Of a stretch of DNA of 37,757 bases, positions 1 through 37,757 are shown piece after piece; position 1 is the stretch's first letter, and the number at the start of each line of letters is the position of its first letter. The position numbers were made by a program, and so were the translations under genes. The notes below the pieces were generated by a model. It worked only from the letters and a program-made list of their open reading frames with translations, made no database searches and was not told where the DNA came from. The stretch comes from a virus, in the IMG/VR virus record IMGVR_UViG_3300042691_043480, positions 1 through 37,757 of that record; one strand, 5' to 3'.

Positions 1-506
1 CCGATATAACACAATCTGCAGGAAAAATATTTTTTAATAATCCGGGAACATATAGCTTTGAATTCTCTGCCCAGGCGGTTAAGGGATCAGCAGGGGGACA
101 AACGATATATTTATGGCTTTCCCTAAATGGTTCTAATGTTGCCCAATCTTCTATAGTTCAAACCGTATCTTCTAGCACAATTTATGCAATATATTCTAAA
201 GAGTATATTTTAGATCTCGTTTCGGGGGATTATTTAGAAGTATATTGGAGCTCTCCAGATTCTCTAATGACTCTTCAGCCTACTGGTCCTTTTATAGATC
301 CAACAAGACCTGAACAACCTTCTTCTTCCGTATCTATACATCAAGTGACGTATACACAGATAGGTCCAACTGGATCAATTAATGTGGTATCTGTTCCAGG
401 ATCTACGTCATCTCCTGGATCTACTGGGGATTTTGCTTTTAATGGTCCGGATATGTATGTTCACACTGGGATATATTGGTATAAATTTACTGGATCCCCT
501 TTTTAA
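1..506 (+). CDS. C-terminal part of a fibre-like structural protein (5' end outside window)
   Basis: The reading frame (first full codon at base 3) is open from the window edge to the TAA at 504-506, so this is the last ~168 residues of a longer protein. The first ~90 residues alternate hydrophobic and polar residues with Ser, Thr, Gly and Tyr, like a beta-sandwich (C1q/TNF-like head is one possibility). A Pro/Gly stretch follows with collagen-like GPTGS and PGSTSSPGSTG runs, then a Tyr/Trp-rich end. Such Gly-x-y segments are common in phage fibres and head decorations. The next gene starts 43 bases on. Receptor binding is possible but not shown. An internal ATG at 267 exists, but the open upstream frame makes it an unlikely start. 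Confidence 0.65.
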   Translation, partial: DITQSAGKIFFNNPGTYSFEFSAQAVKGSAGGQTIYLWLSLNGSNVAQSSIVQTVSSSTIYAIYSKEYILDLVSGDYLEVYWSSPDSLMTLQPTGPFIDPTRPEQPSSSVSIHQVTYTQIGPTGSINVVSVPGSTSSPGSTGDFAFNGPDMYVHTGIYWYKFTGSPF

Positions 507-514
507 ATGAAACT

Positions 515-540
515 ATTTTTTTATTTCTTCTATAATAAAT
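515..540 (+). promoter_or_regulatory. Class 2 promoter-like motif (T-rich tract + TTCTATAATA)
   Basis: A T-run (516-522) is followed by CTATAATAAA at 530-539, 20 bases before the ATG at 550. The same layout occurs before 14321, 16267, 21420, 27727 and 30359 at 19-26 bases. It is read as a -10-like element; this is inferred from recurrence only. Confidence 0.45.
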
Positions 541-549
541 AAAAAAATC

Positions 550-828
550 ATGACAGAAGATATTAAAATAAACGAAGAATTATTTTCGGAAATCGAAAAA
601 TTAAAAAGCGAGCTAACTGAAAATGTAATTAAGATAGGTAGATTAAGAATTGAAATTTCTTTATATGAAAAAGATCTTCATCTTATGAATTTGCAATTAC
701 AAAATCTTTGTGACGAAGCAGAAAAAATTAGAACTACAGAAATAGACCTTAAAAAGAAATTAGACGAGGAATATGGTCCTTGTGAGTATAATTTCGAAAC
801 AGGGACGGTAAGAAAAATACAGTCTTAG
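550..828 (+). CDS. Small coiled-coil protein, function unknown
   Basis: A 92-residue protein rich in Glu, Lys, Ile and Leu, predicted to be almost wholly helical. Residues ~8-75 show heptad-like spacing of Leu/Ile (for example EELFSEIEKLKSEL), suggesting a coiled coil that oligomerises. It has no Cys-rich, membrane or catalytic motif. It lies between a fibre-like gene and a 905-residue structural gene and has its own class 2 promoter-like motif 20 bases upstream. A chaperone or assembly factor for the neighbouring structural proteins would fit, but nothing in the sequence proves this. Confidence 0.6.
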   Translation: MTEDIKINEELFSEIEKLKSELTENVIKIGRLRIEISLYEKDLHLMNLQLQNLCDEAEKIRTTEIDLKKKLDEEYGPCEYNFETGTVRKIQS

Positions 829-847
829 TACTCGTTCGTTCCGCTTT

Positions 848-866
848 AGATATATAATAATAAATA
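848..866 (+). promoter_or_regulatory. Class 1 promoter-like motif (AGATATATAATAATAAATA)
   Basis: AGATATATA, with TATATA starting 22 bases before the ATG at 873. It is one of nine similar GATATATA-type sites before mainly structural genes. It is bracketed by the short inverted repeat CCGCT (841-845) / AGCGG (866-870). T4 late promoters are TATAAATA, and a gp55-like sigma is encoded at 21420, so a late promoter role is plausible but unproven. Confidence 0.45.
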
Positions 867-872
867 GCGGAC

Positions 873-3590
873 ATGAATTTTTATCCACAGGACAAATTTC
901 CAAAAAAAGGAACACCAGTATATAACGGAAACGGTGAGCAATACAATTTATCGGATCCTAAATATGCTTATCAAGACGGACTTCAAAACACACAGAAATA
1001 TAAAAATAGTTCTACGGACAATTTATATTCTACTATAGATTCTGCTTTAGCAAGAGCTAAACAAATCGGATGTGAGGGATATCATCAAGTAACCCAAGAT
1101 GGAATTTCTTATTATAAACCATGCTCTACTTCTAATGAATATGATTTAAGAATAGAGCAATTGGATAGCGCTCTTAATTTCACTTACATTGGAAATTATA
1201 GAGTTCTTACCTGGGATACCCCTTTCGAAAGAGCTTCTTCTTATAATGGGTGGATAATAAATACTCTTAATAGTATTAATGATGGACCAGCTTTAGATTC
1301 CGAAGATATATCTATAGAATTCAGATACTCCATAGATGGAAAAACTTGGTCTCTTTGGGAAAATGTGGGAACTGCATTAAATGGGGTAACCAATAATTTT
1401 TCTGAAATCTACCAAATTCCTTTAGATCCAAATAATAAATTCTATCCTGAATTTAGATTTACCTCTATATTAAAAAATCCAGATGGAACTTTTATAGAGA
1501 TACCGGATTCACCAATGGATTCTAATATAGTTATAACCGATTTCCAATTAGATATAACATATGCAGCTCCTTCAGAAACGCCTATTGTATACCCTTCTCC
1601 TATATGTTCTAACGAGATTTCAAAAAGACCTATAATATTTTCAGATTGTAAATTTACTTTCAGACCTTATAATGTAAACAAAGCCGTTAATCTTTATAAT
1701 GATTTAAGTTATATGGTTAACAATATATTTGGTTTTGATGTTAACTATTATTCGGTACAGCCACAGGCAAGGGGAAGAGATGTTTCACTTAGAGAATATA
1801 CTATATTCGATGTCGTAGATGAAAAATGTGTTAAAGTAATGGTTCCCGGAAATCAATTTCCCGACAATAAAATAAACTTCGATCCTTTTGGACTTCAGTT
1901 CGAAGAGCCTTTTGAAATACATATCGACAAAAGGTATTTTGAACAAAATTTTGGTAATGGATCTCAACCAAGAAAAAGAGATATAATTTATTTTCCCTTA
2001 ACCAATAGAATATACGAGATAAATTCTATGTATCTTTTTAGGGATTTTATGTATTCCCCTGTTTATTTCAAAATAGAATTAAAAAAATATCAGCCAAAGA
2101 GCAATACATATTTCCAGGATCCTGCTTACAAGGAAGAATTAGAAGGAATAGCTTTAACTACCGAATCCCTATTCGGAGAAGAAATATCTGCAGAAGAGAA
2201 AAAAATAGCAAAACCCCAACAATACGGTACGATAAATACTTTAATTGAGGATCCGGTAAGATCTTATATTTATAAAGATTTATCTATTGTAGGATACGAT
2301 CTTAATAATAACTGGACTATAGTCTTCAATCATTATTACGATTTATCTTCTGCTTTCAATAGGGTCCCTGAATTTACCACAGAAGTAGGAAGTTATAGAA
2401 ATGCCATAAGATATAAGAATCTTCCTAAATTTTTAGCAGGAGAAGAACTTTCTTATACTTCCTGGTTTTCCATGAAAAATGTTTATAATTCCCAAAGTCT
2501 TTCCAAGAATCCCTACCCTATAAGAAATCTTTCTTTGGTGTCTAGCACTCCTAGTATTATTACTTTTTCTTCTTCCCCAGCTAAGCATGGCTTAACTGCT
2601 TGGTCTTCTTATTCAAATAATCCGGAAGGGTATGTTGCTATATCCGGAGACGAATCGCACACGGGAGGATATAAAGTTCTTAGTGTTATCGACGATTTTA
2701 CTTTTACTATAGAAAATAAATCTACTACTTTTTCCCAAGCACCCATATCTTGGAAAATGCAAAAAGCCCAGAGCAGGAATCTTTTGGATGGATTATATGA
2801 GGTTGATAATGAGACATACGGGATAAGAATCGATATAGTTCATTCCGGGGTTACTGACGATAAAGGAGTTGTTTTCTTGAATTCTGGTAGTTTTATGGTA
2901 AGAATAAACGGGGAAGAATTCAATTCAACTCTTCAATTTATTCCAACTTATTCTCAATGGTACGGATTGGTATTTAACCTTTCTAATAAATACAAACAGA
3001 TATCTATAAATGGATGGTCTATGAGTTTTAACCCAGAGGATACTCTGGAACAATCCTCTAATCTCATATCGGTTCACCAGGATCTAAGAAGTTTTTCTTC
3101 TAATTTTATTTTTGATGCACCTACTAATCCTCAGCCTAGTTATCTTGGACATTCTGATAATTATTTTACATTAGGTGTATCTGGAGGAATCTCGATAGAA
3201 AAAGAATTGCCTTATTCCCCTGGACAGAGTATTAGCATATATAAAAGTGCTAGCAACTATCAAATTTCAAATGTCATATCATACGATTCCGCCACTGGAT
3301 CTTTAACTTTTGACGACCCTAGCACGATTATAGGAACTCCTGGATCTACTGGATTTAGCTGGATAGTTAACTTAACAGAGGATCCTTTCTACGGAACAGA
3401 TAATAATACATATAAAATATGGACAGGTCCTATATACTTAAGCAATATAAGACTATTTAAAAATATGATAGATATAGATGTACAATCTACTGTATTAAAT
3501 CAAAATATAGTTAGAGATGAACAGAATTCTCATATAATTGATAACTGTAAACCTCTATTAGGATTGCCTAAATTTGCAAGAAATAGATAA
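873..3590 (+). CDS. Large virion structural protein (905 aa)
   Basis: Encodes 905 residues rich in Ser, Tyr, Asn and Pro with many predicted beta strands and few charged helices, typical of a tail, neck or head-decoration protein. Near the N-terminus (about residues 60-84) is a motif reading AKQIGCEGYH...YYKPC, with Cys67, His71 and Cys84, that resembles short Cys/His motifs in other phage structural proteins. A later region (~630-710) reads like a concanavalin-type sandwich (QWYGLVFNLSNKYKQISING). A collagen-like GTPGSTGF occurs near residue 825. It ends 3 bases before terS. In T4 the genes before terminase encode neck and tail-completion proteins, so a neck or whisker role is possible. The exact family was not recognised. 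Confidence 0.6.
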   Translation: MNFYPQDKFPKKGTPVYNGNGEQYNLSDPKYAYQDGLQNTQKYKNSSTDNLYSTIDSALARAKQIGCEGYHQVTQDGISYYKPCSTSNEYDLRIEQLDSALNFTYIGNYRVLTWDTPFERASSYNGWIINTLNSINDGPALDSEDISIEFRYSIDGKTWSLWENVGTALNGVTNNFSEIYQIPLDPNNKFYPEFRFTSILKNPDGTFIEIPDSPMDSNIVITDFQLDITYAAPSETPIVYPSPICSNEISKRPIIFSDCKFTFRPYNVNKAVNLYNDLSYMVNNIFGFDVNYYSVQPQARGRDVSLREYTIFDVVDEKCVKVMVPGNQFPDNKINFDPFGLQFEEPFEIHIDKRYFEQNFGNGSQPRKRDIIYFPLTNRIYEINSMYLFRDFMYSPVYFKIELKKYQPKSNTYFQDPAYKEELEGIALTTESLFGEEISAEEKKIAKPQQYGTINTLIEDPVRSYIYKDLSIVGYDLNNNWTIVFNHYYDLSSAFNRVPEFTTEVGSYRNAIRYKNLPKFLAGEELSYTSWFSMKNVYNSQSLSKNPYPIRNLSLVSSTPSIITFSSSPAKHGLTAWSSYSNNPEGYVAISGDESHTGGYKVLSVIDDFTFTIENKSTTFSQAPISWKMQKAQSRNLLDGLYEVDNETYGIRIDIVHSGVTDDKGVVFLNSGSFMVRINGEEFNSTLQFIPTYSQWYGLVFNLSNKYKQISINGWSMSFNPEDTLEQSSNLISVHQDLRSFSSNFIFDAPTNPQPSYLGHSDNYFTLGVSGGISIEKELPYSPGQSISIYKSASNYQISNVISYDSATGSLTFDDPSTIIGTPGSTGFSWIVNLTEDPFYGTDNNTYKIWTGPIYLSNIRLFKNMIDIDVQSTVLNQNIVRDEQNSHIIDNCKPLLGLPKFARNR

Positions 3591-3593
3591 TTT

Positions 3594-4397
3594 ATGCCTA
3601 GAAGAAAACCGAAGCCGGAAAAAGTCATAGAAGAAAAGATAAAAGAGAGCCTAGATTCTATAATAATGGAAGAATCTTTAGATTCCGTTATAGACGGAAA
3701 TACATCAGATCTTCCTAGATTGAAATCTACGGATTTAATGGATTACACTGAAGAAAAATCTAGTGCTTTTACAGAAGCTAAATCCTTGTTGGATTCTTTA
3801 ACTGATTTTTACGTGGACCCTGATAAGATGGGGGGAGCAGATCATTTGGAGCAAAAAAAGAAAATGGATGCTATAAATCTTTCTGCTATGATGTTTCAGC
3901 TTAAATCTGCACAGCATGCTATAACAAAAATACTCGAAGAAATAGAACTAGGTAATACACACCCCAGACTTTTTGAAGTTCTTGGACAACTCCAATCCCA
4001 GATAATGCAAATGCCTAAAGATTATCAGAATTATATGGATAAGATGGAGCAAGGATACAAAAGACTTAGAAACGAGATAGATCAAAAGAACCACAACAAT
4101 GGAATTTCTATGCAAAAAAGCGAAGGGGATTTATACATACCTTCTCAAGATTCGGTATCCGAATCTGGAACTATAAAAAGTAGGGGCACTAAAAATATGA
4201 TGGAAGGTTTAAGAGAACTTCTTGGAGGAGAAATAGAAGACGTAAAACCTTTAGAAATAGACGAAGAAAAAATAAAAGAAATGGATCCCGATAGCGTGGT
4301 TAACGCTAGATACAAAAAAATAATAGACGTGGATAGAATATCTTCGGATGACCAAGAAAACGAAGATGAATATACTTTAGATGACGATCTATTCTAA
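3594..4397 (+). CDS. terS: Terminase small subunit, T4 gp16-like
   Basis: A 267-residue acidic, helical protein directly upstream of the large terminase, as in T4. The central helical part (~95-155; SAQHAITKILEEIELGNTHP, LFEVLGQLQSQIMQMPKDYQ) parallels the T4 gp16 central domain ([40 protein letters not shown]) in spacing and pattern. In T4, gp16 forms rings that recognise DNA and stimulate gp17 ATPase and nuclease. This version is clearly longer than T4 gp16 (164 aa), with a long charged N-terminus and an acidic C-terminal tail (DEDDDLF-like). The gap to terL is 9 bases, so co-translation is likely. The call rests on synteny plus weak visible similarity. Confidence 0.75.
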   Translation: MPRRKPKPEKVIEEKIKESLDSIIMEESLDSVIDGNTSDLPRLKSTDLMDYTEEKSSAFTEAKSLLDSLTDFYVDPDKMGGADHLEQKKKMDAINLSAMMFQLKSAQHAITKILEEIELGNTHPRLFEVLGQLQSQIMQMPKDYQNYMDKMEQGYKRLRNEIDQKNHNNGISMQKSEGDLYIPSQDSVSESGTIKSRGTKNMMEGLRELLGGEIEDVKPLEIDEEKIKEMDPDSVVNARYKKIIDVDRISSDDQENEDEYTLDDDLF

Positions 4398-4406
4398 ACC
4401 AATAAT

Positions 4407-6248
4407 ATGGCAGAGAATAAACAAAACCCAGAAACACAAGACGAAAGTAATTACTGGTCTAGCGAAAGAGTAAATGAGCTGCTGAGAAAAGCAGACGAAG
4501 AAGGACTAGATTTTAAAAGCGTAGATAATCCATTTCACGACAATAATCCAGAATTTAAAAGAGCAAATATCCTTTTTGAATACACCAAAGAAGAATTAAT
4601 CGAAATAAAAAAATGCGCCGAAGACGTAACTTATTTTTCTAAGTATTGTCAGGTAATGACCGATACTGGTCTAAATTATATAAGCCTTAGAGATTATCAA
4701 ACTTCCGTACTTAAAGAATATCAAAATAATAGATTTAATATATTTTTAGCCCCTAGACAGGTTGGTAAATCTATAACTTCTTCTATAATTCTAGTTTGGT
4801 ATCTTCTTTTCAATCACGATAAGAATGCAATGATTCTCGCGAACGTGGGAGATACCGCGGAAGAGTTAATGGATAAAATAAAGCATATAATAAAAGGACT
4901 TCCTTTCTTTCTTAAACCTGGAATGCAGGTTAACAATGTGATGTCCATGAGGTTTGACAATGGATGTAGAATACTTGCTAAAACCACAACTAAAACTTCA
5001 GGTATTGGTTTTACCATTCATTTTCTTTATATGGATGAGTTTGCCCATATTAATCCAAACTTCATTGAAGCTTTCTTTAGATCTACTTATCCTACTGTAT
5101 CTTCTTCTAAGGTATCTAGAATCATAATAACTTCTACCCCTAATGGGATGAATAAATTTTATGAAATCTATCAGCTGGCTCTCGAAGGTAAAAATAGCTT
5201 TAATCCCATAAGAGTAGATTGGTGGCAGGTTCCAGGAAGGGACGAAGAATGGAAGCAAAAAGAAATTGCAAACCTTGGAGGAGAAGAACTTTTTAACCAA
5301 GAATATGGAAATCAATTTTTAAGTTCATCCACTCTTCTATTAGGATCTAATGAACTTAAGAAAATAAAAAAGAATGAATCCGAATTTTCGTGGAGAGAAA
5401 TAGAATGTCTACACGACACGGAAATAAATTACGAAAATTTATTATGGCATCCTAAATTTAATCTCGATGAATGCGACGAACAGGGAAAAAGGTTTGTTTT
5501 TTCAATAGATCTTAGTGAAGGTAATAAAGGAGATTATAGCGTAATTAATTTTTTTAAGCTTTCCCCTTTACCTAAATCCATCATAGAAAAAATTAACGAT
5601 TTTGAAGACGAATCAGATTTTTTTAGTTTGATACAGGTAGGGCTTTTTAGGGAAAATAATATAAATTTGGAAGACTTAATTAAAATAGTATCTACTTTAA
5701 TCCTCAAAGTATTTACTCCCGACAGAGTAAAAATAGCTTTAGAGATGAATTATAAAGGAGATATGTTTTACGAAAAATTAATATCCAAGGAAGATTTTTA
5801 TGATGAGATGTTTCTTTTTACCAAGCACACTGAAAATGCTAGAATAGCTAAGCCGGGTATAAAATATAACGAAAAAATAAAAATGAAATATTGCGAAATG
5901 CTAAGATCTCTAGTAAGAAAAGATAGGATAATAATAACGGAAAAAAAACATACGGTTCTAGAATTATTTACATTTGGACTTAATTCCAGGGGAACCTATT
6001 CTGCCCAAAGCGGACATGACGATGTAGCAATGACTTTAGTTAATCTTTCTGGGCTTTTCGACGGGTATGATTTTGGTCAGATGGTCGGAGAAGCATTCGA
6101 TGAGATAGAGGATAGCGATTACAAAAATATGATAATAAATAAAATAGAAGGCCTAAATTCTTTAGATTTTGATCCTGAAGGGAATTCTAAAAATATTTAC
6201 GTAACTAAAGAAGGGAAAAGTTATAAAGATTTTAGCGGTTTAATTTGA
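4407..6248 (+). CDS. terL: Terminase large subunit (packaging ATPase/nuclease), T4 gp17-like
   Basis: A 613-residue protein with all the landmarks of a TerL. Walker A is PRQVGKS (residues 116-122), Walker B LYMDE (207-211), and coupling motif C is STP (243-245). The C-terminal RNase-H-fold nuclease carries acidic residues at D368 (FSIDLSEG), E446 (LEMN) and D538/D539 (HDDVAM), matching the Asp-Glu-Asp triad of T4 gp17. It pumps DNA into the prohead through the portal and cuts the concatemer. Length is close to T4 gp17 (610 aa). The stop is TGA, one sign that TGA is not recoded here. The partner portals lie far downstream at 22898-26140, unlike the tighter T4 order. Confidence 0.97.
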   Translation: MAENKQNPETQDESNYWSSERVNELLRKADEEGLDFKSVDNPFHDNNPEFKRANILFEYTKEELIEIKKCAEDVTYFSKYCQVMTDTGLNYISLRDYQTSVLKEYQNNRFNIFLAPRQVGKSITSSIILVWYLLFNHDKNAMILANVGDTAEELMDKIKHIIKGLPFFLKPGMQVNNVMSMRFDNGCRILAKTTTKTSGIGFTIHFLYMDEFAHINPNFIEAFFRSTYPTVSSSKVSRIIITSTPNGMNKFYEIYQLALEGKNSFNPIRVDWWQVPGRDEEWKQKEIANLGGEELFNQEYGNQFLSSSTLLLGSNELKKIKKNESEFSWREIECLHDTEINYENLLWHPKFNLDECDEQGKRFVFSIDLSEGNKGDYSVINFFKLSPLPKSIIEKINDFEDESDFFSLIQVGLFRENNINLEDLIKIVSTLILKVFTPDRVKIALEMNYKGDMFYEKLISKEDFYDEMFLFTKHTENARIAKPGIKYNEKIKMKYCEMLRSLVRKDRIIITEKKHTVLELFTFGLNSRGTYSAQSGHDDVAMTLVNLSGLFDGYDFGQMVGEAFDEIEDSDYKNMIINKIEGLNSLDFDPEGNSKNIYVTKEGKSYKDFSGLI

Positions 6249-6281
6249 TTATCTTAGATTTCCGAGGAAACCGAAATCAAA
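6244..6281 (+). other. Possible stem-loop after terL
   Basis: TTTGATT (6244-6250, overlapping the terL stop) can pair with AATCAAA (6275-6281), enclosing a small TTTC/GAAA hairpin (6259-6262 with 6267-6270). There is no T-run after it, so it is not a standard terminator. It may be an RNA processing or stability element, or chance. Confidence 0.25.
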
Positions 6282-6284
6282 TAC

Positions 6285-6295
6285 GATATATAGAC
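6285..6295 (+). promoter_or_regulatory. Class 1 promoter-like motif (GATATATAGAC)
   Basis: GATATATAG with TATATA 31 bases before the tail-sheath ATG. The nine bases match the sites at 12222, 18980 and 29809. Probable late promoter, by recurrence. Confidence 0.5.
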
Positions 6296-6317
6296 TGACT
6301 AAAAATATATTTTTATA

Positions 6318-9300
6318 ATGGCAAGTAAGATTAAAATAGACTACTCTCAGTTTAAAGCTTCTGGAGTTTATACGTTGGAGTTTGACGCTTCCCAAAATGT
6401 TATACTAACATCGCAAACAATCCGTCTAGTTGTAGGATTCTCTAATATAGGACCTTTTAACACTCCGGTTTATATACCCGATGCTACGACAATGATAGCT
6501 ATATTTGGGGATATAGATAGATCTTTGGAAAATAAAGGATCTTTTTTCCACCGGTCTGTTTTCACATGTTTAAATCAGGGACCTGTATTCGCTTTGAATC
6601 TTCTTAAATTGAATGATGATGAATCTAGTGCATCTCCGGATAAGGTGACTTATAAATCTTTCTCCCTAGATACTGAGCAGTACAACGGGATAATTACGGA
6701 AAGACTTTATTCTTCTTATTATAACAAGGAAAGATTTTGGTTTCCAGATCCTGAATATTTTTTAGCAACTTTAAGTATTTCAGATCAAGGTAAACTCTTT
6801 AATTTAACCAATCTCGGAAAAAGCCCTATAAGTGTAATCGTTAGAAAATCTACCGATTCTACTACTCCTTTACTTGGATTTAATATTTTTGCTATAGATT
6901 GGTACGGGGCAAATAACGTTCCTTCTTTTATGCATCCTTATGATTACATATCTGATTATTTCATTGATGTAATAGCGGTGTCGGGCGATTGGACAAATTA
7001 TCAAGCTTTATCGGTAGATCCTAAATGGAATACTTATTTTACTAACAATGGATTTATCAAAAGCCGAATAGATTCATTTCTTTCTAGCCCAGATGTTAAT
7101 ATAGTAACTTCTGTTACTGGATGTATCATACCGGATTTTATAGATCTTAATGGAAATAATCAATACATACAAACCCTAGTAAATCAGAATACCCCATCTA
7201 CCGGATTATTCTGTGCAATAGATGAACAAGCATTTGATGATATATGTAACAATCCATATAAAATAGACCTAGTTGGAAATCATTTAATAGATGAATTATC
7301 AGGTGATAGAGATCTTGCAACCCCTAGGATTAAATTCTTAAGTTACGATCAGGTTCTAGTTGCAGATTATCTCTATACACAAAATGTTGTAGGAGTTACC
7401 GGATCTGCTGCTTTTTCTCCAATTACACCATCAGGCCCAACTGTTTTCACTACAGGAGCTAAAGTTGGTACTTTATTTTCTTTAACTTTAGGAGTTACTG
7501 GATCTACAGCTGGTGTTATTTACCAATCTTTTGAACCCTACAATTCTAATGCTTTTGATGGCGGTCTTCATTATTTGCAAACATCGGGAGTTACCGGAGC
7601 AACTGGAGGTATATCTTCAGCTTCTGAAAAAACTCAATTAAAAGATTTTTTAAGAGTAACTTCTTCGGACGACCAAAAATTCATACTAGGAGTAGTTCAA
7701 GGAATATCTGGATTAACAGGAGGACTTATAAACCAATATAACGAAGGAGACCTAGTTAAGCTTAAAGTTACCGGCACAAAAGACGTAGGTAGCGAACTGA
7801 GAATATATTTTACTCATCCTTTAGACATTTCATTTTATAGAGGACAGGGAATAGTAGTTTCTCCAACTTATAACTTAACGTCTTATAATACCGGAGCTTC
7901 GGGAAGTAATAGACCTTTTTATACGAATTCTTATCAATTCGGGGATTCCGATTATTTAGATATATCTAGTGTTTCTACACCTAATGGGGTAACTGGACCT
8001 AATGCTCCTTTAGGGGTTTCTAATGTTCTCGTAGGATACAATTCTTCTGATTTCTATCAGGATAATAAATATAACGAAATCACGGATGGAGATACTCTTT
8101 GGGTTAATTCTGACGGTTCTTCTTTACAATATATAGGATTTGAACAATCAGTAGATAGAGATCAATTTAATTTGGTTTATGCTAGAGCATTTACTAATGT
8201 TTCCAGAAGTAATAGTACAATTACGAACATATTGAATTTTGGAGCTTCTTATGCTTCTGATAATATAGGATTGCCAGTTTCTAGCCAGGCTATAGATATA
8301 ATTTCTCAAGCAGGAGGAATTTCTGAATTTGTTGATGCTACCCAAGTAAATTCTACTACTTTTACCGTTTCTGAAGATTCTAACGGAACTGTTCCTTTTT
8401 CAGTAGGGGATTTGGTAGTTTCTACAGATTTGGATATATGTGTTCCAGATACTGGAAATCAGCAACAAAGGTTGGCTAAAGTTACTACCGTAGCTGCTAC
8501 CACAACATCAGGAGTTTATACGGTTATATGCGCAAGACCAGTATTTTATTATTCGGGTATAAGCGGAGCAAGAGTTAATAAATTTAAATCCATTCCTGAA
8601 TTTACTACCTCTTTTGATTTTACTTACCTTTCAGGATTTACGATGAAAGAATCTCACAGACCGAACGGGACTGATGCAAGAGTTTCTGAAATCTTAGATG
8701 TTATGTTCGATACGAATATAGCTAAGACTTTAGCAGCTAAAGATATAATTAGCTTTAGATATATCGTAGATACATTTTCTGGACAGATATTACCTAATTC
8801 CAAATATCAATTGAGTATACTTGCTAAAAACAGACAGCAGGCTTTAGCTTTAATAAATGCTCCTTCTATAGCTCAATTTAGAAACAGTACAGATCCTAGA
8901 TTTACTAATGCACCAACTGCAGTAAACCCTTATCCAGCTTTAGAAACTAGATATATCGCAGATGGAGGTAATCTATCTTTGAATCCTTCCTATACGTTTA
9001 GCCTTCCTAGCGAAGCAGACGGATCTAAATATTGTGGATTTTTCTCTCCTTACATTACAATTAGGGAATCAAATAGAAATATAAATGTTCCTCCAGCAGC
9101 TTTTGTTTCTAATAACTATGTTAGAAAATTTGCAACAGGAGAACCATATGCTATAGTAGCAGGTCAAAAAAGAGGAGTTCTATCCGGAGGAAATATAGTT
9201 GGGGTTGAATACGATTTCACCGACGAGGATAGAGGAAATCTTGAACCTTTTGGGATAAACCCAATAATAAAAAGATCAGGAGTTGGTGTCGTAGTATTCG

Positions 9301-9674
9301 GAAACCAAACTGCTTATCAGACCGTAAATTCAGCATTTAATTTATTACATGTTAGAGATCTATTAATATCAGTAGAAACAGACGTGGAAACGATACTTGC
9401 TAACTATCTTTTTGATTTTAATGAAGATTCCATAAGGCTAGAAATAAAAACTTTGGTTGATAATTATTTAGATGGAGTTCAATCAGCAGGAGGAATTTAT
9501 GCTTATCAGACGGTAATCGATAGTTCTAATAATACCCCAGAAATCATAGATATGAATATGGGAGTTATTGATATCATTATAGAACCAGCAAGAGGAATAC
9601 AGAAATTTATAAATAGAATTACTGTTACTAGAACAGGAGGGATTGCTTCTGGAGGATTTATTCAATTCGTTTAA
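6318..9674 (+). CDS. gp18: Contractile tail sheath protein, T4 gp18-like, enlarged
   Basis: Encodes 1118 residues, far above T4 gp18 (659). The N-terminus (SGVYTLEFDASQNVILTSQT, then VGFSNIGPFNTPVYI) and the C-terminal core (VIDIIIEPARGIQKFINRI, then TVTRTGG) fit the sheath family, whose conserved C-terminal domain forms the inner helical core. It lies between terL and two tail tubes, the T4 order. The middle (~350-800) appears to be inserted or expanded surface domains with several Gly-Val-Thr-Gly motifs (GVTGS, GVTGATGG). Extra outer domains would decorate the sheath surface. The sheath contracts around the tube during infection. A class 1 promoter-like motif lies upstream. Confidence 0.9.
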   Translation: MASKIKIDYSQFKASGVYTLEFDASQNVILTSQTIRLVVGFSNIGPFNTPVYIPDATTMIAIFGDIDRSLENKGSFFHRSVFTCLNQGPVFALNLLKLNDDESSASPDKVTYKSFSLDTEQYNGIITERLYSSYYNKERFWFPDPEYFLATLSISDQGKLFNLTNLGKSPISVIVRKSTDSTTPLLGFNIFAIDWYGANNVPSFMHPYDYISDYFIDVIAVSGDWTNYQALSVDPKWNTYFTNNGFIKSRIDSFLSSPDVNIVTSVTGCIIPDFIDLNGNNQYIQTLVNQNTPSTGLFCAIDEQAFDDICNNPYKIDLVGNHLIDELSGDRDLATPRIKFLSYDQVLVADYLYTQNVVGVTGSAAFSPITPSGPTVFTTGAKVGTLFSLTLGVTGSTAGVIYQSFEPYNSNAFDGGLHYLQTSGVTGATGGISSASEKTQLKDFLRVTSSDDQKFILGVVQGISGLTGGLINQYNEGDLVKLKVTGTKDVGSELRIYFTHPLDISFYRGQGIVVSPTYNLTSYNTGASGSNRPFYTNSYQFGDSDYLDISSVSTPNGVTGPNAPLGVSNVLVGYNSSDFYQDNKYNEITDGDTLWVNSDGSSLQYIGFEQSVDRDQFNLVYARAFTNVSRSNSTITNILNFGASYASDNIGLPVSSQAIDIISQAGGISEFVDATQVNSTTFTVSEDSNGTVPFSVGDLVVSTDLDICVPDTGNQQQRLAKVTTVAATTTSGVYTVICARPVFYYSGISGARVNKFKSIPEFTTSFDFTYLSGFTMKESHRPNGTDARVSEILDVMFDTNIAKTLAAKDIISFRYIVDTFSGQILPNSKYQLSILAKNRQQALALINAPSIAQFRNSTDPRFTNAPTAVNPYPALETRYIADGGNLSLNPSYTFSLPSEADGSKYCGFFSPYITIRESNRNINVPPAAFVSNNYVRKFATGEPYAIVAGQKRGVLSGGNIVGVEYDFTDEDRGNLEPFGINPIIKRSGVGVVVFGNQTAYQTVNSAFNLLHVRDLLISVETDVETILANYLFDFNEDSIRLEIKTLVDNYLDGVQSAGGIYAYQTVIDSSNNTPEIIDMNMGVIDIIIEPARGIQKFINRITVTRTGGIASGGFIQFV

Positions 9675-9726
9675 TTCTTAATTTTTTAGATTTTTTAGAA
9701 ATTAGATAAATATACTAAAAATCATT

Positions 9727-10281
9727 ATGGCAGGATTACCACACTTCACGAATTCTCAGGCTTCCGTAAATAAATATGAGCCTATTTACCTTAATCAATT
9801 TGAGGCACTGATAACTTGTCCTAATGGAGTTGGTGGGGGAAATATTTTAATAGAGCACGTTACCAAAGTTAGTGGTCTATCCGTAGATAAAAGCCCAGGA
9901 TTAGCTACACAAAAATATAAGTTTGCAAAAAGAAATTATGCAGGTGCTAAACCATCAGAAACTACCATGAATGTTAGTATTTCATTTACGGTCAACCTAA
10001 ATGATTCTAACTCCATGTATGTCTTTAAAACTCTTAGACAGTGGTCAGATTTGATCTACAATCCTCTAACAGGTGCTATGGGACTTAAAAAAGATTATAC
10101 AGGAAATATAGTAATCTCTATTTTCAATAAGCAGGGAGACGTATATAGAAGAATTAATTGTCAAGATGTATTTCCTTTAAAGGCTCTTCCTGAAATGGGT
10201 TTAAACTATACGGACGAAGGTATATACACAATTAACGATATGGAATTTGCTGTTGATTACTGGACTGATTTATTTTTATAA
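9727..10281 (+). CDS. gp19: Tail tube protein, T4 gp19-like, copy 1
   Basis: A 184-residue protein whose hexamers should stack into the inner tail tube. It shares with its downstream neighbour the start MAGLPHFTNSxAS, YLNQFE, the block RQWSDLIYNPLTGAMGLKKD and the end DYWTD-x-FL. T4 gp19 is 163 residues. Position directly after the sheath matches T4. An AGATAAATATAC sequence at 9704 is a weak form of the class 1 motif. Only 12 bases separate it from copy 2, so both are made from one message. Whether both form the same tube cannot be read from sequence. Confidence 0.92.
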   Translation: MAGLPHFTNSQASVNKYEPIYLNQFEALITCPNGVGGGNILIEHVTKVSGLSVDKSPGLATQKYKFAKRNYAGAKPSETTMNVSISFTVNLNDSNSMYVFKTLRQWSDLIYNPLTGAMGLKKDYTGNIVISIFNKQGDVYRRINCQDVFPLKALPEMGLNYTDEGIYTINDMEFAVDYWTDLFL

Positions 10282-10293
10282 TTTTTAATTAAT

Positions 10294-10872
10294 ATGGCCG
10301 GATTACCACATTTTACTAATTCACTAGCTTCGAGAAATAATTACGAACCTGTTTACCTTAACCAATTTGAGGTTATTATAAGCCCACCTGCAGGAATTCC
10401 TCTTGCAGCTCAGAGATTTAACGGGGAAGGTATATTGGCACAAGGAATTAAAAGCATTTCTGGATTAGCTGTTGATATTGCACCTTCTGCAACTATAGAT
10501 CAAAATTATAAATTTGCTACTAGAAGATATGCAGGGGGTGAGCCTTCTACTACCGATATGACAGTTTCTATGGAATTTGAGGTTAACTTAAATCCTCAGT
10601 CTAATTCTATGGAGGTTTATAAAATTTTAAGACAATGGTCTGATTTAATTTATAATCCGCTAACCGGAGCTATGGGACTTAAAAAAGATTATGTAGGATC
10701 TATGGTAATTTCCATCTTTAATAAAAGAGGAGACGTTTTTAGGAGAGTCTCAATTCCTTCATGTTTTCCCTCAGAAGCTATCCCAGCAATGGATCTTGAT
10801 TATGAACAAGCTAATAATTACAGTATATCTCTTTCTTGGATATGCGATTATTGGACGGACACATTCCTATAA
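10294..10872 (+). CDS. gp19: Tail tube protein paralogue, copy 2
   Basis: 192 residues and clearly paralogous to 9727-10281: same N-terminal MAGLPHFTNS, same RQWSDLIYNPLTGAMGLKKD block and same DYWTD ending. It differs by an 8-residue gain near residues 33-50 (loop IPLAAQRFNGEGI) and by a divergent stretch before the C-terminus. T4 itself has gp54, a tube-like protein that caps the baseplate and starts tube growth, so one copy could be an initiator or terminator ring and the other the bulk tube protein. A strong terminator follows 18 bases later, closing the packaging-tail operon. Confidence 0.9.
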   Translation: MAGLPHFTNSLASRNNYEPVYLNQFEVIISPPAGIPLAAQRFNGEGILAQGIKSISGLAVDIAPSATIDQNYKFATRRYAGGEPSTTDMTVSMEFEVNLNPQSNSMEVYKILRQWSDLIYNPLTGAMGLKKDYVGSMVISIFNKRGDVFRRVSIPSCFPSEAIPAMDLDYEQANNYSISLSWICDYWTDTFL

Positions 10873-10890
10873 AAATAAAAAAATATTTTG

Positions 10891-10921
10891 AAAAAAGAGA
10901 CATAAATTTGTCTCTTTTTTT
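10891..10921 (+). terminator. Intrinsic terminator after tail tube genes
   Basis: AAAAAAGAGACA (10891-10902) pairs perfectly with TGTCTCTTTTTT (10909-10920) around the loop TAAATT, ending in a T-run. The A/T symmetry would let it act on both strands. It separates the sheath-tube operon from the baseplate operon. Confidence 0.85.
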
Positions 10922-10929
10922 GTGTTTTG

Positions 10930-10945
10930 TTATATAATATAAATA
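10930..10945 (+). promoter_or_regulatory. Class 1-like promoter motif (TATATAATATAAATA)
   Basis: This AT-rich block, directly after the terminator and 24 bases before the ATG at 10955, includes TATAAATA, identical to the T4 late promoter core. A new transcript should start here because the terminator lies just upstream. Confidence 0.5.
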
Positions 10946-10954
10946 AACTAAATT

Positions 10955-12034
10955 ATGAACAACCTATTAGGAATATCTCCCGAAGAATTATTAAGGAGCA
11001 AAGAATTAGCAGGGGGGTTAGAATACGATTCCATTCCCGAAGAAACCCAATCCCAAGAAGTACATTCCGGTTTACCTCCGGAAGAAAATAAATTGGAAGC
11101 GATTATAAAAGAAGAAAAAGAAGAAATTATACAGGAGATTATTCCTGAAAAAAAAGAAGAATCTTTTAATCCACAGGTCGAAGTAAAAGATTCGGTTTTT
11201 GAGATACACTGGAAAAATTTACCTATCCATCTTCTTCCTTCTAAGGGTTTATTCTACCCAGAAGGAACCCGAATGGCAATAAGACCTTGCGAAGTTAAAG
11301 AAATAAGACATTTTTCTACGATAGATGAGGACGATTCATTAGATATCGAAAGAAAGCTTTCTTTTGTTTTAGAGAGATGCTTAAGGATAGATTTTCCCCA
11401 AGAAGGTGTAGTGAGTTATAAAGACCTTAAACAAGAAGATAGGTTTTATATAATAATGGCTATAAGGGATCTTACTTTCTTAAGGGGAGAAAATTCTTTA
11501 ATCCTAATACCTAATAGAAAATGTAAAAATACCGAGGAATGTAAAATTTCGGAAGGGTTTGAATTAAGATCCGGAAATCTTACCTCTTATGAATTAGATA
11601 ACGAAATTTTAAAGAGGTATAATCCAGAAACAAGATCTTTTATGTTTACGTTTAAGGATACTAAAGAATCTTTTGAAATATTTGTACCTAGTATAGGAGT
11701 TACACAAGCTCTTTCTGATTTTTCATCTGCGTGTTATTCTAGAAAAATATCGATAGAAGATGGATTTTTAGAAATAGCTCCTTTTATTATACCCGAATGG
11801 AGAGGACTTGATTTCGATACTATCCTTTCTATGATGAGGTCCAGCTCTCAATGGAGCAAAAAAGAATTTAGCCTTCTTTATCAAATATCCGAAAAAATAA
11901 AGATAGGAACTAAAACCGAAGCAAAACAAAAATGCCAAGTGTGCGGTGAAGGGGAGGTCACCGCTGAAATTACCTTTCCCGGAGGGATCAGATCTCTTTT
12001 CCTTATTTCAGATATCTTTAGTCAACTACTTTGA
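10955..12034 (+). CDS. gp26: Baseplate hub assembly protein, T4 gp26-like
   Basis: 359 residues. An acidic, disordered N-terminus (1-75, many Glu/Lys) precedes a folded part beginning WKNLPIHLLPSKGLFYPEGT and MAIRPCEVKEIRHFSTID, typical of gp26-like baseplate proteins (the LPSKG-x-FY and RP-x-x-VKE elements). The C-terminus holds CQVCGEGE (Cys327, Cys330), half of a possible zinc site. T4 gp26 (208 aa) helps build the central hub. The reading frame ends CTA CTT TGA, and a second frame overlaps it by 89 bases and continues to 12206. The CTT TGA end copies the RF2 +1 frameshift site, so a fused gp26-partner protein may be made. Confidence 0.7.
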   Translation: MNNLLGISPEELLRSKELAGGLEYDSIPEETQSQEVHSGLPPEENKLEAIIKEEKEEIIQEIIPEKKEESFNPQVEVKDSVFEIHWKNLPIHLLPSKGLFYPEGTRMAIRPCEVKEIRHFSTIDEDDSLDIERKLSFVLERCLRIDFPQEGVVSYKDLKQEDRFYIIMAIRDLTFLRGENSLILIPNRKCKNTEECKISEGFELRSGNLTSYELDNEILKRYNPETRSFMFTFKDTKESFEIFVPSIGVTQALSDFSSACYSRKISIEDGFLEIAPFIIPEWRGLDFDTILSMMRSSSQWSKKEFSLLYQISEKIKIGTKTEAKQKCQVCGEGEVTAEITFPGGIRSLFLISDIFSQLL

Positions 12035-12206
12035 TATAAAATTTAGACTTTGGAAAGAACATAAAGTAGATCCAATTTTTATAGAATCTTTACCTTTCTA
12101 CGAATACCAAATTTGGATAGAAAAAATAAACGAATTTATGGAAATAGAATCTCAAGAAGATATGGAAAACAAAGGATTTAAACAAGTATTCAGCCTCAAG
12201 AAATAG
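11946..12206 (+). CDS. Out-of-frame partner of the gp26-like gene (+1 frame), possibly frameshift-expressed
   Basis: Open frame of 86 codons from a GTG at 11946, overlapping the gp26-like gene by 89 bases. Convincing protein-like sequence starts after the overlap: FDIKFRLWKEHKVDP, then FIESLPFYEYQIWIEKINEF, ending FSLKK. The pattern (helix, LPFYEY, WIEKIN helix) recalls small hub-assembly or tail-chaperone proteins; in T4, gene 51 follows gene 26. There is no ATG in the frame near the overlap and no Shine-Dalgarno, so it is either started at GTG or made by a +1 ribosomal shift at CTT TGA (12029-12034) or CCC GGA (11978-11983). Confidence 0.55.
   Translation: MKGRSPLKLPFPEGSDLFSLFQISLVNYFDIKFRLWKEHKVDPIFIESLPFYEYQIWIEKINEFMEIESQEDMENKGFKQVFSLKK
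12029..12035 (+). other. Candidate +1 programmed frameshift site (CTT TGA T)
   Basis: In the frame of the gp26-like gene the last codons are CTT TGA. Slippage of the Leu tRNA from CUU to UUU moves the ribosome to GAT ATA AAA, entering the frame that runs to 12206. Bacterial prfB (RF2) uses CUU UGA C for the same +1 shift. No AGGGGG-like stimulator sits just upstream. Confidence 0.4.
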
Positions 12207-12221
12207 ATAATTAAATTTCTT

Positions 12222-12232
12222 GATATATAGAT
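12222..12232 (+). promoter_or_regulatory. Class 1 promoter-like motif (GATATATAGAT)
   Basis: GATATATAGAT lies only one base before the ATG at 12234. If it is a -10-like element, the transcript would start at or near the ATG, meaning a leaderless or near-leaderless message. Confidence 0.4.
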
Positions 12233-12233
12233 C

Positions 12234-13670
12234 ATGGAATTTAATAAAAAATTAATAGATCAATTATCAGATCTTAGTAGAAATATAAAATCTTTAACCT
12301 CTGAGGTTAAAGAAGGGAAAAATAGTGTTCTTTCCGAGACACAAATTTCCCAGAAAGATTCCATCTCCGACCAAAATGATAATTTTTTAAAATCTTTACA
12401 GGGCATATTCGAAAAAGGTATAGATGGGATATCTAAAGAAAATTTAAAATCTAACGATGTTTTAAAAAGTGTTTTAAAAAGTACAAAAGACGCCAATCCT
12501 CTACCTTCAGGATCTTTAAAATTGCCCAAAGAATTAGAATCAATTCTAGGAAAAATTCCAAAATTTGAAAAAGGAGGGACTATGGAAAAAGATGGAGTAG
12601 CTATAGTAGGAGAAGAAGGACCGGAAATCGTAAAGCTGAATAAGGGAGATAAGGTGATCCCTTCTGAAAAATTAGGAATAGATGCTCTAAAAGAATCCCT
12701 AGAAAAATCTTCTATTAAAACAGCGGATCAAACTTTAAACCCACTTTCTAAAAAAATTCCAGAAAGAGAAGAAACCGAAACGAAAGAAAATACAATAAAT
12801 CCCAGCTCTGCAGTTATTGGGGGTGAATCGACTAAATCTGGTCCTGAATCGTTGGAAGAAATAATTAAAGGATTGGAAAATTCTAAAATAAAAGAAGATG
12901 AACAAAAATTAAATAAATCAGCTCCCTTAAAAGACGTTAAGGAGTTTGAAGATATTACAATAGAACCGAAAAAAGAAGAGAAAGAAAAAAGCAGAAAGAA
13001 AAAAGCAGAGGATTTATTAAGAGGAAAAGAATCGAAAAAAGAAGAGAAAGAAAAAAGCAGAAAGAAGAAAACAGAGGATTTATTAAGAGGTAAAGAATCA
13101 AAAAAAGAAAATACAGGAAAAATATTAGATGAAGGTAAAAATCTTTTACTTTCTAAAGGAAAAGATTTTCTTTCCGGAAAAATTCCTTTATCGGAAAAAT
13201 TAAACCCATCTTCTTTACTAGGAAATAATTCAGAATTAGGTAAAAAAGGAATAGAATTGGGATCTTCTTTTCTTAAAAAAGGATTAGAAGAAAAAAAATT
13301 AGAAAAATTAAACCCATTTTCTAAAAAAGAAGAAGATAAAAAATCTTCTATGAACGTTGAATCCCCGGAATTAAAAAAACCTAAACCCGAGATAAAAAAA
13401 GAACCCGAAGAATCTAAAGAGATTAAAGAAATCCCTAAAAAAGAAACTACTAAGAGAGAAGAGGCTGAAAAAAAAGAAAAAGAAGAGACTAAAGATAATA
13501 AAGAAATTGTCAAGACGGAGACGAAAAAAGATAACGGCGGAAAAGGAATAGATAATTCCGATATAAAGGATATAAAATCTCTTTTGGCAAGAATGGTTAA
13601 TATTTTACAGGGACCACTTTCTATAGAAACTACAGATTCACCTTTTAGACCGGATTCTAGGAGATTTTAA
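12234..13670 (+). CDS. Lys/Glu-rich tail protein with tape-measure-type motif
   Basis: 478 residues, highly charged and low in complexity. Residues ~114-146 read GGTMEKDGVAIVGEEGPEIV and KLNKGDKVIPSEK, the Gly-Gly ... VGE-x-GPE-x-V ... VIP motif that recurs in tape measure and tail-fibre-like proteins of many phages. A 22-residue unit (KKEEKEKSRKKKAEDLLRGKES) is repeated twice in tandem at residues ~246-289 with a start of a third. The rest is mainly charged helix. Position after baseplate hub genes matches T4, where hub and tape-measure genes cluster. It could be a tape measure or tape-measure companion. It is shorter than T4 gp29 (590 aa), and no transmembrane stretch is visible, so the call is tentative. 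Confidence 0.45.
   Translation: MEFNKKLIDQLSDLSRNIKSLTSEVKEGKNSVLSETQISQKDSISDQNDNFLKSLQGIFEKGIDGISKENLKSNDVLKSVLKSTKDANPLPSGSLKLPKELESILGKIPKFEKGGTMEKDGVAIVGEEGPEIVKLNKGDKVIPSEKLGIDALKESLEKSSIKTADQTLNPLSKKIPEREETETKENTINPSSAVIGGESTKSGPESLEEIIKGLENSKIKEDEQKLNKSAPLKDVKEFEDITIEPKKEEKEKSRKKKAEDLLRGKESKKEEKEKSRKKKTEDLLRGKESKKENTGKILDEGKNLLLSKGKDFLSGKIPLSEKLNPSSLLGNNSELGKKGIELGSSFLKKGLEEKKLEKLNPFSKKEEDKKSSMNVESPELKKPKPEIKKEPEESKEIKEIPKKETTKREEAEKKEKEETKDNKEIVKTETKKDNGGKGIDNSDIKDIKSLLARMVNILQGPLSIETTDSPFRPDSRRF
12968..13099 (+). repeat. Two tandem 66-base repeats
   Basis: Two in-frame units (12968-13033 and 13034-13099) differ at only a few bases and encode the same 22-residue Lys/Glu unit. A third copy begins at 13100 and diverges after about 10 bases. 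Recent duplication by slippage or unequal exchange is likely. Confidence 0.85.
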
Positions 13671-13725
13671 TTTTTTAACGGTTTATTATTTTTTTACTAC
13701 GAAAAAATCTATATATTTGACTCGT

Positions 13726-14289
13726 ATGAGTAAAAATAGTGAAGAGAGGATTTGTGTAGATTCTGCCCCTGAATATTTAAAATTAAACCCAGATTTAATA
13801 TTTAAAGAATATTATTCTATAAAAAATAATTCTATTGAATTTACTATTAAAAATTCTAAAGAAACAAGATCCGATCTCATATACCTGAAAATGGCAAATA
13901 CGTGGGGATCTTCTTCCCACTGCAAAAGGATGAAAGTCGGATGCCTAGTCGTTAAAGATAAATCTATAATATCCGATGGGTACAACGGATCTCCTTCTGG
14001 ATTCCCGAATGTATGCGAGAGCGAGGACATGGTCACTCTCCCGTACGTACTCCATGCGGAAGCCAACGCGATAACTAAATTAGCTAAAAGTACTCAGAGC
14101 TCTATAGGTTCTACCATGTATGTTACTCTATCTCCTTGCTTTGAATGCGCTAAATTAATAATACAATCAGGAATAAAGAGAATTGTTTTCTGTGAGGTTT
14201 ACAGAAACACAGATCCTTTAATTTTTCTATCCGAAGGGGGAATAGAAATAACAAGGATAAGTAATGACTACTTATCTAAAATTCAGTAA
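13726..14289 (+). CDS. Deoxycytidylate (dCMP) deaminase
   Basis: 187 residues from the ATG at 13726; a TTG nine bases earlier is less likely as start. It converts dCMP to dUMP for dTTP synthesis. The zinc site is HAEANA (His110, Glu112) plus SPCFEC (Cys138, Cys141), the standard deaminase arrangement, with Gly-Tyr-Asn-Gly (85-88) shaping the substrate pocket. An N-terminal addition of ~45 residues has no visible motif. The stretch 14010-14070 around the active-site His-Ala-Glu is unusually GC-rich for this genome. It is a nucleotide-metabolism gene inside a structural block, directly before a sigma factor gene. Confidence 0.92.
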   Translation: MSKNSEERICVDSAPEYLKLNPDLIFKEYYSIKNNSIEFTIKNSKETRSDLIYLKMANTWGSSSHCKRMKVGCLVVKDKSIISDGYNGSPSGFPNVCESEDMVTLPYVLHAEANAITKLAKSTQSSIGSTMYVTLSPCFECAKLIIQSGIKRIVFCEVYRNTDPLIFLSEGGIEITRISNDYLSKIQ

Positions 14290-14310
14290 TTTTTTAAATT
14301 CTATAAACAA
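14290..14310 (+). promoter_or_regulatory. Class 2 promoter-like motif before the ECF-like sigma gene
   Basis: T-run (14290-14295) then TTCTATAAACAA, with CTATAA 20 bases before the ATG at 14321, the same spacing as at 550 and 27727. It favours 14321 over the upstream ATC/ATG-type starts as the true start. Confidence 0.45.
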
Positions 14311-14320
14311 TAATTATCTT

Positions 14321-14947
14321 ATGAAGAGACAAAACAACATCCAGTTCTTAGCGGAATCTTTTATCGAGTCTAAAAGCTCAAAATCTTTTAAAAACCTTTA
14401 CGAAAGGTTAAAACCGGGAATAACAAACCATTGCTATTTAATATTAAAAAGTCAAGAGCTAGCAGAAGATGCTTTTTCGAATACGATGACAAAAATATGG
14501 CAAAAGATAGAACAATATGACAAGGACAGAGCTAATTTTTCAACCTGGACCTATAATATTGCTAGAAACGAATCCCTATTAATACTAAAAACAGGAAAAA
14601 GATTTTTTTCTCACAGCGATGAAGAAATGGAATATTTCTCAAATAAATCAACATTAGGAGATTTAGGGGGACAATATTTTATGGAAGAAGATCCTGCATA
14701 TTTTTCTCTATTTCAGGATAAAGATATAGATAGTGTTTATGAATCGGTACTTGAAGAGATAAGAGAACTTCCCGAAATCTATAGAGAAATTATGGTTGAC
14801 CGTGAAATAAACGGAATGAAATACAAAGATATTGCTGAAAAATATGGTATAAAGAAAAGGTCTATTGCTACAAGAATCCGAAGAGCAAGAGCAAGAATTA
14901 GAAAAAAGATGGACCCGAAACAAACTCCTAAAAAGAAAGTAAAATAA
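14321..14947 (+). CDS. RNA polymerase sigma factor, ECF-like (sigma-2 plus sigma-4)
   Basis: 208 residues from the ATG at 14321; an upstream in-frame start at 14264 would overlap the deaminase and lies before a promoter-like motif. Region 2 (~23-90) includes LAEDAFSNTMTKIWQKIEQYD and FSTWTYNIARNE, the classic -10-binding and core-binding pattern. Region 4 (~140-197) has LPEIYREIM, then YKDIAEKYGIKKRSIATRI, a helix-turn-helix. The linker lacks region 3, as in ECF factors. The Arg-rich end (RRARARIRKKM) is typical. It would redirect the host polymerase to phage promoters. With the gp55-like factor at 21420, the phage has two specificity factors. Which promoter class it reads is unknown. Confidence 0.9.
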   Translation: MKRQNNIQFLAESFIESKSSKSFKNLYERLKPGITNHCYLILKSQELAEDAFSNTMTKIWQKIEQYDKDRANFSTWTYNIARNESLLILKTGKRFFSHSDEEMEYFSNKSTLGDLGGQYFMEEDPAYFSLFQDKDIDSVYESVLEEIRELPEIYREIMVDREINGMKYKDIAEKYGIKKRSIATRIRRARARIRKKMDPKQTPKKKVK

Positions 14948-14949
14948 TT

Positions 14950-15384
14950 ATGTTTAGGATCCTAAAAGTAATAAAAGAAATTAGACTTTACCGCGAGTAC
15001 AGAAAAATAATTCGCAACGAAGAATTGAATTCTCCTAGATGGTCAAGAGCAAATCTTAGGAGAGATTGGGTTTATAGAATTTATACTGTCATAAATCTTC
15101 CCCCACAGGTTACTATGTCTCCTGATTTTCCTGAAGACTCTAAACCTTCTTTTGTTATATCAGAGCTTAAACCTGTAAATGAATATTTAAAATATCTTAA
15201 TCTGGAAGAATTGCTAACTATGGGGATTGAACCTATAGAAGGAACCCAGAATAATTCATGGCTAATAGTTTATCAATTCTTATTTAGACAATTAAGCTGG
15301 CTTTGGATTTTTTCTTTTCTAGTTCAAATTACCCTTATAATTCTTCTTATTGCTTATTGGCCTTTATTAATAAGTTTCTTTTGA
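14950..15384 (+). CDS. Small membrane-anchored protein, unknown
   Basis: 144 residues. The first ~115 are soluble and basic at the start (KVIKEIRLYREYRKIIRNEE), then a WSRANLRRDWVYRIY stretch. The C-terminus (~118-142) is one long hydrophobic segment (WIFSFLVQITLIILLIAYWP), giving a tail-anchored layout. It starts 2 bases after the sigma gene and its stop overlaps the next ATG (TGATG), so the three genes are translationally linked. The sequence does not match a recognised holin or spanin. A membrane-located role during infection is all that can be said. Confidence 0.6.
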   Translation: MFRILKVIKEIRLYREYRKIIRNEELNSPRWSRANLRRDWVYRIYTVINLPPQVTMSPDFPEDSKPSFVISELKPVNEYLKYLNLEELLTMGIEPIEGTQNNSWLIVYQFLFRQLSWLWIFSFLVQITLIILLIAYWPLLISFF

Positions 15385-16217
15385 TGATATTTACTAGAAA
15401 TAAAGAATACGATCCTAGACTTATAGAATATAAAAAAGAATTAGATCTTAAATTGTCTTTTTTTAAAGATGAAAATTTTAGATTCGAGGAGAAAGCCCAT
15501 GTATATACATATTCGGGAAAGAAATTTGATTCGGTTACTACTCTATTAAAAGTATTTAAAAAACCATTTGATAAAGAGTATTGGTCCAGAGAAAAAGGAA
15601 AAGAAAGAGGAGTAGATCCTTCGGTTATATTAAATGAATGGGATGTAAAATCTAAAATTTCTATGGATCTCGGTACAAGAGTCCATAAATTTATAGAAGA
15701 TTTTTTAAGTGGTTTGGATCCGGAATTAAATGACGATGAAGATCCTATTTATAAGAGTAGAATTTATAAATTCATTTACATCTACGAAAATAGACTTAAA
15801 TTTCTTTTACCCCTAGAATCTGAACTTAGGATATTTTGTAGAAAATGGAGATTAGCAGGAACTATAGATCAGCCTTTTCTTTATTTCGATCCTAAATTTA
15901 CTAATCCTTTTTTGGTATTGGGGGACTGGAAAACTAATGGAGATTTTACACACGACGATCATCCTAAAGGAAGATATAGTAAATTACTTAGACCTTTTAC
16001 CGGATTGTACCATAATCATTTGAATGAATATTCCATTCAGATAAGTATGTATAGGTTAATGCTTTATGAAGAATTAGGGATAGAAACCCAAGATGGATTT
16101 TTATGTCACATAGGGCCTGATTCACCGGCTAAACTTTATAAATGTAAGGACTTGAGAGAACCTCTGAAAGTTTATTTGGACCACAACAGAACAGATCTTG
16201 ATATTTTTGATGTTTGA
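15384..16217 (+). CDS. PD-(D/E)XK superfamily nuclease (Cas4/RecB-like exonuclease fold)
   Basis: 277 residues from the ATG at 15384, whose A is shared with the previous stop; an in-frame TTG at 15303 lies inside that gene and is unlikely. Motifs in order: GTRVHKFIE (98-105, His101), an acidic ESE (~145-147), GTIDQPF (159-165, Asp162), DWKT (181-184, the D-x-K core) and a QISMYR element (219-224, Gln and Tyr). This order fits the RecB/Cas4 nuclease group. It likely degrades or processes DNA ends during replication, recombination or host DNA breakdown. No Cys cluster for an iron-sulphur site is seen, which argues against true Cas4. Confidence 0.8.
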   Translation: MIFTRNKEYDPRLIEYKKELDLKLSFFKDENFRFEEKAHVYTYSGKKFDSVTTLLKVFKKPFDKEYWSREKGKERGVDPSVILNEWDVKSKISMDLGTRVHKFIEDFLSGLDPELNDDEDPIYKSRIYKFIYIYENRLKFLLPLESELRIFCRKWRLAGTIDQPFLYFDPKFTNPFLVLGDWKTNGDFTHDDHPKGRYSKLLRPFTGLYHNHLNEYSIQISMYRLMLYEELGIETQDGFLCHIGPDSPAKLYKCKDLREPLKVYLDHNRTDLDIFDV

Positions 16218-16225
16218 TCGAAACA

Positions 16226-16250
16226 TTTTTATTATACCTTCTATAAATTA
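16226..16250 (+). promoter_or_regulatory. Class 2 promoter-like motif
   Basis: T-run (16226-16230) and CTTCTATAAATTA, with CTATAA 26 bases before the ATG at 16267. Confidence 0.4.
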
Positions 16251-16266
16251 AAAATAAAATAAAAAA

Positions 16267-16791
16267 ATGGCAAAAAAAGAATCTACACCCTTAAATTTAA
16301 ATGGATCTAATCTACCAGGAGGATCTCCACAAATCGATTTTAACGATAGCGAAATTAATGTTTCTGTAGATCAAGAACTTGTTAGTTCTTTACAGAAAGA
16401 AGTGGAAGAAAAGAAAAAAGAAAATAGAGAAAAATTATATGCTATTTCTATGAATGAATCTCTTTTATCCAGATATGAGAATTTCATTAAAGAAAAAGCA
16501 GAATGGAATTCTACTGAATCTTTAGGAGTTGTTGAAGTTTATAAACAGATCCAAAGAATTAAATCCGAAAAAATTAAAGATAATGTTATTTATATGGGAG
16601 CTCTTCCAGTAGAAGCAACCCATTATTTTTTAAATAAAGTAAAAGGAATAGGAGTTGAGGAAGCTAACAATTTTATTGAATTGTATAGATCTTTCGATCA
16701 AACCCTTAAAGATGTTAAAACTGATAATCAAGTCTTACAAGATTTAGAAAAGAAGCTTGCTGCTGCAATGCAAGGTATTTCTTTAGGTTAG
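16267..16791 (+). CDS. Helical protein with central coiled coil, unknown
   Basis: 174 residues. A Gly/Asn/Ser-rich, probably flexible start (residues 1-35) is followed by a long helix with Glu/Lys heptads (QKEVEEKKKENREKLYAISM), then mixed helical segments ending KKLAAAMQGISLG. No catalytic or metal motif is visible. It has its own class 2 motif upstream and a perfect terminator 22 bases downstream, so it is a single-gene transcript and may be expressed strongly. A head-core or small scaffold-like role is possible from the composition but is a guess. Confidence 0.55.
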   Translation: MAKKESTPLNLNGSNLPGGSPQIDFNDSEINVSVDQELVSSLQKEVEEKKKENREKLYAISMNESLLSRYENFIKEKAEWNSTESLGVVEVYKQIQRIKSEKIKDNVIYMGALPVEATHYFLNKVKGIGVEEANNFIELYRSFDQTLKDVKTDNQVLQDLEKKLAAAMQGISLG

Positions 16792-16813
16792 TTTTTTCTT
16801 TTATAATTCGATT

Positions 16814-16843
16814 AAGCCAAGAAGATTTCTTCTTGGCTTTTTT
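16814..16843 (+). terminator. Intrinsic terminator
   Basis: AAGCCAAGAAG (16814-16824) pairs with CTTCTTGGCTT (16829-16839) around loop ATTT and is followed by a run of six T (16838-16843). The stem is perfect. Confidence 0.9.
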
Positions 16844-16856
16844 AATGTTATTGGGA

Positions 16857-16870
16857 TAGATATATATAAA
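16857..16870 (+). promoter_or_regulatory. Class 1 promoter-like motif (AGATATATATAAA)
   Basis: TATATATAAA starts 19 bases before the ATG at 16880, just after a terminator, so a new transcript is expected here. Confidence 0.45.
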
Positions 16871-16879
16871 AAATAAATT

Positions 16880-17164
16880 ATGAAAGCAATAGAAAAATTT
16901 AAAAATTATTCCTGGGCTATTACCCTATTTTTAATTTTATTCGTTTTAGTTAGACAGTGTGGGGTTAATAGAGATATAGACAGGATGGAAAAATCCATAA
17001 AATCTATAAATAGCAAAGCGGATTCTTTGGTAATCCCATCGAAAGAAGAGATTAGAAAAGAAATGAACGAAACTATGTTTAATTTTTTAATATATGAGGA
17101 TGATTTTGATAAAGGAAAGGCTTCTCTTTCTGATATAAAATCTAAAATAAATTCACAAAAATAA
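16880..17164 (+). CDS. Small membrane protein with N-terminal anchor
   Basis: 94 residues: a short basic start, one transmembrane segment (~13-30, AITLFLILFVLVRQCG), then a helical, coiled-coil-like domain with several charged residues (RDIDRMEKSIKSINSK). The layout (single N-terminal anchor and helical ectodomain) resembles i-spanins, but the usual o-spanin partner is not visible. It is 4 bases upstream of a four-helix membrane protein; together they could form a lysis or superinfection-exclusion pair. That is inference from position. Confidence 0.5.
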   Translation: MKAIEKFKNYSWAITLFLILFVLVRQCGVNRDIDRMEKSIKSINSKADSLVIPSKEEIRKEMNETMFNFLIYEDDFDKGKASLSDIKSKINSQK

Positions 17165-17168
17165 TCTT

Positions 17169-17789
17169 ATGAAAAACAAATCAGTCCATTTATTTATAAT
17201 ATCGACTTTTGTTTTGTTATATTCGGTTGTCTCTATAATATCTACTATTCACGTAGTAGATTTTTTCGATTTGACTAATCCTAGATGGCTTTCTATATTC
17301 TTAGCAATAGCTTTTGAAATAGGAGCAGCAGCGTCTTTAGCTTCTATAATTGTTCTGGATAAAATGAATAAATTTATAGTTTGGTCTTTATTTTTCGTAT
17401 TAACAGCAATGCAGGCGATAGGAAATACTTATTTTGCATATACTCATTTATCTGATTTTACAGCTTGGAGCGAATTATTTGGTCTTTCGGAAGAAGAACC
17501 TATATTCCAAAAAAGAGTTCTTGCTATAATAAGCGGTGCAATTCTTCCTTTAGTTTCTTTAGGATTTATAAAAGCTTTAGTTGATTATATAAGACCCGAA
17601 GAAGATCAAGAAAAAAAAGAGGATACTATAATAAAAGAAGAAACGGAAAAGACAGAAGAAGAAATTCAGGTATTAGATTCACCACAAGAAGAAATTAAGG
17701 ATTCACCAGAAATTAAAAAGACAGAAGAAAAATCAAGAAAATTAAAAGATACTGTCTATTACGACCTAGACCCAACTAAAATAACTTAA
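17169..17789 (+). CDS. Four-helix integral membrane protein with charged cytoplasmic tail
   Basis: 206 residues with four predicted transmembrane helices at about 8-28, 41-62, 69-90 and 116-138, followed by a long acidic/basic tail (~142-200, many Glu and Lys). It lacks a signal peptidase site. Holins often have 1-4 helices and charged tails, but the tail here is unusually long, and no named family was recognised. It follows the 94-residue anchored protein by 4 bases and precedes a structural gene by 2 bases, so it is expressed late with virion genes. Confidence 0.6.
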   Translation: MKNKSVHLFIISTFVLLYSVVSIISTIHVVDFFDLTNPRWLSIFLAIAFEIGAAASLASIIVLDKMNKFIVWSLFFVLTAMQAIGNTYFAYTHLSDFTAWSELFGLSEEEPIFQKRVLAIISGAILPLVSLGFIKALVDYIRPEEDQEKKEDTIIKEETEKTEEEIQVLDSPQEEIKDSPEIKKTEEKSRKLKDTVYYDLDPTKIT

Positions 17790-17791
17790 AA

Positions 17792-18466
17792 ATGGAAAAT
17801 CAGAATGATGATATATTAAATATAGATGGAGGAAGTTCTCTAAATTCAAGTTCTGAAATATCAGGAGGTAATTCTCAATATCCATTAAATCCCCAAGGCC
17901 CAGGATCTACTGGAGGATTTTTTACCAGATACACTAATGTTGCTTTAATCAGCAAGGATCTAAAGAGAATTAATGCTACATTTAGAAGATTTAACGATCG
18001 GCCAAAAGTTAAATTCATAAAAGAATACTATTCGGTGATAAAGAAAGAAGAGACGATGGATAAAGTTTCTCTTTCTGATTTTTTCCATCCTATCCAATCT
18101 TTTTCGGATTACCAAAAACAGACAATAGTAATAGACCCTTTAACCACAATAAATCTAGATCCTTCCTCTTTTTATTCTACCGAAGGCGAAGTATCTCTTA
18201 TAGTAGCAAAAGCCGAATATTTGCCAGAAGCTGACAATAACGAAAGAATGTTATTCTGGGATTACGGAAATACCCCTAGAAAAATAATGGGATCTATTAT
18301 GATATTATCAGGATCCATAAAAAATGGATCTGCTTGGCACGGATGGGATATCGATCCATTTTCAGATTATTCACACAGTACTCCTGCGGATATAAACGAA
18401 GGGGGAATTTCTTTTACCAATCCCACAGAAAAAACAGTAAAATTAACAATCTTAACCGCTAACTAA
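17792..18466 (+). CDS. Beta-rich structural protein, paralogue A
   Basis: 224 residues. A disordered Gly/Ser/Asn start holds a collagen-like PGSTGG (~36-42). The C-terminal half (~125-224) shares its pattern with the next gene: [EG]-x-VS-[LF]-I, W-[DE]-Y, then KIM-[GV]-[SL]-x-x-LSG, GW-[DN]-I, GGI-x-F-x-NP and a final beta strand (KLTILTAN). This looks like a jelly-roll or immunoglobulin-like fold used in decoration or fibre proteins. Stop and next start overlap (TAATG). Function unknown; virion surface or tail is likely by composition. Confidence 0.55.
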   Translation: MENQNDDILNIDGGSSLNSSSEISGGNSQYPLNPQGPGSTGGFFTRYTNVALISKDLKRINATFRRFNDRPKVKFIKEYYSVIKKEETMDKVSLSDFFHPIQSFSDYQKQTIVIDPLTTINLDPSSFYSTEGEVSLIVAKAEYLPEADNNERMLFWDYGNTPRKIMGSIMILSGSIKNGSAWHGWDIDPFSDYSHSTPADINEGGISFTNPTEKTVKLTILTAN

Positions 18467-18951
18467 TGGCAACTAGACCCGTAAAATGTCCATACGACGA
18501 AGCTTCTGGATTTAGATTCAATAGGGGATATTTAGTTTTAGATACTCCTACTACCAATTATCCTGAAAAGTTTATAAGATTCGATGATATGTTCGAAGAA
18601 ATAAATTCATACTCTAGACTTAAAGTAAATCTAACCCCTTCTTCTTGCTATTTGTTAAGTCAAACGGATATTTCGGATACTGAAGGATTTGTTTCTTTTA
18701 TATTGGTAAAATCTATTTTTCCTGATACTACTCTAGAAACTAGAAAATATCTAACTTGGGAATATCAAGGAGGAATTTATAACATGGGGAAAATTATGGT
18801 TTTAAGCGGAGCTAATATTACCGATTTCTCTTCTGAATCCGCAGGATGGAATATATCCCAGCCCGGAACAGTTTATTCGGATGGAGGAATTATATTTTGT
18901 AATCCCCATTCCGATATTACAATTAAATTAGAAATTCTTATTGCAAGATAA
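18466..18951 (+). CDS. Beta-rich structural protein, paralogue B
   Basis: 161 residues and homologous over its C-terminal ~90 residues to the preceding gene: WEYQGG where A has WDYGN, KIMVLSG where A has SIMILSG, GWNIS where A has GWDID, and GGIIFCNP where A has GGISFTNP. The N-terminus (KCPYDEASGFRFNRGYLVLD) differs from A's and has no Gly/Ser tail. The overlapping start codon suggests 1:1 coupled translation with A, fitting two partners of one complex. No family recognised. Confidence 0.55.
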   Translation: MATRPVKCPYDEASGFRFNRGYLVLDTPTTNYPEKFIRFDDMFEEINSYSRLKVNLTPSSCYLLSQTDISDTEGFVSFILVKSIFPDTTLETRKYLTWEYQGGIYNMGKIMVLSGANITDFSSESAGWNISQPGTVYSDGGIIFCNPHSDITIKLEILIAR

Positions 18952-18978
18952 TAAATTCTAATTTTTTTATTTTCGAAA

Positions 18979-18990
18979 AGATATATAGAT
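18979..18990 (+). promoter_or_regulatory. Class 1 promoter-like motif (AGATATATAGAT)
   Basis: AGATATATAGATCAC, with TATATA 29 bases before the ATG at 19011. Shares 11 bases with the site at 12222. Confidence 0.5.
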
Positions 18991-19010
18991 CACACTTAAA
19001 TAGACAAAAA

Positions 19011-21182
19011 ATGGATTTCGTAAATCAAATTAAAAAATTAAAAGATCTAACAAAATCTCCTAAAGTTAGAGAATTATGTGAAAACTATCTTAACGGGGGA
19101 ATAAAATTAGATCCTGAATCTTTTTTTAACGACGTTAACGAAGAAGATTCTAATTTTTCCGGTAATATAAAAGAACACGTAGATGCTATTAAAAATGAGC
19201 AAGCTGAAATATCTAGAAGATCTGCTCAGTCTTTAATGGAATCTTGGGGAGGAATAAAAGAATTAAGATCCGAAAATAGCGGAACTTTCATTTCTAATAC
19301 TCCGAATCAATCTTTGAATGAATCTATTATAAATAAACTAGAAGATCTATCTTTAGTAGACGGAAGCGCAAAATCTTTTAAAGAAGTTCAAAAGATACAT
19401 AACCTGGGTATATTAGAATCTATAGAATTTTTAAAATCTAAAGCAGTATACTCTTACCCTCAAACCAAAATAGTTTGTGAGCAATTTAGAAATCTAGTTC
19501 AAGACAGAGGAGTTAAAGAATTTTTAATTGCTGAATCTTATTTAAATGAATTATCTAAGATAGCTTGGGATTCTGACGTTAAAGATATAATAGAATCTAT
19601 ATCCGAAAAAATTAAAAGATATTCTAGAGAAATCGAGGTTTCTAAAGTTTTAGAGAGCCTAAAAAATAGCGGAAGCTACAATTTTTATTCTGATTTAGCT
19701 GACATTTTAAATGAATGGCTAATTACCGAAAATAAATCAACCGATCTTCTTTTAAAGCAAATCAGAAGATGGGAATTTAATCCAGTTATCAGAAATCTTT
19801 CAAATTCTATAAAAATAAACGAATCTAAAAATAGTGGATATTTAAATCTTCCTAGAGTTAGCCAAGGAGAATCTAGAGTAGAATCTTTATTTGCTCCAGT
19901 TCTAATAGAAGAAGGAAGAACTGTATTCCTTTTAGGCGGGGATTTATTTTCTGCTGGATACAATGGATTTAATAAGCTTAGTGAATCTGAAGTTAAAAGA
20001 ACAGTTCCTAAATCATATTTAAACCTATTAAATGTTTGTTCTAAACCAAATGTAAGAATAGACGAAAACGGAGCTTATGTATCTATAGGAAAAAATACGA
20101 TAAGAATAATCGAAGAAGGATCTAAAAATTCTGTTTATTTAGGAAAAAGTAAATTAAATTTTAGAAATAGCTCGGATCTTGCAAAAATAGTAAGTCTCGA
20201 GGTTACTTCTAATCTAGGAATGTTAGAGAGTAATTTAGTTAATGATGTTATTACAATTTACGAAAATTACGATAGTATTGTAGAATTAGATTTTGCTAAA
20301 TCTGTAATTTCTAATATTTATGAAGGTGTTTCTGTTAATTTAATAAAATGGGAAAATCAAATTTATCTGCAAAAGATAAATGAATCTATGAGAGAAAGAT
20401 CTCTTTACAAGGTAAATGGATCTCAAGCTGTTAAAGTAGTTAAAGATTATTTAAGATATGATATATCTGAGGGATTAACTGAATTCTTAGAGGGAGATTA
20501 TAAGAGAAAATCTATTATGGTAAATGATAGAAATGAAATTCTAAACAATATTAGCATAATAGAATCTGAAATAGAAAAAATAGAAAGATTTTTTGAAACT
20601 AAACCGGAATTAAAAGAAAGTCAAGAATTAAATTCTGCTCACTACACTCTTTGTAAAGAATTATCTGAGCTTAGAGAAAAATGGAATCATTTGAATATTG
20701 AAATAGAAAGGGTTGAGGATAATATAGTAGAAATAGATGATGATATTTTCGAAGATGAAAAATTTCAAATAGGGGATTTTATTAAAGTTAAGGAGTCCGG
20801 AGAAACCGGAAAAGTTCTATCTGTAGACGGAAGCTCAGGAAGATATACAGTTTTATTAGATAGCGGAAAAACTTCAGATTACACAGTAGGAGAAATATCA
20901 GATTTGGAAGAAGCTTTAAATAAAGCAGCAGAAGAAAATGACGAGGATTCCGAAGATGAGGACGGAGAAGAAGGTTTAAAAGAAGCTAGAAAAATAAGCA
21001 AGGGAGAATTAAACAAACAAAGATCATATTTAGGAAAATTTAAAGAAGGGCATGGATTTTCATCAGCCCCGGGTAAGAAACAAAAAATAGGATTTGAACT
21101 CAAGAATTCTACTTTAGATATAGATCACAATCACGGATATAACACAACTCTTAACGAAGACGAGTTACTAAAAAAAAAGTAG
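19011..21182 (+). CDS. Large helical protein with SH3-like segment; stop may be bypassed by -1 frameshift
   Basis: 723 residues to the TAG at 21180-21182. Mainly helical; the segment at ~583-630 (FQIGDFIKV, ESGETGKVLSVDG, YTVLLDSGKTSDYTV) looks like a small SH3/KOW-type barrel, followed by a very acidic linker and a His/Asn-rich end. The last sense codons are AAA AAA AAG before TAG, containing the slippery A_AAA_AAG. The -1 frame continues for 51 codons to a TAG at 21332-21334 with sequence that reads as protein, right up to a terminator. It has a class 1 motif upstream and is probably a late, virion-related protein; it may be an internal head protein. No family recognised. Confidence 0.6.
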   Translation: MDFVNQIKKLKDLTKSPKVRELCENYLNGGIKLDPESFFNDVNEEDSNFSGNIKEHVDAIKNEQAEISRRSAQSLMESWGGIKELRSENSGTFISNTPNQSLNESIINKLEDLSLVDGSAKSFKEVQKIHNLGILESIEFLKSKAVYSYPQTKIVCEQFRNLVQDRGVKEFLIAESYLNELSKIAWDSDVKDIIESISEKIKRYSREIEVSKVLESLKNSGSYNFYSDLADILNEWLITENKSTDLLLKQIRRWEFNPVIRNLSNSIKINESKNSGYLNLPRVSQGESRVESLFAPVLIEEGRTVFLLGGDLFSAGYNGFNKLSESEVKRTVPKSYLNLLNVCSKPNVRIDENGAYVSIGKNTIRIIEEGSKNSVYLGKSKLNFRNSSDLAKIVSLEVTSNLGMLESNLVNDVITIYENYDSIVELDFAKSVISNIYEGVSVNLIKWENQIYLQKINESMRERSLYKVNGSQAVKVVKDYLRYDISEGLTEFLEGDYKRKSIMVNDRNEILNNISIIESEIEKIERFFETKPELKESQELNSAHYTLCKELSELREKWNHLNIEIERVEDNIVEIDDDIFEDEKFQIGDFIKVKESGETGKVLSVDGSSGRYTVLLDSGKTSDYTVGEISDLEEALNKAAEENDEDSEDEDGEEGLKEARKISKGELNKQRSYLGKFKEGHGFSSAPGKKQKIGFELKNSTLDIDHNHGYNTTLNEDELLKKK

Positions 21183-21334
21183 ATCGTAATTTTTATTTTG
21201 CTCCTTCTTTTAAAAACCAGAAGGAAACTAAAGAAAAATTCGATCAAGATCTATCTAAATTTATGACCCGAGCTCCAAAAGAATCCGTTGGGAAGAAAAA
21301 CAAAGAAGAAGAAGGGGAAGAAAAAGAAAAATAG
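21173..21334 (+). other. Candidate -1 frameshift site (A_AAA_AAG) and 51-codon extension
   Basis: The heptamer at 21173-21179 is in the correct phase (A AAA AAG), directly followed by TAG. After a -1 slip the frame reads GTA GAT CGT AAT TTT TAT and encodes VDRNFYFAPSFKNQKETKEK and onward to a Lys/Glu-rich end, stopping at 21332-21334. A 7-bp inverted repeat (21202-21208 with 21219-21225) lies 22 bases past the slip site, farther than usual. The alternative is a real or sequencing indel in the run of nine A. Confidence 0.6.
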
Positions 21335-21335
21335 G

Positions 21336-21365
21336 AAAAGGGAATCTTCGGATTCCCTTTTTTTT
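21336..21365 (+). terminator. Intrinsic terminator with UUCG tetraloop
   Basis: AAAAGGGAATC (21336-21346) pairs with GATTCCCTTTT (21351-21361) around TTCG, giving the very stable C(UUCG)G loop, then T-run to 21365. It starts one base after the end of the frameshift extension. Confidence 0.93.
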
Positions 21366-21373
21366 AGACGAAA

Positions 21374-21408
21374 TTTTTTTACTTTAATTGTCTAATACTA
21401 TAATAACA
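21374..21408 (+). promoter_or_regulatory. Class 2 promoter-like motif before gp55-like gene
   Basis: T-run (21374-21380), then CTATAATAACA at 21398-21408, 22 bases before the ATG at 21420. Here the T-run and CTATAAT are 17 bases apart, a bacterial -35/-10-type spacing. Confidence 0.5.
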
Positions 21409-21419
21409 AAAAATAAAAA

Positions 21420-21779
21420 ATGGCGAAAATATATGTCAAAAATAAAGATCTTCTAGTAGCTTTTAAAGATTCTAAAGAGAAGGGAAGTTTAAATCCTGAA
21501 ATAGTTAATATGTTCTATTTAATTATAGACGGGATATCCAAAAAAATGTCTTACAAGGACCCATCAGATAAAGAAGATTGCATGGCTTTTGCTATGGAGG
21601 ATCTTTGCAAATATTGGGATAGATTCAATCCTGAAAAATCAGATAATGCTTTTTCTTATTTTACCCAGATAGCTAAGAATGGTTTTGCTAAAGGCTGGAA
21701 GAAAATTCATCCGCCAAAAAATCCAAAGACTATACCTTTCAGCTATATTACCGGCGAGGATAACACATATAACGTATAA
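21420..21779 (+). CDS. gp55: Late transcription sigma factor, T4 gp55-like
   Basis: 119 residues. It matches T4 gp55 in order and pattern: start YVKNKDLLVAF (T4 YVNNKELLQAI), middle LIIDGISKKMSY (T4 MLIAEGLSKRFNF), then ED-x-x-x-x-AMEDL...W--FNPEKSDNAFSYFTQI (T4 [28 protein letters not shown]), ending FAKGWKKIHP (T4 FVQRIKKERK). T4 gp55 binds the polymerase core and reads TATAAATA at late promoters. The protein is shorter than T4 gp55 (185 aa), with the C-terminal clamp-binding tail shortened or moved. It likely drives the GATATATA-type promoters of the structural genes. Confidence 0.8.
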   Translation: MAKIYVKNKDLLVAFKDSKEKGSLNPEIVNMFYLIIDGISKKMSYKDPSDKEDCMAFAMEDLCKYWDRFNPEKSDNAFSYFTQIAKNGFAKGWKKIHPPKNPKTIPFSYITGEDNTYNV

Positions 21780-21788
21780 TATAGAAAT

Positions 21789-22274
21789 ATGACCGATATA
21801 AAAAAAGTAAAACCTAACGGGGAATACAAATCAGGAAAATTCGTACCGAAAAATCCTGATAAATATATCGGTGATATACATAATATCATATTTAGGTCAT
21901 CGTGGGAGCAAAGATTTTGTATTTACTGTGATACCAATGAATCCATATTAAAATGGAGCTCCGAGCCTCTAAAGATCCCCTACTACAATCCATTGGATAA
22001 GAAGGATCACGAATATAATGTAGATTTTTATATGAAAACCCTAAATAGCGACGGAACGGAGCAGGAATGGATAATAGAGATAAAACCAGAGAAGCAAACA
22101 CAAAAACCTGTTTATGAAGGAGCTATGACCGTATCTAAATTAAAAGCTTATAACAGAAATATGCAGATATGGATAACTAATCAATCTAAATTTAAAGCAG
22201 CAAAATTATGGGCTGAGCAAAGAGGATTTAGATTCGGGGTAATAAATGAGAATTTTTTATTTAAAGGGAAATGA
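21789..22274 (+). CDS. gp4: Head completion protein / nuclease, T4 gp4-like
   Basis: 161 residues with strong visible similarity to T4 gp4 (150 aa): KFVPKNPDKYIGD (T4 KWVPKNISKYRGD), FRSSWEQRF (T4 YRSNWEKFF), ILKWSSEPLKIPY (T4 IIAWGSETAVIPY), VDFYMK (T4 MDIWMK), and the nuclease-like IEIKPEKQTQKP (T4 IEIKPKKETQPP). The E-x-K dyad and upstream Asp suggest a PD-(D/E)XK-type nuclease fold. In T4, gp4 is needed to finish filled heads before tail joining. The start follows the gp55-like gene by 9 bases and its stop overlaps the next ATG. Confidence 0.92.
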   Translation: MTDIKKVKPNGEYKSGKFVPKNPDKYIGDIHNIIFRSSWEQRFCIYCDTNESILKWSSEPLKIPYYNPLDKKDHEYNVDFYMKTLNSDGTEQEWIIEIKPEKQTQKPVYEGAMTVSKLKAYNRNMQIWITNQSKFKAAKLWAEQRGFRFGVINENFLFKGK

Positions 22275-22867
22275 AAAACTTTGAAGAATTACTAAAAAAA
22301 TATTCTTCAGAATACAAAAATCAGAATGAGATAATGAAAGAATCTAATGATTTTTTCACGAAAAATTATTTAGAAAAATCCAAATATTCAGATTTCACTC
22401 TTCCTTTTGTCCCGGGAATGATATATTCTTTTGAATATAGAACACCATCTAAAATATCGGAAAAAAGAAAATTTATAAACAGAAACCCTATTTTTTTATT
22501 TCTTAATTATATAAAGACTCAAGAAGGAGAAAATGTTTTACATGGAATAGATTTTTCTACTGTACCTTTAGAAATAAGAGAAATCATATTAACTAGGATC
22601 TGGAATGCATTTAAAGATCAAATAGTTAAAAATTCAGAATCTTCAGGGGGAAGATCTGCTATTGGATTGACCCCAATTAATATGGATTCTATGCTGAATA
22701 AAACCGGATATAGAAAATCTATTTTTGGATTTAAATATAAATATTTTTATAACATTAAAGAAATAAAATCCGAAGATTGGGTAAAAATTCCTTTCCTGGA
22801 ATTAAATAAGTTCGAGGGCCTGAATTCTTTTGAGATATATAAAGAATACAAATCGAAATTAAAATAG
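22271..22867 (+). CDS. Conserved-looking phage protein, unknown (between gp4 and portals)
   Basis: 198 residues, starting inside the gp4 stop (ATGA overlap). It begins with a helical, Lys/Asn-rich section, then PFVPGMIYSFEYRTPSKI and KRKFINRNPIFLFLNYI, a Gly-x-x-x-Phe-x-Tyr and Pro-rich pattern, and later DFSTVPLEIREIIL. A domain with this order (G-x-I-x-x-F-x-Y ... P-x-I-F ... G-I-x-F-x-x-x-P-x-x-x-R) occurs in T4-like phage proteins of uncertain role. It does not resemble T4 gp53. Tight coupling to gp4 and the portal suggests head maturation or neck assembly. Function not claimed. Confidence 0.55.
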   Translation: MKNFEELLKKYSSEYKNQNEIMKESNDFFTKNYLEKSKYSDFTLPFVPGMIYSFEYRTPSKISEKRKFINRNPIFLFLNYIKTQEGENVLHGIDFSTVPLEIREIILTRIWNAFKDQIVKNSESSGGRSAIGLTPINMDSMLNKTGYRKSIFGFKYKYFYNIKEIKSEDWVKIPFLELNKFEGLNSFEIYKEYKSKLK

Positions 22868-22897
22868 GAAAAAGGGGTATAATCTCTAATAATAAAT

Positions 22898-24508
22898 ATG
22901 GCAGGATTCGTAGAAAATAATAAACCGTCAAGTCCAGGAGCAATAGATCGAATAAGACAATCGGTAAAAAATCTTAGTACTTTCGGGATGAAATACGATG
23001 ACATGGTCATAAGAAATTCCCAGGCGGTTGGAGTAACTGAAGCCAGTTTTATAAATAAAGATGGGCATGCCGGTAAGGAGGATGAAAATCTATCTTGGGC
23101 TTTAGCGAAACAAGACATAAGCACAAAACAATATATCACCTATTTTGATAAAGATTATAAAGGAAAAAGAGATTATTTAAGAAAATTTTCTTTAAATCCT
23201 GAAATAGAATGGGTTTTAGACACTATATGCGATGAATCTATTTCTTACGACCCAGCTAATTATTTTGCATACCCTTCTTTTTTGGATCTTACCGATATAA
23301 ATGAAAAATTTAAAGATGATCTTTACGATTCCTACAAAAAATTATATGATATATGGGGATTTTCTGATGATATAACTGCATGGCAATATTATAGACAATT
23401 TTTAGTAGATGGATTTTTATCATTTGAGATAATATTTGACGACGAAGGAAAAAATATAATAGGATTTAAAGAATTAGATCCTATTACTCTAGTTCCTAGT
23501 GTAGAAAAACAACCAGATGGGAGTTTTCTTAGTACCTGGACACAATACCCTCAAGACCCTAAAAAAAGAAGAATACTTTACGAACCTCAAATAATATACA
23601 TTTCCTATGCTAAAGGAAATGCAATATCCAGGATAAGTTACATCGAGAGACTGATAAGACCTTTTAATATACTCAGAACTATAGAATACACTAGAGTAAT
23701 ATGGTCGGTCATGAATTCGCAGTTTAGAATGAAAATGACAATTCCTATAGGAACAAAATCGGTTCAGAAGGGAATGCAGACTTTAGGAGAATTGATGAGC
23801 ATTTATAAAGAAGATTTTGACTTTAATGATACTACAGGAGAACTATTAATAGACGGAAGACCAAAAATACAATTCTATAAGAATTATCTAATGCCTTCCG
23901 GACAAGGTGGAACCCCGACAATAGAGCCTATAAATAACGAAGGACCAAATTTAAATGATTCTAGTCCTTTGAATTATTTTTTCGATAGATTTATACAGGA
24001 AAGTAAAATACCGCCTTCTAGATTCTCCACGCCCGAGGGCGGAAGCTCGGCTGCTTACTCGAACGTCGCGGAAGGATTCGATAAAGATGAGATAAGGTTT
24101 TTTAAATTCGTAGAAAGATTAAGAACTGTTTTCCAGGACATAATGATTAAGCCATTATGGGTTCAAATGGTCAGAAAGCATAAAGAGTTAGAAAAAGATT
24201 TCATTTTTAAATCTCAATTGGGACTAGATTTCTTCTCAGATAATCCTTTTAAACTCAATCAGGAAATAGATGTTATAAATAAAAGAAAAGAATCTGTTAC
24301 CGCTATGATTGGATTAATGGGAGATGATGAGAAACCTTATTTTTCTGTACCTTTTCTTGTTGAAAATTTCTTAGGAGTAGATAAAAAAGATTTAAAGGTA
24401 AATGAGGAAGTAAAAGAGAGAAAAAAGAAAGAAAAAGAAAAAGAAGCTAAAAAGGGAGGAGGAGAGAAGAAAGAAGAAGGAGGAGAAACCCCGGCAGTAA
24501 CAATATAA
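22898..24508 (+). CDS. gp20: Portal protein, T4 gp20-like, copy 1
   Basis: 536 residues; the length and pattern fit T4 gp20 (524). It has MKYDDMVIRNSQAVG near residue 30, LDTICDESISYDP, WQYYRQFLVDGFLSFEIIFD, GFKELDPITLVP, IIYISYAKGNAISRISYIER, and the C-terminal FFKFVERLRTVFQDI...KPLW. These are portal core and wing elements. Twelve copies form the vertex through which DNA is packed and ejected. The tail end is charged and Gly-rich (GGGEKKEEGGETPAVTI). A GC-rich patch at 24030-24075 codes for STPEGGSSAAYSNVAEG. The second portal starts 9 bases later. Confidence 0.94.
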   Translation: MAGFVENNKPSSPGAIDRIRQSVKNLSTFGMKYDDMVIRNSQAVGVTEASFINKDGHAGKEDENLSWALAKQDISTKQYITYFDKDYKGKRDYLRKFSLNPEIEWVLDTICDESISYDPANYFAYPSFLDLTDINEKFKDDLYDSYKKLYDIWGFSDDITAWQYYRQFLVDGFLSFEIIFDDEGKNIIGFKELDPITLVPSVEKQPDGSFLSTWTQYPQDPKKRRILYEPQIIYISYAKGNAISRISYIERLIRPFNILRTIEYTRVIWSVMNSQFRMKMTIPIGTKSVQKGMQTLGELMSIYKEDFDFNDTTGELLIDGRPKIQFYKNYLMPSGQGGTPTIEPINNEGPNLNDSSPLNYFFDRFIQESKIPPSRFSTPEGGSSAAYSNVAEGFDKDEIRFFKFVERLRTVFQDIMIKPLWVQMVRKHKELEKDFIFKSQLGLDFFSDNPFKLNQEIDVINKRKESVTAMIGLMGDDEKPYFSVPFLVENFLGVDKKDLKVNEEVKERKKKEKEKEAKKGGGEKKEEGGETPAVTI

Positions 24509-24517
24509 GAATAAAAG

Positions 24518-26140
24518 ATGGCAGGATTTTTAGATTATCAACAACCAAATAGATCTGCTTTCGGGAATATAATAAGAAATCTCGGAAGGATATCTAGCTT
24601 TGGTATGAAATACGACGATATGGTCGTTAGAAATTCCCAGGCTATAGGAAAAACTGAAAGCTCTTTTTTTAATTCGGAGGGAACTGGTTTTACCCAAGAT
24701 GATGCTTTTAAATGGATACTTTCCCACCAAGACGTAAAAATAAGAAAATACATTGCTTATTTTGATCGGGATTATGCGGAAAAAAGAAAGTTTCTTAGAA
24801 AATTTGCTCTTAACGGGGAAATAGAATTTATTCTAGACACGGTTTGTGATGAATCTATAACCTACGACGATAGAAATTTCTTTGCTACTGCATCTACTTT
24901 AAATATAGATCTTAAAGATAAAATATTAGATAAAATAACGGAACACTATAATAGGCTTTATAACGTTTTTGGATTTCAAAATTCTAATTTGGCTTGGCAG
25001 TATTTTAGACAGCTTTTGATTGATGGATTTTTAGCTTTTGAAATTATCTACGACAATAAAGGAAAAGAAGTAATAGGGTTTAAAGAATTAGATCCAACTT
25101 CTCTTCAGCCTATGGTGGAAAAAATTGGGGAGAACGATTATCAGCAATTCTGGATACAATATCCGGCTAATCCCCAAATGACTAGAAAATTAACCAACGA
25201 ACAAATTATATACATTTCATATGCTAAAGGGAATGCTGTTTCAAGAGTAAGCTATGCCGAAAGGCTCATAAGATCCTATAATATTCTTAAGATAATGGAA
25301 AATACCAGAATTATATGGAATGTTATGAATGCTTCGTATCGTCTTAAATTTATAATTCCGACCGGAACTCAATCCCAACAAAAAGCTTTACAAACTCTAG
25401 GACAGGTAATGTCTAATTACAAAGAGGATATCTCTATAAATGATAATTCAGGGGAGTTGACCATAAACGGAAAACCAAAAGTTCAATTTTATAAAAATTA
25501 TCTATTCCCAGAAAAAGACGGACAAACCCCAGATATACAATCAATGAATCCTAGTGGACCCGATTTCAATATAATGGATAATGTTCTTTATTTTTTCAAC
25601 AAACTTAAGATGGATTCTAAAGTTCCTTATGCTAGATTTTCATCTAGATCATCTGCTCCTATAAATTATCAAACCGGGGTAGATCAATTACAGAGGGATG
25701 AAATTAGATTTGAAAAATTTCTCAGAAGACTTAGATCTATATTCCAAGAAATATTAGTTAAACCTCTTTACATACAAATGTGCTTAGATCACCCGGAACT
25801 AGCAAAGGATAGAAATTTTAAAAGTAAATTAGGGCTTAATTATCACAGGGAAAGTGAATTGGAAGAAATGATTCAAATGGGAGGATTTACGAAAAGAATA
25901 GAATTTGTAAATGGCCTTTCTGAGATAAAAATGAAAATAGGAGAAACAGAAACCCCGTATTTCGATAAAGAATTTCTTATAAATAGGTATTTAGGGATTA
26001 CCCCGGATCAAGCTAAAACTAATGATGAGTATAAGAAAAAAGAAGCTAAAGAAGCAGAAAAAGCAGCTAAAGAAGGAGGAGGAGAAGCTGCAGGGGGAGA
26101 ATCTGCAGGGGGAGAAGCTGCTCCAGCACCTACGATATAA
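24518..26140 (+). CDS. gp20: Portal protein paralogue, copy 2
   Basis: 540 residues, paralogous along its whole length to copy 1: FGMKYDDMVVRNSQAIGKTE, LDTVCDESITYDD, WQYFRQLLIDGFLAFEIIYD, IIYISYAKGNAVSRVSYAER and QEILVKPLYIQM. The GC-rich segment of copy 1 is replaced by SSRSSAPINYQTGVDQ. The tail is again Gly/Glu/Ala-rich and ends APAPTI, like TPAVTI in copy 1. Both open frames are full-length with no obvious decay, so both are likely functional. A mixed ring, or two stage-specific portals, are options. A terminator follows. Confidence 0.93.
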   Translation: MAGFLDYQQPNRSAFGNIIRNLGRISSFGMKYDDMVVRNSQAIGKTESSFFNSEGTGFTQDDAFKWILSHQDVKIRKYIAYFDRDYAEKRKFLRKFALNGEIEFILDTVCDESITYDDRNFFATASTLNIDLKDKILDKITEHYNRLYNVFGFQNSNLAWQYFRQLLIDGFLAFEIIYDNKGKEVIGFKELDPTSLQPMVEKIGENDYQQFWIQYPANPQMTRKLTNEQIIYISYAKGNAVSRVSYAERLIRSYNILKIMENTRIIWNVMNASYRLKFIIPTGTQSQQKALQTLGQVMSNYKEDISINDNSGELTINGKPKVQFYKNYLFPEKDGQTPDIQSMNPSGPDFNIMDNVLYFFNKLKMDSKVPYARFSSRSSAPINYQTGVDQLQRDEIRFEKFLRRLRSIFQEILVKPLYIQMCLDHPELAKDRNFKSKLGLNYHRESELEEMIQMGGFTKRIEFVNGLSEIKMKIGETETPYFDKEFLINRYLGITPDQAKTNDEYKKKEAKEAEKAAKEGGGEAAGGESAGGEAAPAPTI

Positions 26141-26167
26141 AAATATAAAAATCTTGCATTTTAATTG

Positions 26168-26195
26168 AAATAGGGAAACTTTCCCTATTTTTTTT
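26168..26195 (+). terminator. Intrinsic terminator after portal genes
   Basis: AAATAGGGAA (26168-26177) pairs with TTCCCTATTT (26181-26190) around ACT, with a T-run to 26195. It divides the head genes from the replication genes. Confidence 0.88.
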
Positions 26196-26219
26196 GTATT
26201 ATGTACATAAAAATAATAT

Positions 26220-27167
26220 ATGATACAAGAATTATTAACTGAAAAATTAAGACCAAAGGAATTAAAACACATGATTCTTCCTCATAGAATCAACAATATT
26301 TTTCTAAATGGATTGGGACACAATGTTTTGCTTTCAGGATCTCCTGGATGCGGAAAGACGACTTTAGCTAAAATATTAGCTTCTCCTTTTCCCCATTTGT
26401 TTATTAACGTTTCCGATGAAAGCTCGGTAGATACTATTAGGAATAAGATAAATGATTTTTGTTCTAGTATGTCGGTTCTTGATGGAAAGTCTTCTAAGAA
26501 AATAGTTGTTCTGGATGAGTTTGACGGAGCATCCGATCAATTCTATAAAGCTTTAAGAGGAACGATAGAAAAATTTGCTTCTAACACAAGATTCATAGCT
26601 ACCTGTAATTACATAAATAAAATACCCGAAGCCATCCAAAGCCGATTTGAGCTTATCGATTTTAATCCGGTAGACACTTCAGAAGAAACTTCCTTAAAAG
26701 ACGAATGGAAAAGTAGGATAAGAATAATATTAAGCAAAATAGGAATTTCTATAGATGATGAATCATTAGAAACTTTCCAAAAAAATTATTATCCAGATTT
26801 TAGATCAGCTCTTAATAGAATCCAAACCTGGATGATAGAAGGGGTAAAAGAAGTAGATTCCCAAAAAATTAAAGAATTTGGATGGTCTTATGAGGATCTT
26901 TATAAAATGATAGTAGAATCTAAAGACCCGGTAAAAAATTATCAAGTCCTTGTCGGAGAATATTCAGGAAAAGTAGATGATGTTATGTCTGCTTTAGGTA
27001 ATGAATTTATAGATTGGATAATAGGAAATAAGCCAGAATTATCCAAAATAATTCCGGGAGTTATTATATTAGTAGCAAGTCACCAATCCCAAAGAGTTCA
27101 AGTAATAGATCCTATGATCTCTTTACTTTCTCTATTTTGTAGCATACAAAAATTAATAAACGATTAA
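26220..27167 (+). CDS. gp44: Sliding-clamp loader ATPase, T4 gp44-like
   Basis: 315 residues, AAA+ family. Walker A is GSPGCGKTT (40-48), Walker B IVVLDEFDGA (95-104), sensor 1 TCN (128-130), and the arginine-finger motif SRF (141-143). The start MIQELLTEKLRPKELKHMI is typical of clamp loaders. T4 gp44 (319 aa) with gp62 loads the gp45 clamp. No obvious gp62 neighbour is seen; the gene at 28873 is the only candidate of roughly right size, but it shows no match. Gap to the next gene is 4 bases. The clamp is also needed for T4 late transcription through gp55. Confidence 0.93.
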   Translation: MIQELLTEKLRPKELKHMILPHRINNIFLNGLGHNVLLSGSPGCGKTTLAKILASPFPHLFINVSDESSVDTIRNKINDFCSSMSVLDGKSSKKIVVLDEFDGASDQFYKALRGTIEKFASNTRFIATCNYINKIPEAIQSRFELIDFNPVDTSEETSLKDEWKSRIRIILSKIGISIDDESLETFQKNYYPDFRSALNRIQTWMIEGVKEVDSQKIKEFGWSYEDLYKMIVESKDPVKNYQVLVGEYSGKVDDVMSALGNEFIDWIIGNKPELSKIIPGVIILVASHQSQRVQVIDPMISLLSLFCSIQKLIND

Positions 27168-27171
27168 AAAT

Positions 27172-27681
27172 ATGAAAGTAATTATAGTAGGAAAAGGAGG
27201 ATCAGGAAAAGATTACCTCAGAAAAATGTTAGAAGAAGTCGGGTTTTCTTATTGTAAATCTTACACCACTAGACCAATCAGAGAAGGAGAGGAAAATGGA
27301 AAAGATTATATTTTTATAGAAGAAAAAGATATACCAAAAGAAGAAGATCTTTACGAGAGTGTTTATTTTAATGGGTGGTTTTACGGAACACCGAAAAAAG
27401 AATTTCAAAAATCTAATCTTTTTATAATGACACCGAAAGGGATATCTTCTCTAAAAGAAGAAGATCGAAAAAAATCTGTAATAATCTACGTTAATGCAGA
27501 CGAAGATACTCGTAGGCTTAGGATGTCGGAAAGAAAAGATGCCGATGACGTAGAAAGAAGAATAGAAGCGGACGAAGAAGACTTTAAAGATTTTAATGAT
27601 TTTGACATAACTATCAATAATTCAATAATGGATAATTTTTCTGGATTTGTTGAAAATCTAATAAAAAATCAAAATCAATAA
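27172..27681 (+). CDS. Guanylate kinase-like nucleotide kinase
   Basis: 169 residues. A P-loop GKGGSGKD (7-14) is followed by YTTRPIREGEENGKDYIFI (31-49), the characteristic GMP-binding stretch of guanylate kinases (YTTR-x-x-R-x-GE-x-x-G-x-DY-x-F). Later YGTPKKEF and RMSERKDADDVERRI fit the lid and C-terminal helices. It would phosphorylate (d)GMP to (d)GDP with ATP, supplying dGTP precursor. T4 uses a different dNMP kinase (gp1), so this is a host-type enzyme. It is slightly shorter than typical bacterial Gmk (~205 aa). It is co-transcribed with the clamp loader. Confidence 0.87.
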   Translation: MKVIIVGKGGSGKDYLRKMLEEVGFSYCKSYTTRPIREGEENGKDYIFIEEKDIPKEEDLYESVYFNGWFYGTPKKEFQKSNLFIMTPKGISSLKEEDRKKSVIIYVNADEDTRRLRMSERKDADDVERRIEADEEDFKDFNDFDITINNSIMDNFSGFVENLIKNQNQ

Positions 27682-27698
27682 AAGGAAATAATATAGAA

Positions 27699-27716
27699 TT
27701 TTTTTTCTATAATAAA
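27699..27716 (+). promoter_or_regulatory. Class 2 promoter-like motif
   Basis: T-run then CTATAATAAA at 27707-27716, 20 bases before the ATG at 27727. It is the clearest class 2 copy. Confidence 0.5.
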
Positions 27717-27726
27717 AAATAATAAA

Positions 27727-28869
27727 ATGGTAAACATTTGTATAGACGGAAACTATATTTTCCATAAAACTTTTGGTGTATTTGCAGGATACTCCGGAAT
27801 AGATCCGGGAAAAACTTTATCCGATAAAAAAGATAGATCTTTATTTATAAGAAAAATAGCAACTGATCTTTGTTCTTCTTTAAGAGATCTCCCTACCGGG
27901 GGAAGATTAGTTTTTACTTCCGATAGTAGAAGTTGGAGAAAAAAAATAGAAATAGAAGGAGGAGGGTATAAATCTGACAGGGTAAAAGATGAAAATGTAG
28001 ATTGGACAATATTTTTCGATCTTCTTCAAGAATTTGGTAAGCATCTAGAAAAAATGGGATTTGTTTATTCTAAAGTAGAAGGAGCAGAAGGAGATGATCT
28101 ACTCCTTTATTGGAGTGAATATTTTAATTCCATAGGAGAAAATTGTTTTATAATATCGGGGGATAAAGATTTATACCAATTGGTAAAAATAAAAAATAAT
28201 TCTTGGACCTGCACTTGGAATAGTAATTCTAAAAGGAATATATTAAGCATACCTAAAGGGTGGAAAGAGAATTGGCTAGAAAATAAATCCGAAGCATCAA
28301 TATTTAATACTTTAGATTTCATAGATTCGGATAAAGAAAAAATGTCCAATCTTTTAAATAAAATAGAATTAATAGAGATTGAAGATAAAAAATTTATCTT
28401 CAATAAAGTTCTAGTTGGGGATAAAGGAGATTGTGTTCCTAGTGTATGGGGAACTAAAAAAGGTGAAAAAATCCAAACTTTTACCCAGAAGAAAGCGGAT
28501 ATCATAATGGAATCTTTTATAGAATCCGAATGGTATAATAAACCCATTATTGAAATAATAGAGGATTCTGAATTTTTAAATTGGATTTCCGGATTTATAC
28601 TTAGAACTTCTAAAGATGTAGATTCTTCAGAAAACAGAGAAAAGGTTACTAAAAATCTCATAAGAAATTTCAATTTAATGTGGCTAAATTCTGACATGAT
28701 TCCAGATTACGTTACCGAAGAAATGGAAAAAGAAATAAAAAGAGGAATAGAATTACCTAAGAGAAATATAACAATAGACAGGATAAAGATATTAGAAGGA
28801 ACGGAATGGGTATCTACTGAAAATTCTACTCCTAAACAATTTGATCCTTTTTCATTTTTTAATTCTTAA
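27727..28869 (+). CDS. rnh: 5'-3' exonuclease / RNase H (FEN family), T4 rnh-like
   Basis: 380 residues. It has the FEN-fold acidic set: ICIDGN (Asp7), TSDSRSW (Asp66), KVEGAEGDDLL (Glu118, Glu121, Asp123, Asp124), SGDKDLYQL (Asp146, Asp148) and GDKGDCVPSV (Asp232, Asp235), the counterpart of GD-x-x-DN-x-PG-x. T4 RNase H (305 aa) removes RNA primers from lagging strands. This copy is longer, with extra sequence between ~160 and 225 and a C-terminal extension past residue 330. It has its own class 2 motif. Confidence 0.9.
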   Translation: MVNICIDGNYIFHKTFGVFAGYSGIDPGKTLSDKKDRSLFIRKIATDLCSSLRDLPTGGRLVFTSDSRSWRKKIEIEGGGYKSDRVKDENVDWTIFFDLLQEFGKHLEKMGFVYSKVEGAEGDDLLLYWSEYFNSIGENCFIISGDKDLYQLVKIKNNSWTCTWNSNSKRNILSIPKGWKENWLENKSEASIFNTLDFIDSDKEKMSNLLNKIELIEIEDKKFIFNKVLVGDKGDCVPSVWGTKKGEKIQTFTQKKADIIMESFIESEWYNKPIIEIIEDSEFLNWISGFILRTSKDVDSSENREKVTKNLIRNFNLMWLNSDMIPDYVTEEMEKEIKRGIELPKRNITIDRIKILEGTEWVSTENSTPKQFDPFSFFNS

Positions 28870-28872
28870 TAT

Positions 28873-29286
28873 ATGCAATTATTCGATATAATCAAAAAAA
28901 TGTTTTCCGACAAGAATTGGGAAGACGTAGGAAAAAATGATAAAGCAAGAAATTTCTTTATGGTTAATCGTATAATGTCCATTAATTTTCCTATTCAGGC
29001 AAATCAATTCAATCACCTTAAGGTAAATCCTGTTTCTGTAATAGATTGGTGGCACGGAACTTTAATTAATCTATACACCAAGCCTCCTTATTGGATATAT
29101 ACAAAAACTAAAAAGAAAGAATCTTCTGAAGAAAAATCCAAAAAAGATTATTCTGAAGTTGAATCTTTTTTAAGAGAAAAATACCAAATGTCTAAAAGAG
29201 ATCTTCTGGATTTAAAAAAATTTTATCCAAAAAAATACGAAGAATGGGTAAAGAGTGTAAGTGATCAAATAGGAATTAAAAATTGA
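28873..29286 (+). CDS. Conserved-looking replication-region protein, unknown
   Basis: 137 residues. N-terminal half contains NDKARNFFMVNRIMSINFPI, then QFNHLKVNPVSVIDWWHGTL, a strongly patterned aromatic-rich section, and PPYWIYTKTKK. The C-terminal half is a Lys/Glu helical segment (EKYQMSKRDLLDLKKFYPKK). Size and position after FEN and clamp loader are compatible with a replication accessory protein such as a small clamp-loader subunit, but no T4 gp62 motif is recognised. It sits 3 bases after the FEN gene and 3 bases before the next. Confidence 0.5.
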   Translation: MQLFDIIKKMFSDKNWEDVGKNDKARNFFMVNRIMSINFPIQANQFNHLKVNPVSVIDWWHGTLINLYTKPPYWIYTKTKKKESSEEKSKKDYSEVESFLREKYQMSKRDLLDLKKFYPKKYEEWVKSVSDQIGIKN

Positions 29287-29289
29287 TCT

Positions 29290-29817
29290 ATGAACAAAGA
29301 AAATTCAAAATTAATCGAAAAAACTATATCCAGTCTGGACTGGGATTCTATATGTAGTTCAGGAAAAATTTTTAAATTTGGAGTTGGTGAGGGTGTAACT
29401 GCTATACCCGGGATGAAGAAGAAAAATTTTTCAGAAGAGATAACTAAAAATGAATATAAGGCAGAATTAAAAACTCTCCTCAAGTATGTAGTAGAAAATG
29501 ATATAAGTGAATTGACTTATGGTCCTTGGGTTATATTTTGGTTTAATAGCGAATGGGATTTGGATATCGAAGAAGATGAAGAGGATGAAATAGAATCACA
29601 ATTAGGATCTTCCGTAGAAGTCATTTACTCTCCTCAAAGAATATGCCTGGCAAATGTAATGGGTAAATTAGATTATAAAATAGAAGAATCTGATTTTGAT
29701 AGATTAGAAAATATGCTAAAAAAAGCTATAGATTCTGAAAATTACGAATTAGCTTCTAAAATAAGAGACGTAATTAAAATACACAACACCGAACAAAAAG
29801 AAAAAAAAGATATATAG
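29290..29817 (+). CDS. Protein with C-terminal UVR-like motif
   Basis: 175 residues. A mixed N-terminal domain has aromatic strands (TYGPWVIFWFNSEWDLD) and an acidic linker. The C-terminal helix pair (~137-165) reads DRLENMLKKAIDSENYELAS followed by KIRDVI, matching the UVR motif of UvrB/UvrC (L-x-x-x-x-x-A-x-x-x-x-[DE]-[FY]-E-x-A-x-x-x-R-D). In UvrB/UvrC and ClpC-related adaptors this helical hairpin mediates protein contacts. Its presence just upstream of a UvsE-like gene suggests a link to repair, though UVR motifs occur in other adaptors too. Confidence 0.6.
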   Translation: MNKENSKLIEKTISSLDWDSICSSGKIFKFGVGEGVTAIPGMKKKNFSEEITKNEYKAELKTLLKYVVENDISELTYGPWVIFWFNSEWDLDIEEDEEDEIESQLGSSVEVIYSPQRICLANVMGKLDYKIEESDFDRLENMLKKAIDSENYELASKIRDVIKIHNTEQKEKKDI

Positions 29818-29820
29818 ATT
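29808..29820 (+). promoter_or_regulatory. Class 1 promoter-like motif (AGATATATAGATT)
   Basis: TATATA starts 11 bases before the ATG at 29822 and overlaps the end of the previous gene. As at 12222, the position implies a very short or absent leader if used. Confidence 0.4.
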
Positions 29821-29821
29821 A

Positions 29822-30316
29822 ATGAAACATCTTAAATCTATATACGAAGATTTTGCCGGAGGGGATAATGCGTACGGAGATACCTATGGTTTTGGAGGAG
29901 CTAATGGCATCTTAAAGATAAATTATAAACCTTTTGACGATTTATCCGTTTCGGTAGGGAGGGATCCAAATATTCCAAATAACGTTAAAGGAGCTAAATT
30001 CCAAATAGGAGATGCAGTTATAGGAAAATCTATAAATTCAAAGGACGATAAAAAATACAACGGGGTAATAGTTAGAGCTTTCAGAACCCCCGATAATAGA
30101 GAATACCGGTATTTTATACAGGTTTACAATAAAGGTAAAAAAACAGAAAAAGTAATAGAAATAAAATCGGATAGTATAAAATTTGCTCCGGGTGGAGATC
30201 ACGGACACGTTGAAATTGATTCTAGAGATGGAAAAAATCAGAGTGTTCCCAAAAAATACAATTCGGATACAGTATACACCTCTAATGAGTTGGGCCTAGA
30301 AACTGTCGGAGGATAA
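29822..30316 (+). CDS. Protein with capsid-targeting-like N-terminus and SH3-like core
   Basis: 164 residues. It starts MKHLKSIYE-DF, near-identical in layout to the prohead protease start MKGLKSLNE-DF, with an I-x-E site at residues 7-9 that fits T4 protease consensus (L/I)-x-E. A Gly/Asn/Tyr-rich linker follows, then a beta-rich stretch (KFQIGDAVIG ... YNGVIVRAF ... YRYFIQVYN) resembling the SH3-like segment in the 723-residue protein (KFQIGDFIKV). A class 1 (late) motif precedes it although it sits among repair genes. It could be a minor internal head protein that is packaged with DNA. No family recognised. Confidence 0.5.
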   Translation: MKHLKSIYEDFAGGDNAYGDTYGFGGANGILKINYKPFDDLSVSVGRDPNIPNNVKGAKFQIGDAVIGKSINSKDDKKYNGVIVRAFRTPDNREYRYFIQVYNKGKKTEKVIEIKSDSIKFAPGGDHGHVEIDSRDGKNQSVPKKYNSDTVYTSNELGLETVGG

Positions 30317-30328
30317 CAGAAACTATTC

Positions 30329-30350
30329 TATTTTTTCTTCTATAAAGAAG
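30329..30350 (+). promoter_or_regulatory. Class 2 promoter-like motif
   Basis: T-run (30331-30336) then CTTCTATAAAGAAG, with CTATAA 19 bases before the ATG at 30359. Confidence 0.45.
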
Positions 30351-30358
30351 AAAATAAA

Positions 30359-31279
30359 ATGAATAATTTAGGATTTTCTGAAATAACTTATCTTGGATTT
30401 CCTTTATCTTTTAATAATTCCAAGTATCATTTATTTTCCAAAAAAGATCTATTGAATTTAATTTACAGATCTTTATTAGAAAATACAAAAAAAGGAATAA
30501 AAAATCTTTGCATCGATTCATCAGAAATAGAATTTTCTGATGATTTTTTCGGAGATAGAATAGACGAGGAATCCCCGGAGGTAGAAGAACTATTGAATAG
30601 GATAAATAAAATTATAATTCTCCATTCGTCGAAAATATTTTTTTATTGTTCCAAGGAATATTTTTTAGCTTCCCAGATGGAAGAGGTAAAAGATAAAACA
30701 ATTTCTCTTTTAAATTCCATATCTTCAATATTCGATTCTATAGGAATAAATTATCCTTCTATAATAATAAGGGTAGGATCCGCTTATGGGAATAGAAAAG
30801 AGACTATGAAATCTTTTTGTTCGAGAGTATATCTTCTTTCGGAAGAAACCAGGTCTAAACTCACAGTAACTAATGACGATAAGCCAAGCCTTTTTTCGGT
30901 AACCGATCTTTTATCCGGAATTTATTACGAAACTCAAATCCCTATTACCTTTAGATTTATAGGTCATGTTTTTAATAATGGGGGATTAACTGCCAGAGAA
31001 TCTATTTTTCTTTCGGCATCGACATGGAAAGGAGAAATTCCTTTATTTATACATTCAGAATCGAAAGAAAGGGATAAAGAAGGAAATTTTGTATCTCCTT
31101 CTCCCTCAGATTATCTTCTAAATAGAATTCCTACTTTTGGGCTTTCCCTTAATGTAATACTAGAAGTAAACAAAAAAGAAGATTCGTGTTTAAAATATTC
31201 TAGAGAGATCCTCTCTTTAACCCCTATAATTTTCACTAAAAAAATTAAAAAGAAAAATGATAAGAAAATCAAATCTTAA
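30359..31279 (+). CDS. UV-damage endonuclease (UvsE/UvdE) family-like protein with altered metal site
   Basis: 306 residues on the UvsE TIM-barrel plan. The clearest stretch is IIRVGSAYGNRKETMKSFCS (136-155), then LLSEETRSKLTVTNDDKPSL, FSVTDLL, corresponding to the family's HVGG-x-YG-x-K ... LP-x-x-x-RL-x-LENDD-x-x-x-x-x-x-x-x-L. The region up to IPLFIHSES (~227-235) and LNVILEV (~264-270) also align by pattern. However several expected metal ligands seem changed: His of HVG is Arg138, Glu of LEND is Thr171, and Asp-x-His-His is replaced near FRFIGH (198-203). It may be an inactive or repurposed lesion-binding protein. Standard UvsE nicks DNA 5' to UV photoproducts. Confidence 0.7.
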   Translation: MNNLGFSEITYLGFPLSFNNSKYHLFSKKDLLNLIYRSLLENTKKGIKNLCIDSSEIEFSDDFFGDRIDEESPEVEELLNRINKIIILHSSKIFFYCSKEYFLASQMEEVKDKTISLLNSISSIFDSIGINYPSIIIRVGSAYGNRKETMKSFCSRVYLLSEETRSKLTVTNDDKPSLFSVTDLLSGIYYETQIPITFRFIGHVFNNGGLTARESIFLSASTWKGEIPLFIHSESKERDKEGNFVSPSPSDYLLNRIPTFGLSLNVILEVNKKEDSCLKYSREILSLTPIIFTKKIKKKNDKKIKS

Positions 31280-31964
31280 TACTCTTCTATATTTTGATTT
31301 AGAAACTGTATCTCAATTCTCTTCTTTAGGTGAACTCAGAGAAGAAAATCCTAGATTATATGATTGCTGGAAGAAAAGAGAGGATTATTATAGAAAATAC
31401 TATTCTGACATGGAAGATCTTACTTCCGAAGAAATATATTTTGATAAATCTCCTTTAGAACCAGAATTTGGTAGGATAGTTTGTGCTTCTTTCGGAGTAC
31501 TTGAAGATAATGGGGAAAAAAGATTTGTTAGTTTTTGTTCCGAAAATGAAATTGAAATTTTAGAAAAATCTAAAAAAATCTTAATAAATTCAGAACATAA
31601 AGGATTTAAAATGTGCGGACACAATGTTAAATCTTTTGATGTTCCCTATTTAGGAAAAAGAATGGTCTATAATAAAATAACTCCCCCAACAAGCCTTATG
31701 GTTTCAAATAAAAAACCATGGGAGATAAACATATTAGATACCACTGAATTATTTTCTTTTGGAAATTCTCTCCAAGGAAAATACCTTGGATTAGAAGTTC
31801 TTTCTTGCTGTCTAGGGGTAGAATCACCTAAAGTAGAGATGGAAGGATCCAAAGTTAATTCTACTTATTGGAAAGAAAAAGATTTGGATAAAATAAAAAG
31901 ATATTGTGAATTGGACGTAAATTCCGTGATGGAAGTTTTAGATTCGGTTTCTATTGACGAATAA
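31257..31964 (+). CDS. 3'-5' exonuclease of the DEDD (RNase H-like) superfamily
   Basis: 235 residues; the start overlaps the previous gene by 23 bases. Exo I is YFDLET (Asp14, Glu16), Exo II GHNVKSFDVPYL (Asn123, Asp128), and Exo III YCELD (Tyr216, Asp220), the Tyr placing it in the DEDDy group. The arrangement fits the PolB-like 3'-5' exonuclease 2 group found in phages and bacteria rather than T4 DexA. It could proofread or trim DNA ends. It is coupled to the UvsE-like gene, supporting a joint repair role. Confidence 0.88.
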   Translation: MIRKSNLNTLLYFDLETVSQFSSLGELREENPRLYDCWKKREDYYRKYYSDMEDLTSEEIYFDKSPLEPEFGRIVCASFGVLEDNGEKRFVSFCSENEIEILEKSKKILINSEHKGFKMCGHNVKSFDVPYLGKRMVYNKITPPTSLMVSNKKPWEINILDTTELFSFGNSLQGKYLGLEVLSCCLGVESPKVEMEGSKVNSTYWKEKDLDKIKRYCELDVNSVMEVLDSVSIDE

Positions 31965-31968
31965 TCGA

Positions 31969-32001
31969 CTTTTTTGTATTGATATATACAATATAAAAAA
32001 G
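31969..32001 (+). other. 13-bp stem-loop ending at the start codon of the nucleotidyltransferase gene
   Basis: CTTTTTTGTATTG (31969-31981) pairs with CAATATAAAAAAG (31989-32001) with one G-U wobble around loop ATATATA. The last pair uses the G of the GTG start. It contains the class 1 motif in loop and stem. It could hide the start or act in DNA as an operator-like palindrome. Confidence 0.55.
31981..31988 (+). promoter_or_regulatory. Class 1 promoter-like motif (GATATATA)
   Basis: GATATATACA, with TATATA 18 bases before the GTG at 32001, placed in the loop of the stem-loop above. Confidence 0.4.
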
Positions 32002-32789
32002 TGAAAAATATCTTAAAAATAGAAAATTTTTTGTCGGAAGGAAGGGTCAATCCTTTTTATAGCGACGAATTAAACCCTGATATCTGGGAAAGAGAAGAGG
32101 GGAAAGGAAAATCCCAATGGGTATTGGAAGAGTCTATCCGAAAAAAATTATTAGAAATAGGAGAAGATTTTTTTAGTAAATTTAAAGAAATTTTCGGGGA
32201 AAGAGAATATAAGGATATAATACTTACGGGATCCCTTGCAAATTATAATTACACCGAATTTTCAGATTTTGATGTACATGTAATGATGGATCTGAAAGGA
32301 ATAGATGACGATCATCCGGAAATTCTAAATGAAGCAATACAAGGAATAAGATTTAGATGGAATCTTAGACATGATATAAAAATAAAAGGATACGAGGTTG
32401 AATTATTTTTACAAAGTATAGATGATCCAGATGCATCCACCGCTACATACTCCTTAGTAAATAACTCGTGGATAAAATATCCAAAATATAATGTTCCTTC
32501 TGTTGATGAATTAGAGTTAGAAAGAAAATATTTAGGGTATGTCTACGATATAAATCAACTAGAAACCCGTTTACTTCACGGATCTAAAATACCTTCCAAT
32601 TCCAAAGAGCTATATAAAAGAGCAAAATCGTTGAAAGAAAAAATTCAAAAGATGAGAGGAGAATCTCTCAAGGAAAAAGGAGAATTTTCAATAGGAAATT
32701 TAACCTTTAAAAAGCTTAGAAGCACAGGATATATAGAAAAAATTATAAATATAATAACAAGGTCTTACGACAAAATATTTAGCGATTAA
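32001..32789 (+). CDS. Pol-beta-type nucleotidyltransferase, possibly packaged in the capsid
   Basis: 262 residues, GTG start. The nucleotidyltransferase core is LTGSLANYNYTEFSDFDVHV (75-94): Gly77-Ser78, then Asp89-x-Asp91, with a third carboxylate near YEVELFL (131-137). The remaining C-terminal half is helical. The N-terminus MKNILKIENFLSE-GR resembles T4's capsid-targeting peptide (MKTYQEFIAE-A) with L-x-E at 11-13. T4-like phages inject enzymes such as Alt this way. The substrate is unknown; members of this fold add nucleotides to RNA, antibiotics or proteins. It is followed 3 bases later by the 1072-residue gene. Confidence 0.75.
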   Translation: MKNILKIENFLSEGRVNPFYSDELNPDIWEREEGKGKSQWVLEESIRKKLLEIGEDFFSKFKEIFGEREYKDIILTGSLANYNYTEFSDFDVHVMMDLKGIDDDHPEILNEAIQGIRFRWNLRHDIKIKGYEVELFLQSIDDPDASTATYSLVNNSWIKYPKYNVPSVDELELERKYLGYVYDINQLETRLLHGSKIPSNSKELYKRAKSLKEKIQKMRGESLKEKGEFSIGNLTFKKLRSTGYIEKIINIITRSYDKIFSD

Positions 32790-32792
32790 AAA

Positions 32793-35700
32793 ATGACAAA
32801 AGGTTTAATAAAAGAACAAATAATATCTTCAATATTTGGATCCCCTATTTTTGAAGAAGGTCCTACCGGGGGGAATCAAACTTCTTCAGATTCTTCAGGA
32901 AATCAAAAAAAATCAGAAGAACCTTCTGCTGCTCCTGCTGCTCCGGTAAATGACCCGGACAAGGATGCTGCAAATCCAGAAATAGAAGATCTTGCATCCC
33001 AGGGGTATGCGGAATACGAATCTTTACTTTTTTTAGTTTCTAAGGATGATAGCGGAATTGTAAAGAAAGGAGAAAATTTAGGTTTTATAGAATTAACTAG
33101 GGATACTCTCGAAAAACAAGGGAAAGAAGTCGATTTAGAAGATTTTCAATGGTGGTGTCCGGCCGACGAATTCGAAGAATACCTAAATAGTACAGGAAGA
33201 AAATACAATAAATCGTCAGGAGAATGGACTAGCGAAGGGGAAGAATTTGAAGAATCGGAAATCCCAAAAAATAGAAAAATAAGATCTTATTCGGATTTTC
33301 TGAACGAGAAAGAAGAAGCTTTAAACGAAATAACGGGGATACCTTTTATAGGTAATATTGGTCCTTCTGTAACTTCTAAAGGAATGGCTTGGTCCGGAGA
33401 AGATCCTAACTTTGAAGGAGGAAAATTATCAAAAAAACAAAGAGAGTTTATAAAATTCTTTTTTACCCGAAATAAACTAAAAAATGAGGGAAAAATAGAA
33501 TATGAATTGAATTTAAATGATCTAAAAAGAGGTGAAAAAATAGAAATATTTGCATGTCCTTATGATCCTAAGACCAAAAAATCTTATCCCGAAACTTCGG
33601 TTATAGGATTAACATATAGGGTTGAATCGGTTATACCTAAATCTGGGGATCTAAATTCTACTATTGTTATTGGTGTGATTGAAAGAATTGCTCCTAATAT
33701 CGAGGTAGAAAAAAAATCTGCTAAATCTATATTAGATCTTGCAGTTATTAAATTAGGGGGAGTTGCTTCGGAATTTGAAAAATTATTTTCTAGCTCATTT
33801 GGAATGGTGGCTATCGGGCTTATTGCGGTTAGTTCTATTACCACTATCGGCGGTGGTTTAATATCCGGAGCAGGGGGTCTTTTAAATCTTTTCTTTAACT
33901 TTAGAACCCTTCAAGGACTAAGCGGGATTAGAAATGCTATGGGTGCAGGGAAAACCGCTAGAGCAGCAAAAAATGTAGGTATGTCTAAAGGAATATTTAA
34001 TTTTGTTAAATACCCTTTTAGCGCAGGAAGAAGATTATTTAGAATTATGTCGACTCCACTAAAGGCAAGAAAATACATAAGTGGATGGAAAGCGGTAAGA
34101 TATGTTGTTTTTGGTAGTCGGATAGCAAAAGGAGCTAAATATTTAGGGGTCGCAGGTAAATTAGGAAGAGGGATAGGAGCTGCTGGAAAAATTACAAATC
34201 CGGTAGGATGGGTTTTATTAGCAGCAGATGCTATAGGATCTTTTATGAATTACACTAGTGATAATCAAGCTCCATCTTGGGATCCTATAGTTGGAGGAGA
34301 AGGAGATTCTATGAAAGATTACTCCGGGGAAGGAAATACTTGTCCCCATGCTTCTAATTCTTTTTCCCCCCAAGATATAAAAAATGGACAAACTATAACT
34401 CTTTGCTGGACTGAAAATCCAAAAGGAGGATTTGGTGCAGCTCTTAGTTTTGTTTATTCTAACTCTACTAGAACTACAATGAACATAACTAAAATTCTGG
34501 ATTGGGATAATAGAAAAATATCAATGTTTTTTATAAATTCTGTAAATTCTAAAGAAATATGGGATGAAATTTCAGGATTTGATATTAGATTTATATTTAT
34601 AAACCACGGAGAATATAAAGAAGGGTGGGCTGATGATAATATAGGAGCTTATTATATTTGTGGTAAAGCTCCATCAGGGGAAGAAAATGTAATTCCTTTA
34701 GCATATGACGGACATTGTGATTTTGAACTTTTCAAGAACGAGTATAGGGATTCTAAGGATCAACTTGTAATCATATCAGATAAATGGCCTAAAGAGTATA
34801 ATTTCCATTTCGAAGACAGAGAATCTAATGTTATAAACGTTTACGGGAGATTAATTACAGATAAGGATATAGAGCAGGCAAGCCAAAAAGATATAGAATC
34901 TTATTTTAATGTTGAACCTGTTTCTTCTTCAATAGGAAATCCAGATACTGAAACCGAAGAAGAAAAAAATCAAAGAAAATCTTTAGAATCCATATCAAAA
35001 TCACAGGGAAAAGAGGGATCGGAAGAAGAAAATAATCCGGAAGAAGAAACTGAAAATAAAAATGAATCCGAGGATTTTAAATGGTATTCTTCTATAAACG
35101 AAAGTGGAATAATTTCTGATTTTGATCATTTTAAATCGATTAAAAATTCCATATTTGAAAATAACGAAAAAGAAAAAACCGTAGGAGGGTATGTAGATGA
35201 TGCAATATCATCGGTGAAAGATTTTTTTGGCGGAGAAGAGAAAAAAGAAGAACCTAAAAAAGAAGAGCCAAAAGAGAAAACGGGGGAAGAAAAAGAAAAT
35301 GAGCCTACTCTTGCTAAGATCGGATCTATGGATATGGTTTCTTCTACTTCAGAATTTGATGAGAATTTTAAAAAAGTACTTAATGGTATTACCAAACCTA
35401 TGGACTTCGGGATATATTTTGTTGACTTGAGGGAATATGCAGATCCTAAATTAAGAAATTTATATAAACCAGGATCTTTTATGAATTTCTCTTTAAAGGA
35501 AGAGGCATTTAAAATCTCAGATGGTGGATCTTTAGAAGGTCTTATTCAGGTAAATAATTTAGATGTTCTACTAGACGTTAAGAAAGGAATTTATACCTAT
35601 TCCGAAGGGGAAGAGGAAGAAGTCTCAGCAAGAAAACCCGAAGAAGAACAAGTAAAATCTAGTGATACTATAAGAACTTCTTATATAGGAAAAGAAAAAC

Positions 35701-36011
35701 AGGATATAGGAAAAATAGAACAGATCAAACAAAAAGAGCCAATAGAAACTATCAATAGAGTAGATCCTTCAGTTTTAGCAGATTTGGATATTACCGAATG
35801 GAATGATGTTACAAATATAAAAGTAATAAGATCCAGAGATGGAGAGATAAAGAGTATAAAAATTAAAAATTCTAGAGCTAATTTAGGAGATAAATCCAGA
35901 AAAATAGACGTAGGGGATTCTAATTTTGAATCTGCAAAAAAATTATTGGATGCATACCAGGATAAAAAAACTGAAGAAGAGGAAGAAAAAAATAAATCGC
36001 AGGAAAGATAA
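32793..36011 (+). CDS. 1072-residue protein with hydrophobic Gly-rich segments, possible internal or injected head protein
   Basis: Order: flexible Ser/Ala/Pro-rich start (~20-65); acidic domain (~70-160); RSYSDFLNE and ALNE (165-179), two L-x-E sites near each other; beta-rich part (~230-310); hydrophobic Gly-rich segment (~336-368, FGMVAIGLIAVSSITTIGGG); Gly/Ala/Lys-rich helical segment (~380-470) and a second hydrophobic stretch (~470-485); a beta-rich domain (~500-680) with a C-P-H-A start; then charged low-complexity regions and a final mixed domain. Hydrophobic segments inside a large soluble protein suggest membrane insertion or core packing. Its place between the nucleotidyltransferase and the prohead protease favours a head-internal role. 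No family recognised. Confidence 0.55.
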   Translation: MTKGLIKEQIISSIFGSPIFEEGPTGGNQTSSDSSGNQKKSEEPSAAPAAPVNDPDKDAANPEIEDLASQGYAEYESLLFLVSKDDSGIVKKGENLGFIELTRDTLEKQGKEVDLEDFQWWCPADEFEEYLNSTGRKYNKSSGEWTSEGEEFEESEIPKNRKIRSYSDFLNEKEEALNEITGIPFIGNIGPSVTSKGMAWSGEDPNFEGGKLSKKQREFIKFFFTRNKLKNEGKIEYELNLNDLKRGEKIEIFACPYDPKTKKSYPETSVIGLTYRVESVIPKSGDLNSTIVIGVIERIAPNIEVEKKSAKSILDLAVIKLGGVASEFEKLFSSSFGMVAIGLIAVSSITTIGGGLISGAGGLLNLFFNFRTLQGLSGIRNAMGAGKTARAAKNVGMSKGIFNFVKYPFSAGRRLFRIMSTPLKARKYISGWKAVRYVVFGSRIAKGAKYLGVAGKLGRGIGAAGKITNPVGWVLLAADAIGSFMNYTSDNQAPSWDPIVGGEGDSMKDYSGEGNTCPHASNSFSPQDIKNGQTITLCWTENPKGGFGAALSFVYSNSTRTTMNITKILDWDNRKISMFFINSVNSKEIWDEISGFDIRFIFINHGEYKEGWADDNIGAYYICGKAPSGEENVIPLAYDGHCDFELFKNEYRDSKDQLVIISDKWPKEYNFHFEDRESNVINVYGRLITDKDIEQASQKDIESYFNVEPVSSSIGNPDTETEEEKNQRKSLESISKSQGKEGSEEENNPEEETENKNESEDFKWYSSINESGIISDFDHFKSIKNSIFENNEKEKTVGGYVDDAISSVKDFFGGEEKKEEPKKEEPKEKTGEEKENEPTLAKIGSMDMVSSTSEFDENFKKVLNGITKPMDFGIYFVDLREYADPKLRNLYKPGSFMNFSLKEEAFKISDGGSLEGLIQVNNLDVLLDVKKGIYTYSEGEEEEVSARKPEEEQVKSSDTIRTSYIGKEKQDIGKIEQIKQKEPIETINRVDPSVLADLDITEWNDVTNIKVIRSRDGEIKSIKIKNSRANLGDKSRKIDVGDSNFESAKKLLDAYQDKKTEEEEEKNKSQER

Positions 36012-36043
36012 TTATTAGAAATCTAAAAAAATAAAATAACATT

Positions 36044-36055
36044 TAGATATATAAT
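36044..36055 (+). promoter_or_regulatory. Class 1 promoter-like motif (TAGATATATAAT)
   Basis: TATATAATTA starts 23 bases before the ATG at 36071, like the site at 848 (AGATATATAAT). Confidence 0.5.
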
Positions 36056-36070
36056 TAAATTAAAGATAAG

Positions 36071-37757
36071 ATGAAAGGATTAAAGTCTCTAAATGAAGAT
36101 TTCGTTTTTATACTGGAAAGGCAGTCTACCATATTAGAATCTAAAAAAAATTCAAGTGACGAATATGTATTAGAAGGTATAGCAGCTGTTTTTGGTAAAG
36201 AAAATAACAATCATAGAATATATGAAGAAAATGAATATCTTCCTCATCTAGATTATCTTCAGGATAAAATAAAACAGCAGAGACTTTTAGGAGAATTAGA
36301 CCATCCAGAAAAATTTGATATTTCTTTAAAAAATATTTCTCACTTAGTTACAGATTTAAATTACAATAAAGGAGATAGAAATCTAAAAATTAAAGTTAAA
36401 TTATTAGATACCCCAGCGGGAAGAATAGCAAAGAGTTTAGTTGATGCTGGTATTCCTCTTTCCATTTCTTCTAGAGCTGCTGGATCGGTGGGATCAGATA
36501 AAAAAGTTCAAATCAAAAAAATATTTACTTACGATTTAGTTGCAGATCCAGGATTTAAGAATGCACAGCTAGAAAGAGTTTATGAAAGCTGCGGATACAG
36601 TCCATTTGAATACTCAAGAATAAAAAGTAATAGCATAGTAAATCACCTAGAATGTCTAAATGAAAGCTTAGGTTTAAAAAATCAGGATTCAATGATGATA
36701 TATAGAGTTGATAATGATGAAGAATTTGAAAAACTATTAAACAAGAAAGAAAAAACAACCAACCTTATGGAAAGAAATAATAACGAATTTGTTACATCAG
36801 AAGAGCTTGATCAATATTCTATCTTCTTAAAGAAAGAAATGGATTCAATGAAATCTGAAATGTCTAGATTAAGAAACACATCGGTTTCAGAATCTGATAG
36901 TAGTGATGCTGATTTTAGAATTTCTAAACTTGAAAAATATGCTGAATATTTAGCAGAGTCTTTAGAAAATACTATCAAGTATAACGAGTATCTTGCAGAA
37001 AATTTAGATAAATCTATTTCCTATTCTAAATATCTTGCGGAAAATGTAGATAAGAACATATCTTATTCTAAGTACCTTGCAGAGAACATGGATCAAAATA
37101 TTTCGTACACTGAATATCTTGCAGAGAATTTAGATAAATCTATTTCTTATTCTAATTACTTAGGAGAGAATGTAGATAAGAATATTTCTTATACTGAATA
37201 CGTAGCAGAAAGTGTTGATAAGAATATAGAATATTCTAAATACATAGCAGAAAAATTGGATCAAAATATTTCTTATTCTGAATACCTTGCTGAGAACGTG
37301 GATAAAAATATTTCTTATTCTGAGTATTTAGCTGAGAATATAGATACTAATATTTCTTATACTGAATATTTAGCTGAGAATTTAGATAATAGCATTAAAT
37401 ATTCTGAGCACATCGCAGAAAATTTAAATAACAATATTTCTTACTCTGAGCACATTGCAGAAAATGTTAATAATAACATTGAATATTCTGAATACTTAGG
37501 TGAAAACCTAAATAACGGAATTGAGTACACAGAGTACTTAGCAGAAAAACTTGGAAAATCAATTGAGTATTCTGAGTACATTGCAGAATCTATCGAAGGA
37601 AAAGATAGATTTGCAGGACAAAAGATAAATGAAAATGTGGATCTTACTGCAGCATCGGGATTAAAATCATCGGGATATGCTGGTAGTTACACAGATTTAT
37701 CTTCAAAAATCGATAGCTTACTAGAATCAGTTCAAACCCAAAAGACTGAAGCTACTT
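36071..37757 (+). CDS. gp21: Prohead protease fused to repeat scaffold (3' end outside window)
   Basis: The frame is open from the ATG to the window edge (562 codons). The N-terminal ~200 residues fit the T4 gp21 / herpesvirus-type protease fold: EGIAAVFGKENNNHRIYEEN, then LGELDHPE (catalytic-type His) and GIPLSISSRAAGSVG (Ser nucleophile region), DLVADPGF. T4 gp21 is 212 aa and separate from scaffold gp22. Here a linker (~200-288) leads into a 14-residue repeat array and a further helical part. An internal ATG at 36767 could give a separate scaffold product. The start MKGLKSLNE-DF carries its own L-x-E cleavage site. The major capsid gene is expected downstream. Confidence 0.85.
   Translation, partial: MKGLKSLNEDFVFILERQSTILESKKNSSDEYVLEGIAAVFGKENNNHRIYEENEYLPHLDYLQDKIKQQRLLGELDHPEKFDISLKNISHLVTDLNYNKGDRNLKIKVKLLDTPAGRIAKSLVDAGIPLSISSRAAGSVGSDKKVQIKKIFTYDLVADPGFKNAQLERVYESCGYSPFEYSRIKSNSIVNHLECLNESLGLKNQDSMMIYRVDNDEEFEKLLNKKEKTTNLMERNNNEFVTSEELDQYSIFLKKEMDSMKSEMSRLRNTSVSESDSSDADFRISKLEKYAEYLAESLENTIKYNEYLAENLDKSISYSKYLAENVDKNISYSKYLAENMDQNISYTEYLAENLDKSISYSNYLGENVDKNISYTEYVAESVDKNIEYSKYIAEKLDQNISYSEYLAENVDKNISYSEYLAENIDTNISYTEYLAENLDNSIKYSEHIAENLNNNISYSEHIAENVNNNIEYSEYLGENLNNGIEYTEYLAEKLGKSIEYSEYIAESIEGKDRFAGQKINENVDLTAASGLKSSGYAGSYTDLSSKIDSLLESVQTQKTEAT
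36938..37600 (+). repeat. 42-base (14-residue) tandem repeat array, 15 full units plus a partial
   Basis: In-frame units with consensus Y-S-E-Y-L-A-E-N-L-D-K-N-I-S. Tyr at 1, Tyr/His at 4, Ala/Gly at 6 and Ile at 13 are almost fixed; DNA varies mostly at silent sites. Amphipathic helix with a 14-residue (two-heptad) period, a scaffold-rod design. Confidence 0.92.

Follow-up and report, generated by a model that had tools for sequence, protein, structure and literature searches.

A tandem pair of T4-type portal genes, accompanied by a tandem tail-tube pair, is strictly retained in a lineage of megaphages

Introduction

Known portal rings are homo-oligomers, and how a 12-fold ring works with a 5-fold motor and a 6-fold tail is a long-standing question. 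Here we asked why a phage locus should carry two adjacent, full-length genes for the DNA gateway ring that other tailed viruses build from one gene. The window, meaning the whole stretch of DNA analysed, is a complete IMG/VR record of 37,757 bases and probably a fragment. The original prediction held that two intact gp20-like portal genes lie side by side at this locus, that both look functional, and that they may build a mixed ring, give two head forms, or include an assembly initiator. Our analysis confirmed the observation of the two genes, whereas the interpretation is only partly supported: that both copies are functional has strong support, and the mixed ring fits best among the three options without being shown. 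That the pair defines a whole lineage of very large uncultured phages, and that the tail-tube gene was duplicated on the same branch, had not been recognized.

Results

Two portal genes within a T4-like morphogenesis cluster

The portal and tail-tube genes of the window, and its terminase, sheath, head closure, possible end protector and prohead protease genes, all lie on the plus strand. Portal paralog A (22898–24508, 536 aa) is followed, after a 9-base spacer (24509–24517), by portal paralog B (24518–26140, 540 aa), each running from ATG to TAA. Both match Pfam PF07230 Portal_T4 (179.9 bits for A and 220.4 bits for B, cut-off 22.9), PHROG 213 (portal), and the T4 gp20 structures in the PDB, and they are 48% identical to each other over 507 residues (E 4e-179). 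The motifs FGMKYDDMV, ISYAKGNA and DGFL-x-FEI are present in both. The original prediction placed the differences between the copies in one loop and in their charged, Gly-rich tails; this requires correction, as A and B differ throughout, with the excess concentrated in the channel loop, second stem helix and tunnel loop, in addition to the charged C-terminal tails.

The surrounding gene order is that of a T4-like morphogenesis cluster. It comprises a gp17-like terminase large subunit (4407–6248; Pfam Terminase_6N), the expected motor partner of the portal clip; a tail sheath of 1118 aa (6318–9674; PHROG 34521); two tail-tube paralogs, T1 (9727–10281, 184 aa) and T2 (10294–10872, 192 aa), both matching the tail-tube profiles PHROG 3629 / 45 (E 1e-8 to 3e-7); a gp4-like head closure protein (21789–22274; PHROG 218, E 1e-46); a possible gp2-like DNA end protector just upstream of A (22271–22867; PHROG 429, E 2e-4); and a gp21-like prohead protease (36071–37757; Pfam Peptidase_S77, PHROG 207) that runs off the window. 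The protease carries a long C-terminal stretch of about 15-residue repeats (YSEYLAENVDKNIS-like), perhaps a fused scaffold or core domain. Overlapping ORFs right after the tube pair (10955–12034 and 11946–12206) recur in the relative L157 (3760–4818 and 4736–4990) in the same relative frame and with a DNA-conserved overlap, a possible programmed-frameshift tail assembly chaperone. A further adjacent pair of related genes of unknown function (17792–18466 and 18466–18951; E 2e-10) is also adjacent in the contigs G002 (373 kb) and G001. One sigma-70-like factor and one ORF with a sub-threshold sigma-70 region 2 match (14264–14947 and 21420–21779) lie inside the cluster.

The pair is lineage-wide and descends from one old duplication

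We scanned IMG/VR with A and B and recovered 50 distinct full-length A–B pairs, including that of the window, together with 18 distinct single-portal relatives, two of which (L150 and L151) are GenBank huge-phage records. In each pair A lies upstream of B, both frames are open, and the spacer is 1–23 bases. A further scan biased towards the deepest branch gave 80 loci, of which 75 carry A then B and the other five are cut by contig ends. The arrangement occurs in well over 100 independent contigs, which excludes chance and an assembly artefact. Twelve long tandem contigs (127 to 430 kb) were searched whole and hold exactly two portal genes each. Five relatives hold one full portal, namely four IMG/VR contigs of 97 to 152 kb and LR756500, which has one further weak fragment. 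A 190-aa ORF on the minus strand of LR756500 (about 256 kb, locus L243) matches only portal clip residues 273–331. LR756501 has one full portal of 609 aa plus a partial copy: a 342-aa portal-like ORF (L242 1021–2046, about 142.0–143.0 kb of LR756501) keeps the wing, first stem and second stem/tunnel parts but lacks the N-terminus, clip and crown, and represents a clip-less portal paralog separate from the tandem pair. Named T4-like phages inspected (T4, PTm1, PAU and MA9V-1) and the inspected regions of the huge-phage records LR756502 and LR756504 show one portal. A single portal gene per phage is usual in the gp20 family, although not part of the protein-family definition, and every tandem-clade record searched whole departs from it, with two full-length copies.

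Phylogenetic trees place all A copies in one group (support 100/96) and all B copies in another (85/70), with A and B together at 100/99 to the exclusion of the single-portal relatives and with mirror-image subtrees, indicating one duplication followed by strict co-inheritance. Identity within A, and within B, falls to about 0.50, so the pair is old. The median A–B identity within a genome (0.50) is no higher than that between genomes (0.497), ruling out homogenization of the core by gene conversion. The C-terminal ends (24440–24505 in A and 26075–26137 in B), which often terminate in -VTL or -VTI, behave differently, being more alike within a genome than across genomes (0.50 against 0.35 over the last 7 residues). 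Codons match in only 84 of 139 shared residues, so both local conversion and a shared binding partner remain possible.

To assess constraint, we estimated dN/dS for 23 close pairs and obtained a median omega of 0.021 for A and 0.019 for B. Relaxed selection on one copy (dN/dS near 1), which had been named beforehand as an outcome that would speak against two functional genes, is thereby rejected, and no loss or disruption was seen in any locus not cut by a contig end. A redundant recent duplicate or a decaying copy is likewise refuted by these data and by the 48% identity between the copies. The relative evolutionary rates of A and B covary (rho 0.55, second of 21 gene pairs), although this is weak evidence, as B with the gp4-like gene scores higher (0.61).

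Differences between A and B concentrate in segments that line the DNA channel in T4

Using the T4 domain limits from Sun et al. 2015 (PMC4493910), we compared A and B of the same genome domain by domain. Identity is 0.56 in wing 1, 0.74 in stem 1, 0.57 in the clip and 0.58 in wing 2, but only 0.29 in stem 2 plus tunnel loop, although this segment is conserved within A (0.70) and within B (0.76). The crown is also low (0.31) but is variable within each group (0.54–0.56). Columns conserved in both groups but different between them make up 11 of 25 conserved columns in the channel loop, stem 2 and tunnel loop, against 29 of 199 elsewhere (Fisher p 0.001). In the window, this region corresponds to 23927–24082 of A (about residues 344–395) and 25541–25693 of B (about residues 342–392). 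In T4, the channel and tunnel loops line the DNA channel (PMC4493910). The clip tip, which binds the packaging motor in T4, is similar in both copies, and A keeps the K296-equivalent clip tip as strictly as B.

An AF2 model of A (pLDDT 65.6) aligns to T4 gp20 with Z 22–23 over about 400 residues, consistent with the wing–stem–clip–stem–wing–crown topology, though with an rmsd of about 9.5 and low pLDDT in the clip. For B, the same topology is supported by the Pfam match and by the order of secondary structure, which was the same in both halves of a model of the in-frame A–B read-through fusion. This fusion was modelled to look for an interface, but its confidence was low (pLDDT 55, pTM 0.57) and it yielded no usable one.

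The tail-tube gene is duplicated in the same contigs

In the same 12 tandem-portal contigs the tube gene is also a tandem pair, whereas it is single in the five single-portal relatives with a tube match; a sixth, fragmentary record had no match. The tube tree puts T1 and T2 each in one group with the single tubes outside, with moderate support (78/86 and 88/76). Among 132 further tube loci, 130 have T1 then T2 and two are cut at the contig end. Because the portal and tube duplications fall on one branch, this is one association rather than many.

We next examined whether other structural genes were doubled. In the 373-kb contig G002, no clear paralog of the sheath, terminase, major capsid protein or neck adaptor was found. 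The 1118-aa sheath also has no paralog in the window, shows no internal repeat, and is similarly long in single-portal relatives, arguing against sheath duplication or internal doubling. In the 462-kb relative LR756500 (about 182–193 kb, locus L184), several mutually related genes of 542–634 aa surround the single tube and the 1036-aa sheath gene; they did not match the sheath in the search made. A search of GTDB genomes for a host returned one weak fragment only.

Discussion

A mixed portal ring is the favoured reading

We propose that in the ancestor of this megaphage lineage the gp20 portal gene was duplicated in tandem, on the same tree branch on which the tail-tube gene was also duplicated, and that both portal copies became indispensable and specialized. 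The simplest account of two full-fold, equally constrained, never-separated, co-oriented paralogs of a ring protein is co-assembly into one mixed dodecamer, in its simplest form an alternating A6B6 ring in which A and B would place different channel and tunnel loops around the DNA; the tube would likewise use two kinds of subunit. What the sequences establish is the tandem pair and its single old origin, its strict co-retention across lineages whose A (or B) copies are only about 50% identical, equally strong purifying selection, an intact predicted portal fold, divergence concentrated in channel-lining segments, and the co-occurring tube duplication. Co-assembly in one ring, a dodecamer at one vertex that docks the terminase and then the neck, alternation, symmetry and the consequence for DNA passage are inferred from sequence and predicted models alone, and we hold the mixed ring to be only somewhat more likely than not, as strict co-retention would also follow if A and B had separate essential jobs. 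A more far-reaching and tentative possibility is that the DNA conduit is heteromeric from head to tail, with an alternating A6B6 portal of true 6-fold symmetry and a two-protein tail tube. In T4 the portal and gp13 are 12-mers and gp14 is a hexamer (PMC12270204), so an A6B6 ring would be truly 6-fold and would ease the 12-to-6 symmetry step between portal and tail; to our knowledge it would be the first natural heteromeric portal.

Several alternatives fit less well but are not excluded. A division of labour between two homomeric assemblies in one infection, with one paralog forming the virion portal and the other an assembly initiator, a procapsid-stage ring or a second stacked ring, would agree with two essential-looking copies diverged at channel-lining positions; B is closer to T4 gp20 (phmmer 78 against 46 bits for A), so that B could be the classical portal and A the specialist. 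We consider this unlikely, since A keeps the whole fold and clip tip, both copies show equal constraint and correlated rates, and the tube duplication is left unexplained, although separate essential roles for two homo-rings cannot be excluded by sequence. Two virion types, for example two head sizes or two tails in which A is perhaps paired with T1 and B with T2, would account for the joint duplication of portal and tube. This appears less likely still, given the absence of clear capsid, sheath, terminase or neck adaptor paralogs in the 373-kb contig, and because a dispensable second particle form should be lost in some lineages, whereas none of more than 100 loci lacks a copy other than through a contig end. 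It is also doubtful that one copy has moved outside the portal ring, to terminase regulation, scaffold nucleation or another ring of the neck: a non-conduit role would free the channel and tunnel segments to diverge, yet these segments are conserved within each group and thus under selection in both copies, and the rest of the fold is equally kept.

A lineage that has kept two specialized portal paralogs together with two tube paralogs offers a natural experiment, as it shows which portal parts can diverge (channel and tunnel loops) and makes it testable whether strict 12-fold equivalence is needed. The pair is also a simple genomic marker for an apparently undescribed clade of huge phages.

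Comparison with known systems

Searches of the open-access literature, which leave most subscription papers uncovered, found no phage described with two portal genes or a heteromeric portal. Among recently described huge phages, moraphages (PMC12619734) are T4/Lak-related with predicted Bacteroidota hosts; neither their main text nor that of the Jug phages (PMC12363816) mentions tandem portal or tube genes. In the phage collection, the nearest relatives of both portals are the huge uncultured phages LR756500 (462 kb) and LR756501 (735 kb) and the Prevotella Lak phages (33–46% identity), which have one full-length portal and, in the two LR records, one tube. The nearest record, LR756500, reaches only 44–46%, so the tandem clade appears to have no member there, although records near the window may be left out of that search.

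The T4 gp20 portal protein (PF07230; PDB 3ja7, 6uzc, 9lu7) shares family, predicted fold and place in the morphogenesis cluster with A and B, but T4 and every other T4-like relative examined has one full portal gene forming a 12-fold homomeric ring, rather than two full-length paralogs. The T4 capsid paralogs gp23/gp24 and the tube-related proteins gp19/gp48/gp54 provide a precedent for structural paralogs sharing one T4-type virion; those paralogs sit in different places, whereas the portal is a single ring, so two paralogs must share it or take turns. The SPP1 tail tube, built from gp17.1 and gp17.1*, is a precedent for two related proteins mixed in one DNA conduit; there, the second form is a frameshift product of one gene and only the tube is involved, while here separate diverged genes are found and the portal is duplicated as well.
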